From Desulfuromusa sp. (GTDB lineage Bacteria; Desulfobacterota; Desulfuromonadia; Desulfuromonadales; Geopsychrobacteraceae): DNA of 49,676 nucleotides. Position 1 is the first letter of the stretch. Each line of letters begins with the position of its first letter. Of the stretch, positions 1 to 49,676 are shown in pieces. The translations under genes and the position numbers were made by a program. The stretch is taken from NCBI GenBank assembly GCA_027858895.1, contig JAQIBX010000170.1, positions 1 to 49,676 of the forward strand, in the 5' to 3' direction. The notes beneath the pieces were generated by a model, which ran no database searches, was not told where the DNA came from, and saw only the letters and a program-made list of their open reading frames with translations.

Positions 1-1
1 T

Positions 2-149
2 TCTGGCCCTGTGGGTGAACCGGCAAGAGTGTGTCACCCATACCCGAATCAACGCCTCTGCGTCTGACCTGAGGTAGGAGCCCGGTGCGGTAATTCCGCA
101 CGCCGGGATCTGTGCGGGGACGCCGGGTAACCGGTGTTCCTACCGCGAC
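2..149 (+). mobile_element. 3' end of a bacterial group II intron (domains V and VI), 5' part outside window
   Basis: Bases 78-110 form a domain V-like hairpin: GAG at the 5' edge, a CCCGG/CCGGG lower stem, a two-base CG bulge, and a TGCGG/CCGCA upper stem with a short AT-rich loop. A second helix (about 118-141) and a pyrimidine-rich tail ending CTACCGCGAC follow, as in domain VI and the 3' splice site of bacterial introns, so the intron should end near 149. A short open frame from base 2 stops with TGA at 65-67, just before domain V, where the intron-encoded reverse transcriptase normally ends; its 21 residues are too few to confirm that. The catalytic body and any maturase domain lie left of the window. 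The call rests on the domain V/VI fold, not on a protein match. Confidence 0.72.
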
Positions 150-439
150 TAGAAATAAATTTCCGGGAACTCTGGTTTATTGTCAAAAGTAGTAAGTTTT
201 GAAAGAATATAGAGAGTAAGCTAAATACGATCTGACCCAACAGTACCTGTCAGATCAAGTCTAAATTACTACAGGTTATATCTCCAGGCCGGTTTCTGGC
301 TCAATAATCTTTAAAGCCCATCTTTCGCAAGGAGGATTGGCGAGCCTTGATGCCAAGTTTACAGAGCGGTTTACAGAGCGGTTAAAATGACAACTGAATA
401 GGGAATCGACGTTACCGGCACACAGCCGGGGGAACCAAG
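150..439. other. Non-coding stretch with small repeats, possible old transposon end
   Basis: No convincing gene is seen here. The sequence is AT-rich. It contains an 8-bp perfect inverted repeat, GATCTGAC/GTCAGATC (229-236 and 249-256, 12-base loop), and a tandem 12-bp duplication TTTACAGAGCGG (358-369 and 370-381). The combination of TGTCAAAAGTA (from 181) and GATCTGACCC (229-238) resembles terminal sequences often seen beside Y1/IS200-like transposases; this is from memory and weak. The intron 3' end lies immediately to the left and a phage-type gene to the right, so this is probably mobile-DNA debris. Confidence 0.35.
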
Positions 440-481
440 ACCCGATGGATAGTCCACCAAGGATTGTCTGTCGGGTTTTTT
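440..481 (+). terminator. Rho-independent terminator-like hairpin before the terminase gene
   Basis: ACCCGA (440-445) pairs with TCGGGT (471-476), and a run of six T follows (476-481). The interior can form a further TCC/GGA helix. The hairpin ends 15 bases before the ATG of the small-terminase gene, so it would end a transcript arriving from the left, or act as a leader structure for that gene. Confidence 0.5.
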
Positions 482-496
482 ACGTTAAGAGGTAAC

Positions 497-1075
497 ATGG
501 CAACACGCAAGAAAATAGATTGGGAAAGTATTCAAGACCAGTATCGGGCTGGTCAGTTATCTATCTCTGAGATAGCCCGTCAACATACTATCACGCCTGG
601 CGCTATCCACAACAAAGCCAAGCGATATGGCTGGTCAAGGGATCTCACAGATAAAGTAAGAGAGCGTGTTAAAGCAAAACTTGTCACAGAGGATGTGACA
701 GGTCACAACGCGGATGCCATTATTGAATCAGCTTCAGATATTGGTGTCGCTGTTATCAGGACGCAAAGAAAAGATATCGCCAAGCTGCAATCACTTGAGC
801 AATCACTATTAAGTGAGCTAGGCGATGAAGAGAATAAGCCAACAAAAGTTCATGTGTCGAATTATCAGGGCGAAGTCAAACTTACGCCTCTATTGATCAC
901 TGTCACAGATAGGGCTTCTGCTCTTCAATCACTAGCCAACGTGCAACACAAGCGCATTCAGCTCCAAAGACAGGCATTCAACCTTGACGATAATAAGGGT
1001 GGCGATAATCCACTGGAAGACTTCTTCAATGAGATCCAGCGCCGGAACCAGGGGTTAAAAATTCGTGAAGATTGA
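497..1075 (+). CDS. Phage terminase small subunit-like protein
   Basis: A 192-aa protein. Its N-terminus (about residues 5-45: IDWESIQDQYRAGQ, then ISEIARQH and AIHNKAKRYGWSRDL) is the helix-turn-helix typical of phage small terminases, which recognise the packaging site and hand DNA to the large subunit. The rest is helical and hydrophilic. The frame could open 11 codons earlier (464), but ATG 497 has AAGAGG a few bases upstream and gives a normal start for the family. No large terminase, portal or capsid gene follows, so this is an orphan prophage gene. It sits between a group II intron end and a tRNA-Arg, consistent with a decayed integrated element. The family call is moderately firm; whether it is functional is unknown. 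Confidence 0.68.
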   Translation: MATRKKIDWESIQDQYRAGQLSISEIARQHTITPGAIHNKAKRYGWSRDLTDKVRERVKAKLVTEDVTGHNADAIIESASDIGVAVIRTQRKDIAKLQSLEQSLLSELGDEENKPTKVHVSNYQGEVKLTPLLITVTDRASALQSLANVQHKRIQLQRQAFNLDDNKGGDNPLEDFFNEIQRRNQGLKIRED

Positions 1076-1240
1076 AGTTACCGAGAATGACACAAACCCG
1101 CCACTGTCATGATCTCGTGTTTACATCACAGAAGGAAGTTTACACGATTAAATACGTATTTTGAGTAAAGCACAGCCTTAGCAAATTAATGGTTTTCTTT
1201 GATAATCCTGATAGAATTGATACTATTGAAGGAGCAAACA

Positions 1241-1384
1241 ATGAAGCTGACCGAGGAAGCCTTAGCGAGAATCCCAGCGAAGTACAAGGTGAAGTTGAAC
1301 AAGCTATCGCCGGAGAGCCGGCAGAAAGTGTTGAGAGCAGCAGAGAGGGTGCTGACAGCGGCACAGGAAAAGATCAAGAAGTAG
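1241..1384 (+). CDS. Small hypothetical protein (47 aa)
   Basis: A 47-residue, lysine/arginine-rich, probably helical protein beginning MKLTEEALARIPAKYKVKLN. ATG 1241 has a strong GAAGGAG ribosome-binding site at 1227-1233, which is why it is chosen over the earlier in-frame ATG at 1199. A different frame is open from 1189 to 1557 (122 aa, acidic and low-complexity) but has no visible ribosome-binding site and is judged a shadow. No family is recognised. It lies between the orphan terminase gene and the secreted COG3904-like protein. Confidence 0.42.
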   Translation: MKLTEEALARIPAKYKVKLNKLSPESRQKVLRAAERVLTAAQEKIKK

Positions 1385-1570
1385 CACCAATACCTAAACA
1401 GGCTGAACAGTCGGTAATCAAACAACGCTCTCCGACACAACCTGAGAATGATACCAAGCTGAAAAAGGAACGCAGCGCAATAGATCCAGAGAACGACACG
1501 TCGATTATGTGTGACCACCGTCTCACTACAGCACTTAACTCGAACTTATCCAGCTAAAGGATTGAAGCAC

Positions 1571-2554
1571 ATGATGGTGAAACTGGTAAGTTCAGTTGTT
1601 CTGGGTATCTTGCTTACTGTAAATTCAAGCATCACCGATGCAGCGAACATAAGTTTCCAGATAGACCAATTTTCAGCCGTAATATCCATTGATGGCGAAA
1701 TTCAAGCTGGCGATTATTTGAAGTTTAGATCGACTGTAACTAATGCATTTGTAGAATCAACTGTCAACTATGAATGGTTTATTAAGAACCTAAAGGAAAA
1801 CAACCCCAAAAGGTATAACGAACTACACGAGAAAACAGGAGATATTGGCGGAGTAATCTCTCTAACTGTTTCGCTTAATTCAGGTGGTGGGTCTCTAGAA
1901 GAAGCCATTAAAATTGGACAATCTACAAGAAAAATGGCTTTAAAAACAAGTGTTGCCGATACCGATGGAGCAGTGTGTAGTAGTGCCTGTTTCTTCGTTT
2001 GGGTTGCAGGCATTAAACGCAGTGTACCCGCTAGAGACGATCCCAAGTGTCTCGGCATCCATAGAGTTTATTTCAAACCAGATCATTACAAAGGCTTGTC
2101 ATCAAGGCGTGCAGAGCAGGTGTACAGTGAAGCTCAAAATACAGCTGTTGCGTATTTGCTGGAGATGGGCGTACCGATAGATATAGCAAATAAATCATTC
2201 CGAATCCCTTCCAATGAAGTGTATTTTCTAAACCAAAACGAAGTCAGCGACCTTGAGGGAATTGTTCCATATTTTGAAGAACTTCTTATCGCGAGGTGTG
2301 GAAGTTACTCTAAACAAGAGGAGAAAGACTATTTAGATTGCCAGATTATTTACCCACAACTGTCACAGGAGCGTTATGCTCAATTTGGTTTACAATTTAA
2401 AAAATCGATATCAAGTAAATGCAATGCATTATCAAGCGGCTATAGAAGTTATTTAGAAAATACATACATGGAAAATAGAAGGTGCAGAAATCTGAACTCC
2501 GATATTGAGAGCTGGAAACGGATTGCGACTTATTTAGGTTTTTCACAGCCGTAA
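1571..2554 (+). CDS. Secreted ClpP/crotonase-fold protein (COG3904-like)
   Basis: A 327-aa protein with an N-terminal signal peptide (about residues 1-25: MMVKLVSSVVLGILLTV, then an AA-type cleavage region near SITDAA). A ClpP/SppA-like domain follows. It has the glycine-rich oxyanion loop SLNSGGGSLEEA (about residues 100-111), the small-residue stretch CSSACFFVWVAGIKRSV that would carry a nucleophilic Ser, and LGIHR with a candidate catalytic His. These match the pattern of COG3904 periplasmic proteins, where the loop is more often NSPGGS. The C-terminal third has four or more Cys (RCGSYSK, LDCQ, KCNAL, RRCRN) and may hold disulfides. ATG 1571 (or 1574) is preferred because AAAGG lies about 10 bases upstream and the signal peptide then begins at residue 1. 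The substrate is unknown. It lies in the mobile-element patch. Confidence 0.6.
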   Translation: MMVKLVSSVVLGILLTVNSSITDAANISFQIDQFSAVISIDGEIQAGDYLKFRSTVTNAFVESTVNYEWFIKNLKENNPKRYNELHEKTGDIGGVISLTVSLNSGGGSLEEAIKIGQSTRKMALKTSVADTDGAVCSSACFFVWVAGIKRSVPARDDPKCLGIHRVYFKPDHYKGLSSRRAEQVYSEAQNTAVAYLLEMGVPIDIANKSFRIPSNEVYFLNQNEVSDLEGIVPYFEELLIARCGSYSKQEEKDYLDCQIIYPQLSQERYAQFGLQFKKSISSKCNALSSGYRSYLENTYMENRRCRNLNSDIESWKRIATYLGFSQP

Positions 2555-2628
2555 GATGAATATACTTAAAAGCCAAAAAAGGGTTCAACTATTAGCCAAA
2601 TTATTAGCTATTTTGGTTTTATACTAAA

Positions 2629-2660
2629 AAGGCACCTAACTCAAATGAGCTAAGTGCCTT
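2629..2660 (-). terminator. Terminator of the tRNA-Ser/tRNA-Arg transcript
   Basis: A perfect AAGGCAC/GTGCCTT outer stem encloses a second TA-CTCA/TGAG-TA helix. Read on the minus strand it lies 7 bases after the tRNA-Arg CCA end and is followed by TTTTTAG. The plus-strand side also has a T-rich tail (ATTTTATT), so it may work in both directions and also end the COG3904-like gene that stops at 2554. Confidence 0.78.
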
Positions 2661-2667
2661 ATTTTAT

Positions 2668-2744
<77 letters not shown>

Positions 2745-2810
2745 ATAAGAGAGGCTTTATCGCTTAATTTAAGGGATTTGTCAATCCCTTTTGGATCTAG
2801 CATATTAAAC

Positions 2811-2976
2811 TGGCGGAGAAGCGGGGATTCTCCCACTTTGTCACCAGCATCACGCTGGCTCCTGCGTCGACTCCCCTGCACTCGCTGACGCGGACGTCCT
2901 GTCCGCTTTTCTGACATTAAGTCAGCGCTTGCTCCGCTTCAAATCCCCACAACAGAGATTCCGTGTTTTATTGTTA
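2811..2976 (-). repeat. rtT-like tRNA-tail repeat unit behind tRNA-Ser(GCU)
   Basis: A 166-bp unit on the 3' side of tRNA-Ser(GCU). It begins (2811-2830) with an exact 20-bp copy of that tRNA's 3' end, including CCA, acceptor strand and T-stem strand (original at 2977-2996). The core, 2841-2946, matches 3121-3226 with one mismatch in 106 bases (2870 A versus 3150 G). The core holds three hairpins, each with a 5-base loop: CCAGC/GCTGG (2844-2858), GCGGAC/GTCCGC (2890-2906) and CTGAC/GTCAG (2911-2925). The ends GGGGATT and AATCCCC are complementary and could close the structure. Established precedent: E. coli tyrT is followed by about 178-bp repeats carrying the last 19 bases of the tRNA and yielding rtT RNA. 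An equivalent RNA here is inferred. Confidence 0.75.
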
Positions 2977-3064
2977 TGGCGGAGAAGCGGGGATTCGAAC
3001 CCCGGGTAGCATACACTACACTCGCTTAGCAGGCGAGCACCATCGGCCTCTCGGTCACTTCTCC
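2977..3064 (-). tRNA. tRNA-Ser (anticodon GCU)
   Basis: An 88-nt class II tRNA with acceptor GGAGAAG/CTTCTCC, discriminator G and encoded CCA. The anticodon stem CTCGC/GCGAG holds loop CTGCTAA, giving GCU, which reads AGU and AGC. It has a long variable arm, and its T arm CGGGG-TTCGAAT-CCCCG is perfect. Its last 20 bases are duplicated at 2811-2830 at the far end of the downstream repeat unit. Confidence 0.96.
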
Positions 3065-3081
3065 GCAATCAACAACTATGC

Positions 3082-3241
3082 AATTTTAAAATGGCGGAGG
3101 AGGTAGGATTGCCCACTTCGTCACCAGCATCACGCTGGCTCCTGCGTCGGCTCCCCTGCACTCGCTGACGCGGACGTCCTGTCCGCTTTTCTGACATTAA
3201 GTCAGCGCTTGCTCCGCTTCAAATCCTGTCAAGATTCGTCT
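3082..3241 (-). repeat. rtT-like tRNA-tail repeat unit behind tRNA-Ser(UGA)
   Basis: A 160-bp unit lying between the two tRNA-Ser genes. A 29-bp direct repeat (3082-3110 and 3242-3270) contains the 3' end of tRNA-Ser(UGA) plus 10 bases of its 3' flank (TTTTAAAATT on the minus strand). The core 3121-3226 equals that of the other unit except for one base, while the tRNA-derived ends differ and in each case match the adjacent tRNA. So the core has either moved between two tRNA-Ser genes and acquired the local tRNA end, or the ends have been converted by the neighbouring tRNA. The closing ends here are AGGATT/AATCCT, where the other unit has GGGGATT/AATCCCC. On the minus strand the core encodes a small Arg-rich frame (start 3197). 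Confidence 0.75.
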
Positions 3242-3251
3242 AATTTTAAAA

Positions 3252-3337
3252 TGGCGGAGGAGGTAGGATTTGAACCCACGGAACTCTCGTTCAACAGTTT
3301 TCAAGACTGCCGCCTTAAGCCACTCGGCCACTCCTCC
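3252..3337 (-). tRNA. tRNA-Ser (anticodon UGA)
   Basis: An 86-nt class II tRNA with acceptor GGAGGAG/CTCCTCC, discriminator G and encoded CCA. The anticodon loop CTTGAAA gives UGA, which reads UCN codons ending in A (and others by wobble). It has a long variable arm. The gene lies 117 bases downstream of serS, whose product charges it. Its 3' end is repeated at 3092-3110. Confidence 0.96.
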
Positions 3338-3381
3338 GGAACATTATCTTATCTATATTTCATTTTCTGAAAAACTTTGGG

Positions 3382-3410
3382 ACTGTATCGAAAATTACTT
3401 TAAAATGCAA
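3382..3410 (-). promoter_or_regulatory. Sigma-70-type promoter for the tRNA-Ser row
   Basis: Read on the minus strand: TTGCAT, a 17-base AT-rich spacer, then TACAGT. This is a good -35/-10 pair in the serS/tRNA-Ser gap, placed about 45 bases before the 5' end of tRNA-Ser(UGA). It would let the tRNA row be transcribed independently of serS. Confidence 0.55.
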
Positions 3411-3454
3411 GCGGAAACAAACGCTACTCAGAACGGTAGGCCTCTGGCATTTGC

Positions 3455-4726
3455 TTATTTTTCGATCTTCTGCAATCCACCCATATAAGGTTGCAGCACT
3501 TGAGGAATCAGCACTGAGCCATCTTCCTGCTGATAATTCTCAAGAATCGCCAGCAGAGTTCGCCCAACTGCCAAACCCGAGCCGTTCAGCGTATGCACTA
3601 ATTCTGGTTTTTTAGCCCCTTCACGCCGAAAGCGGATTGATGCTCGCCGCGCTTGAAAATCACGAAAGTTGGAACAAGAGGAAATTTCCCGATAACATTC
3701 CTGTCCCGGCAACCAAACCTCAATATCAAAAGTCCGCGCAGCCGAAAAGCCAATATCTCCGGTACAGAGATCAATTACCCGGTAAGGAAGCTGCAATAGC
3801 TGTAGAACTTTTTCGGCATTCCCCAGCAATGCCTCTAGTTCGGCATCTGAATCTTCGGGGCGAACAAACTTGACCAACTCAACCTTATTAAACTGATGCT
3901 GGCGAATCAATCCACGGGTATCCTTCCCATGAGAACCCGCTTCCTTGCGAAAACATGGAGTGTAAGCGGTGTAACAGAGGGGCAGATCCTTTTCGGCAAG
4001 GATTTCATCCCGATGGATATTAGTCACTGGGACCTCTGCCGTTGGAATTAAAAACAGGTCCACATCTTCGGTGTGAAACAAATCACTTTCAAACTTGGGC
4101 AGCTGACCAGTTCCAGTCATCGAAACTCGATTAACCAGGAAGGGCGGCAGGGTTTCAGTATAGTTATGTTCGTCTGTATGCAGATCGAGCATAAAATTGA
4201 TCAATGCCCGCTCCAGCCGTGCCCCGGCTCCAAAATAAATACAAAAACGCGCTCCAGAAAGTTTTGCAGCTCGCTCAAAGTCAAGAATGCCAAGATCCTC
4301 ACCAACATCCCAATGTGCTTTGGCTGCAAATTTTAAAGCAGGTTTTTCACCCCAGGTACGAATCTCAACATTATCCTCCTCTGAGATTCCAACCGGACAG
4401 TGCTCATGCGGGATATTCGGAACCCCCATCAGCAGTTCATTGAGTTGTTCTTCCACAACACGCAACTGGTCATCCAACCCTTTGATCAGGCCAGAAACGT
4501 CCTTCATCCGAGCGATTTCATCCTGAACCTGGCTCTTGTCTTTGGTCCGACCAATCAATGTCGAAACTTTATTTTTTTCCGCTTTGAGAGATTCAGCTTC
4601 GTTGAGCAGTTCACGACGCCGTTGATCCAACGTTTGAAAACCAGAAAGATCCACCTTTCCACCACGGGAGGCAAGTGCCTTTTCAGCACCCTCAAAATTT
4701 TCGCGCAAGTATTTAATATCGAGCAT
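3455..4726 (-). CDS. serS: Seryl-tRNA synthetase
   Basis: A 423-aa class II synthetase that charges tRNA-Ser (and tRNA-Sec where present) with serine in the cytoplasm. Residues 1-100 form the long antiparallel coiled-coil arm that grips the long variable arm of tRNA-Ser. The catalytic domain follows, with motif 2 near 259-277 ([20 protein letters not shown]) and motif 3 near 381-400 ([20 protein letters not shown]). Length is normal for the family. ATG 4726 has ACAGGAG upstream. The gene is followed on the same strand by two tRNA-Ser genes, an uncommon linkage of enzyme and substrate RNA. Confidence 0.97.
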
Positions 4727-4792
4727 GATTTACTCCTGTAAACAACCATAATCCAGTCGGAGAAAAGTTGATAACATGTCTATTCTCGAAGT

Positions 4793-4962
4793 TCAAGGTT
4801 TGTTGGCGTCGCAAAAAGTCCGACCTCCGGTGTTGCAGCGTTTTTTCAGGATCTCGACCTACTTTATGTAGGCCTTCACCCCTGAAAAACCTCTACGCCT
4901 TGTAGGACGAATTTTTTACTTAGCCATCTTATTCTTTTTTGCGAGGGCATCAAGGTTTGTTG
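4793..4962. mobile_element. MITE-like palindromic element flanked by 13-bp direct repeats
   Basis: TCAAGGTTTGTTG occurs at 4793-4805 and again at 4950-4962, enclosing a 144-bp insert (4806-4949). The insert is a nested imperfect palindrome: GTTTTTTCAGG (4840-4850) against CCTGAAAAAC (4880-4889), around a central hairpin CCTAC/GTAGG (4858-4872). An inverted relative lies at 47011-47149, sharing blocks such as GGCGT, TCCGACCT, TTTTTTCAGG, CCTGAAAAA, GCCTTGTAGGACGAA and CTTAGCCAT. Its central hairpin is GACATAC/GTATGTC, so the stem is kept although the bases changed. It codes for nothing. The flanking repeat looks like a target-site duplication, which is an inference. Confidence 0.65.
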
Positions 4963-4990
4963 TTTTGTCCTATCAGTAAACCTCACACGA

Positions 4991-5107
4991 GTGAGAGATG
5001 GATGGTAGCTGCAAGGCACAACACAGATTTTAGCCACAGGCGTAGCGATAGCTACGTCGAGGACAAAAATCAGGGTTGTAACGCCACAGATGCCGTGCAG
5101 CTCTCAC
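4991..5107. repeat. Long imperfect palindrome at the 3' end of the HD-domain gene
   Basis: GTGAGAG (4991-4997) pairs with CTCTCAC (5101-5107), and AGCTGCA-GGC pairs with GCC-TGCAGCT just inside. The interior has GATTTT/AAAATC arms around the central hairpin GTAGC-GATA-GCTAC (about 5042-5055). The last bases overlap the stop codon of the HD gene (5104-5106), so the mRNA of that gene ends in this structure. The type is similar to, but not clearly the same family as, the neighbouring element at 4793-4962. Confidence 0.6.
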
Positions 5108-5679
5108 CCGCTGCCCCCATTGACCCACCATTCGTGATCATCATCAAACCACCACTTTGAAGAGTCTGTCTCCCAGATCGTTTCCGCCAATTGTTTAGCG
5201 ATCTCAGTTTTCAGGCGTAATTTGGAAAAAGGATACCACTCATCAGCATTACGATTTCCCAGATCCTTATGCTCTTTCAGTGACAGGACCATCTCTAACT
5301 GATCTGCATCGTGAGCAAGCTGGGACTCAGGAGTCTCCCTGGCGTTAAATTCCTGCAAGGTGTTTCGATAATCATCACCAAAGGGCAGCTGCCTGGCCAG
5401 ATCCTCCACCGCCTTTTCCTCATCGGCTTGGACATACTTTTTATTGACGTAATTCAGATCACCGGTCCGCGCTTCGGGGATATCGTGAAACAGACACAAC
5501 TGCAATACCCGCCCGACATTGACCTGACCATCCATCTGCGCCAAGGTGTAACCGATCATTGCCGTACGAAAGCTGTGTTCAGCTACCGATTCAGCCCCTG
5601 AACCGAGAAATTGAAATCCGGTTCGCGGCGTGCGCTTGAGCATTCCAACCTCGAACAAAAAATTAGCGAGATTTTTCAT
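5104..5679 (-). CDS. HD-domain phosphohydrolase, YfbR/HDDC2-type 5'-deoxynucleotidase-like
   Basis: A 191-aa HD-superfamily protein. The metal ligands are visible: His35 in SVAEHSF, His65-Asp66 in LFHDIPEARTGD, and a C-terminal Asp in LAHDADQLE (about residue 125). The HDIPE...GD pattern and the length match the HDDC2/YfbR group, whose studied members remove phosphate from deoxynucleoside 5'-monophosphates. The frame is open to 5913, but that extension overlaps the neighbouring transporter gene. ATG 5679 is chosen for the GGAGAC site just upstream and because MKNLANFLFEVGMLK is the usual family start. The C-terminus ends in a short Trp/Gly tail encoded next to a palindrome. Confidence 0.82.
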   Translation of the reverse strand: MKNLANFLFEVGMLKRTPRTGFQFLGSGAESVAEHSFRTAMIGYTLAQMDGQVNVGRVLQLCLFHDIPEARTGDLNYVNKKYVQADEEKAVEDLARQLPFGDDYRNTLQEFNARETPESQLAHDADQLEMVLSLKEHKDLGNRNADEWYPFSKLRLKTEIAKQLAETIWETDSSKWWFDDDHEWWVNGGSG

Positions 5680-5702
5680 ACAACGTCTCCACAAAACATT
5701 TC

Positions 5703-6584
5703 TCAGCCGTGCCAGACCAGAAAAACACCCATCAGAATGAGTGCCGTCGAAGCCAAACGGATACGACCAAAAGATTCTCCAAGAAACAATAGTCCGATCA
5801 GTACACCAATCAGAAGGCTGACCTGTCTTACAGGAACTGCATAACTGACCGGCGCTAATTGCAATCCGAAACGGAACGACAAAAAAGAAGCCATAATAAC
5901 CGGCCCTGACCAAAGAATCAGCTTAGGATTCTGCCGCCATCCTCCCAAAATCCGACCCTGGTAACGGGGGCGCAGCAGATTCAGTGACATGAAGCTAAAC
6001 ATGAAAAAGACCAGAACATAAGTAAACTGGTAAGCGGAATAGCTATCGACACCAGTTTTATCGATCACTGAGCCGATCGAATAGATAAATCCGGCCAACA
6101 GCGCCGCCTGTACCGAACGATTACCTAACTGGGTAAATGGGCGCAGGATTTCTTCCAGAGATAACCCTCGCAACTGAATACAGTAGGCCCCCAGAGCAAT
6201 CAACACGATCCCGGCAACCCCGATCAAACTCAAATTTTCCCCAAGAAAGAGCACCCCCCAAATCGGCACATAAAGCATTGCGGTCTGTGCCAGCGGATAA
6301 GTGACCGACAAATCCCCTTCTCGATATGCGAAGCCACCCAGCCAGTGGTAAAGTACAAAACAAATGGCAGCCGAAGCAGAAAGAAGTACTAAATGTAAGG
6401 TCAGCCTTGGAAATAATCCTAATCCTGCGGTCAGCAGAGTCATCATGCTCCAGGAAGAGAGAAACATCCACCAGATAAAAATGGTCTTATCGCGACTCTG
6501 CTTCACCATCAGGTTCCACAGCGCATGCATCAAAGCAGAAAAAATAATGAATAACAGAGCAAGTGTTTCCATGGCGGGCATCAC
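5703..6584 (-). CDS. EamA/DMT-family transporter
   Basis: A 293-aa inner-membrane protein with about ten hydrophobic segments arranged as two EamA repeats. The first contains LMHALWNLMVKQ and FAYREGDLSVTYPLAQ; the second contains FIYSIGSVIDKTG and SYAVPVRQVSLLIGVL. This is typical of the drug/metabolite transporter superfamily. The substrate cannot be read from sequence. The start is uncertain: GTG 6584 is the longest, ATG 6572 (METLALLF) is equally plausible, and no strong ribosome-binding site is seen for either. It lies 23 bases upstream of the HD-domain gene on the same strand and is divergent from fumC. Confidence 0.8.
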   Translation of the reverse strand: MMPAMETLALLFIIFSALMHALWNLMVKQSRDKTIFIWWMFLSSWSMMTLLTAGLGLFPRLTLHLVLLSASAAICFVLYHWLGGFAYREGDLSVTYPLAQTAMLYVPIWGVLFLGENLSLIGVAGIVLIALGAYCIQLRGLSLEEILRPFTQLGNRSVQAALLAGFIYSIGSVIDKTGVDSYSAYQFTYVLVFFMFSFMSLNLLRPRYQGRILGGWRQNPKLILWSGPVIMASFLSFRFGLQLAPVSYAVPVRQVSLLIGVLIGLLFLGESFGRIRLASTALILMGVFLVWHG

Positions 6585-6686
6585 TGTTGATTGTCGTTGG
6601 GGAAGAAAGCCTCTTTACAGTTTTCGGGAACACGCTATCATTGTGATTAAGCGAAGATCAACCTTTAGAATTAAAAGGATTAGAAT

Positions 6687-8075
6687 ATGACGAACTATCG
6701 TATAGAACTGGATTCGCTGGGAGAAATGCGGATTCCGGTAGATGCCCTTTATGGTGCCCAGACGGCAAGAGCGATTGACAACTTTCCGATTTCAGGAATT
6801 CCGCTACCACAACCAATGTTGCGGGCTCTTGGGCTGATTAAAAAACATGCCGCGCAGACGAATCAAGGCCTCGGACTGATCTCCGCAGAAACGGCCGAGG
6901 CGATCAGTCGGGCAGCAGCTGAAGTGGTTGCAGGGAAACTGGATGATCAATTTCCGGTCGATATTTTCCAGACAGGCTCAGGTACCAGCAGCAATATGAA
7001 CGCTAATGAGGTTATCGCTAACCGCGCAGCCCGCTTGCTTGGACAGCCACTGGGCAGCAAAACTATCCATCCCAACGATCACGTCAACCTTGGCCAATCA
7101 AGCAATGATGTCTTTCCCAGCGCAATTCATATTGCCTGCACTGAACAATTGCACCGAAAACTGCTCCCGGCGCTGGAACAATTACTCCAGCAACTCGCCG
7201 AAAAATCTGACGAATTCAAAGATGTTCTGAAAATCGGTCGAACTCATTTACAGGACGCAACTCCGATTAAACTCGGGCAGGTTTTTTCCGGTTACGCAAG
7301 GCAGGTCGAACTCACTCACGAACGACTTGCCACCACTGCCAACGGGCTTTACGAACTGCCCCTCGGGGGAACAGCTGTCGGAACCGGAATCAACACTCAC
7401 CCGGAATTCGCCTCAAGTACTATTGCCGCAATTGCTCGCGAAACCGACCTCCCGTTTCGGGAAGCAAGCAATCACTTCGAGGCTCAGGGAGCAAAAGATG
7501 CCTTGATTACAACCAGCAACAGTTTAAAAGGTTGCGCGGTCAGCTTATTCAAAATTGCCAACGATATTCGCTTTCTGGCCAGTGGGCCACGCTGCGGCAT
7601 CGGTGAACTAATCCTTCCCGCAGTACAGCCGGGCAGTTCCATCATGCCGGGTAAAATCAACCCGGTCATGGCCGAAGCACTGATGCAAGTTTGTGCTCAG
7701 GTGATCGGCAATGATGCCACCGTTTCCCTCTGTGGTCTCTCCGGAAATTTCGAATTGAATGTGATGATGCCAGTTATGGCCTACAATATCTTACAAAGCA
7801 TCGAACTTCTCAGTAATGGGATTAAAGCCTTTGATGAAAAATGTCTGACGGGGCTTCAAGCAGATGAAAAGCGCTGTACCGACCTGCTGGAAAAGAGTTT
7901 GGCACTGGTGACCGCTCTGGTTCCAGAAATTGGCTATGATCGAGCTGCCGATCTGGCCAAACAAGCGCATAAAACGGGAAAGACCTTACGTGAGCTGGCG
8001 CTGGAGGATGGAGTCGATGCAGTTGTGCTGGATAAACTTCTCGATCCGGCATCGATGACGGAACCGAACAGTTAA
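6687..8075 (+). CDS. fumC: Fumarate hydratase class II
   Basis: A 462-aa iron-free fumarase interconverting fumarate and L-malate in the TCA cycle. It shows FQTGSGTSSNMNANEV (about 94-109), HPNDHVNLGQSSNDVFPSA (128-146), the GRTHLQDATP loop with the catalytic-site His near 187, and the superfamily signature GSSIMPGKINPV at 316-327 with the catalytic Ser. SGPRCGIGE and GTGINTHPE favour FumC over aspartase. ATG 6687 follows AAAAGGATTAG. It stands alone on the plus strand, divergent from the EamA transporter and convergent with rnd. Confidence 0.96.
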   Translation: MTNYRIELDSLGEMRIPVDALYGAQTARAIDNFPISGIPLPQPMLRALGLIKKHAAQTNQGLGLISAETAEAISRAAAEVVAGKLDDQFPVDIFQTGSGTSSNMNANEVIANRAARLLGQPLGSKTIHPNDHVNLGQSSNDVFPSAIHIACTEQLHRKLLPALEQLLQQLAEKSDEFKDVLKIGRTHLQDATPIKLGQVFSGYARQVELTHERLATTANGLYELPLGGTAVGTGINTHPEFASSTIAAIARETDLPFREASNHFEAQGAKDALITTSNSLKGCAVSLFKIANDIRFLASGPRCGIGELILPAVQPGSSIMPGKINPVMAEALMQVCAQVIGNDATVSLCGLSGNFELNVMMPVMAYNILQSIELLSNGIKAFDEKCLTGLQADEKRCTDLLEKSLALVTALVPEIGYDRAADLAKQAHKTGKTLRELALEDGVDAVVLDKLLDPASMTEPNS

Positions 8076-8087
8076 AAATGAAAGGCA

Positions 8088-8193
8088 TTAACGCAGAGGT
8101 GCAGAGTCCGCTGAGAAAACCTTAGAGCTTTTGTTTTAGGTTAAAATCTAAAAAGATTTCGATTTTCTCTGCTTCTCTCCGCCTCTGCGTTAA
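8088..8193. repeat. CAGAGG-type palindromic repeat between fumC and rnd
   Basis: TTAACGCAGAGG (8088-8099) and CCTCTGCGTTAA (8182-8193) are perfect 12-bp inverted arms, with further weaker pairing inside (GAGAAAA/TTTTCTC). Together with 17144-17223 it belongs to a family built of CAGAGG/CACAGAG blocks. Located between two convergent genes, it could also act as a bidirectional transcription stop, although no T-run follows the stem. Confidence 0.6.
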
Positions 8194-8245
8194 AGCTTGT
8201 GATTTGCTTAATACTATTTGTGTTTTGGTAGATCATCCTACCCGA

Positions 8246-9367
8246 TCAATTCAGCGTCCGCAGAATCCCTTCACCCAACACCTTCCGCTGCCAGTTTTTC
8301 AGCAAGTCAATCCCGGCGAGATCCTGTTCCTGTTTAGGATGCTTACACGCTAACTCTTCCAGAAGCGCATTATTGATCAATACCCCCGGATCCAGTTCCA
8401 GTTCAGCGGCAACCTGCGTGCGCCATTCCTTCAAACGAATCACCCGTTTTTCAACCTGCGGATCTTTTTCTCGACGTTCCCTGCGTGGATAGGTCGGCAG
8501 TTCAGCCTCTGGCAAGTCAAGTGCAAAGCTGATCGCATGCATAAGCTTTTTGCCATAACGATCAACCAAGCGTGGCGACATCCCTGGAACGTTGGACATT
8601 TGGCTCAATTCCTTCGGCATCAGCCTGGCCAACTCCAGCAACTCCTTACTGCCAAAAACTTTATACAGTGGATAGTCCCGCCGTTGTGCTTCGGCATCAC
8701 GCCAGTGCAACAAACTTTCCAACACCGCCAGTTGGCGGCGGCCGAGAGTTCCCGCCCCCTTGAAACGCAGAAACATCCCACCCTGACGAACAACAAAGCG
8801 GACCTTTTCCATCAGGGCGAATTCCTCCTGCACCCATTCCAGACGCCCTTTTTCTATTAATTGCGCTTCCAGAATTTCAACCAGTTCATGCAGATGACTA
8901 GTATCTTCCGCCGCATAACGAATCATCGCTTCAGGGAGTGGGCGTTTTGACCAATCGGCACGCTGATATTGTTTATCCAGTTCAACCGAAAAATGGTTGC
9001 GCAACACATCCGCCAAACCAAAACGTGCTTCGCCGAGAAACTGGCTGGAGATCATGGTATCGAACAGGCCATTTATCTCGATATCAAAATCACGGGCCAG
9101 ACAACGGATATCATAGTCAGCAGCGTGGAAAATCTTGCGAATCTGCGGATTTGCCAACACCGGTTGCAATGAACTCAGATCTGCGCCCACCAGAGGGTCG
9201 ATCAAAACCGTTGTTTCGGGAGTCGAAAACTGTAACAGACAGACTTTTTCCTGATAATTGTGCATCGAATCTGCTTCCAGATCGACAGCAATCACCTGAT
9301 AGCTGCTGAGTTGTGCGGCAAATTCGATAACCTGTTCAGTCCTGGTCAGAATGGGTGGTAAAGACAT
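8246..9367 (-). CDS. rnd: Ribonuclease D
   Basis: A 373-aa 3'-to-5' exoribonuclease that trims tRNA and other small-RNA precursors. The DEDDy catalytic residues are visible: Asp29 and Glu31 in AVDLEADS, Asp near 85 in FHAADYDIRCLA, and the Tyr/Asp pair in RYAAEDTSHL (about 171-175). An HRDC nucleic-acid-binding domain follows (about 210-290: LLHWRDAEAQRRDYPLYKV, then LARLMPKELSQM). Length matches bacterial RNase D. It abuts mutY (one base apart), so the two are probably co-transcribed. Confidence 0.94.
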   Translation of the reverse strand: MSLPPILTRTEQVIEFAAQLSSYQVIAVDLEADSMHNYQEKVCLLQFSTPETTVLIDPLVGADLSSLQPVLANPQIRKIFHAADYDIRCLARDFDIEINGLFDTMISSQFLGEARFGLADVLRNHFSVELDKQYQRADWSKRPLPEAMIRYAAEDTSHLHELVEILEAQLIEKGRLEWVQEEFALMEKVRFVVRQGGMFLRFKGAGTLGRRQLAVLESLLHWRDAEAQRRDYPLYKVFGSKELLELARLMPKELSQMSNVPGMSPRLVDRYGKKLMHAISFALDLPEAELPTYPRRERREKDPQVEKRVIRLKEWRTQVAAELELDPGVLINNALLEELACKHPKQEQDLAGIDLLKNWQRKVLGEGILRTLN

Positions 9368-10489
9368 TTAAACTCCATTATTAAGTAGCTTATCAAGCAC
9401 CTTTTTATGGGCACCGTGCAAGGCTATATTTTTCAACTTATCCAGCGAAAACCAACAATTGTCCCCTGCAGAGACGTTGGGAAAATGTTCCATTTTCTTA
9501 CAATAAACAATAGATTTCAGACGAAAATGGCTGTAAATATGCTGGATGCTGCCGATTTTTTCTGCGTCCCCTTTAAGTCCGAAATCAGACAACAACAAAG
9601 GTAATTTTTTCTCCGGATCTTCTCCCTCAGTCAAACTGATTGTCGGAAACTCCCATAGTCCACCCAGGAATCCATCCGCCACACGGCGCCTGACCAAATA
9701 TTGGTCTTGATGATCAATCAATAACGCAACTTCATAGCGAGTCGGAATCTGTTTTGCCACCTGTTTTAATGGCAGTTCCAGCTCCAACCCAAATTTGTGC
9801 GCCTGACAGAATTCAGCTAACGGACATTCGCTACAAAGCGGCTTGCGCGGCACACAGACCATTGCTCCCAGATCCATAATCGCCTGGGTATAATCATGCA
9901 CCCTTTCGGTCGGTGTCAGTTTCTCGGACCATTGCCAGAGTTGTTTTTCTGCTGAAGCCGATCGGGGCGGTTCCTGCAAAGCAAACAATCGACACAACAC
10001 CCGTCGAACATTGCCATCCAGAATGGGAGCTCGCAGGTCAAATGCCAGCGCTGAAATTGCTCCTGCTGTTGAACGCCCTATTCCTGGAAGTTTCTGTAAC
10101 GATTCAACCTCCTCCGGGAAACGGCCCTTGAACTGTTCAACTACCATCTTTGCCGCAGCATGTAAATTTCTGGCGCGGGAGTAATAGCCCAGTCCAGCCC
10201 AGAGATCGATAACATCTTCCAGTGATGCAGCAGCCAGAAGTCCGACCGTCGGGAGTTGTTGCAGAAAGCGTTGATAATAGCCGATAACTGCAGTAACTGT
10301 CGTTTGCTGCAGCATAACTTCCGACAGCCAGATACGGTAAGGATCACGAGTGTTGCGCCAGGGGAGATCACGCCCAGCCTGACCGTACCACGCCAGCAGA
10401 CGCTCAGCATAATCGACAGGAGTAAAAGGGAGATCAGCCAATTTCAGCCATTGCCGCCAAGGTCGTTTCCATTTCTTCACGCGTGCCAA
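9368..10489 (-). CDS. mutY: A/G-specific adenine DNA glycosylase
   Basis: Removes adenine mispaired with 8-oxoguanine. It shows [20 protein letters not shown] with the catalytic Glu, a helix-hairpin-helix [12 protein letters not shown], catalytic Asp in ILDGNVRRV, and the iron-sulfur motif Cx6Cx2Cx5C ([17 protein letters not shown]). A C-terminal NUDIX-like domain for 8-oxoG recognition follows (from about 245). The start is unsettled. The longest frame uses TTG 10489 and overlaps hisC by 56 bases; a later TTG at 10441 would nearly remove the overlap and leave [19 protein letters not shown] as N-terminus. No ATG is available before the conserved domain. Confidence 0.93.
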
Positions 10490-11483
10490 TGGTAATTCTC
10501 AGTCCATGTCTGAGCAATGGATCGGAAAAATAACGCACCAGAATTTTGCGGCTGAACAACGCATCATAAATCCGCTTACTATTCGAGTCTGGCGATTCAG
10601 CGAAAATATAATTTGCCTGCGAAGGGTTGACCCGGTAGCCAATTTTACCCAATTCTGCACTGAACCAATCACGAGTGTCACGAATCTTTGCAACCGTTGC
10701 CAGCAGATAAGCTTGATCTTGCAATGCAGCTGTCGCCGCAACCAGCGCCAATCGATCCAGGTGATAATGGTCACGGATCTTATCGAGGGCGGAAACCACC
10801 TCTGGTCGAGCCACCGCCAATCCCAACCGCATGCCAGCCAATGAATAACTTTTCGAAAAGGTTCGCGTGACAACAATGTTCTCGTACTTGTTCACCAACT
10901 CCATAGCCGAAGCATCAGTGAAATCGACATAAGCCTCATCAACCACCAGGATACCAACACAACGCTCAGCCAAAGTTTCAATATAGTTGTTGTCAAAGCT
11001 AAATCCGAGCGGTGCATTGGGGCTGGTGAGGAAGAAAATTTTCCCATCATATCTATCTGGAAAATCAGCGATCTGAAAGTCTTTCGTCAGGCCGAAGGTA
11101 CGAACCTTCGCTCCCTGAATCTCGGCCAATGCTGCATAATAAGAATAGGAAGGGTGCACATAGGCGATCTCATCACCCTCACCGGCAAACGCACGAATCA
11201 GATTGTTAAGCAATTCATCTGAGCCATTCGCCATGATGACCCAGGAAGGATCAAAACCGTACAATTCTGCGGTGACTTGTCTGGCCTCTTTGCTCGCGGC
11301 ATCAGGATATTTACGCAGATTCTCTCCACCGTTAGCCATCTCTGCAGTAATTGCTTCGACAACTTTGGGTGACGGCGGGTAGGGGTTTTCGTTGCTATTC
11401 AACTTGATCCAGCCCGGTTCTTCAGGCTGAAAACCAGGAACGTAGCCCGCCATTTCGGCGATGTTTTTACGTAGTGGAAGCAT
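10434..11483 (-). CDS. hisC: Histidinol-phosphate aminotransferase
   Basis: A 349-aa fold-type I PLP enzyme for the seventh step of histidine synthesis (imidazole acetol-phosphate to histidinol phosphate). It has [13 protein letters not shown] near 27-39, [13 protein letters not shown] near 87-99, VVDEAYVDF near 180-188 with the PLP-ring Asp, and the Schiff-base Lys211 in [14 protein letters not shown]. It is separated from other his genes. The 3' end overlaps the 5' end of mutY on the same strand. Confidence 0.94.
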
Positions 11484-11503
11484 CGTTTATTCCTTCTTTA
11501 TCT

Positions 11504-11588
11504 CCCTCACCCTGACTCTCTCCCCAAGGAGAGGAAACCAACCGTCCCTTCTCCCGTGGGGAGAAGGTGGCCAAAGGCCGGATGAGGG
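11504..11588. repeat. CCCTCACCC-type palindromic repeat, copy 1
   Basis: It begins CCCTCACCCTGACTCTCTCC and ends CCGGATGAGGG. Two inner hairpins are CTCTCCCCAAGGAGAG and CCTTCTCCCGTGGGGAGAAGG, and CCCTCA/TGAGGG closes the unit. A second copy lies at 11956-12061, and between the copies is a broken DUF559 gene. This is a sequence type found scattered through many bacterial genomes. Confidence 0.75.
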
Positions 11589-11594
11589 GGCTTT

Positions 11595-11950
11595 TCAGCT
11601 TTTCAAACTTCTTTCCAACAGATGCCTGTAAATATCTTCCAATACCGGCTCCAAAGAGTTCAGCACATCATGATTCCAAAACCTGACAACCTTAATTCCT
11701 GCTCCATTCAGAACTTTCGTACGTTCTTTGTCATACAATGTCTGCTCATCCTCGTTATGACCACCACCATCAAGCTCAACCGCCAACGCAGCATCATGGC
11801 AATAGAAATGCCTCCAAGTGGGTGTTGCCGACGAAACTTAAAGCCACAAAATCGCCGACCCCTCAATATTTGCCAGAGCAGACTTTCTGCATCTGTCTGC
11901 TGGTTGCGAAGCTGTCTGGCAAAACCAAGTAGTTCCGGTGGTACTGCCAC
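11595..11950 (-). pseudogene. DUF559 (endonuclease-fold) gene broken by a frameshift
   Basis: Two adjoining frames together give a near-complete DUF559 protein. The first, from GTG 11950, reads PELLGFARQLRNQQTDAESL then FKFRRQHPLGG. The second reads FYCHDAALAVELDGGGHN, then RTKVLNGAGIKVVRFWNHDV and VLEDIYRHLL. Between HPLGG and FYCHD the usual four-residue IVDF-type stretch is missing, so a deletion of about 10-13 bases near 11798-11818 probably caused the frameshift. DUF559 proteins resemble very-short-patch/restriction-type endonucleases. The GAGGG before GTG 11950 is supplied by the edge of the adjacent palindromic repeat. Both flanks are copies of the same repeat, suggesting that gene and repeat form one unit. 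Confidence 0.72.
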
Positions 11951-11955
11951 TGGTT

Positions 11956-12061
11956 CCCTCACCCTAGCCCTCTCCCTTAGGGAGAGGGAATTACTCCCCC
12001 CCCACACCGTCACAACTCCCCCTTCTCCCAGGGGAGAAGGTGCCCAACGGGCGGATGAGGG
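11956..12061. repeat. CCCTCACCC-type palindromic repeat, copy 2
   Basis: It starts CCCTCACCCTAGCCCTCTCC and ends GGCGGATGAGGG. Inner hairpins are CCCTCTCCCTTAGGGAGAGGG and CCTTCTCCCAGGGGAGAAGG, with CCCTCA/TGAGGG at the ends. It is 106 bp against 85 bp for copy 1; the difference is in the spacer between the two inner hairpins. It supplies the ribosome-binding region of the DUF559 pseudogene and lies 12 bases after the mqnC stop. Confidence 0.78.
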
Positions 12062-12073
12062 GATTTTTAAGCT

Positions 12074-13144
12074 TCAATATTCCTTCAAAACCTGATATTC
12101 AGTTGTCCGGCGAGCCGGAGTAAATCCCGCTCCGCGAACCAGCTCGACAATCTCTTCCTGTGACATTTGAAACGAGCAACCAGCCGCAGCAACTACATTC
12201 TCTTCCAGCATCGTGCCGCCCAGATCATTGCCGCCGAAAAACAAGGCCACCTGCGCCATGCGCGCACCCTGAGTCACCCAACTGGCCTGAATATTTTCGA
12301 TATTATTGAGGACAATCCGGGACACTGCCAGAACCTTGAGATACTCAATCCCACTGGCCGATTCACCACCAAGTTCAGTGTTGTCCGGCTGATACGACCA
12401 GGGGATAAAAGCGGTAAAACCGCCACTACGCTCCTGGATTTCACGAATCCGGAACAGGTGCTCAATAATATCTTCTGGAGTTTCCTTACTACCGAACATC
12501 ATCGTTGCCGTTGTGCGCATTCCGAGTCTATGAGCCTCTTCCATAACCCAGGCCCACTTTTCCCAGCCAATTTTATTTGGGGAGATCTCCTGCCGGACCC
12601 GATCAACCAGAATTTCAGCTCCGCCGCCCGGTACCGAAGCCAATCCAGCCGCTTGCAGACGCTGCAAACATTCCTGCATAGTCAAGCCAGAAAGCTTGGC
12701 GATATGAATCACCTCAGCCGGGGAGAGGGAATGAATTTGCACCTGCGGGAAACGTTCAGCTAGCTGCCGAAACAGATTTTCAAACCACTCAATTTCCAGG
12801 GTCGGATGTAATCCTCCCTGCATCAACAGCTGGGTGCCATCATGATCAACCAGTTCCTGCACCTTGGCAAAAATCGTCTCAATATCGAGCAGGTAAGCAT
12901 CGTCCTCACCACCTTTACGATAAAAGGCACAGAAGCGGCACTGCGATTCACAAATATTCGAATAATTGACGTTGCGATCCACCACAAAAGTCACCCGTTT
13001 TTCTGGATGCTTCTTCCGCCGGATTTCATCTGCCAGCTGACCAACCTTGAGCAAATCTGCCTTGGTCAAAAACCAGAGAGCCTCTTCACGGTTGATTGGC
13101 TGACGGGTGTCAATCTTTGTCTTGATTTTTTTGTAAATGTCCAT
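12074..13144 (-). CDS. mqnC: Cyclic dehypoxanthinyl futalosine synthase (radical SAM)
   Basis: A 356-aa radical SAM enzyme of the futalosine menaquinone route, converting dehypoxanthine futalosine to its cyclic form. The cluster motif CESQCRFC (Cys65, 69, 72) follows NVNYSNIC. LMQGGLHP, SVPGGGAEI and PWSYQPDNTELGG are family hallmarks that separate it from MqnE. The frame extends 16 codons upstream, but those are translated palindrome sequence; ATG 13144 gives a normal N-terminus. Its only candidate ribosome-binding site, GAGG, sits very close to the ATG at the end of the palindrome 13152-13223. Confidence 0.92.
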   Translation of the reverse strand: MDIYKKIKTKIDTRQPINREEALWFLTKADLLKVGQLADEIRRKKHPEKRVTFVVDRNVNYSNICESQCRFCAFYRKGGEDDAYLLDIETIFAKVQELVDHDGTQLLMQGGLHPTLEIEWFENLFRQLAERFPQVQIHSLSPAEVIHIAKLSGLTMQECLQRLQAAGLASVPGGGAEILVDRVRQEISPNKIGWEKWAWVMEEAHRLGMRTTATMMFGSKETPEDIIEHLFRIREIQERSGGFTAFIPWSYQPDNTELGGESASGIEYLKVLAVSRIVLNNIENIQASWVTQGARMAQVALFFGGNDLGGTMLEENVVAAAGCSFQMSQEEIVELVRGAGFTPARRTTEYQVLKEY

Positions 13145-13151
13145 AAACCTC

Positions 13152-13223
13152 GTAGGGGCGAACCTCGTGTTCGCCCACCTTTGATGTCTCATATAACCGG
13201 GCGAACACGAGGTTCGCCCCTAC
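13152..13223. repeat. 25-bp perfect inverted repeat between mqnC and the 733-aa gene
   Basis: The arm at 13152-13176 (starting GTAGGGGCGAACCTCGTG) is the exact reverse complement of 13199-13223, with a 22-base loop. The hairpin fills the whole gap between the 733-aa gene (stop at 13223-13225) and the mqnC start. A partial relative (GCGGGCACAGGGACCCGCCC) lies at 31056-31076, so this is a dispersed repeat. As RNA it would form a very stable stem directly before mqnC. Confidence 0.85.
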
Positions 13224-15424
13224 TATGTATCGGCACTGTCATCCAACCGACCAAAAAAGGCACCAATGCTGCGTTCTGCAATAGTCCGCATCAGGGGGAT
13301 CTGTTTTAATGGCAAGTTATCGTCAGCAACTGCAGAAGCAACGTGATACATCTGTTCCCAGGGAAGGGGAGCTTTTTTTGCTGACTTGAGCCAGGTTGTT
13401 GTCAGAATCAAACGTTCCAACCAGGCAGCGCGCCGCAATTCCAAAATTTTATCGACCAGCAGTTCAATGGGCTCATTACGATCAGAGTATTTATGCTGGC
13501 GGAAAAAATGATCGAGGATGGCATCAACCTCAATATCGTCTTCAAACCAGCTGTCGGCAAACAATAGTCGCTCCGGCCAAGTGGAAGATGCCAGCAAGGC
13601 TTGCTGGCGCTTTTTGGTTGAAAGCGTGGCTGGCCTTTTGTTTTCCAACTCACTTTTGAGCAACTCCAATTCGCGCAAACCATCAAAAGAAACCGCCTTC
13701 CACTGATCCCAACCCAGTTGTTCCGCAATCGCTAGCAGCCAATGGTTGGGAACCTTATCGACCCTGGCACCATCGGCAAGAACCTGACAGAGGCGTTGAT
13801 CGATATACTCGATACTGACCTCAACTCCGCCAATTTCAGACTGGAGCATGTCGCGAAACTGCTGTAAATGGCCCTTACTCTCCAAGGTTAAAAGGAAAGC
13901 ATCGGCAACGCCAAAACCTTTTTTCGGCATGATTGAGCAACCCAGATATTGACGTCCCTGAGGGATAATAATCTGTAACGATTGCGCTTCGGCACCGTCT
14001 ACAGTTGAAGCGTAGGCGCGAACTTTTACCGGGCTTTTTAGCGGAGCACAATCGATCCGGGCACGACGGGCATTAGTAATAGCCTGATCCAGCATTTTCC
14101 GCATCTTTTCCGGAAACCAGTTGCGGGAGATAATCAGCCGTCGCAGAATGATCGATGTAAAGAACTCGCCTTCTGCATGGGCAAGAAAATCGGCAACCTG
14201 AGCCCGCATTTCCAGCTGCGGATGAAACAGCATTAAGGCGGCTGTCTCCCGAGCTATAGTGCTGTTGGAATAAAACATTCGTCGATACAGTTCAAGCTGA
14301 ACTTCTGCATCACCGATAGCCATCATCTGCAATAAAACATCGACAAATTCAAATGCGGAGGACGCTCCCATTTTATCGAAATCTTCCAGTAAGTCTTCCA
14401 ACATTGACTCAGAAGAGCCTTGGAATTGTTCGTCAGTTGATGTTATCTCTGCCATTCTATGTGCGCTGGCCTGATGCAGCTGTGGTAGAATTTCAACCCG
14501 TGCATTCAGTAGCACCCCTGTCACTTCTGCACCCAACTCCAAATCAATTTCGGGGCAGAAAACATGATGTGCCAAAGCTGTCTGCCAGAGATTCATGATC
14601 TCTTCAGCCTTGGGTCTCCGACGCTCCAGATTGGTGCGCAAAATATCCATGACTTGAGTCAATAATAACAATGTGGCATCAATTCCCTGATCATCTTCGG
14701 CGCGGTACAGTGTGACCAACTGAATCGCCAGGTCATCAGCTGATCGATCTTGTCGTAGGGCAGCGCGTAATCTTTTTTCCATCGTTGCCGAAAGAGTGAG
14801 ATCACCTGGTACATGATGGCGATAGGTTTCAATCAATGCCTCTATCTCGTTTTCACCCGCAATCAGGCTCCCCTGAGAACTATCAGTCAATTGTGTATCG
14901 TAGCTCTCTATTTCTTCAGCCAGAAAATCATCTAGCATCTCTCTAATTTCATCCATCTCTATTTCGGAGTCATCGAACAAAAATTCCAGGTTCTTCTTGC
15001 TTGGAAAGCGTTTACCATTGTACGGCTTTCCATCAATTCTTTTTCGCACTGCGCGGTAGCGTTGGCACATTCCCCGATACCAATCTGGCGAATCGGCCAC
15101 ATGCTCTGTGAAAATACCAAGAATATCTTCAGCTGCTGCCGATTGTTTGACGTCTTCGGTCAAATCGGGGAAATTCAAAAACTGATCAATGTTGAGAGGA
15201 AAATCGATGAGGGCCACCGGACGCTGTTTTTCATTAATCACTTGCAACACCACCTTGCGGCAATCGCAATTTATCATGACACAGTAAAGTTCAATAAACT
15301 GATAGGTTCCGGCTTTCGCTTTGCCTGCCTTGTTCGGCAGAGTTATCTCCTCTATCCCTTTTTTAGAATTGTGAAAAATATCCACGTAAGGAGCGACTCC
15401 AAGTTCGGAATAAGTATTTGGCAT
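13223..15424 (-). CDS. Uncharacterised 733-aa protein in the menaquinone cluster
   Basis: A 733-aa soluble protein with no signal peptide or membrane segment. The N-terminus (about 30-70) has FIELYCVMINCDCRKVVLQV, a Cys-x-Cys pattern I associate loosely with N-terminal domains of some SEC-C-type proteins. Residues 115-145 are basic (MCQRYRAVRKRIDG). A very acidic stretch follows at about 150-195, then an extended helical region that may be HEAT/TPR-like (MLFHPQLEMRAQVADFLAHA). No catalytic motif is recognised. It is coupled to mqnE by a TAATG overlap at 15424 and followed by mqnC, so it is expressed with menaquinone synthesis; whether it takes part is unknown. Confidence 0.72.
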   Translation of the reverse strand: MPNTYSELGVAPYVDIFHNSKKGIEEITLPNKAGKAKAGTYQFIELYCVMINCDCRKVVLQVINEKQRPVALIDFPLNIDQFLNFPDLTEDVKQSAAAEDILGIFTEHVADSPDWYRGMCQRYRAVRKRIDGKPYNGKRFPSKKNLEFLFDDSEIEMDEIREMLDDFLAEEIESYDTQLTDSSQGSLIAGENEIEALIETYRHHVPGDLTLSATMEKRLRAALRQDRSADDLAIQLVTLYRAEDDQGIDATLLLLTQVMDILRTNLERRRPKAEEIMNLWQTALAHHVFCPEIDLELGAEVTGVLLNARVEILPQLHQASAHRMAEITSTDEQFQGSSESMLEDLLEDFDKMGASSAFEFVDVLLQMMAIGDAEVQLELYRRMFYSNSTIARETAALMLFHPQLEMRAQVADFLAHAEGEFFTSIILRRLIISRNWFPEKMRKMLDQAITNARRARIDCAPLKSPVKVRAYASTVDGAEAQSLQIIIPQGRQYLGCSIMPKKGFGVADAFLLTLESKGHLQQFRDMLQSEIGGVEVSIEYIDQRLCQVLADGARVDKVPNHWLLAIAEQLGWDQWKAVSFDGLRELELLKSELENKRPATLSTKKRQQALLASSTWPERLLFADSWFEDDIEVDAILDHFFRQHKYSDRNEPIELLVDKILELRRAAWLERLILTTTWLKSAKKAPLPWEQMYHVASAVADDNLPLKQIPLMRTIAERSIGAFFGRLDDSADT

Positions 15425-16506
15425 TATTTGTATTCCTCCAATTCATTATAGAGTGTATCCCGCTCCACCGGAATTTTCCCCGCCTTGCGAATCAAGTTAA
15501 TAATCCGATTTTTGCTGATCACTTGTGGCGAATCGGCTCCGGCATCATGACCAATCTGTTCCTCAATCACCGTTCCATCCAGATCATTGACCCCGAAGCA
15601 AAGTGCTGTCTGGGCAATTTTCATTCCAAGCATCACCCAGTAGGCTTTGACATGTTGAAAATTATCCAGATAGATGCGACTGATTGCCAGAGTTTTCAGC
15701 GCATCAACACCACCGACCCCTTTCGCCCCGAGAACTCGGGTATTATCAGGCTGAAAAGCCAAAGGGATAAAACTTTGAAAGCCACCGGTGCGATCCTGCA
15801 ATTCACGCAGGCGACGCATATGATCAACCCGGTCAGTATATTTTTCCAGGTGACCAAATAACATCGTGGCATTACTTTTTAATCCGGCATTGTGGATTTG
15901 TTCAGTAACTTCCAACCAACGTTCACCCGATATTTTTTCAGGACAGATTTTATCTCGTACTTCTTTATTGAAAATTTCAGCACCCCCGCCAGGCATGGAA
16001 CCAAGGCCGGCTTCCCGCAATGCATTGATCACCTCAGGCACTGTCGTTCGGCTTATTTTGGCAAAATAGTCAATTTCTACCGCTGTGAATGCCTTGATAT
16101 GTAATTGCGTTGAAACAGCCTTGATGGTGCGCAACATGTCGAGATAAAATTCAAAGGGTAAGCGAGGATGCAAACCGCCAACTGAATGGATCTCTGTAGC
16201 GCCGGCGGCAACCGCCTCTGCTGCCTTTTCCCGGATATCATCCAGAGCCAGAGTATAACCGTCATCCTCCCCTTCCAGCTTGGAAAAAGCACAGAAAATA
16301 CACTGGTTAACACAAATATTGGTGTAGTTGATATGCCGGTTAACATTGAAGAAAACCCGGTTACCATTCTTGCGCTGATTCACTTCTGCCGCCAGCTCAC
16401 CAATTGCCAGCAGATCGTTCGACTCAAACAGCGCCAGAGCATCTGCATCGCTGATGCGTTGATTGTTTCTGATCTTTTCCTGCAATTCTTGAAACAGGTT
16501 CGTCAT
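15424..16506 (-). CDS. mqnE: Aminodeoxyfutalosine synthase (radical SAM)
   Basis: A 360-aa radical SAM enzyme that joins the chorismate-derived enol ether to adenosine, giving aminodeoxyfutalosine, the entry product of the futalosine pathway. The cluster motif CVNQCIFC (Cys65, 69, 72) follows HINYTNI. IHSVGGLHP, SMPGGGAEIF and PLAFQPDNTRV are MqnE-type and distinct from the paralogue mqnC nearby. ATG 16506 is chosen for the ACAGGA site seven bases upstream; the frame can extend five codons to 16521. It lies 17 bases after ubiX on the same strand. Confidence 0.92.
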   Translation of the reverse strand: MTNLFQELQEKIRNNQRISDADALALFESNDLLAIGELAAEVNQRKNGNRVFFNVNRHINYTNICVNQCIFCAFSKLEGEDDGYTLALDDIREKAAEAVAAGATEIHSVGGLHPRLPFEFYLDMLRTIKAVSTQLHIKAFTAVEIDYFAKISRTTVPEVINALREAGLGSMPGGGAEIFNKEVRDKICPEKISGERWLEVTEQIHNAGLKSNATMLFGHLEKYTDRVDHMRRLRELQDRTGGFQSFIPLAFQPDNTRVLGAKGVGGVDALKTLAISRIYLDNFQHVKAYWVMLGMKIAQTALCFGVNDLDGTVIEEQIGHDAGADSPQVISKNRIINLIRKAGKIPVERDTLYNELEEYK

Positions 16507-16523
16507 GTTTATTCCTGTCATCT

Positions 16524-17126
16524 CTATGTTTCAGTTCCCCAGCGTTTAAACAGCTGGTGTTCAATTCCAAGACTATCTAAAACTTTGCCGACCACAAAAT
16601 TCACCAGATCAGCAACCGACTCTGGGTGCTGATAAAACCCCGGCATCGCTGGTAATATATGTGCGCCAGCTTTGGACAACCGCAGCAGATTTTCCAGGTG
16701 AATCTGATTGAACGGTGTCTCACGTGGTACCAATAATAGTTTCTTATTTTCTTTCAGTGCAACATCAGCAACCCGCTCCAGCAGGTTATCAGACAAACCT
16801 GCTGCAATCCGACCCACTGTTCCCATTGAGCAGGGACAGATAACGACCGCCTCAGGTGCACTCGACCCACTGGCAACTGGGGCAAAAAAATCATTGAGAG
16901 CATAATGCGTCAGGCTATCATCTGCCTTGAAATGCTCTTTGAGTTGCTGTGAACCTTCTTGTGGATTTTCTGAAACTTTCAGTCCAGTTTCAAAAGCCAG
17001 CACCTGCCGACCCGTATTGGTCAATAATACGGTCACCTGTTTTTCAGCACGCAACAATTCCTCGATCAGGCGTAAGCCATAGATTGAACCCGAGGCTCCA
17101 GTTATACCAACCACAATATTTTTCAT
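16524..17126 (-). CDS. ubiX: Flavin prenyltransferase, UbiX family
   Basis: A 200-aa Rossmann-like flavoprotein that prenylates FMN to make the cofactor of UbiD-type decarboxylases. Visible motifs are GITGASGSIYGLRL (7-20) for flavin binding, the VVICPCSMGTVGRIAAG region, and LLLVPRETPFNQIHLENL with the phosphate-binding PRETP. In futalosine-pathway organisms a UbiX-type protein (MqnM) supports the late decarboxylation step. Its position next to mqnE and a UbiA-type gene fits that role, which is inferred. No UbiD-type decarboxylase is in the window. Confidence 0.92.
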   Translation of the reverse strand: MKNIVVGITGASGSIYGLRLIEELLRAEKQVTVLLTNTGRQVLAFETGLKVSENPQEGSQQLKEHFKADDSLTHYALNDFFAPVASGSSAPEAVVICPCSMGTVGRIAAGLSDNLLERVADVALKENKKLLLVPRETPFNQIHLENLLRLSKAGAHILPAMPGFYQHPESVADLVNFVVGKVLDSLGIEHQLFKRWGTET

Positions 17127-17143
17127 AACTACCTTTTTTCTTT

Positions 17144-17223
17144 ACCACAGAGGCACTGAGACACTGAGAAAATATAAAACCAATAAGATTGTGCAGTTCT
17201 CTGGGCCTCTGTGTCTCAGTGGT
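17144..17223. repeat. CACAGAGG-type imperfect palindrome between ubiX and ubiA
   Basis: It runs from ACCACAGAGGCACTGAGACA to GCCTCTGTGTCTCAGTGGT. The arms match over about 27 bases with several mismatches. It is made of the same CAGAGG-like blocks as 8088-8193. It reaches the stop codon of the UbiA-type gene (17223-17225) and fills most of the gap to ubiX. Confidence 0.6.
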
Positions 17224-18098
17224 TAAACTAACGCATCAATCAGGGTAAACACAAAAATCGTCACACTGATATAGCCATTCATATTGAAAAAAGCCGCATC
17301 CAGCTTCGATAAATCATCCGGTTTAACCAGCAAGTGTTCATAAATCAGCAACCCCGCAACCACCACAACTCCGACAAAATAGATCCAGCCCAAGCCACTG
17401 CCCGGTAATACCAAGAGCAGGAACAACAGCATCAACCCGTGAAAAATCCGCACCATAAAAAAGGATTTTTCTTTGCCTAATTTTGACGGAACGGAATGGA
17501 GGCCATGCTCCACATCATAATCATAATCCTGCAGAGCATAAAAGATATCAAAACCAGACACCCAGAACAACACCGCCAGGCCAAGAGAGATCACCGACCA
17601 ACCGAGATCGCCGCGTAACGCCACCCAAGCGCCTATCGGCGCAGCGGCAAGACAAATTCCCAGAACCACATGGGCAAAATGGGTAAAACGTTTGCAGTAA
17701 GCATACAGAACAAAGAACCCGACCACAATTGGTGCCAATTTCAAACAGAGGGGATTCAGCATCCAGGCAGAAAAAAAGAAAATAACCAAGGCGACCAGAA
17801 TAAATAAACTCGCTTCCAGGATCGATACTTTTCCGGCAGGAATATGACGCTCAGCAGTCCGCGGGTTGTCAGCATCAATTTTTGCATCAATCAGTCGATT
17901 CAAGCCCATTGCTGCGGTTCGTGCCCCCACCATTGCCATGCAAATCCAGAACACCTGCCCAACTCCGGGAGGTTTTCCGCTCGCCAGAGCTGCTAGAACC
18001 ACCCCCATCAAGGCGAACGGAAAGGCAAAAATCGTATGGGAGAATTTGATCATCTCCAGAAGAGTTTTAATTTTATCTAGCACCTGCCCCTTATCCAT
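17223..18098 (-). CDS. ubiA: UbiA-family prenyltransferase (probable menaquinone, MqnP-type)
   Basis: A 291-aa inner-membrane prenyltransferase with about eight or nine hydrophobic segments. The first Asp-rich motif is NRLIDAKIDADNPRT (about 67-81) and the second is LQDYDYDVEHGLHSVP (about 188-203); both bind the polyprenyl diphosphate through magnesium. In a genome using the futalosine route the expected acceptor is 1,4-dihydroxy-6-naphthoate (MqnP) rather than 4-hydroxybenzoate. The neighbours mqnE, mqnC and ubiX support this, but sequence alone does not prove the substrate. It is the first gene of this minus-strand group and diverges from the YqaA-like gene. Confidence 0.88.
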   Translation of the reverse strand: MDKGQVLDKIKTLLEMIKFSHTIFAFPFALMGVVLAALASGKPPGVGQVFWICMAMVGARTAAMGLNRLIDAKIDADNPRTAERHIPAGKVSILEASLFILVALVIFFFSAWMLNPLCLKLAPIVVGFFVLYAYCKRFTHFAHVVLGICLAAAPIGAWVALRGDLGWSVISLGLAVLFWVSGFDIFYALQDYDYDVEHGLHSVPSKLGKEKSFFMVRIFHGLMLLFLLLVLPGSGLGWIYFVGVVVVAGLLIYEHLLVKPDDLSKLDAAFFNMNGYISVTIFVFTLIDALV

Positions 18099-18207
18099 TT
18101 CACCAACTTCCTTTTCATTGCTAATAACGAAGCGGACAATTTACACCCTGACAAGTCACGTCACAAGCCATTTTCAGCCATTTGTTTCCTGCACTCTGTC
18201 TGCTATG

Positions 18208-18672
18208 ATGCCAACCATGCCTGAGCTTTTAAATGAATATGGACTGTTGTCACTCTTTTTAATCAGTTTCTGTGCCTCCACCCTGCTACCACTGGGGTCA
18301 GAATGGTTCCTGGTTGTCCTGCTGTTACAAGGCAGCAACCCGGTTACAGCGGTGATAATTGCCACCCTCGGCAATTCGTTTGGATCCGGAACCAATTACC
18401 TGATCGGCTATTATGGCGGTGATTGGTTGGCGGAAAAATTGCTCCGAATCGATAAAAAAAGACAGCAACAAGCAGAATCCTGGTTTAACCGTTACGGCAG
18501 TTGGTCTCTACTGCTGGCATGGCTACCGATTGTCGGGGATCCATTGTGCCTGGTCAGCGGTATGCTAAAAACTCCGTTTATTCGCTTTTCCCTGCTGGTA
18601 ACAACTGGTAAGGGGTTACGTTATTTTTTTCTGGCTCTGATAACCTTGCAGGGTGCAGTAATCCTCGCTTAA
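18208..18672 (+). CDS. YqaA/DedA-like (VTT-domain) membrane protein
   Basis: A protein of about 154 aa with four or so hydrophobic segments. LISFCASTLLPLGSEWFLVV, NSFGSGTNYLIGYYGGDWL, the RYGSWSLLLAWLPIVGDP re-entrant-type segment and the GKGLRYFF ending match the small YqaA subgroup of the DedA/SNARE-associated (VTT) family of lipid-transport-related proteins. The frame is open from 17866, but the upstream part overlaps the opposite-strand ubiA. Starts at 18205, 18208 and 18217 are all possible, and no clear ribosome-binding site decides between them. The exact function is unknown. Confidence 0.8.
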   Translation: MPTMPELLNEYGLLSLFLISFCASTLLPLGSEWFLVVLLLQGSNPVTAVIIATLGNSFGSGTNYLIGYYGGDWLAEKLLRIDKKRQQQAESWFNRYGSWSLLLAWLPIVGDPLCLVSGMLKTPFIRFSLLVTTGKGLRYFFLALITLQGAVILA

Positions 18673-18686
18673 TCTGGATTAGCCTG

Positions 18687-19838
18687 ATGCTTTATACCCC
18701 GGCGTTTGCCGCCCTATTTCTTGCAAATTTGCTTCTGGTAGCCAGTTTCGCTTCTTTTTTTCTATTCCCTCTATTTATCACCGGACACGGTGGGTCCAAC
18801 CAGGATATTGGCATCATCATGGGTATATTTGCGCTGGCTTCAGCGCTCTCCCGTCCCTGGATTTCAGAAATGATCGACCGGATTGGTCGCAAGCGCAGCT
18901 TTACTATTGGCTGCACCATCATGACAATTTTACCTTTGACCTATCTGATGCTGCAAGGATCGCTCTCCGATTATTACATCACACTGCTTCTCATCCGCAT
19001 TATTCACGGAATTGGACTGGCAATTTGCTTTACATCCATATTCACTTTTATTGTCGATCTAATTCCGGTCGGCCGCCTCAATGAGGGAATCGGGATGTTT
19101 GGCACCTCCGGCTTGATCGGTATGGCAATCGGGCCGATGATTGCTGAACCCATATTACACAACTTTGGCTTTTCCACCTTCTTCCTCACCGCTGCCGGGT
19201 TTGCTGCAACGGCCTTGCTCCTGCAGTTACCGGTCAAGGATCAGCACCACCTACAACCCTCAGCGCAACCAAAATCTCCCTCTTTTTTCGCCCTATTGAA
19301 AACACGAAAACAGACCATCTGTGGTGGGTTAGCGCTATTATTTGGCTTTGGTCTGGCTGCAACTGGAAACTTCATTGCTCCGTTTGCTCAAGCACGGGAA
19401 CTCAGCTATATATCGCTCTACTATGTCGCCTATTCCTGTGCGGCAGTCGGCGTCCGTTTTATAGCTGGAAAGATGGCTGATCGAGTCGGTGAAAATCAGA
19501 TAATTCCCTGGGGGCTGGCTCTTGCTGCGGGAGGATTACTTCTCGTTCCGCTGGTTCAGGGTAATTTGTTGTTACTTACCGTCGGATTCGTTTTTGGCAT
19601 TGGGCATGGTCTATTGTTTCCCGCGCTGAATGCCATGGCTGTGCGCGATGAACCCTATGCTGTTCGTGGTAAAGTAACCGGGATTTTTACTGGCGGAATT
19701 GATAGCGGAATCTTTTGCGGCGCCTTGGTTCTGGGGATGGTTGGTGAGGTTGCAGGATTTACCGCTCTCTTTATCTGTGCTGGGCTGATTGTCCTGAGCG
19801 GGCTCTATCTGTTTCGCTTGAAGCCTACTTACAATTAG
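18687..19838 (+). CDS. Major facilitator superfamily transporter
   Basis: A 383-aa protein with about 12 membrane segments. The MFS loop-2/3 signature appears as SEMIDRIGRKRSF (about 60-72) and again in the second half as GKMADRVGENQI. GIGHGLLFPALNAMAVRDEP is typical of sugar/drug-efflux type MFS members. The substrate is not predictable. It starts 14 bases after the YqaA-like gene, so the two may be co-transcribed. It ends 9 bases from the convergent end of the flagellar locus, with no evident terminator between. Confidence 0.88.
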   Translation: MLYTPAFAALFLANLLLVASFASFFLFPLFITGHGGSNQDIGIIMGIFALASALSRPWISEMIDRIGRKRSFTIGCTIMTILPLTYLMLQGSLSDYYITLLLIRIIHGIGLAICFTSIFTFIVDLIPVGRLNEGIGMFGTSGLIGMAIGPMIAEPILHNFGFSTFFLTAAGFAATALLLQLPVKDQHHLQPSAQPKSPSFFALLKTRKQTICGGLALLFGFGLAATGNFIAPFAQARELSYISLYYVAYSCAAVGVRFIAGKMADRVGENQIIPWGLALAAGGLLLVPLVQGNLLLLTVGFVFGIGHGLLFPALNAMAVRDEPYAVRGKVTGIFTGGIDSGIFCGALVLGMVGEVAGFTALFICAGLIVLSGLYLFRLKPTYN

Positions 19839-19847
19839 ACCCTAACT

Positions 19848-20144
19848 CTACTTCGTCAGCTGCTGCATCATCAGGTCAGCCAGGCCGATCCCACCTTGCT
19901 GGGCGGTAATCTTTGCCGCCTCCATATCCTGTAACTGCGCATAAATATCATCGGCATTGCCGCGCTGAATCAGGCCATCATCGGGAACAGTTTTACGCAT
20001 TTCTTTATACATCTGTTGAATAAAAATCGCTTCAAACTGTTGTGCAGCTTCTTTCAGTTTTTGAGGATCTTGTCCTTTGTGGGCATTAGGCGCCTGGGTT
20101 GTCACCTGGCTGAATAATTGAGCTGAATCGATTCGCGATTCCAT
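19848..20144 (-). CDS. flgJ: Flagellar rod-binding protein FlgJ, N-terminal domain only
   Basis: A 98-aa protein made only of the rod-scaffolding domain: KLKEAAQQFEAIFIQQMYKEM followed by YAQLQDMEAAKITAQQGGIGLADLM. E. coli FlgJ (about 313 aa) also has a C-terminal muramidase domain, which is absent here as in many deltaproteobacteria, so peptidoglycan opening must be done by another enzyme. Its ATG overlaps the flgI stop by one base (20144). It is the last gene of the flagellar locus, which ends facing an MFS gene. Confidence 0.9.
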   Translation of the reverse strand: MESRIDSAQLFSQVTTQAPNAHKGQDPQKLKEAAQQFEAIFIQQMYKEMRKTVPDDGLIQRGNADDIYAQLQDMEAAKITAQQGGIGLADLMMQQLTK

Positions 20145-21253
20145 TACAACACCACCAGATCGGCATACAATGCCCCTGCTGCTTTTACCGCCTGGAAGAT
20201 AGCAATCAGATCACGCGGGGTTGCACCAATCGCATTCAGAGCAGAAGCAACATCACTAATACTGACACCCTGCTCCAACACCACTAGGTTACCTGCTTCT
20301 TCAACCACCCCAATATCAGTCTCAGGGGTAACCACCGTCTCTCCCTCCGAAAATGCATTCGGTTGTGACACATTGGTTTTCTCACTGATGACCAGATTGA
20401 GATTACCGTGAGAAACAGCAACAGTTGAAATTCTGACTCCGTTACCCATAACAATAGTTCCGGTCTTTTCATTAACAACAATTCGAGCCAGAGTATCTGG
20501 AATAACCGTTAAATGTTCCAGTTCAGCAACAAATTCAACAACTCTATCCTGATAAGCTTCTGGTACTGTAACCTGCATTTGTCCAGCATCAAGGGAACGA
20601 GCCGGGGTACCACCAAAGTGTTTATTAACTGCTTTACTCATCCGCGACACCGTAGTGAAATCAGATTCTTTCAAACGATAATTCAACTCAGAGTCTTCAC
20701 CAAAAACAAAGGGAACTTCTCGTTCAACTAATGCTCCATCCGGGATTCTACCAGCGGTCGGATGATTTTTCTGAACCTTGGCTGCCTTGCCCCCAAATGC
20801 CAGCGAACCAACGACCAAAGCCCCCTGAGCAACCGCATAATATTTTCCATCTGCAGCTTTTAGCGGAGTCATCAGCAGGGTTCCTCCAGCCAGATTGTCC
20901 GCATCTCCAACTGAGGAGACCGACACATCAATAGCATTCCCGGCTCGGGCGAATGCTGGAAGTTCTGCTGTCACAACAACGGCAGCCACATTGTCTACCT
21001 TGACCATATCAGGATTGACGGTCACACCGAGGCGTTCCATCATGCTGACCAGCGACTGAATGGTAAACTGGGTACTGGCACTATCACCGGTTCCATTGAG
21101 ACCAACCACCAGACCGTAACCGATCAACTGATTGGAACGCACCCCCTCCAACTTGGCTAGTTCTTTGATTCGGGATGCCCCTGCAGTGGAAAGGAGAACC
21201 ACTCCCCAGGATATCAGCAAGAGGATAATTATTTTATGGGTAGAATCTTTCAT
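20144..21253 (-). CDS. flgI: Flagellar P-ring protein FlgI
   Basis: A 369-aa periplasmic protein that forms the peptidoglycan ring around the rod. A signal peptide occupies about residues 1-27 (hydrophobic IIILLLISWGVVLLSTA). RIKELAKLEGVRSNQLIGYG and LVVGLNGTGDS are the family hallmark at the mature N-terminus. The C-terminal part has ISDVASALNAIGATPRDLIA. Length is normal. It is coupled to flgJ and separated from flgH by a palindromic repeat (21270-21327). Confidence 0.95.
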   Translation of the reverse strand: MKDSTHKIIILLLISWGVVLLSTAGASRIKELAKLEGVRSNQLIGYGLVVGLNGTGDSASTQFTIQSLVSMMERLGVTVNPDMVKVDNVAAVVVTAELPAFARAGNAIDVSVSSVGDADNLAGGTLLMTPLKAADGKYYAVAQGALVVGSLAFGGKAAKVQKNHPTAGRIPDGALVEREVPFVFGEDSELNYRLKESDFTTVSRMSKAVNKHFGGTPARSLDAGQMQVTVPEAYQDRVVEFVAELEHLTVIPDTLARIVVNEKTGTIVMGNGVRISTVAVSHGNLNLVISEKTNVSQPNAFSEGETVVTPETDIGVVEEAGNLVVLEQGVSISDVASALNAIGATPRDLIAIFQAVKAAGALYADLVVL

Positions 21254-21269
21254 ATCAATACTCCCAGAT

Positions 21270-21327
21270 CAGGCTGTTAGGCATTAGACTGAAGGGTGTT
21301 ACTAACAGTCTAAAAAGCTTCAGCCTG
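21270..21327. repeat. AGGCTGAAGG-type palindrome in the flgH-flgI gap
   Basis: CAGGCTG (21270-21276) pairs with CAGCCTG (21321-21327), and TTAGACTG pairs with CAGTCTAA inside. Blocks such as CTTCAGCCTG are shared with repeats at 32220-32275 (fliQ-fliP gap) and 45294-45370 (fliF-fliG gap). As RNA it would form a hairpin between two co-transcribed flagellar genes. Confidence 0.65.
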
Positions 21328-21339
21328 ATTTTGCTTATT

Positions 21340-22032
21340 TTAGAATGGCCAGACTTGGTCTAATGCTCTCACCAACCAGCCCTGCTGCTGTTTATCACTG
21401 ATAACACCCTTGCCGACGTAGGCAATCCGGGCATTGAGGATATTTTTAGAGTCGACAATATTATGTGGTGATACATCTGCCGAACGAACAATCCCACTGA
21501 GTTTAACAATCTGCATCTCGTTATTCACGGTGACAGTTTTATTCCCCTCGATCTTCAAGTTACCGTTGGGCAGAACTTCAATCACTTGGGTGGTGAGGGT
21601 TGCGGTTAAAGTTTCTTTACGTGCCGTTTTTCCTCCACCTTCAAAATCATTTTCTGTTGCTGCGCTAATCAAAGAAGCATTATCGATCGCATCATTGCCC
21701 AGTTGACCGATATACTTTTCCAATCCAAGAAAGTTTGTAATACCTGCAGACATAGTACTTTTGCGGTCAGTTTCCGTCGTTGCTTCCTTGCTTGCACTCG
21801 CATTTTCGATGATCACTACCGTAATGATATCGCCAACCGTACGCCCCTTCATATCAACAAACATTCCACCACGGCTTTCTGTCCAGAGAGAGCCAGCCGT
21901 CTGTGGTGGTGCGGGTTCATTTATGATCGGGACAATCGGTTCAACGTCACTTAAATCAACCCGGGATGCCGGTCCGGCACAGGCGCTCAGCAGTAAGACA
22001 AGAAAAATCAATAAAAACGTATTTTTCACCAT
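21340..22032 (-). CDS. flgH: Flagellar L-ring lipoprotein FlgH
   Basis: A 230-aa outer-membrane lipoprotein forming the L ring. The signal peptide ends in the lipobox LLSAC, with Cys18 as the lipidation site. GSLWTESRGGMFVDMKGRTV then GDIITVVIIENASASKEA are the conserved L-ring region, and the C-terminus has GVISDKQQQGWLVRALDQVWPF. Length matches the family. It lies one base after the flgA stop, so the two are coupled. Confidence 0.95.
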   Translation of the reverse strand: MVKNTFLLIFLVLLLSACAGPASRVDLSDVEPIVPIINEPAPPQTAGSLWTESRGGMFVDMKGRTVGDIITVVIIENASASKEATTETDRKSTMSAGITNFLGLEKYIGQLGNDAIDNASLISAATENDFEGGGKTARKETLTATLTTQVIEVLPNGNLKIEGNKTVTVNNEMQIVKLSGIVRSADVSPHNIVDSKNILNARIAYVGKGVISDKQQQGWLVRALDQVWPF

Positions 22033-22033
22033 T

Positions 22034-22756
22034 TCAAAACTCCACTTTTACCAGCCCGGGGGCTACTACTTGGCAAAGAACCACTTTATGGGAATTACTA
22101 TTCATCACCTTAATGGCCTCACCGGTACGGCCATCCTGTTTTGCTTCCCCTGCCGCTGTCAGAATAAAACCGTGGCTGCGTGCCTGGATAACGACTCGCT
22201 CTCCCCGTTTAATAACCGGGGGAAACTCAACCTGATTTCTTTGTAATGGTTCGCCCAGCCGAACTGAACGCTTCAACCGTTTGCCGATAACATCCGCCGC
22301 CGAAAAGATCGGTTCTTTCAAACGGCTGATATCTTGATAGCGCAGTTCAACATCATCACTATCAAGAATAGTTCCACGACGTAAGGTTCCGGTAATAATC
22401 GCAATTTCAGCCAAGGCTTCCAATTCAACTCGCACCGATTTATTACTGATGATTCGCCCGTCAACCCGGGTCATCAGGGTCATACGACGGCTACCGATAG
22501 TACCGGGCTTGGCGGGAACCACCTGATGGTTAATCCGTCCTGCCGGAACCTGGTAGGCCTTGGGTAAGGTCATCGACTTAAAGCGAAGATCAACATGCGG
22601 TAACAACATCGATTGCTCAGCCAGATAATCGCCAAGTATCTGCTCCATTTCCCGCTGATCAATCAGCTGACTGGTTTTGGCAACAGCTTGCCCTGCCGCC
22701 CCGTAAGCCATGAGCGGAGTTGATAAAAGCAGAAACAGACCGAGCAGATATTTCAT
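22034..22756 (-). CDS. flgA: Flagellar P-ring assembly chaperone FlgA
   Basis: A 240-aa periplasmic protein needed for P-ring assembly. A signal peptide (MKYLLGLFLLLSTPLMAYGA) is followed by a variable region and a C-terminal SAF-like domain: RRGTILDSDDVELRYQDISR, then DVIGKRLKRSVRLGEPLQRN, with ERVVIQARSHGFILTAAGEA at the end. It sits directly between flgG and flgH, the usual order in deltaproteobacteria. Confidence 0.92.
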   Translation of the reverse strand: MKYLLGLFLLLSTPLMAYGAAGQAVAKTSQLIDQREMEQILGDYLAEQSMLLPHVDLRFKSMTLPKAYQVPAGRINHQVVPAKPGTIGSRRMTLMTRVDGRIISNKSVRVELEALAEIAIITGTLRRGTILDSDDVELRYQDISRLKEPIFSAADVIGKRLKRSVRLGEPLQRNQVEFPPVIKRGERVVIQARSHGFILTAAGEAKQDGRTGEAIKVMNSNSHKVVLCQVVAPGLVKVEF

Positions 22757-22766
22757 TTTTTATCCT

Positions 22767-23552
22767 TTACCTGACCAGTCCACTGGTCATCTGCAGCATT
22801 TCATCTGCGGTTTTTATTGCTTTGGAATTGACTTCGTAGGCTCTTTGTCCGGCGATCATATTGACCATCTCTTCCATAATGTTGACGTTGGAACCTTCCA
22901 GAAACCCCTGTGACAGAGACCCGAAGCCTTCTTCACCTGGAGTTCCGGGCGAAGGTGCTCCGGTCGTCGGAGTTTCCGCGAAAAGGCTACGTCCCAGGCT
23001 GCTTAACCCGGCAGGATTGGCAAAGCGAATCAGTTCGATGTTTCCCACCTGAGTTGAGATACTCTCGCCATCCATAAGAACATCAACGGTGCCAGTACTA
23101 CCGATTGAGATCGAGGTAGAGCCTTCCGGAATCACGATCTCTGGGATGACTGGATAACCATCGGAAGTGACTAATCGCCCCGTACTGTCCTTTTTTAAAG
23201 CACCGGAACGGGTGTAAGCGTCACTTCCATCTGGAAGAGTTACCTGAAAGAAACCAGGGCCCTCAATCGCCAGATCCAATTCATTTTCAGTCTGCTGGAA
23301 ATCACCGGAAGTAAACACCTTCTGTACTGCAGCCACCCTGGAACCAAGACCAACCTGCACTCCAGTGGGAACTTCACCCCCAGCTCCACCAGTTCCAGCC
23401 GCCCGGCTGGTCTGATAGAGAATATCCTGAAAATCGGCGCGGCTCTTTTTAAAACCAGAACTGTTCACGTTAGCCAGGTTGTTGGCAATGACATCCATAT
23501 TAACCTGTTGTGATTGCATCCCACTCGCTGCTGTCCAAAGTGCTCTGATCAT
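22767..23552 (-). CDS. flgG: Flagellar distal rod protein FlgG
   Basis: A 261-aa distal rod subunit. The N-terminal rod motif is [12 protein letters not shown] then [20 protein letters not shown]. The region [20 protein letters not shown] matches the FlgG-specific insertion. The C-terminus has [19 protein letters not shown], then [19 protein letters not shown]. Both ends form the rod coiled coil after export by the flagellar type III system. It is followed 10 bases later by flgA. Confidence 0.95.
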
Positions 23553-23596
23553 ATCTAACTCCTTCTTTGCGACCGTAGAAAACGGCGCTCATTTAT

Positions 23597-24325
23597 TTAT
23601 TGGACCAAACCTATCTCCGCGCTCTTGGCACCCATATCGCTGTAAATTTTTAATGCTTTCTGGGTTGCTTCAAACGCGCGTAGATTTGAGGTCATCCGTG
23701 TCATTGTTTTCATCATATCAACATTAGAGGTTTCAAGGTATTTCTGAGACATTTTCGGGCTTGGATGTACTTCCGGTTGGATATTATCGGTTGGGACAAA
23801 CATTTCTCCTCCGGCACGCTCCAGGACTGATGTGTCGTCAAAACGGAATAATCCCACCTGGCCGACACGGGTTTCCCCTTCCCAGATTGAACCATCCAAG
23901 CCAATATTAACGTCAGGCTGTGGCAAAATAATTTCTCCACCTTCAGCCCCCATAACCGGATAACCATTGGTGTCGATCAACTTCCCTTCTCCATTGAGTT
24001 CAAAATTGCCTTTCCGAGCGTAACCAAAAGTTCCGTCTGGCCGCTGAATCTGAAAAAATCCGTCCCCATTGATGGCGAGATCAAGAGGATCGCCGCTATG
24101 TTCCATTTCCCCTGAAGAAAAATCGATTTCCTCCTTGGTCAGCTGGGTATAATTGGTGCTTTTGGTTGCCATGCCAGAGGTTGCCTCTCCCAATTTTGCC
24201 TCAAAAGACACCAGCCCTTTTTTGTAACCGGGAGTTTTTGCCGAAGCGAGATGTTCACTGATATTTTCCAGCATCTGCATTCGAGCAACCGCACCTGATA
24301 TTGCTGAGTATTTACCGCTTGACAT
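23597..24325 (-). CDS. flgF: Flagellar proximal rod protein FlgF
   Basis: A 242-aa rod-type protein of the FlgF/FlgG family. The N-terminus is SGKYSAISGAVARMQMLENI (family has NNLAN where this has SEHLA). The DPLDLAINGDGFFQIQRPDG block and the C-terminal LETSNVDMMKTMTRMTSNLR are typical. Its position before flgG and shorter length favour FlgF over a second FlgG. The N-terminal rod motif is more divergent than usual. Confidence 0.85.
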   Translation of the reverse strand: MSSGKYSAISGAVARMQMLENISEHLASAKTPGYKKGLVSFEAKLGEATSGMATKSTNYTQLTKEEIDFSSGEMEHSGDPLDLAINGDGFFQIQRPDGTFGYARKGNFELNGEGKLIDTNGYPVMGAEGGEIILPQPDVNIGLDGSIWEGETRVGQVGLFRFDDTSVLERAGGEMFVPTDNIQPEVHPSPKMSQKYLETSNVDMMKTMTRMTSNLRAFEATQKALKIYSDMGAKSAEIGLVQ

Positions 24326-24380
24326 CTTGCTTCTCCTCTTTTTACTGATGTCTGCTTGTCGACCTGACCGCCATTAATCT

Positions 24381-24749
24381 TTAACCCTGAACCTGCTGTT
24401 TCAAACGCGTCAACTGCAGCAGTTGTTCAACTTCCACCGGAGCCATCTGCAACGCGGCAGCAATTCCCTTGGCATCGACTCCCTGATCAGCCAGGGAAGC
24501 AACATAACGATATTTTTCAGAACTACTGCGCGGAATTTCAACTGCTTTGTGTTCCCGCTCAGCTTGCTCCAGACTGGTTGAGAAACTTGGGCTCTGTTTC
24601 TGTTCAGCCTCTATTTCCAGCAACTGCTGCCGCAGTGCGCTCAGCTCCCGACCCAACCTCCCGGAAACTCGCAATTGCCAGATCCCGAGCAATAGTGCCA
24701 GCAGGGCAATCGATCCAATCAACAACAAAGAAAGTTGTCCGGCGGCCAT
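24381..24749 (-). CDS. DUF2802-like membrane-anchored protein next to fliA
   Basis: A 122-aa protein with one N-terminal membrane helix (about 5-26: LSLLLIGSIALLALLLGIW), a coiled-coil section (about 30-70) and a small C-terminal helix-turn-helix-like segment: YVASLADQGVDAKGIAAALQ then PVEVEQLLQL. This layout and the position behind fliA match the DUF2802-type proteins in flagellar/chemotaxis operons of other proteobacteria. The biochemical role is unknown. It starts 3 bases after the fliA stop. Confidence 0.62.
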   Translation of the reverse strand: MAAGQLSLLLIGSIALLALLLGIWQLRVSGRLGRELSALRQQLLEIEAEQKQSPSFSTSLEQAEREHKAVEIPRSSSEKYRYVASLADQGVDAKGIAAALQMAPVEVEQLLQLTRLKQQVQG

Positions 24750-24752
24750 CTT

Positions 24753-25511
24753 CTAAACCGCTGGATGTAGAGCATTGATACTGCGCTTCATCTTGATTTT
24801 TAATTTACCTAAAGCCTGGCTGTGCAGCTGGGAAACCCGACCTTCCGACAGCTCAAGAACTTCAGAAATTTCTTTTTGTGACAGCTCTTCGTAATAGATG
24901 AGAGCGACAACCAGGCGCTCTTTTTCGGAAAGCTGCTCCAGGTATTCAGCCAGTTCCCCGGTCAGCTCATTCGCCTCCATCCGTTCCTGAACACTGGTCT
25001 GCTTGGTATCTTCAAGATTATCGATAAAAGTTTTTCCCGAATCGTCATCATCTAAAGTTCCATCCAGGCTGACATAGCCGAGCTGACTGACTTGAAGTTG
25101 CAGTTCGCGAAAGTTATCCAGACTCATATCCAACTCTTCTGCCAGCTCAGGATCTTCGGGCGCTCGACCAAGCCGCTTGCCTAAAGCATCTGTTACCTTG
25201 GATAGCCTCGATTGCTTCTCCCGCAAGGTGCGGGAAAACCAGTCCATCCGCCGTACTTCATCAAATACAGCACCGCGAATTCTTCGCTCGGCAAAAGTCT
25301 TAAACAAAACACCTCGACCTGGATCAAAACGATTGGACGCATCCATCAACCCCATCAGAGCAGCGCTACGGATATCATCACGACTGACAAACGCCGGCAC
25401 CTGAGTCATCATCCGGTCAACCAGAAAGTCGACCAACGATAGGTGTGATTCAATCATCTTCTCCCGCTCCGCCGCTCCAGGCGGGCCGTAACCGTTACTG
25501 AAAGTCATCAA
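24753..25511 (-). CDS. fliA: Flagellar sigma factor FliA (sigma-28)
   Basis: A 252-aa sigma factor for late flagellar and chemotaxis promoters. Region 2 has DDIRSAALMGLMDASNRFDP then FKTFAERRIRGAVFDEVRRM. Region 3 follows (RLGRAPEDPELAEELDMS), and region 4 has the helix-turn-helix EELSQKEISEVLELSEGRV. The ATG overlaps the flhG stop by 4 bases (ATGA). The anti-sigma factor FlgM is not in the window. Confidence 0.96.
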   Translation of the reverse strand: MMTFSNGYGPPGAAEREKMIESHLSLVDFLVDRMMTQVPAFVSRDDIRSAALMGLMDASNRFDPGRGVLFKTFAERRIRGAVFDEVRRMDWFSRTLREKQSRLSKVTDALGKRLGRAPEDPELAEELDMSLDNFRELQLQVSQLGYVSLDGTLDDDDSGKTFIDNLEDTKQTSVQERMEANELTGELAEYLEQLSEKERLVVALIYYEELSQKEISEVLELSEGRVSQLHSQALGKLKIKMKRSINALHPAV

Positions 25512-26407
25512 CTCGCCTCCGTGCTAACTCCGAGAAATTGCTTCCAGAAAAACTGCAGGGTTCCCTGCGCCTGATTATCGACCGATACATCAAGCAGGTT
25601 TTCCGCCAGGACGTTAAAAGCTTTTGCGACTTTGTTATCGGGATAGAGATCGACCATTACCTGCTGCTGGCGCACCGATTCATGCATTTTTCTGTCAAAC
25701 GGGATACAGCCGAGATAATCGAGAAAAATATCGAGATAGCGTCCCGAAACCATGGTCAGCTTCTCAAACACATCAAGCCCCTCATCCGCACTTCGAACTG
25801 AATTAACCGCCAACAGAAACCGTTTTTGATGGTACTGAGTCGAGAGCAGCTTCATCAGAGCGTAGGCATCGGTAATTGCTGTCGGTTCCGGGGTGGTCAC
25901 GACCAGAATATCCTGTGCGGCAACGTTGAAATAGGTGACATTATCGGAGATACCAGCTTCGGTATCGATCAAAACCACATCAAAATGTTCTTCGAGGGCA
26001 TCCAGTGAGTCAATCAGGCGCATCTTCAGTTGGCTGTCGAGGTGGGTATACTGCTGAACTCCAGATCCGGCGGGAAGAATCTTCAATCCGTAAGGACCTT
26101 CAACCATTACCTCTTCCAAAGTCCGCTCACCATTGAAAAAATGGTTTAGATTGTAATCTGGTGAAATGCCAAGAACCACATCAATATTGGCCAATCCCAA
26201 ATCGGCATCGATAACCAAAACTTTTTCCCCTTGTTTGGCCAAAGAGACGGCAACATTTGAAACGACCGCTGTTTTTCCAACCCCACCTTTGCCGCTGGTT
26301 ATCGACAGAACTCTGGTTGTTGGCATCTGTATCGCGACGGCCGTCTCATCCACCTGATTCCGCATATTTCGCAACGTTCCAGCTTGATCCATAGTTCCGT
26401 TCATCAT
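25508..26407 (-). CDS. flhG: MinD-like ATPase FlhG (FleN)
   Basis: A 299-aa ParA/MinD-type ATPase that limits flagellar number and works with FlhF. The N-terminus holds DQAGTLRNM (residues 6-14), the DQAxxLR motif known to stimulate the FlhF GTPase in other bacteria. The deviant Walker A is SGKGGVGKTAVVSN (about 38-51), followed by DADLGLANIDVVLG and the switch region VLIDTEAGISDN. Because the N-terminal motif is present, the ATG at 26407, overlapping flhF by 4 bases, is the right start. Confidence 0.94.
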   Translation of the reverse strand: MMNGTMDQAGTLRNMRNQVDETAVAIQMPTTRVLSITSGKGGVGKTAVVSNVAVSLAKQGEKVLVIDADLGLANIDVVLGISPDYNLNHFFNGERTLEEVMVEGPYGLKILPAGSGVQQYTHLDSQLKMRLIDSLDALEEHFDVVLIDTEAGISDNVTYFNVAAQDILVVTTPEPTAITDAYALMKLLSTQYHQKRFLLAVNSVRSADEGLDVFEKLTMVSGRYLDIFLDYLGCIPFDRKMHESVRQQQVMVDLYPDNKVAKAFNVLAENLLDVSVDNQAQGTLQFFWKQFLGVSTEAS

Positions 26408-27774
26408 ACTGCCGCCCTCCGTAATTCTTCATCCTTGCCCATCACCAGAGCAGCAACCATTTTCGGTTCTGCTCGCAGCAAATCCTCGGGAACCTGTTGA
26501 CCATTAGTCAGGTAAGCCAACGGCAGGTTACTTCGAATTGGCACGTTGATCAGACTGCCACAACGATCGGTTTCATCCAGTTTGGTAAAGATTAAACGGG
26601 AAAGTGGTAGCTGACTGAAAGATTCCAGGGTTTTCTGTTGCAATCGTTCCTCAGTTGGAGCGGCTAACACTAAACAATTTTCAACCTTGGACCCTTGGCC
26701 AAGAAACTGGTTCAATTCATCGATCTGAGACTGATCACGGGGGCTGCGCCCGGCGGTATCAATCAGAATCAGGTCTTTATCACGGTGACGGCGGAAAGCT
26801 TCCTGCAACTGCTCTGGGGAAATCACCACTTCAACCGGTAACCCCATAATTTCACCGTAGACTTTTAATTGTTCAACCGCTGCAATCCGGTAGGTGTCAA
26901 TCGTTACCAACGCAACCCGGGCACCACTCTGGGTGATTGCCTCTGCTGCCAGTTTGGCAATCGTCGTGGTTTTACCAACGCCGGTTGCACCAATCAGGGA
27001 AATACGCTTCTGCGGATCGCCCGGTGACCAGAGCGGCCCCGTTGTCTGTACCAGACTGGCAATGGTTGCGGTCAGGAAGGCATAACATTGATCCGGCTCC
27101 TGACGCTGCCGTTCACTCATCTGTGGTGCGGCAAAACGGGCAATCGTTGCAGCGGCTTCCTGGGTGATGCCCCGCTCCACCATTAAACCCACCAGATCTT
27201 CAAGGGATTGTCCGGCAGAGGGTTTCAATTGAGCTAGCGTTGCAGCTTGTTGTGGCTTCGCTTGCTGAGACGGTTGAACCTGTTTCGGCGTTGGACTGGC
27301 CACTGTTTCAACCCGGCTCTCCCGTTGTGTCTGAGCCAATTGCTGCATCAATTCCTTCAGCTGATTGATCTCAGCCTGCAACTGGTTGACATTTTGTGCT
27401 TCCAGTTGTGATCGCAGTTGACGAACTTCAGCTTCCAGCGGATTGCTTTTTACTTCTATCCTTTGACCCGTCGCTGCCTTCGATAAAGAAACTTGCTCAT
27501 CTTCCAGAGTTTCTACTCGACGGCCATAGGCTGCTGGAATCTTTCCCAGGGTTGCCGGTTGCGCCTCTATATTCGGCACCGCTTTGCGAAAACCATTGTG
27601 CATGGCTGGTGATTCAATCGCAGCTGTTACCTCAATGATCTGCTTGCCAAGCACGCCCAACCCTTTTTTTCCAAGGGTCCTGGTCGAGAGAATCAGTGCC
27701 TCAGAGCCGAGAGCTTGCTTTACCTGCTGCAGCGCAGATGCCATATTTTCCGCTTCAAATTTTCTAACCAACAT
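26404..27774 (-). CDS. flhF: Flagellar SRP-type GTPase FlhF
   Basis: A 456-aa SRP-family GTPase that places the flagellum at the pole. The N-terminal B domain (MLVRKFEAENMASALQQVKQ) is followed by a Gln-rich linker (about 115-185). The NG domain has P-loop GATGVGKTTTIAKLAA (about 272-287), DTAGRSPRD and TKLDETDRCGSLINV. Length is within range; the linker is variable in the family. It overlaps flhA by 11 bases and flhG by 4. With flhG this predicts one or few polar flagella. Confidence 0.94.
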   Translation of the reverse strand: MLVRKFEAENMASALQQVKQALGSEALILSTRTLGKKGLGVLGKQIIEVTAAIESPAMHNGFRKAVPNIEAQPATLGKIPAAYGRRVETLEDEQVSLSKAATGQRIEVKSNPLEAEVRQLRSQLEAQNVNQLQAEINQLKELMQQLAQTQRESRVETVASPTPKQVQPSQQAKPQQAATLAQLKPSAGQSLEDLVGLMVERGITQEAAATIARFAAPQMSERQRQEPDQCYAFLTATIASLVQTTGPLWSPGDPQKRISLIGATGVGKTTTIAKLAAEAITQSGARVALVTIDTYRIAAVEQLKVYGEIMGLPVEVVISPEQLQEAFRRHRDKDLILIDTAGRSPRDQSQIDELNQFLGQGSKVENCLVLAAPTEERLQQKTLESFSQLPLSRLIFTKLDETDRCGSLINVPIRSNLPLAYLTNGQQVPEDLLRAEPKMVAALVMGKDEELRRAAV

Positions 27775-29854
27775 CGACAGTCACCGTTCCTATCGACCGC
27801 ACTTTCAAATGAGGTGCGATCTCGTTGTGAGAGATAATTGCCAGACTGGGCAGGTAGCGTTCGGTCAACCTTTTGACATGGAGTCGGATTGTTGGCGTAC
27901 AGAGCAACACCGGTGTTGCCCCGGCAGCACTCTGTAGCATCTTGGTCAAACTGTTGATCAACGCTTGAGCAAAGCCAGGCTCCAGAGCCAGATAAGCCCC
28001 TTGATCCGTGCTGTGTAGCGCTTCCTGAATCTGTGTTTCAACCTTACGATCAAAAGTCATCACTTCTAACACCTGCCCATCATCGCTATAGCTATTACTG
28101 ATTGAACGAGCCAATATGGCGCGTACTTGTTCTGTCAGTTGATCAGGGTCTTGCACAACCGGTGCCCAATCTGCCAAAGTTTCTAAAATAGTTCTAAGAT
28201 CACGGACTGAGACCCCCTCGCGGAGTAGGTTTTGCAACACCCGCATCACCACACCCAGACTAAGCAGAGCAGGAACCAGCTCTTCCACCAGCTTTGGATA
28301 TTCTTTGCCCAGATTATCCAGCAGGTTCTGGGTTTCCTGGCGACCAAGCAGCTCATGGCCATGGGTTTTAATCAACTCACTCAGGTGGGTTGCAACAACA
28401 GTGGTGTTGTCAACAACGGTATAACCGGAAATCTGGGCACGCTCTTTTTTATCCTCAGAGATCCACACGGCTGGCAGTTTAAAGGCCGGTTCAACCGTTT
28501 CGATACCTTTGATCAACTCTGTTGCAGTACCAGGATTCATCGCTAGAAAATGGCCGGGGAGCAACTCTCCACCACCGATTTTCACCCCCTTGAGGACAAT
28601 GGCATATTCGTTTGGCTTGAGCTGTAAATTATCCTTGATATGCACCGGTGGCACAATGAAGCCCATGTCGAGAGTAAACTGTCGCCGGATCGATTTAATC
28701 CGTGGCAACAGTTCCCCGTTTTGAGCAGTATCAACCAGCGGAATAAGGCCGTAACCAACTTCCATCTCGAGCAGATCAACGGACAGCATCTGCTCATAGT
28801 TTTCTTCTTCCAACAGCTTCGGCGGCGGAACGGCATCGAGTTCTTTCTGCTCATCAAGCTGAGTACGCGATTTCTGCACCTGCCAGGCAATCCCGGCCAC
28901 AATTATTGAAAGCAGGAAAAAAGGCAGTTGCGGTAACCCCGGAATCAGAGCGAAGCCAAGTAAAATCACCGACACCACCCAAAGAGCTCTTGGGTGGATG
29001 GTGAACTGGCGTTTTATTTCGCTGCCAAAGTCACCATCACCAGCGGTTCTGGTGACCATAATACCGGCACCGGTTGAAATAATCAGTGCAGGGATCTGAC
29101 CAACCAGACCATCACCAACCGTCAGAATAGTATAGTTGGCAGCAGCTTCGGCCATCGGCATACCTTTCTGCATCACACCGATCACAAACCCGGCACCAAT
29201 GTTGATCAGGGTAATAATGATGCCGGCGATGGCATCCCCTTTGACAAACTTACTGGCACCATCCATAGCACCGTAGAAGTCTGATTCGGAGGCGATCTCC
29301 TTACGCCGTGAGCGGGCGTCCTCGTCAGTGATTAATCCAGCATTCAGATCGGCATCGATCGCCATCTGTTTTCCCGGCATTGCATCCAAAGTAAAACGGG
29401 CGGCAACTTCAGCGACCCGTCCGGCACCTTTGGTAATAACCATAAAATTGATCAACACCAGAATCATGAAGATGACCACCCCGACCACGTAGTTTCCACC
29501 GACAACAAACTGGCCGAAGGACTGAATAACACTTCCTGCTGCTGACGGACCTTCTTCACCGTGTAACAGAATCAGGCGGGTCGAAGCCACATTGAGAGAG
29601 AGCCGGAACAGAGTCGTGACCAGTAAAACACTGGGAAATATCGCAAAATCGAGCGCCCGCGAGGTATAGAGAGTAATAATCAGGATCAGCAGTCCGATGG
29701 TGATATTCAACGCTAGAAAAACGTCGAGCAGCATCGGTGGTACCGGTAAAATCATCAACATCAAAATCAGAACTAAACCGAATGCAACAAGTAAATCACT
29801 ACGAAATAAAGTTTCTCGCCAGCGATTGTTGATGATGCCATCTAATGTTGCCAT
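27764..29854 (-). CDS. flhA: Flagellar export gate protein FlhA
   Basis: A 696-aa inner-membrane protein with about eight N-terminal membrane segments and a large cytoplasmic domain that docks export chaperone-substrate complexes. The family signature is RVAEVAARFTLDAMPGKQMA (about 145-165), followed by the conserved loop DADLNAGLITDEDARSRRKE. The cytoplasmic half starts near residue 330 and includes PNEYAIVLKGVKIGGGELLP. Length is normal. A 109-base gap separates it from flhB upstream. Confidence 0.96.
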   Translation of the reverse strand: MATLDGIINNRWRETLFRSDLLVAFGLVLILMLMILPVPPMLLDVFLALNITIGLLILIITLYTSRALDFAIFPSVLLVTTLFRLSLNVASTRLILLHGEEGPSAAGSVIQSFGQFVVGGNYVVGVVIFMILVLINFMVITKGAGRVAEVAARFTLDAMPGKQMAIDADLNAGLITDEDARSRRKEIASESDFYGAMDGASKFVKGDAIAGIIITLINIGAGFVIGVMQKGMPMAEAAANYTILTVGDGLVGQIPALIISTGAGIMVTRTAGDGDFGSEIKRQFTIHPRALWVVSVILLGFALIPGLPQLPFFLLSIIVAGIAWQVQKSRTQLDEQKELDAVPPPKLLEEENYEQMLSVDLLEMEVGYGLIPLVDTAQNGELLPRIKSIRRQFTLDMGFIVPPVHIKDNLQLKPNEYAIVLKGVKIGGGELLPGHFLAMNPGTATELIKGIETVEPAFKLPAVWISEDKKERAQISGYTVVDNTTVVATHLSELIKTHGHELLGRQETQNLLDNLGKEYPKLVEELVPALLSLGVVMRVLQNLLREGVSVRDLRTILETLADWAPVVQDPDQLTEQVRAILARSISNSYSDDGQVLEVMTFDRKVETQIQEALHSTDQGAYLALEPGFAQALINSLTKMLQSAAGATPVLLCTPTIRLHVKRLTERYLPSLAIISHNEIAPHLKVRSIGTVTVDVG

Positions 29855-29963
29855 ATTTTCTCCATCAAGTCTGAATTCTGACAGGGTGATGTCAAGCTTT
29901 TGGCTTAAAGAAAGCCTTTTATTTATTCTTCTTTAAATTATTTATATTTATAGTTTCAGTAAG

Positions 29964-31022
29964 TTAACGCTTCTTCAAGCCATAAACATAGGCCAGCAGT
30001 TCGGCCACAGCGGTAAACATTTCTTCGGGGATTTCCTCCCCTACCTCTTGCTTGTACAAGGCTCGTGCCACCGGCTTGTTTTCGATGATAGGAATCTTAT
30101 GTTCACGGGCAATTTCACGAATCCGGAACGCCATGTGATCGGCACCTTTAGCGATAATCTTTGGCGCATTCATATCGCTTCTTTGATAGGAAATCGCAAT
30201 CGACAAGTGAGTCGGGTTGGTGACAATGACATCTGCCGTAGGAACTTCTGCCATCATCCGTTTACGTGCCATCTGCTGCTGCACTGAGCGTACCCGAGCC
30301 TTGAGTTGCGGATCCCCTTCTGTTTCTTTGAACTCTTCCTTAATCTCCTGCTTGGTCATCTTCATCTTCTGCTCCATCTCATAACGGGAAAACATAAAAT
30401 CGATCGCTGCCAGAGCGATCATAATTCCGCAAGTTTTCCCCATAACCAGAAAAGCCACCTGGCCGAGAAAGATTAAGGTCTGGTTCAAGTCAAGTAACGA
30501 CAGGGTCAGAGCCGTCTCAAATTCGTTGGCAACCGTCTTGTAAGCAACAAATCCGATTAATATTATCTTGGACAGTGATTTGATCAGTTCAACAGCCGAG
30601 CGTTTAGAAACAAATTTAGCCATCCCCTTGATCGGATCGAATTTGCTTAACTCTGGTTTAAAGACCTTGGTGGAGAAGAGAGGGCCAACCTGAAGAAAGG
30701 AGGAAAAAAACCCGACCAGCATGGTGAGCAAAAAAATCGGCCAGAGCAGCTTTGCCATCACTGCACCCATCTCCCAGGCCAGATTCACAACCCCGATCGG
30801 AGTGGCTTGAAACTCTGCCATAAAGTGCAACAACCCAGTGTAGATTTTCTGCAGCTCAGCCCAAAAATTGCGCGCGTAAAAAACCCAGAGCAACAGCGAC
30901 AAGGTCAACAATGCAGCTGTAGCCACCTCTTTACTTTGAGCCACCTGTCCTTTCTCACGAAAATCCTGGCGTCGTTTTGCGGTTGCCTCTTCGGTACGTT
31001 CCTGGCCTGACTCTTCAGCCAT
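29964..31022 (-). CDS. flhB: Flagellar export switch protein FlhB
   Basis: A 352-aa protein with four membrane segments and a C-terminal cytoplasmic domain that switches export from hook to filament substrates. The autocleavage site NPTH lies in DVIVTNPTHLSIAISYQR (about residue 265). The N-terminus ERTEEATAKRRQDFREKGQV and the C-terminal GVARALY-like PVARALYKQEVGEEIPEEMF are typical. It lies 123 bases after fliR, and that gap holds a small palindromic repeat. Confidence 0.96.
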   Translation of the reverse strand: MAEESGQERTEEATAKRRQDFREKGQVAQSKEVATAALLTLSLLLWVFYARNFWAELQKIYTGLLHFMAEFQATPIGVVNLAWEMGAVMAKLLWPIFLLTMLVGFFSSFLQVGPLFSTKVFKPELSKFDPIKGMAKFVSKRSAVELIKSLSKIILIGFVAYKTVANEFETALTLSLLDLNQTLIFLGQVAFLVMGKTCGIMIALAAIDFMFSRYEMEQKMKMTKQEIKEEFKETEGDPQLKARVRSVQQQMARKRMMAEVPTADVIVTNPTHLSIAISYQRSDMNAPKIIAKGADHMAFRIREIAREHKIPIIENKPVARALYKQEVGEEIPEEMFTAVAELLAYVYGLKKR

Positions 31023-31045
31023 CTGTTTCTCCTGGCATCGATAAA

Positions 31046-31112
31046 TATTGAATCAGGCGGGCACAGGGACCCGCCCCTACGAAACATTCTTTCTCGTAGT
31101 TGATTCAGAATA
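31046..31112. repeat. Nested inverted repeats in the fliR-flhB gap
   Basis: TATTGAATCA (31046-31055) pairs with TGATTCAGAATA (31101-31112, one bulge). Inside are GGCGGG/CCCGCC (31056-31061 and 31070-31075) and CTACGA/TCGTAG. The GCGGGCACAGGGACCCGCCCC part resembles one arm of the dispersed repeat seen complete at 13152-13223. Confidence 0.55.
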
Positions 31113-31145
31113 TCTGTCGATTTTTTGGCAGCTTACGGTTGAAAA

Positions 31146-31922
31146 CTACATCAAACTGAAGAGACGCAAGAATCGTTCCGGAAGCGAGTAAAATTCTTCT
31201 CGAAGAAGACTTGCCACCACACCAAAGGTCAGACCCATAACGATAAATGAGATGCCAATATTGACCGGGAAGGAAATCATGAACACATTAAGCTGGGGAA
31301 AGACCCGCGACATGATGCCGAGGGTTAGTGTTGAGAGAATCAAAAGTACCAGAATCGGTGCAACCAGCCGAATACTTAAGATCAGGGAATGGTTTGTCAC
31401 CTCGATAATCATCGGGATGGCTCCGCCCGACAAGGCTAAACTTCCTGGTTGCAACATTTCAAAAGAGGAGACAATGGCTTCAAGAAAGAGGTGGTGGATA
31501 TTGAGAGAAAGAAACAATAGAATTGCAAAAATTCCCTGAAACCGGGAAATCAGGGCAACTTGTGACTGAGTACTCGGATCAAAAATATTGGCAGCGGCAA
31601 ACCCCATCTGATAGCCAATCAGCGAACCAGCAAATTCCGCTGCCATAAAAGCTAATTGAGCTAGAAACCCAACCAATAAACCCAGGACAACCTCAGAGGC
31701 AATCAGTAATCCAAATTCGATCGGGACCAAAGTTTGTGTTGGAATAAAATCCTTGACCACCGGATAGGTCAGCATGGCAAACATAACCGCAACCCCAAGT
31801 CGCAGCTGTGGCGGAATCTGCCCACCACTAAACACCGGAATCGCTGCAAACATGGCGGCAACCCGTGCCAGACAGATCAGAAATCCCTGAATTAATGGTA
31901 GAGAAAAGTCCGGTAGATCCAT
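31146..31922 (-). CDS. fliR: Flagellar export gate protein FliR
   Basis: A 258-aa inner-membrane protein with about six hydrophobic segments, part of the FliPQR export gate. LICLARVAAMFAAIPVFSGG at the N-terminus, QMGFAAANIFDPSTQSQVAL (about 105-124) and LGIMSRVFPQLNVFMISFPV (about 200-220) are the conserved blocks. It is preceded by fliQ (15-base gap), giving the usual fliPQR-flhB order. Confidence 0.95.
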   Translation of the reverse strand: MDLPDFSLPLIQGFLICLARVAAMFAAIPVFSGGQIPPQLRLGVAVMFAMLTYPVVKDFIPTQTLVPIEFGLLIASEVVLGLLVGFLAQLAFMAAEFAGSLIGYQMGFAAANIFDPSTQSQVALISRFQGIFAILLFLSLNIHHLFLEAIVSSFEMLQPGSLALSGGAIPMIIEVTNHSLILSIRLVAPILVLLILSTLTLGIMSRVFPQLNVFMISFPVNIGISFIVMGLTFGVVASLLREEFYSLPERFLRLFSLM

Positions 31923-31937
31923 CTGTGTTGATCCTGT

Positions 31938-32207
31938 TTATGGGCCGATAGTCGGCAGTTGATTGAAAATTGAGATCAAAAAAGCGGTTGCTTTTTGCAG
32001 TATCCAGGGAGCGAAGATCAGCAGGGTCACAAAAACACCGACAATTTTCGGAATAAAGGTCATGGTCTGTTCGTTTATCTGAGTTGCCGCCTGAAAAATA
32101 CTGACGACCAGGCCGATGCCCAGCGCCGCAAGCAACATGGGCCCGGCGCACATCAAAGTTGTTTCAATCGCCTGTCGGCCGATACTGACCACATATTCAG
32201 GGGTCAT
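31938..32207 (-). CDS. fliQ: Flagellar export gate protein FliQ
   Basis: An 89-aa protein with two membrane helices. The conserved segment VGLVVSIFQAATQINEQTMTFIPK (here beginning GIGLVVSIFQAATQ) sits in the middle. It forms the helical gate with FliP and FliR. It lies between fliP, from which it is separated by a palindromic repeat, and fliR. Confidence 0.95.
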   Translation of the reverse strand: MTPEYVVSIGRQAIETTLMCAGPMLLAALGIGLVVSIFQAATQINEQTMTFIPKIVGVFVTLLIFAPWILQKATAFLISIFNQLPTIGP

Positions 32208-32219
32208 AAAAAATCCTTT

Positions 32220-32275
32220 AGGTTGATAGGCTGTAGGTGTTAAGGTTATGCCTTCAGCCTAATAGCCTTCAGCCT
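32220..32275. repeat. AGGCTGAAGG-type palindrome in the fliP-fliQ gap
   Basis: AGGTTGATAGGCTGTAGG (32220-32237) pairs imperfectly with CCTTCAGCCTAATAGCCT (32251-32268), and an extra TCAGCCT follows. It has the same CTTCAGCCT building block as 21270-21327 and 45294-45370. It fills most of the 93-base gap between fliP and fliQ. Confidence 0.65.
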
Positions 32276-32300
32276 GCTTTTCCTGCTTTTGCCGCTTCTC

Positions 32301-33038
32301 CTAGCCAAAACTTTGCACCAGAGAACCAATGACCAACGACCAACCATCCACCAGAACAAAAAGTAGAATTTTGAACGGTAGAGAGACAATAATCGGTGGC
32401 AACATCATCATCCCCATGGACATCAAAATCGAAGCAACAATCATATCGACCATCAAAAAAGGGACAAACAAAAGAAAACCCATCTGAAAGGCGCGTTTCA
32501 ATTCTGAAAGCATAAACGCCGGAATCAGAGTCATCATCGAGATATCAGCCTGATTTTCCGGCTGTGGTGATTTAGAAATATCAACCAGCAGTTGCAGGTC
32601 TTTCTCACCAACCTGGGAAAACATAAACTTGCGCATCGGCTCAAGGGCCTGCTCTAAAGCTTTTTCCTGGCTGATCTGTTTATCCAGGTAGGGCTGCAGT
32701 GCTTGCTCATTAATCTGGTTGAAGACCGGTGCCATGACAAAGAAGGTTAAAAACAGTGCCAGACCGATAACAATCTGGTTGGAAGGTGCTGATTGGGTGC
32801 CCAGGGCCTGACGCATGAATGATAAAACGATAACAATCCGGGTGAAACCAGTGGTCATTAACAGGATCGCCGGAGCAACGGAAAGAATGGTTAAAACAAC
32901 GATAATTTGCAGGGCAGTGGAAACTTCTCCCGGATCAGTCGCCTCGCCGATTCCGAGAGTAATTGTTGGCAATCCCGCAGCATAGGCACTCACAGGCAGT
33001 AACAAACACAGCAGCAAAAAAGCAAACTTCCGTTTCAT
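32301..33038 (-). CDS. fliP: Flagellar export gate protein FliP
   Basis: A 245-aa protein with a cleavable signal sequence (MKRKFAFLLLCLLLPVSAYA) and four membrane helices. It shows the conserved FTRIVIVLSFMRQALGTQ, PSNQIVIGLALFLTFFVMAP and AFMLSELKRAFQMGFLLFVP blocks. It forms the pentameric core of the export gate. The ATG overlaps the fliO stop by 4 bases. Confidence 0.96.
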   Translation of the reverse strand: MKRKFAFLLLCLLLPVSAYAAGLPTITLGIGEATDPGEVSTALQIIVVLTILSVAPAILLMTTGFTRIVIVLSFMRQALGTQSAPSNQIVIGLALFLTFFVMAPVFNQINEQALQPYLDKQISQEKALEQALEPMRKFMFSQVGEKDLQLLVDISKSPQPENQADISMMTLIPAFMLSELKRAFQMGFLLFVPFLMVDMIVASILMSMGMMMLPPIIVSLPFKILLFVLVDGWSLVIGSLVQSFG

Positions 33039-33409
33039 GATTGCGCCTCTTCCAGCCGCTGTAACGTTTCAGCAAATTTGTCATCCGCTGGTATTTTACT
33101 CAGGTATTCTATTCGGTCGTTACTCATTCCAAGAAGCATCTCTTCACCACGAACTTTAACGATACAGAGGAATTTTCGGCCGCCTAACGGTCGTGTCTCC
33201 AAAACCTGGATTAAACCATTTTTTTTCTGTGGCAAAAGACTGAGACCTTTGCGGTGAGCAGCATACAACAGCAATAGAATACCAATGACCACGGCTAATG
33301 CCGCCAGCATTTTCAGAGAAGATCCGAGCAGACTTGGTTCAGCTATAGCGTCGGCTGCAAAAGCTGGTTGCGCATGGAAAAGTAGAAGTAGAAAAATCGC
33401 TAGACGCAT
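33035..33409 (-). CDS. fliO: Flagellar biosynthesis protein FliO
   Basis: A 124-aa protein with an N-terminal signal-like helix (MRLAIFLLLLFHAQPAFAA), a membrane segment (LAALAVVIGILLLLYAA), and a C-terminal cytoplasmic part with VLETRPLGGRKFLCIVKVRG and EEMLLGMSNDRIEYL, typical of the FliO/YscJ-adjacent family. It helps FliP assemble. The frame opens at 33481, but ATG 33409 removes the overlap with fliN and puts the signal segment at the N-terminus. No strong ribosome-binding site is seen. Confidence 0.85.
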   Translation of the reverse strand: MRLAIFLLLLFHAQPAFAADAIAEPSLLGSSLKMLAALAVVIGILLLLYAAHRKGLSLLPQKKNGLIQVLETRPLGGRKFLCIVKVRGEEMLLGMSNDRIEYLSKIPADDKFAETLQRLEEAQS

Positions 33410-33440
33410 AATTGATGCACTCGCAAAGTATATAAGATTA

Positions 33441-33773
33441 TTAACCCAATTTTTCAATCCGCTCGGAAGGACTGACCACATCGGTCAACCGCAGGCCAAA
33501 CTTTTCATTGACAACAACCGCTTCGCCACGAGCGATAAGGCGCGAATTAACATAAAGATCGAGGGGTTCACCAGCCAGCTTATCAAGCTCAACCAAGGAT
33601 CCTTCCTGTAATTGCAACAGGTCACGCACCAGAATGCGCGAACGCCCGACTTCAACTGAAACCTCAAGGGGAATATCAAGCAGCAGCTCAATCCCGCGGT
33701 CGTCGAAACTCCCGGTCTTGGGTGCTACTGCTTCCTTTGGTTGTCCATTTTCCACATTTACATCACTCATCAT
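33441..33773 (-). CDS. fliN: Flagellar C-ring switch protein FliN
   Basis: A 110-aa protein with a C-terminal SpoA domain: LLLDIPLEVSVEVGRSRILV, then LLQLQEGSLVELDKLAGEPL and GEAVVVNEKFGLRLTDVVSP. It forms the lower rim of the C ring and binds FliH to bring export substrates to the gate. The short acidic N-terminal extension (about 25 residues) is variable in the family. It starts immediately after the fliM stop. Confidence 0.95.
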   Translation of the reverse strand: MMSDVNVENGQPKEAVAPKTGSFDDRGIELLLDIPLEVSVEVGRSRILVRDLLQLQEGSLVELDKLAGEPLDLYVNSRLIARGEAVVVNEKFGLRLTDVVSPSERIEKLG

Positions 33774-34772
33774 CTATCCTCCGTTGGGGATCCGCCCCAT
33801 AACACGAATTGCTTTTTTGCCGCCCTGAACACCAGCCATGCCAAGAAACTTCGGACGTTTTTCTATCATGATCTTTAGTGGCGTATCTGGCTTACAACCA
33901 AGGTCAATGACATCTCCGACCTGAAAATTAAGAATGTCACGAACCCGCAGTGACAATGTTGCCAGCAGAGCCTCGATTTCTACATCCATATGATTGATTT
34001 CTGCGACAACCAACGATTGCCATTTACTGTTCTGGACTGCACTGCTCGGAACAGTTTTAGTCTGCTGTTTCTTTTGCAGTGGTTCTAATGCAGAATGGGG
34101 AATAACCAAAGTAATATCCCCCTCAAGGCTATCAATAGAGACCTTGAAACGAGCTGCAACAACGCCAACCTCCGGGCTGACAAAGTTCAGCAACCGCAGA
34201 TTGCTAACGACTTCAACCAAAGATGCTTTAATTTCCTGTAGTTGCAGAAAGCCTTTATTTAACTCTGGACAACCCGAGCTGATAACATCACGAATAACAT
34301 TCAGTTCAATAGCACTCATGCCCCGGTTGGGAACCTGAGTCTGATCATCCGAGTTTCCGCCGAGCACCATCTCAACCAGTGCGAAAGAGAGTTGCTCATC
34401 AAAAACCAGTAAAGCACCGCCACTGAGAGGCTCTAACTGCAATACTCCGATTGCTCCACGGCCAGATAAGCGCTGCAACAGAACAGCAAAAGACATCGAG
34501 TCCATCGCTTCCAATTTGATGTGCGCAGCACGTTGGAAACGAGTTGATAATGACAGGGCATAATTCCGCGCAAAACTGTCGAGGATCAGATCGTAATTTT
34601 TCAGCTTCCAACCTTCGTGCCCATCAGCCTTGAACAGGTTGCAGGTTGCTGCCGTAGAAGATCTGGTCGTCCCTGAGTCTGACTCAGCGCCAACCGATTC
34701 AATATCGACATCGCCGTGTCTCACTGCTGACAGAAGGTCGGAAATCTCTTCTTTACTGAGTATCTTTTCCAC
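33774..34772 (-). CDS. fliM: Flagellar C-ring switch protein FliM
   Basis: A 332-aa switch protein. The N-terminal helix EKILSKEEISDLLSAVRHGD corresponds to the CheY-P-binding peptide of FliM. The middle CheC-like domain (about 50-230) has LVEMVLGGNSDD where GGxG-type residues contact FliG. The C-terminal SpoA domain (about 245-320) has RVRDILNFQVGDVIDLGCKP. It lies 11 bases after fliL. Confidence 0.95.
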   Translation of the reverse strand: MEKILSKEEISDLLSAVRHGDVDIESVGAESDSGTTRSSTAATCNLFKADGHEGWKLKNYDLILDSFARNYALSLSTRFQRAAHIKLEAMDSMSFAVLLQRLSGRGAIGVLQLEPLSGGALLVFDEQLSFALVEMVLGGNSDDQTQVPNRGMSAIELNVIRDVISSGCPELNKGFLQLQEIKASLVEVVSNLRLLNFVSPEVGVVAARFKVSIDSLEGDITLVIPHSALEPLQKKQQTKTVPSSAVQNSKWQSLVVAEINHMDVEIEALLATLSLRVRDILNFQVGDVIDLGCKPDTPLKIMIEKRPKFLGMAGVQGGKKAIRVMGRIPNGG

Positions 34773-34783
34773 GCCGGAGCCTT

Positions 34784-35281
34784 TTATTGGACGACAAAAT
34801 CGGTGAAATAGATTCGCTTAACCTTACCTGTGAACAAAATGCTATTTATTTTATTAATCAATTCTGCCCGCAATTGAATTTTTCCCTGCAAATCATTTAA
34901 CTCATCAAAGGTTTTATTTCCGATCAACAACAGAATTGCATCCTTAAGCTGTGCCATTCTCTCATTGAGTTCCATCGAGGCTTCTAAGCCGTCAACTTCA
35001 ATAGTGATCGCAGCCTTAAGGTAACGGCTTTCCTGATCATCCGCGATATTGACAATGAAACTGTCAATGTTGACCATCGGACCAACCTGCTTAGCCTTTT
35101 TTTCCAATTCGGCCTGTTCCTGTTCCGGAGAAATTTTTTCCTCTTCCCCTGCACCCATAAAGAAAAAATATCCAGCTCCGCCACCTATCAGAAGAACCAG
35201 AACTGCGGCAATAATAATGATCAGCTTCTTTTTTGATCCGCTACCTTCTTCAGATTGTTCCGCTGCTTCTTTTTTTGCCAT
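34784..35281 (-). CDS. fliL: Flagellar basal-body-associated protein FliL
   Basis: A 165-aa single-pass inner-membrane protein. A Lys-rich cytoplasmic N-terminus is followed by the membrane helix LIIIIAAVLVLLIGGGAGYF (about 20-42) and a periplasmic domain with ESRYLKAAITIEVDGLEAS and the C-terminal KINSILFTGKVKRIYFTDFV. It surrounds the stator units and supports torque. It sits between motB and fliM. Confidence 0.93.
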   Translation of the reverse strand: MAKKEAAEQSEEGSGSKKKLIIIIAAVLVLLIGGGAGYFFFMGAGEEEKISPEQEQAELEKKAKQVGPMVNIDSFIVNIADDQESRYLKAAITIEVDGLEASMELNERMAQLKDAILLLIGNKTFDELNDLQGKIQLRAELINKINSILFTGKVKRIYFTDFVVQ

Positions 35282-35334
35282 TATACGTTCCTTCCATTAT
35301 GCGTTTCTGATCACATTTTCAGAAAAATATGCAG

Positions 35335-36066
35335 TTAAAACGGAGCTTGATCTTTTGCATCTAACAAATAAGGGAGTTCCTGATTCGGGTCACCCTGACT
35401 TTCGAGGACAAATTCAACCCGCCGGTTCAGTGCCCGTTCACGCTCACTGACATTCGGAAACAGTGGTTTCTGTGAACCATAACCCGTCGCCGCCATGCGA
35501 TTCAGCGGTACCAGCTGGTTAGTTGCGAGAAACCGTAACACGACAACCGCCCGGTTCACTGAAAGATCCCAATTGTTCATTTCATCACCAAGATCATCGG
35601 TGTGCCCTTCAATTTTCAAATTCAGCGGCAAGGGACGAATCAGTTCAGCAACTTTTTGCAGAATCGGTTCTGCTTCCGGCTGAAGATACCTCTGACCAGA
35701 TTTAAACAGGACTGCTTCATCAATCCGCAGCACAACAGCACCACGATCTTTAACCAGCTTGATTTTTTTATTCAACTTCAATTCACGTAATTTTGTTTTC
35801 AGCCGCCGATAAACCTGCGAGGTAAAATCATCATTGACCGGCGAAAAAGAAACAATCTTAGGAGTAGAAACCTCTGTCTTATCACTACTTCCAAGAACCC
35901 CGAACGCACCCGCCAGTGAATCGCTAGCCTGTTCAAATTTCACGACATCCATATTGGCCATCGACAACATCAACACAAAAAATGTTAACAGCAGAGTCAC
36001 CATGTCACTAAAAGTGACTATCCACATGGGCGCCCCTTTGGGGGGACATTTGTGCTTTTTCTCCAT
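35335..36066 (-). CDS. motB: Stator protein MotB
   Basis: A 243-aa stator subunit with one membrane helix near the N-terminus (IVTFSDMVTLLLTFFVLMLS) containing the proton/sodium-binding Asp at about residue 21. A C-terminal OmpA-like peptidoglycan-binding domain follows: LKIEGHTDDLGDEMNNWDLS, then RAVVVLRFL and RRVEFV. The coupling ion cannot be decided from this. It is preceded by motA (12-base gap). Confidence 0.94.
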   Translation of the reverse strand: MEKKHKCPPKGAPMWIVTFSDMVTLLLTFFVLMLSMANMDVVKFEQASDSLAGAFGVLGSSDKTEVSTPKIVSFSPVNDDFTSQVYRRLKTKLRELKLNKKIKLVKDRGAVVLRIDEAVLFKSGQRYLQPEAEPILQKVAELIRPLPLNLKIEGHTDDLGDEMNNWDLSVNRAVVVLRFLATNQLVPLNRMAATGYGSQKPLFPNVSERERALNRRVEFVLESQGDPNQELPYLLDAKDQAPF

Positions 36067-36078
36067 GGTCAGTCCCCG

Positions 36079-36843
36079 TTAGCCAAAATTACTTTGACGC
36101 TCTCTGGGAGAGACAAAGGCGTGCAGCCGTTGTTCCATCAAACGCGGGTTTTCACCCTCTAAAATCGCCTTCATCCCCTCGGCTACCAGGGTTTTATTCA
36201 ACACTTCACTCGCCGAACGCAACTTCAATTTTCCGGAAATTGGATTGGCAATAATATTGGCAATAACCGCCCCGTAAAAAGTTGTCAAAAGGGCAACCGC
36301 CATTGCCGGGCCGATGGAAGATGGATCACTCATATTCTGCAGCATCTGGACCAGACCGATCAGAGTACCGATCATCCCCATGGCCGGGGAATATGCCGCT
36401 ATTGTAGAAAAGATATCGGCCCCTTTCTCGTGTCGTTCTATGACATATTCAATTTCTTTCTCCAGCATATCTTTAAGTGCTTCCGGTTCCTGGCCATCAA
36501 CTGCCATCTGTAACCCTTTGAGAAAGAACTCATCATCAATCTCATTCATCACCGCCTGCAACGAGAGAATTCCTTCTTTACGCGCTTTCCCGGCATAAAT
36601 AATCAATTTTTCAATCGTATCAATAGGAGACTGGGCTTTATGAAAAAAAGCTTTGCGGGCAACGTTGAAGGCCCCGAGAATATCGCCAAAAGGAAAATGT
36701 ACCAAAACGGTGCCGGTGGTTCCGCCAAGAACGATAATCATCGAAGCAATATCGATAAAAATCATCAAAGAACCACCCTGCAGGATGGCAGAGACCATCA
36801 ACCCAAAGGCTGCCAGCAAACCGATAATTGTTGCGAGATCCAT
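36079..36843 (-). CDS. motA: Stator protein MotA
   Basis: A 254-aa stator subunit with four membrane helices. The N-terminus has LATIIGLLAAFGLMVSAILQ then IDIASMIIVLGGTTGTVLVH. The cytoplasmic loop is long and charged (AGKARKEGILSLQAVMNEID) and contacts FliG. The third and fourth helices are in AAYSPAMGMIGTLIGLVQML and TTFYGAVIANIIANPISGKL. It is the first gene after a terminator and a predicted sigma-54 promoter, so it heads a transcription unit that may run through the export genes. Confidence 0.95.
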   Translation of the reverse strand: MDLATIIGLLAAFGLMVSAILQGGSLMIFIDIASMIIVLGGTTGTVLVHFPFGDILGAFNVARKAFFHKAQSPIDTIEKLIIYAGKARKEGILSLQAVMNEIDDEFFLKGLQMAVDGQEPEALKDMLEKEIEYVIERHEKGADIFSTIAAYSPAMGMIGTLIGLVQMLQNMSDPSSIGPAMAVALLTTFYGAVIANIIANPISGKLKLRSASEVLNKTLVAEGMKAILEGENPRLMEQRLHAFVSPRERQSNFG

Positions 36844-36969
36844 ATCTGTCCTCTATGCCGTTTTTATCCAATCGTAAACTTTTATCCCGCCCATGGACTG
36901 ACTAATCAGGCAAGAAATTTCCAAAGTTATGACTTTCGGATGACTAAACTTAGTATCGATAACTGTAAA

Positions 36970-36984
36970 GCAGGTTACGTGCCA
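36970..36984 (-). promoter_or_regulatory. Predicted sigma-54 (RpoN) promoter upstream of motA
   Basis: Read on the minus strand: TGGCACGTAACCTGC. This matches the -24/-12 consensus TGGCACG-N4-TTGC at every fixed position except one (C for T just before TGC). The GG and GC dinucleotides are spaced correctly. It lies about 126 bases before the motA ATG, between that gene and the flgE terminator. Flagellar genes of polar-flagellate proteobacteria are often under RpoN control through a FleQ/FlrC-type activator. No activator gene is in the window. Confidence 0.62.
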
Positions 36985-37061
36985 GCTCATCAAAATATTA
37001 AAATAAAATTAAAGATCAATGAAATCGGAAAGTTAAATCCCATAAAAACAAGTTTCGTGCT

Positions 37062-37105
37062 AACAAAGAATGCCGCCACTGAAAATCAGGGCGGCATTCT
37101 TTGTT
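37062..37105 (-). terminator. Rho-independent terminator after flgE
   Basis: A 16-bp perfect stem AACAAAGAATGCCGCC/GGCGGCATTCTTTGTT with a 12-base loop, 26 bases after the flgE stop. The descending arm is T-rich (CATTCTTTGTT), giving a weak U tail. It separates the flgB-to-flgE unit from the motA unit. Confidence 0.75.
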
Positions 37106-37130
37106 AAGTCATGATTTTGACCTGAAGTTA

Positions 37131-38501
37131 CTAACGTTTCAGGTTGATGACTTCGGCCAACATCTCATCGGTTGTGGTAATGGTTTTTGAGTTGGCCGAA
37201 AAACCCCGTTGGGTGGTAATCATTTTGACAAACTCTTGAGCCATATCAACATTCGAAAGCTCAAGGGCGTTGGTAAAGATATTGCCAACTCCCGATCCGA
37301 TCGTACCAACAACCGGAGCACCGGAGGTAGTGCTCTGGGCATACATATTACTGCCAATTTTGGTCAAGGAACTCGGGTTGGTGAATTTCGCCAACGGAAT
37401 ACGCATTAGTTCACGTGGTGTCCCATTGGAAAAATTACCAACAACATTACCAAGTTCGTCAACACTCAATTTGACCAGAGTACCAGTACCGAAACCATCC
37501 TGCTCCTGCGACACAACCACCGAAGGACTCGCATATTGGCTAGTCTGCATATCGATGGAAACCTGCTGGGTCTGAATTGAGCCATTATTCCAAAGTAAAC
37601 TATCAGCTGTCGTTGTTGCAGTGGGTCCTGGAAAAACGGGATCACTGCTGGTATCACCAGCACTTGTATAGACTTCGTGTTGCGTACCTCCAGCATCAAT
37701 AATATGAATCAAATCCCCACTAGCATCAAAACCCAGCGATCCATTACCAACAATAGCCAGTTGTCCCGATTCGCCAATACCATTGTTAGGGATTCCATCA
37801 TCGACAAGCTCACCACCATCAACCACGGTGTTCCAATCCCATGTTTGGTCAGCTGTTTTGGTAAAATAGGTCGTCATCAGGTGGGTACTGCCCAAGCTGT
37901 CAAAAACCTGGATTGAAGTCGCATAGCTTGAACTCGCTGATGGATCCAAACGATCAAACCCAGTAGCAATTGCTATAGAATCAGAATCAAGGTTGGTATT
38001 CAAATCAATATTTGCTGTCGGCTCGGCTGGGGTAAATGATTGAGTATTAGCCCAGATCGGTGTCAGATCGCCAACAGTATTGCCATTTACATCCAGCTCA
38101 TACCCCATCACGTTGTATCCTTCGGGGTTCACCAGAAACCCATCGGCATCAAAACGAAACGCACCGGCTCGGGTATAGTTGTTAGATGCATTGCCAGTGG
38201 ACGGATCACTGACGATAAACAAGCCCGCCCCTTCAACTGCCAGATCGGTATTGGTTGCAGTATTTTCGAAAGTTCCCTGACTGAAGATCGTATCCACGGT
38301 CGACAGACCGACACCCCGACCAACCTGGGAAGTTCCACCAGATCCAGAAACCTGACTGGATAGCAGATCACCGAAAATCGTCCGGCTCGATTTGAATCCG
38401 ACGGTGTTGGCATTAGCAAGATTGTCACCAAGAACACTCATCGCATTAGCATTAGCATTGAGTCCACTGACTCCACTATAAAGAGCACTAGATACTCCCA
38501 T
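37131..38501 (-). CDS. flgE: Flagellar hook protein FlgE
   Basis: A 456-aa hook subunit. The N-terminal rod/hook motif is SALYSGVSGLNANANAMSVL then GDNLANANTVGFKSSRTIFG. The centre (about 150-350) is the variable surface domain. The C-terminus has ELSNVDMAQEFVKMITTQRG then FSANSKTITTTDEMLAEVIN. The frame is open 10 codons further, but ATG 38501 has ACAGGAGTGATAAA upstream and gives the normal MGVSSALYSG start. It is the last gene before the terminator at 37062-37105. Confidence 0.95.
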   Translation of the reverse strand: MGVSSALYSGVSGLNANANAMSVLGDNLANANTVGFKSSRTIFGDLLSSQVSGSGGTSQVGRGVGLSTVDTIFSQGTFENTATNTDLAVEGAGLFIVSDPSTGNASNNYTRAGAFRFDADGFLVNPEGYNVMGYELDVNGNTVGDLTPIWANTQSFTPAEPTANIDLNTNLDSDSIAIATGFDRLDPSASSSYATSIQVFDSLGSTHLMTTYFTKTADQTWDWNTVVDGGELVDDGIPNNGIGESGQLAIVGNGSLGFDASGDLIHIIDAGGTQHEVYTSAGDTSSDPVFPGPTATTTADSLLWNNGSIQTQQVSIDMQTSQYASPSVVVSQEQDGFGTGTLVKLSVDELGNVVGNFSNGTPRELMRIPLAKFTNPSSLTKIGSNMYAQSTTSGAPVVGTIGSGVGNIFTNALELSNVDMAQEFVKMITTQRGFSANSKTITTTDEMLAEVINLKR

Positions 38502-38574
38502 TTTATCACTCCTGTTTGGAAGCCGCGTCAATCAGTCGGCGGCTTGCGAACCTCCTCAAAGAGGACCGGTTCGG

Positions 38575-38964
38575 TTAGGCAATCACTGCGCTATCAATAT
38601 TGGTAAAAACATTATTTTTCAGTTGTTCCCGATCAACCACTGTAACCACGGTATCATTTTTGACGCTCACCACCAGTGCCGTATCATCAAGCATCACCAG
38701 CGATTCCCGTCCACCTTTGGCATTGACTTGAGAAACCGCCGATTCCAACCGTTGCATCTGGTTGGAGTCAAACTGAATTCCGCGACTCTGTATTCTATCG
38801 GTTGCATGTTTAGAAAACTTAACCCCACCCTGCTCGATCTTGTTCTGTAATAACTGATCAAAACTCCCGACGCCACTGGATGAGCCCTGTAGCTTATTCC
38901 GGACCGGGCTTTGTGGCCGAGCCGGGGTGATCGGTTGCGGGATGATAGTTATCTGGTCGGTCAT
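38575..38964 (-). CDS. TIGR02530-type flagellar operon protein
   Basis: A 129-aa protein with a conserved C-terminal part: GVKFSKHATDRIQSRGIQFD, then GGRESLVMLDDTALVVSVKN and TVVDREQLKNNVFTNIDSAV. This matches the small 'flagellar operon protein' family (TIGR02530) found between flgD and flgE in deltaproteobacteria and Firmicutes. Its function is not established; the position suggests hook assembly. The ATG overlaps the flgD stop by 4 bases. Confidence 0.85.
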   Translation of the reverse strand: MTDQITIIPQPITPARPQSPVRNKLQGSSSGVGSFDQLLQNKIEQGGVKFSKHATDRIQSRGIQFDSNQMQRLESAVSQVNAKGGRESLVMLDDTALVVSVKNDTVVTVVDREQLKNNVFTNIDSAVIA

Positions 38965-39626
38965 AATGCTGCCCCGGCCTTTTCTATCTTATTCATGGCA
39001 AAAATTCCGGAACTCGTTTCCAATTGAGGGATAACACCGCTCATATCAACCACTTCAACTCGACCTTTAATCAAATTGTCGGTCTGGACAAGCAGATCAT
39101 CTTCATCAACGGCTCTGACAACCAAAGAATAGTCACCAGGTTCGACTGGCATACCCATATCGCTGAGCCCATCCCAATTGATAAAATACTCTCCAGGGTT
39201 AGTTTCCTGAGCTGAGATAGTAGCTAACGTTGATCCCGTTTGACTCTGGACATACAGTTTGACATCATCTGCCGGAGTTTCGAGGCGATAACCAAGTTGT
39301 ACCGGGTCGCCACTGAAATGGAATTGCTCTGTCTGGGCAATAACATCCTGCCCGATCAACCCGAGCGCCGACATCCGTTCCATTTCACTGCTCATTGCAG
39401 CAAGACCTTCCAGACTCTTATTGGCATTTTCCAGTTGTTCCAACGAACTGAACTCTGCCAGCTGCGAGGTGAATTCCGTGGCATCCTGCGGATTCATCGG
39501 ATCCTGATTTTCCAATTGGGCCACCAACAACAAAAGAAAATCGTCTTTGCCCATAGAAACATCACTCGCGCTCGACGTTAGCGTCGGTGCAGTGTAGCCA
39601 GTATCTATTCCATTGATTGCTGACAT
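38961..39626 (-). CDS. flgD: Flagellar hook capping protein FlgD
   Basis: A 221-aa hook-cap scaffold. The N-terminal signature is MGKDDFLLLLVAQLENQDPM then NPQDATEFTSQLAEFSSLEQ (about 26-65). The C-terminal half holds the FlgD tudor/FnIII-like domains (FHFSGDPVQLGYRLETPADD; GDYSLVVRAVDEDD). It lies after fliK and before the TIGR02530 gene, as is usual for a hook module. Confidence 0.94.
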   Translation of the reverse strand: MSAINGIDTGYTAPTLTSSASDVSMGKDDFLLLLVAQLENQDPMNPQDATEFTSQLAEFSSLEQLENANKSLEGLAAMSSEMERMSALGLIGQDVIAQTEQFHFSGDPVQLGYRLETPADDVKLYVQSQTGSTLATISAQETNPGEYFINWDGLSDMGMPVEPGDYSLVVRAVDEDDLLVQTDNLIKGRVEVVDMSGVIPQLETSSGIFAMNKIEKAGAAL

Positions 39627-39655
39627 TTTGTAATTCTCCTTTCTTCAAATTGCTG

Positions 39656-41305
39656 CTACACGTGGAGGCTGATGCCTCCGCCACCGTTCTGCATCAGGTG
39701 GGCAAGGGGAATACTTTGTTCTTCCGACTCAGAGTTCTGCTGCTGCCAGCCCGGTTGTTTTTCAGAACCATTGTGCTGTTGTTGTTGCGCCAGATTTTCA
39801 AATTGTCCGCCCTGTTGCCGTTGGTCAATATTGACCTGGAACTGATCAATTTTCAGTCCCTGCTCAGCCAGAGCATTGCGTAATTGCGGAAGATTCCGCT
39901 CAAGAACGTCCTGAACCTGATGGCTCTGAGCCTGGATATTGGCGCGAATCCGATCCCCTTCAACCATCAGTTCAAGCTTCAACGAACCAAGTTCAGCTGG
40001 TTGCAAACGAAGAACCATGCGTCCCGATTCGCCATTAACACTGCCGGAAATCTGCGTCACCACCTGGTCAAAAATCTGACTTTCAGCCATTTGCTGACCA
40101 CTTACCAACTGAACAACCGGGGCCGGTGGCATCGCTTTGTTCATTTCCAGCCCTTGAACTTGCGCTTGACCTTGTGGCTGCAGGTTGTGTTGTGTCTGCT
40201 GAACCAGATTTTCCAGCCCCCGCTTAACAGCATCACCAGAAATCTGAGTTGTTTCAACCTTCTGCGTTGTCATCTCTGCTGGCAAGACCTGATCAACCGA
40301 TTCACTTTGATTTAATCCGACCGGTTGTTTGGAGTTATGGAGTTGAACCGGTTCTCTGCTTGACTGGGTTTGCTGAACAACTGGACGCTGTTCTGAGCGC
40401 GGTTTAAACAGTCTGGCAAAGCGTGGGTCAATCGCATCAGCAACCTCTTCCATCACGAAGGATGCTTCTTCAGCCGGTTGCTCCACTACTGCAACATTTT
40501 CTTCTGCAACAACGGTTTCAACTGCAACCGATTTTTGAGAAACAACTGAATCAAAAGCTTTCTGCAAAATCTGTCGAGCTTGTACCAGATTTTCCATAAC
40601 CACTGGAACCACATTCTGCTGTTGTGGTTCAACTCCCATGACCGCTGCCAGTTCGACATTCTCCAGCGAACTGGATTCTTCAGTGAGTTGTTCTTCTACT
40701 GCTGTCACCAGTTGTGCCAACAACTCTTCGTGACTCGAATCTTCGATCGGGGATTGAAGCTCCGCGGTCAACGCCGACAAATCAACGCCTGCCAACACAT
40801 GTTCCCCAGAGAGCTCGGTTGATTTAAGTTGCTGAACCAGATCAGTCAACAACTTTTCAATACTGTGGAAACTTTCTGGTATTTCAGTCGTCTCACCTAT
40901 TAATATTGATTCGAGACTGTCGGAATTCTCAGCCATCGCCATTGGTTCACCCTTGACCATAACCTTCATCAGGTCGACAAGTGTGTGCTGCAGCTTGGCT
41001 TGAATTTGACAATTCTCCACAGCTTCTTGCTGAATACTGCTTTCAATAACAGCTTCATCCAGAGACTCCTTTTGCCCGGTTGCCTCTTGCTTCATTTCAG
41101 TTTTGTGCTTGTGGGCAATAACTTGCTTATCTCTTGAGCCTGCAGCCGGTTCTGGTTGGCTATCATGCTGCTGATGAACCTGCTGTTTTTCATTCAGTAC
41201 CTTGCCGAATTGCTTTTCATCTTTGCCCAGCGTTTTCACTGGAGCAACAACATCCACAGGTTGCTTTCCCATGTCGATCATCGATAATGCATGCATCTGT
41301 TTCAC
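39656..41305 (-). CDS. fliK: Flagellar hook-length control protein FliK
   Basis: A 549-aa export-switch ruler. The N-terminal 430 residues are Gln/Glu-rich, low-complexity and poorly conserved, as expected. The C-terminal domain (about 430-510) has MVLRLQPAELGSLKLELMVE then NLPQLRNALAEQGLKIDQFQ, the hook-length-control fold that acts on FlhB. A Gln-rich tail follows. It is identified by the C-terminal domain and by its position between the motE-like gene and flgD. Confidence 0.9.
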   Translation of the reverse strand: MKQMHALSMIDMGKQPVDVVAPVKTLGKDEKQFGKVLNEKQQVHQQHDSQPEPAAGSRDKQVIAHKHKTEMKQEATGQKESLDEAVIESSIQQEAVENCQIQAKLQHTLVDLMKVMVKGEPMAMAENSDSLESILIGETTEIPESFHSIEKLLTDLVQQLKSTELSGEHVLAGVDLSALTAELQSPIEDSSHEELLAQLVTAVEEQLTEESSSLENVELAAVMGVEPQQQNVVPVVMENLVQARQILQKAFDSVVSQKSVAVETVVAEENVAVVEQPAEEASFVMEEVADAIDPRFARLFKPRSEQRPVVQQTQSSREPVQLHNSKQPVGLNQSESVDQVLPAEMTTQKVETTQISGDAVKRGLENLVQQTQHNLQPQGQAQVQGLEMNKAMPPAPVVQLVSGQQMAESQIFDQVVTQISGSVNGESGRMVLRLQPAELGSLKLELMVEGDRIRANIQAQSHQVQDVLERNLPQLRNALAEQGLKIDQFQVNIDQRQQGGQFENLAQQQQHNGSEKQPGWQQQNSESEEQSIPLAHLMQNGGGGISLHV

Positions 41306-41353
41306 CTCCTTTCCTGTGGATTCGTTTTCGGGATCAGTCCCCCGATTTATTCT

Positions 41354-41845
41354 TCACCGTATTTCGGTAAAAGCCTTACTCAATTCTGTTGCTGTTTCTG
41401 CATCGAGACTATCGAGAATCTTACCTGCCGTCTTCTTCCTAATGCCAAGCAACAGATCAACGGCCAGTTGATAGTCGAGCGCTTTAATCAATACAGCAGC
41501 TTTTTGCGGATCCATCTTTTCATAGATTTTGCTGAGTTCTTCGATCCGTTCCCCTTCCGTTTCATCTTTACGATCGAGCAACTTGACCAATTCGTTCCGC
41601 AATTGCTGCATAGCTGCGAGCTTCTTATCGACTTCCGCTTCCAAGGTCTTTAGCTGCATTTCCTGAGTATCAATTTTGCTTTTCCGGTCGTCCAGTTTGG
41701 CGTACTCCTCTTCAATTGATACCAGAATGCGACGCTCCTCAACTGACGAAATTTTCTCTTCATCCACCAACCCGGATCCGGCTGCAGACAAAGATCCAGA
41801 ACAAAACAAAATCGTCATTGCCAGTAATAGCGTTCTCTGAATCAT
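41354..41845 (-). CDS. MotE/YlxF-like flagellar protein
   Basis: A 163-aa exported protein: signal peptide (MIQRTLLLAMTILFCSGSLS), a coiled coil (about 35-100), then an MgtE-N-like helical domain (EELSKIYEKMDPQKAAVLIK, then LGIRKKTAGKILDSLDAETA). This is the layout of MotE (a periplasmic partner in rhizobial motility) and of B. subtilis YlxF, encoded between fliJ and fliK as here. The role in this organism is inferred by position. The ATG overlaps fliJ by 4 bases. Confidence 0.8.
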   Translation of the reverse strand: MIQRTLLLAMTILFCSGSLSAAGSGLVDEEKISSVEERRILVSIEEEYAKLDDRKSKIDTQEMQLKTLEAEVDKKLAAMQQLRNELVKLLDRKDETEGERIEELSKIYEKMDPQKAAVLIKALDYQLAVDLLLGIRKKTAGKILDSLDAETATELSKAFTEIR

Positions 41846-42282
41846 GAATTATTCCCCCTGTTGCGAAGGCTGATTTCATCCAGCATCACTCGCTCCTTAC
41901 GAGATAGTTCCTGCCGGTATTCCGCCTCCTGCTTATCTTTCAATTTTTCCATCACCTGACGCTCCCGTGCGGCATGAAGGAGTTCCTCCCGCTCAGACAA
42001 AATCTGCCGGTCAAGCTGCTGTAAATGCCCCTGGATATCCACAATCAACCGGCGACAATGTTGAATCTGCGATTCATACAAATCGATTTCTACAACCGTT
42101 AAACCTTCCTGCTGACGCTGCGTTAACTCGTCATCATGCTTCTGCAGATTCTGAAGTTGCTGTTGCAGTTGGGTTTCCAGCTCATTGTGCTGCTGCAAGC
42201 TGGCCGCCAGCAGCTGTTGTGCCTGATCTTCCAGAGATTGTCGATAATTAAGCACCGATTGAAGTTTAAATTTTCCGGCCAT
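41842..42282 (-). CDS. fliJ: Flagellar export stalk protein FliJ
   Basis: A 146-aa all-helical coiled-coil protein, very rich in Gln, Glu and Arg, beginning FKLQSVLNYRQSLEDQAQQL, the usual FliJ N-terminus. FliJ is the central stalk of the FliI ATPase and links it to FlhA. It is encoded directly after fliI. Identification rests on the N-terminus, the composition and the gene order. Confidence 0.88.
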   Translation of the reverse strand: MAGKFKLQSVLNYRQSLEDQAQQLLAASLQQHNELETQLQQQLQNLQKHDDELTQRQQEGLTVVEIDLYESQIQHCRRLIVDIQGHLQQLDRQILSEREELLHAARERQVMEKLKDKQEAEYRQELSRKERVMLDEISLRNRGNNS

Positions 42283-42285
42283 CGT

Positions 42286-43611
42286 CTATCGCTCTCTCCC
42301 CTGACGGCGGTCCTGTAGCAACATCGTCAGCTCTTCCAGGGTTGTATCGAAATCGACAGAATCATTCATCCCTTGCTGAAGGAACTCGATAATCGCGTCG
42401 ATCTGGGAGATGGCATAGTCAATTTTTCCGTTACTTCCTTCAACATAGGCGCCGATATTAATCAGGTCTTCCGCCTCTTTATAGGTCGCCATGATTTCCC
42501 GAACTCGACCACTCAACTGAACATGCTCAGGGCTAACGATATCTCGCATGACCCGACTGGTAGAATTGAGGATATCAATAGAAGGATAATGATTGCGTGC
42601 CGCCAGATTGCGTGACAGCACAATATGCCCGTCAAGAATCGACCTGACCGCATCGGCAATCGGCTCATTCATATCATCCCCTTCAACCAGCACAGTGTAG
42701 AGACCGGTGATACTCCCTTTCCCCTTGAAACTGCCGGCTCGCTCCAGCAATTTGGGTAACGTGGCAAAGACCGATGGGGTATAGCCTTTAGTGGTTGGTG
42801 GTTCACCGATAGCCAGACCCACCTCGCGCATCGCCATGGCAAAACGGGTGACTGAATCCATCAACAACAGAACATTCTTTCCCTGTGCGCAAAAATACTC
42901 AGCAATTGTTGTAGCGACAAAAGCTCCGCGCATCCGTAACAACGGCGACTGGTCGGAGGTTGCGGTAATCACCACCGAACGTGCTAACCCTTCCGGGCCA
43001 AGATCGCGTTCGATAAATTCACGAACTTCCCGACCCCGCTCACCGATCAGCGCAATCACGTTGACATCGGCTTGCGTATGTTTTGCCATCATCCCGAGCA
43101 ATACACTTTTACCCACTCCTGAGCCAGCCATGATCCCCATCCGTTGCCCTGAGCCACACGTCAACAGACCATTGATTGCCCGCACACCAAGATCAAGGGG
43201 CTGCACAATCGGCTTTCGCGCCATGGGACTTGCTGGCAACGCATACAATGGACATTCATGCTCACAAGGCTGCAGCGGTCGTTCATCAAGGGGTTCTCCA
43301 AGAGCATCAAGCACGCGACCCAGCAGATGGTCACCAACTGGAATAGAGGCACTGTCGCGCACCACCTGAATCAAACTACCAGGGCCGAGGCCGCGAAGTT
43401 CACCCAACGGCATCAACAATGCGCGAGAATCACGAAAACCAACCACCTCAGCCAGAACCGGCTCGCCTTTCCCCAGTGGAATCAACCGGCACAGAGTACC
43501 AACCGTCGCTGTCGGGCAATAGCCTTCGACCACCAGACCGACAATCTGGATCACCTTGCCACTTACTTTGAGCGGATTGACCGCCTTAACACGTTCGACA
43601 AGATCTATCAT
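42286..43611 (-). CDS. fliI: Flagellum-specific export ATPase FliI
   Basis: A 441-aa ATPase related to F1-beta that releases substrates for export. Walker A is GIMAGSGVGKSVLLGMMA (about 164-181), with VIALIGERGREVREFIERDL after it and Walker B in NVLLLMDSVTRFAMAMREVG. AIGEPPTTKGYTPSVFATLP is the typical flagellar/type III segment. Length is normal. It overlaps fliH by 4 bases upstream. Confidence 0.96.
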   Translation of the reverse strand: MIDLVERVKAVNPLKVSGKVIQIVGLVVEGYCPTATVGTLCRLIPLGKGEPVLAEVVGFRDSRALLMPLGELRGLGPGSLIQVVRDSASIPVGDHLLGRVLDALGEPLDERPLQPCEHECPLYALPASPMARKPIVQPLDLGVRAINGLLTCGSGQRMGIMAGSGVGKSVLLGMMAKHTQADVNVIALIGERGREVREFIERDLGPEGLARSVVITATSDQSPLLRMRGAFVATTIAEYFCAQGKNVLLLMDSVTRFAMAMREVGLAIGEPPTTKGYTPSVFATLPKLLERAGSFKGKGSITGLYTVLVEGDDMNEPIADAVRSILDGHIVLSRNLAARNHYPSIDILNSTSRVMRDIVSPEHVQLSGRVREIMATYKEAEDLINIGAYVEGSNGKIDYAISQIDAIIEFLQQGMNDSVDFDTTLEELTMLLQDRRQGRER

Positions 43612-44267
43612 TCAACATCCGTGATCGCTTCACTCAAGGCCTGACGAATCGCCTCAAGCTGAGTTTCGATAGTGGCATCGACATCGCCAAGATCAGAATC
43701 GATCCGACAGCCCCCGGGGGAAATAGAAGCATCCGTTTCAATACTTATATTTTTTAATCCACTGATACTTGCAAGAAACAGTGGTTTCTGCTTGGTCACA
43801 GTTTCGAGATCGGCAGGATTAATCCGGATGCAGTATTGATCGGTACGCACCGAAGATTTCAAGGCTGTTTCGATAATCGTTAAAATAACCTTGGGGTCAG
43901 CTGCAACTTCTCTGCGGATAACCTGCTCAGAGACCGCCATCACCAAGCGCAACATATCCTGGCTGCTGTTTTTAGCCAGTGATTCCCGCAATCGACTGAT
44001 CTCTGCTACTGCTGCAGCCAGTGCCTGCGCTGATGTTTCCAGGTTCCCCTCAACACTATCCAAACCTTCCCGACGTCCTCGGGCATAAGCCGCCTCGACA
44101 TCTTTAGCCGAATGATCCGTGTCTGTCGCTGCCACCGAAACTGCCGAACTTTTGACAAATCCGTCAGATTCTAAAGGAGAACCAGGTTCTGTCTCCCCGA
44201 ACGATCTGAACTGAAACTCCTTGAGGCCATTGGCTTCAGCACCTCGATAAATTTTAGACAAGTTCAT
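43608..44267 (-). CDS. fliH: Flagellar export regulator FliH
   Basis: A protein of about 219 aa that binds FliI and FliN. The helical central part has AYARGRREGLDSVEGNLETS, and the C-terminal FliH/V-ATPase-E-like domain has LRLVMAVSEQVIRREVAADP then PGGCRIDSDLGDVDATIETQ. ATG 44267 lies inside the end of fliG. Two in-frame GTG codons at 44273 and 44279 are also possible, and GTG 44273 has the best spacing to GGAAGG. The start is therefore uncertain by four codons. Confidence 0.9.
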   Translation of the reverse strand: MNLSKIYRGAEANGLKEFQFRSFGETEPGSPLESDGFVKSSAVSVAATDTDHSAKDVEAAYARGRREGLDSVEGNLETSAQALAAAVAEISRLRESLAKNSSQDMLRLVMAVSEQVIRREVAADPKVILTIIETALKSSVRTDQYCIRINPADLETVTKQKPLFLASISGLKNISIETDASISPGGCRIDSDLGDVDATIETQLEAIRQALSEAITDVE

Positions 44268-45279
44268 CGCCACCGCCACCCCTTCCTGGAATCACAACAC
44301 TACCTTCTTCTTCCAGTTTAAGAGCGACTTTAACAACCTCCATCTGCATTGCTTCCACTTCAGAAAGCTTCCGCGGCCCCATCGCTTCAAGGTCTTCTGC
44401 GATCATGTCGGCAGCGCGCTGAGAGATATTGCTAAAGATTTTTTCTTTGATCGCATCGCTGGCCGTTTTCAATGCCAGGGTCAACATATCGGTACTGACT
44501 TCACGCAGGATCGCCTGCATGCCACGGCCATCAATCGTACCCAGATCTTCAAAGGTAAACATCCGTCGGCGTATTTCTTCTGCCATATCGGGGTCAGTAG
44601 CCTCGATGCTGGTCAAAATCACCTGATCGGCTCCTTTGTCCATTTTACCGAGAATCTCAACAACCTTGTCGATGCCACCAACCTGTTTGCGATCCTTTCC
44701 GACCATAACACCGACTTCACGCTGCAAAGCCTCTTCTATTTGATTGATAACATCGGGGGAGACATTATCAATTTTAGCAATGCGATACATGATATCACCG
44801 CGTATATCATCCGGCAGTTCGGCTAAAATTCGGCTGGCATGATCTTCTTTCTGGGTCGAGAGAATCAACGCTACAGTCTGAGGATGTTCGTTTTCCAGCA
44901 GGCCGGAAACCATCCGTGGGTGCATTTTGGAGATCGTCTCCAGCGGTCGTCCTTCGATCCCGGCCGAAACCTGCTCAAGCAGATATTGGGCCCGCTGATT
45001 ATCACCACCACCAAGGATGGCATGTTTGGCGAACTCATCACCGCGAACATACACACCAACGTCACCTGAACGAGACTCTTTGAATTCTTCCAGAATTTCC
45101 CGTGCGAGAGATGGATCAACATGATCAATCTCCATCATGCAGCGACTGATTTCACGAACCTCGGAATCATCCAGAGTCTCAAATATTTTTGCCGTCGCTT
45201 CTTCACCGAGGCAAAGAAGTAATAGAGCCGCTTTTTTTGCTCCAGACAGATGTTTTGCCTTTTTCACAGATCGCTCCAT
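44254..45279 (-). CDS. fliG: Flagellar C-ring motor switch protein FliG
   Basis: A 341-aa rotor protein that receives torque from the stator. The N-terminal domain (KKAALLLLCLGEEATAKIFE) binds FliF. The middle has the EHPQTVALILS motif (about 132-142) that binds FliM. The C-terminal torque helix has TFEDLGTIDGRGMQAILREV with the charged residues that face MotA. The start is supported by the preceding conserved order; a palindromic repeat lies between it and fliF. Confidence 0.95.
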   Translation of the reverse strand: MERSVKKAKHLSGAKKAALLLLCLGEEATAKIFETLDDSEVREISRCMMEIDHVDPSLAREILEEFKESRSGDVGVYVRGDEFAKHAILGGGDNQRAQYLLEQVSAGIEGRPLETISKMHPRMVSGLLENEHPQTVALILSTQKEDHASRILAELPDDIRGDIMYRIAKIDNVSPDVINQIEEALQREVGVMVGKDRKQVGGIDKVVEILGKMDKGADQVILTSIEATDPDMAEEIRRRMFTFEDLGTIDGRGMQAILREVSTDMLTLALKTASDAIKEKIFSNISQRAADMIAEDLEAMGPRKLSEVEAMQMEVVKVALKLEEEGSVVIPGRGGGGDELV

Positions 45280-45293
45280 ATTTAAAGCTGTTT

Positions 45294-45370
45294 AGGCCTG
45301 AAGGCCTGAAGGCTTTTAGGGTTTAGATTCTTTGCTCATTAACCCTTCAGCCTAAAAGCCTTCAGCCTGG
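45294..45370. repeat. AGGCTGAAGG-type palindrome in the fliF-fliG gap
   Basis: AGGCCTGAAGGCTTTTAGG (45302-45320) pairs with CCTAAAAGCCTTCAGCCT (45351-45368) with one bulge; the second arm itself contains a doubled CTTCAGCCT block. It fills the space between the fliF stop and the fliG start. It is related to 21270-21327 and 32220-32275 and is the longest and best paired of the three. Confidence 0.7.
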
Positions 45371-45381
45371 TCTTGCTGCCT

Positions 45382-46971
45382 TTAAGATTCAGCTGGTACT
45401 TCGCGCAACCAGTTTTTGACCACTTGCACCGGCATCATGTCTCCACCCAATACTTCCTGACGAATCTGAGCTAATGGATCACTCGGCCCTCCTAGCAGTG
45501 GCGTAGCGTTTTCACCGCTCATTTCAGCTTCCAGCTCTTCTACTGTTTTCATCGGTTGAGTCTGATCGGAAGCCCCACGCAAGGTACGCATCAACGGCTT
45601 TAGAAACAGCAGGTACGCAAACAACGAGGCAATCGCCAACAGACCGTACTTGATGATCGGCATAAAAGGGTAAACCTTGTCGATCATTGATGGTTGTGGC
45701 ATCACTTCATCGCTGAAGCCACTTTCAAACGGCATGGAAACAACCGAAATCAAATCACCCCGCGTATCGTTGATGCCCAATGCAGAACGCACCATCTGTT
45801 GAATTTCCGTAATTTCTTCAGCGCTGCGTGGTGTGCTGGTTGGACCCGCACCTTCAGTGCCGGGAGTCACCCGATCGGCAACCAAAACAGAAACCGACAG
45901 GGTTTTCAATGTGCCTACCGATTGAACGGTCTTACTGACCACTTTGCTCAGTTCATAGTTGACTGTTTCATCAGAACGGCTGGACGGAGTGCCTGCCGTT
46001 GTGGTTGCGCCATTCCCCTGCAGATTGGAAACAACTCCGGGAACCCCACTCGACGCGTCAGTGCTTCCTTCCTCAGTGCTGGTCTGTTCACTAACAATAA
46101 CAGCCCCTTTAGGATCGAGTGCTTCCTCAACTTTTTCACGTTGATCAAAATCTACCTCGGCATTAACCCGAACCAGAGAGTTACCAGCCCCGAGAGCACG
46201 ATCCAGTAATGATTGAGCACGGACCTCTAAACGCTGCTCCATGGTTTGTTGATAATTCAGCATGCCCGGCGTCATCGGCCCGGCCATTTCGTCTGAACTA
46301 CTTTTAGATAAAACTTTACCGCTGGAATCTACCACCGTCACATTTTCCGCATCCAAACCTTCAACGCTGCCAGCAACCAGATGAACAATCCCTTGCAGTT
46401 GCGATTCTTTAAGTGAACGGCCCGAAGAAAGTTTAATGATCACCGATGCAGTCGCCTGTTGCTGCTGTTCCCGGAACAGCCTTTTCTCAGGCAAGGCCAG
46501 GTGGATACGTGCTGATTCAACCGGTACCAGAGAGGTGATTGTGCGCACCAACTCGCCCTGAAGGGCACGCCGATAATTAACCTTCTGGGTAAAGTCGGTC
46601 ATGCCGAAGCTCTGCTTGTCAAAAATCTCAAAACCAACCCCACCTGCTGACATTCCGGACCCAGCCAACTCAATGCGTGCCTCATAGACCTTATCAGCCG
46701 GAACCAGAATATCCCGTCCCGCATCTTCCAGACGGTAAGGGATCTTTTCTCCTTTCAGCCATTCAACCACCGATGCCGCATCCCGACTCGGCAGATTGGC
46801 AAACAACAAACTGTAATCGGCCACCTGAGACTGCATGATAATCAAGCTAAACAGGAGAATACTCACTGCAGTAGCCCCGAGCAGACTCAGTTTACGCGCC
46901 AGCGACCATTGTGTGATCACATCCAGCATATTTTTCTTTTCAGCAATAGCTTCTTTTGCTTCTTCAGCCAT
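45382..46971 (-). CDS. fliF: Flagellar MS-ring protein FliF
   Basis: A 529-aa protein with two membrane helices (about 30-50 and 438-458). The ring-building motifs follow the first: DYSLLFANLPSRDAASVVEW, then YRRALQGELVRTITSLVPVE and ARIHLALPEKRLFREQQQQA. The periplasmic loop (about 280-350) is variable. The C-terminus, which binds FliG, ends QVVKNWLREVPAES. It is followed by fliG after a repeat and preceded by a 178-base gap containing the element at 47011-47149. Confidence 0.95.
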   Translation of the reverse strand: MAEEAKEAIAEKKNMLDVITQWSLARKLSLLGATAVSILLFSLIIMQSQVADYSLLFANLPSRDAASVVEWLKGEKIPYRLEDAGRDILVPADKVYEARIELAGSGMSAGGVGFEIFDKQSFGMTDFTQKVNYRRALQGELVRTITSLVPVESARIHLALPEKRLFREQQQQATASVIIKLSSGRSLKESQLQGIVHLVAGSVEGLDAENVTVVDSSGKVLSKSSSDEMAGPMTPGMLNYQQTMEQRLEVRAQSLLDRALGAGNSLVRVNAEVDFDQREKVEEALDPKGAVIVSEQTSTEEGSTDASSGVPGVVSNLQGNGATTTAGTPSSRSDETVNYELSKVVSKTVQSVGTLKTLSVSVLVADRVTPGTEGAGPTSTPRSAEEITEIQQMVRSALGINDTRGDLISVVSMPFESGFSDEVMPQPSMIDKVYPFMPIIKYGLLAIASLFAYLLFLKPLMRTLRGASDQTQPMKTVEELEAEMSGENATPLLGGPSDPLAQIRQEVLGGDMMPVQVVKNWLREVPAES

Positions 46972-47010
46972 CGAATTTTTCCTCCGGGATCGATTGCGTT
47001 AACCTTCAAC

Positions 47011-47149
47011 TTTTTTCGCTTGAAAAATGGCTAAGCAAAAATTTCGTCCTACAAGGCGGAGTGATTTTTCAGGGGCGAAGACATACACCAGTATGTCAAG
47101 CACCTGAAAAAACAGGACAACGCCGTAGGTCGGAATTTGTGCAACGCCA
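47011..47149. mobile_element. Inverted relative of the MITE-like element, in the fliE-fliF gap
   Basis: The reverse complement aligns along its length with the insert at 4806-4949. Shared blocks are GGCGT, TCCGACCT, TTTTTTCAGG, CCCCTGAAAAA, GCCTTGTAGGACGAA and CTTAGCCAT. The central hairpin is GACATAC-ACCA-GTATGTC (47080-47097), different in sequence from the first copy but again paired. The element begins directly at the fliE stop codon (47150-47152). No flanking direct repeat is visible here. It sits inside an operon, so it must be tolerated in the fliE-fliF mRNA. Confidence 0.65.
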
Positions 47150-47455
47150 CTAGACTTGCATGCGCATGATTTCCTGATAAGCCTCAACCGCCTTGTTACG
47201 CACCTGAACCATCAGCCGTAAAGAGATATCAGCCTCTTCCAGCTTGATCATTGCTCCATGCAGGTTTTTGGTTTCACCAGCAGCAATCTGTTCGGCGGCA
47301 CGATCGGCACTGATCTGAGCCTGATTAACTTCAGCCATAGATGTTTTCAACATCTCTCCAAACTTGTCGCCCATCTTTTGTACCGGGGCAGTTTGCGGCT
47401 GGGACAGCCCTTTCAGATGGGCATTCATGGTAATATCAGCAACATTTCTCATCAT
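47150..47455 (-). CDS. fliE: Flagellar rod-MS ring junction protein FliE
   Basis: A 101-aa protein that joins the MS ring to the rod. The C-terminal region is typical: GETKNLHGAMIKLEEADISL then RLMVQVRNKAVEAYQEIMRM. The first 25 residues are variable. It is encoded 5 bases after flgC, in the standard flgB-flgC-fliE order. Confidence 0.94.
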   Translation of the reverse strand: MMRNVADITMNAHLKGLSQPQTAPVQKMGDKFGEMLKTSMAEVNQAQISADRAAEQIAAGETKNLHGAMIKLEEADISLRLMVQVRNKAVEAYQEIMRMQV

Positions 47456-47460
47456 TTATT

Positions 47461-47892
47461 TCACCGTCCTATTTCCAGGGCTTTTAATGCCATTCTTTTC
47501 GCTGACTTGACGACTGTAATGTTCGCCTCGTAGGCCCGTGATGCAGACATCATATCGGCTGTTTCTTCCACCAGGCTGATGTTCGGCATGGCAACTTGAC
47601 CCTGCTCATCGGCATCGGGGTGAGACGGGTCATAGACCATCCGGGGTGGCAGAGTACTGGCTTGAATCTGGGACACTTTGACTCCCTGCACCGCATCACG
47701 CAACTGGGTATCGAGAGTAGCGGCAAATCCCTGCTGGCTGCTTTGAAAAACCACTTCCCGTTTTCGGTAAGGACCACCATCTGGGGTCCGCGTGGTTTCG
47801 ATATTGGCCAGATTGGAACTGATAGCGTTCATCCGAATCCGCTGCGCTTTCAGTGCTGAAGCACTGATTTTCATTGTCGTAAAAATATCCAT
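47461..47892 (-). CDS. flgC: Flagellar proximal rod protein FlgC
   Basis: A 143-aa proximal rod subunit. The N-terminal motif is MDIFTTMKISASALKAQRIR then MNAISSNLANIETTRTPDGG, and the C-terminal motif is EETADMMSASRAYEANITVV. PYRKREVVFQ is the FlgC-specific segment after the N-terminal helix. It lies 8 bases after flgB. Confidence 0.95.
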   Translation of the reverse strand: MDIFTTMKISASALKAQRIRMNAISSNLANIETTRTPDGGPYRKREVVFQSSQQGFAATLDTQLRDAVQGVKVSQIQASTLPPRMVYDPSHPDADEQGQVAMPNISLVEETADMMSASRAYEANITVVKSAKRMALKALEIGR

Positions 47893-47900
47893 AAAACCTC

Positions 47901-48314
47901 CTAACGACCATCACCGGCGGCAAACTTAAGCATCGAGAACTTCTTCTTCAAAATCTGGCTGGCCGCTTCATAAAGGAGCTGATTTTCTGCCAGATCAAAC
48001 ATTTCGTCATCAATTGAAACACTGTTGCCATCACCGAGAGGGCTTGAATTAATCTGTTTAGTAATACTTCCCTGAACACTGGATATTCCACTTGAGCCGA
48101 TAGGGAAGTGTTTAGCATTAGTTTTTTGTCCAGCCATCTCAGGGCTACTGATAGCCTGACGTAAATTATCTTCAAAATTAAGTTTGCGGGCTGAGTAACC
48201 AGGCGTTTCAGCATTGGCAATATTGCCGGCAATCACCTGCTGCTTCTGTGCACGCAAATCGAGGCTCTTCTGCAACGCCGCAATCGTTCGATCCGCAATT
48301 CTGATATCTGCCAT
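47901..48314 (-). CDS. flgB: Flagellar proximal rod protein FlgB
   Basis: A 137-aa proximal rod subunit. The N-terminus has ALQKSLDLRAQKQQVIAGNI then ANAETPGYSARKLNFEDNLR. The C-terminus SIDDEMFDLAENQLLYEAAS is typical of FlgB. It is the first structural gene of the flgBC-fliEFGHIJ unit and starts 40 bases after the TPR protein gene. No RpoN-type promoter is seen in that short gap. Confidence 0.94.
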   Translation of the reverse strand: MADIRIADRTIAALQKSLDLRAQKQQVIAGNIANAETPGYSARKLNFEDNLRQAISSPEMAGQKTNAKHFPIGSSGISSVQGSITKQINSSPLGDGNSVSIDDEMFDLAENQLLYEAASQILKKKFSMLKFAAGDGR

Positions 48315-48354
48315 AACTTTCTCCTGCCCGATTTCTGACTCTAGAGTTAAATTT

Positions 48355-49676
48355 TCAACGCTTTACTTGAATGAGCAAGTCCTGAGCCAACTTTCCCCAG
48401 GAACTGTCTCCATCTGTTTCGACCATCTGGTTCAGAAGCTTAAGTGCAGCCTGTCGCTGCTGTTGCCGTAGCATGATTTGTGCTGTCCGGTAGCGGGCTT
48501 GAGCCCCAAAGACAGGATCTTCATGCAGCTGTCGATACATTTTTTCGGCGGCTCTATTTTTTTCTAATTGATAGTAAGCTTCCCCCAGCAGTGCCATTTC
48601 TTTGACTTCTAGAGAGACCCCAATGCTGTACACACTTTCCAGGCTGTTAATTACTGCCTGCAGCTCTCCCATTTGCCAGTATATGTACGCCGCACGGATT
48701 TCCAGCTCAGGACCGCTGGGTCGGTTTTCCCGGTTCAACCAGGAGATCAGCTCATCCTGACGCTCTTCACGCTCAAACGCGTCCAACAAAATGCCAAACA
48801 GCGCGCTGCCATCTTCACCCCGGGGAAACTCTTCCAGATAGCGCCTGGCATACTCACCGGCCGGTTGATATTCATTACGTTTTAAATAAGATTGTGCAAT
48901 CGGCAGGTAAAGAAACTGCTGCTCCAAATTTCCGGAAGTGCGGTCAAACAGGTAAAGCAGAACCCTCCCAGCCCTTTCATAGAGCCCAAGCCGGTCAAAA
49001 GCAGTGGCCAGATCATGGAGAAACTCCTTATTAAACCCACTCCGGAGCAATAATTTACGATTTTGTTCAGCCAGCACAACCGCCTGTAAATCATTTTTTT
49101 CTTCAAGGAGTTGATGCACAACTTGTGGCAACTGTTCCAGAATCAGCTGATCAACCTCCCTGATGAGTTCAGCACTGCCAAATTCACGTTGAAAACGCAT
49201 CAATTCATCGACACTTTTTCGATGTTCCCCCAATAGATAAAGGGCTAGAGCCCCCTTAAAACGACTTTCTTCACGAATCGAACGAAACTGTGATTTTTCT
49301 CCAAGGCTTGCGTATTCACTCGCCGCCTGCGCGAGTTCCAGCTGTCCACCGCCGATCAGCTTTAGATCAATAAACCGCAGTTCCGCACGATCCCCACCTT
49401 CTGTCTTGGGGCGCTCCAGAACTGCCCGTTGCAGGCCGATCATTCCCCAACCCATATCCCCAGCCTCATAAGCGGAGGCTCCGGCAGCAAACAGCAACAA
49501 ATCATCCCCCGGTTCATCTTTTTCTAACTCCACCAGGTTACGATAGAGACTGCTTGCAAACTGATAATTCTTGTTCTTGAATGCGCTGAATGCGGCTCGG
49601 TTATGAGAGAACCCGTAATAATCGAAAAGACCCGGTACTACGGCCAATTTTCGATAGACAGCAACCGCTTCATCCA
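48355..49676 (-). CDS. TPR-repeat protein, 5' end outside window
   Basis: At least 439 residues of helical repeats. The frame stays open through the window edge; the codons before TTG 49647 read DEAVAVYRK, continuing a repeat, so the true start lies to the right. Repeat-like segments include NYQFASSLYRNLVELEKDEP, LAQAASEYASLGEKSQFRSI, AGEYARRYLEEFPRGEDG and EMALLGEAYYQLEKNRAAEK, spaced as in tetratricopeptide proteins. It ends 40 bases before flgB on the same strand, so a link to flagellar assembly or to a neighbouring regulatory locus is possible but unproven. Confidence 0.75.
   Translation of the reverse strand, partial: DEAVAVYRKLAVVPGLFDYYGFSHNRAAFSAFKNKNYQFASSLYRNLVELEKDEPGDDLLLFAAGASAYEAGDMGWGMIGLQRAVLERPKTEGGDRAELRFIDLKLIGGGQLELAQAASEYASLGEKSQFRSIREESRFKGALALYLLGEHRKSVDELMRFQREFGSAELIREVDQLILEQLPQVVHQLLEEKNDLQAVVLAEQNRKLLLRSGFNKEFLHDLATAFDRLGLYERAGRVLLYLFDRTSGNLEQQFLYLPIAQSYLKRNEYQPAGEYARRYLEEFPRGEDGSALFGILLDAFEREERQDELISWLNRENRPSGPELEIRAAYIYWQMGELQAVINSLESVYSIGVSLEVKEMALLGEAYYQLEKNRAAEKMYRQLHEDPVFGAQARYRTAQIMLRQQQRQAALKLLNQMVETDGDSSWGKLAQDLLIQVKR

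Follow-up and report, generated by a model that had tools for sequence, protein, structure and literature searches.

A family of RtT-like repeats with host-matched ends behind tRNA and tmRNA genes in Desulfuromonadales

RtT repeats and the serine tRNA locus of Desulfuromusa sp.

RtT repeats are known from gammaproteobacteria, where their role and origin are unclear. For the RtT RNA, read-through from the tRNA promoter and trimming by tRNA 3'-processing enzymes have been reported. At E. coli tyrTV, each RtT unit carries GGGGAAGGAT, which pairs with ATCCTTCCCC of the tRNA-Tyr 3' copy and is followed by the CCA tail. Other tRNA operons have also been named as RtT hosts, and in A. pleuropneumoniae (Pasteurellaceae) the RNAs have been detected on northern blots (PMC4986893). 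In Salmonella, rtT is listed as a VNTR (PMC2658671), and RtT has been reported to contain a tandem G-A motif (PMC7657543).

We analyzed a window of 49,676 nt from a Desulfuromusa sp. assembly (contig JAQIBX010000170.1), in which two serine tRNA genes are each followed by a repeat unit (Table 1). The minus strand carries, in succession, serS, tRNA-Ser(UGA), unit 1, tRNA-Ser(GCU), unit 2, a promoter-like site, and tRNA-Arg(ACG). A direct repeat of 115 nt with 98% identity (2832-2946 and 3112-3226) joins the two units, bearing out the sequence-only reading of this DNA, which had described a 106-bp core with one mismatch. The cores are near-identical, yet both ends of each unit vary in step with the host tRNA. 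In unit 1, for example, GGATT of the 5' arm and AATCC of tRNA-Ser(UGA) are reverse complements; the ends of a unit can pair because its 5' end is the reverse complement of the T-loop/T-stem of its own tRNA. The earlier claim of tRNA-matched repeats of 20 bp (GCU) and 29 bp (UGA) is exact for the former, while the latter consists of 19 nt of tRNA and 10 nt of spacer.

The promoter-like TTGACA-16-GATAAA sequence is retained, in the spacers that we compared, by relatives both with and without the unit. Directly upstream of both serine tRNA genes, on the same strand, lies serS (3455-4726, minus strand), a seryl-tRNA synthetase gene by sequence. Near tRNA-Arg, an ORF at 464-1075 (plus strand) resembles a phage small terminase or DNA-binding subunit and possibly marks a prophage edge.

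Table 1. Features of the serine tRNA locus, in window positions
Feature	Position	Strand	Basis
tRNA-Ser(UGA), host of unit 1	3252..3337	-	ARAGORN; Rfam tRNA
Spacer between tRNA-Ser(UGA) and unit 1	3229..3251	-	sequence; initial 10 nt reappear after the 3' copy
Unit 1 5' arm, AGGATTTG, reverse complement of the host T-loop/T-stem 3' strand	3220..3228	-	sequence; helix 1 covariation
Unit 1 core, with hairpins H1, H2, and H3 and helices P2 and P3	3111..3219	-	repeat search; covariation
Unit 1 3' copy, last 19 nt of tRNA-Ser(UGA), T-loop to CCA	3092..3110	-	repeat search
Unit 1 29-nt direct repeat (3092-3110 plus 3082-3091)	3082..3110	-	repeat search
tRNA-Ser(GCU), host of unit 2	2977..3064	-	ARAGORN
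Spacer between tRNA-Ser(GCU) and unit 2	2951..2976	-	sequence
Unit 2 5' arm, including GGGGATT, reverse complement of host T-arm AATCCCC	2940..2950	-	sequence; covariation
Unit 2 core	2831..2939	-	repeat search; covariation
Unit 2 3' copy, last 20 nt of tRNA-Ser(GCU)	2811..2830	-	sequence
Promoter-like TTGACA-16-GATAAA, between unit 2 and tRNA-Arg(ACG)	2757..2784	-	sequence; spacer comparison
tRNA-Arg(ACG), without a unit behind it	2668..2744	-	ARAGORN

The units resemble RtT (RF00391) in several respects. They lie directly 3' of a tRNA on the same strand (165 of 172 units in the family described below); their closing helix is built from the 5' arm and the copied T-stem 3' strand, with the acceptor strand and CCA unpaired; and they form tandem copies of which the last is fractional, as at E. 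coli tyrT. They differ from RtT in core sequence and inner hairpins, in a far wider range of hosts that includes tmRNA and SeC, in often standing behind a terminator, and in belonging to another phylum. At two conserved internal loops of the core, the alignment places GA opposite GA, which can be set beside the tandem G-A motif of RtT as a juxtaposition that does not establish equivalence of the motifs.

The RF00391 covariance model, which scored the E. coli units at 133–138 bits as a positive control, found no match in the window, in the organism's own genome at E 10, or at eight loci at E 1, so that the Rfam scan suggested in the sequence-only reading was negative. Applied to E. coli tyrTV (1.5 kb), our unit-family model gave the RtT units 7–9 bits (best 8.9, E 0.03); the four units held ranks 1–4, with the score coming mainly from the closing helix, and homology of the core to E. 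coli RtT was not detectable in this comparison. Because RF00391 finds no match, the units are RtT-like and not members of Rfam RtT. The E. coli tyrT/RtT precedent invoked in the earlier reading thus stands for architecture (position, matched closing stem, CCA tail, and fractional tandem copies) and falls for RF00391 membership. On this sequence evidence, the units are best read as a new, uncatalogued RtT-type family that has the RtT architecture and a core not detectably homologous to that of RtT. It is a large, separate family in another phylum, with about 20 kinds of host tRNA plus tmRNA; a literature search found no description of such repeats in Desulfuromonadales.

Hosts, matched ends, and fold

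We searched relatives using blastn (60 genomes) and covariance models (across the order and the phylum), which yielded many more units. Deduplication left 172 units for which 420 nt or more of upstream sequence could be seen. A tRNA or tmRNA gene lies upstream on the same strand within 700 nt of 165 of these, and within 100 nt of 145. Several of the seven exceptions stand after tRNA or tmRNA ends that escaped ARAGORN or were truncated; these cases involve a visible tRNA-Asn, tmRNA ends, the 3' half of a tRNA-Ser, and an insert resembling an intron ahead of the unit, and a few exceptions fit none of them. The behind-tRNA rule was also obeyed at 20 loci, most of them drawn from genomes that are complete or have long contigs. 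Among the hosts are Ser (all four), Gln, Glu, Pro, Arg (four anticodons), Leu, SeC, Asn, Ala, Lys, and Tyr tRNAs as well as tmRNA, amounting to about 20 anticodons plus tmRNA, and the host tRNA is left intact. At the Ser(UGA)/Ser(GCU) cluster the unit is kept across families. A terminator-like hairpin precedes 45 of 146 units. At four loci (L092, L098, L237, and L243) the unit stands behind a tmRNA gene and its arm fits the tmRNA T-arm.

Both ends of the units are matched to the host. The unit 3' end agreed with the last 19 nt of its host at a mean of 17.8 of 19 positions, compared with a mean of 11.3 for other isotypes. This copy was perfect in 108 of 152 units and matched at 17 or more positions in 128, and in 135 of the 152 the unit's own tRNA fitted it better than every other isotype. 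The two computationally checkable outcomes that the sequence-only reading had named as counting against it, a core found mostly away from tRNA genes and copies behind other tRNAs that lack the matched 3' end, were thus not what we observed.

The 5' arm follows the host as well: 8.02 of its 9 positions pair with the T-arm of the unit's own tRNA (2000 permutations: mean 6.94, maximum 7.15). Exact tracking is seen for the Gln T-loop GATCCC by arm GGGATC (ten times), the Leu T-loop GAGTCT by AGACTC (five times), and the tmRNA T-loop GATTCC by GGAATC (four times, with the same pair for SeC), and AAATCC of Ser(UGA) and Pro(CGG) is tracked by GGATTT. Recurrence across the order, together with the permutation test of the 5' arm, excludes a chance origin of the pattern. 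At one locus (L026, 1500-1650), a unit behind tRNA-Gln has a Gln-matched 5' arm, yet ends in a serine tRNA 3' end; this hybrid is either a recombination of two units or an assembly chimera.

The fold of the units is conserved. Across 36 diverse members, 93.2% of cells were paired and 24 of 37 pairs had changed on both sides; none of 500 shuffles reached any of the five measures, and slid controls gave 27–43%. When distant members were added, 92.4% of cells were paired and 31 pairs showed change on both sides, in a model-aligned set whose alignment leans to structure. Covariation supports the three hairpins with 5-nt loops that had been proposed from the window alone. Within the H2 loop, GGA is almost invariant (CAGGAYG), and the H3 loop is usually GTGAT.

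The conserved pairs also carry a strand sign. Outside the closing helix, G-U cells outnumbered A-C cells 30 to 6, and 68 to 9 in a larger set, which indicates that the tRNA-sense strand is the strand that folds. The ratio was 13:2 in units with terminator-type hosts and 55:7 in units without, and paired cells reached 97.7% in units behind a terminator-like hairpin vs 97.9% in other units. Because terminator-preceded units are paired equally well, co-transcription is not needed for whatever maintains the fold. An RNA processed with the tRNA would be compatible with the sense-strand fold, a reading that loses weight because a terminator-like hairpin stands ahead of 45 of 146 units; read-through past the terminator could still yield RNA from these.

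Distribution, arrays, and spread

The presence of the unit is patchy. Within the order, it was found in 72 of 136 genomes (E 1e-6), at 1 to 14 copies each, and complete and near-complete genomes without it exist. Searched with a broader model, a spread sample of the phylum gave 31 carriers among 395 genomes, with several other families represented. An exact pattern run across 84,980 named species matched 40 stretches, from entries titled Desulfuromonadales, Desulfuromonadaceae, Geobacteraceae, or “Deltaproteobacteria”, or from members of Desulfuromusa and Pelovirga. Isolates are among these carriers (Desulfuromusa kysingii DSM 7343 and Pelovirga terrestris M08fum), so the family is not a metagenome artefact. 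Phage and plasmid collections (blastn) and viral contigs (exact pattern only) contained no match to the unit.

The window's own genome (2.8 Mb, 98.7% complete) holds two further full copies, behind tRNA-Gln(UUG) and tRNA-Pro(UGG), both with host-matched ends. A fifth, decayed copy behind a second tRNA-Gln retains its 5' arm and a portion of the core; beyond these four full copies and the decayed one, the genome search returned no other significant copies.

Units grow in tandem, with arrays of two or three behind one tRNA, in which tRNA 3' end, spacer, and core follow one another as the repeating period. After the last 3' copy, homology often crosses the spacer and 15–45 nt of further core. This continuation into a second core softens a clean target-site-duplication reading and points to fractional tandem copies.

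Occupied and empty sites could be compared at two tRNA genes. Behind tRNA-Leu(CAG), one genome (G024) has a unit together with a ∼60-bp duplication that takes in the tRNA 3' end and terminator, another (G031) has a decayed unit, and two (G017 and G028) have none; the Ser(GCU) unit of the window is missing in a genome of the same genus (G007). Decayed and truncated copies occur among relatives. Since gain and loss are unpolarised in these site comparisons, precise deletion may account for some of the empty sites. For 25 of 91 units the nearest relative came from within the same genome, with 3 expected, and for 27 of 91 it stood behind the same tRNA, with 10 expected. The latter excess indicates that many units are inherited in place, and the two together that within-genome spread or conversion and inheritance in place both occur. 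Movement between tRNA 3' ends, one of two possibilities raised in the sequence-only reading, is thus supported indirectly, by occupied vs empty sites, within-genome similarity, and patchiness.

Explanations for the family

We moderately favour an element that spreads among tRNA and tmRNA 3' ends, leaving the tRNA intact, and whose sense-strand fold acts as RNA. Such an element would insert at the 3' side of a tRNA gene, duplicating the target 3' end together with any terminator; because this end is duplicated, the tRNA would stay functional and the element would acquire a right end that matches its new host. Matching of the left arm would come afterwards or simultaneously, through templated correction or selection. 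The folded sense strand is probably RNA, which would arise by read-through from the tRNA promoter followed by trimming by tRNA 3'-processing enzymes, and its cellular effect, if any, would be dispensable. Empty and filled sites and visibly re-matched ends make both parts of this reading testable, namely spread between tRNA genes and production of a structured RNA with a tRNA end.

The strong conservation of the fold, the bias of G-U over A-C on the sense strand, and the conservation of the unit at the Ser(UGA)/Ser(GCU) cluster across families would also suit a regulatory or housekeeping RtT-like RNA that is selected at each tRNA locus, processed from the tRNA transcript, and copied by duplication and gene conversion without being mobile. 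The RtT RNAs of A. pleuropneumoniae, visible on northern blots (PMC4986893), lend this alternative a precedent. We nevertheless consider it doubtful, given that units are missing from about half of the order's genomes, complete ones included, that decayed and truncated copies exist, that terminator-preceded units fold equally well, and that there are about 20 different hosts, tmRNA among them.

A purely DNA-level selfish repeat, folding as ssDNA during replication or transfer, moved by a host or trans-acting enzyme and without RNA function, would account for the fold retained in terminator-preceded units, the duplication of the target 3' end, and the patchy distribution, and we hold it to be a tentative possibility, rather unlikely on balance. 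Against it, no dedicated enzyme was found: Y1_Tnp occurs in element-free genomes and was not found in three carriers (G014, G047, and G054). To our knowledge, target duplications of ∼40–90 bp with fractional arrays are unlike any known HUH or DDE element, which also tells against this explanation.

No recombinase or transposase was linked to the family: the presence of CsrA, RVT_1, and Y1_Tnp does not track with the units. REP/BIME repeats, which are associated with RAYT (Y1), are likewise short hairpin repeats with many copies per genome, but REPs are scattered between genes, whereas the present units are bound to tRNA ends. An origin by RAYT/REP was rejected, with Y1_Tnp nearly everywhere, element-free genomes included, and not found in the three carriers named above. 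Group IIC introns share with some units a position just past a terminator downstream of a tRNA; the unit family differs in having no ribozyme or reverse transcriptase, and RVT_1 is missing from many carriers. Spread by a resident reverse transcriptase was also rejected, RVT_1 not being found in the high-copy carriers G004, G011, G020, and G033. At one locus (L235), a group II intron-like end lies directly before the second unit; this sequence is separate from the unit, which is otherwise like those associated with tRNA-Leu.

We give little credence to a new kind of guided mobile element, a distinctly unlikely scheme in which the T-arm-complementary 5' arm would be a targeting guide (RNA or ssDNA) for insertion on the 3' side of any tRNA or tmRNA, the target 3' end would be copied so that the target stays functional, and the arm would be reprogrammed to suit the new host by re-templating from the copied T-arm, with enterobacterial RtT as another branch.

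Fractional last copies in arrays, as at E. coli tyrT, and the VNTR behaviour of rtT in Salmonella (PMC2658671) fit passive tandem duplication, in which an old insertion is amplified by unequal recombination and gene conversion and does not spread to other tRNAs. This is very unlikely: nearly the same core stands behind Ser, Gln, Glu, Pro, Arg, Leu, Ala, Asn, Lys, and SeC tRNAs and tmRNA, with its ends re-matched, and the host range inside single genomes largely refutes the explanation.

Duplicated tRNA 3' ends are a hallmark of integration into tRNA genes. The units could on this ground be taken for attachment-site scars left by phages or islands for which the tRNA T-arm is the integration site, and two of them do lie behind a tRNA-Ser 3' half beside an apparent island. 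Such an origin is highly improbable for the family, in which the DNA between the repeats consists of a conserved folded core of ∼110 nt with no room for a gene or integrase, the 5' arm and the 3' copy are both fitted anew to each tRNA, and no match came from the phage and plasmid collections by blastn or from viral contigs by exact pattern. For annotation, the converse deserves attention, since an apparent integration scar with a duplicated tRNA 3' end may be such a repeat. At the two loci beside the apparent island (L233 and L236), the tRNA-Ser 3' half alone precedes the unit and the upstream DNA is similar in both, which looks like an island integrated into tRNA-Ser with the unit left behind.

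A CsrA sponge is scarcely credible: the CAGGAYG loop, with its near-invariant GGA in H2, and other GGA motifs resemble the CsrA-binding hairpins of CsrB, but H3 is usually GTGAT, the motif is not repeated many times per RNA as in CsrB/RsmZ-type sponges, and CsrA was not found in the organism's own genome (98.7% complete) or in carriers G003, G020, G028, and G058, so that sponging as a general function was rejected.

At one locus (L198), the second terminator is followed by CCGCTCA in short tandem repeats and by a dispersed palindrome that recurs elsewhere in the genus.
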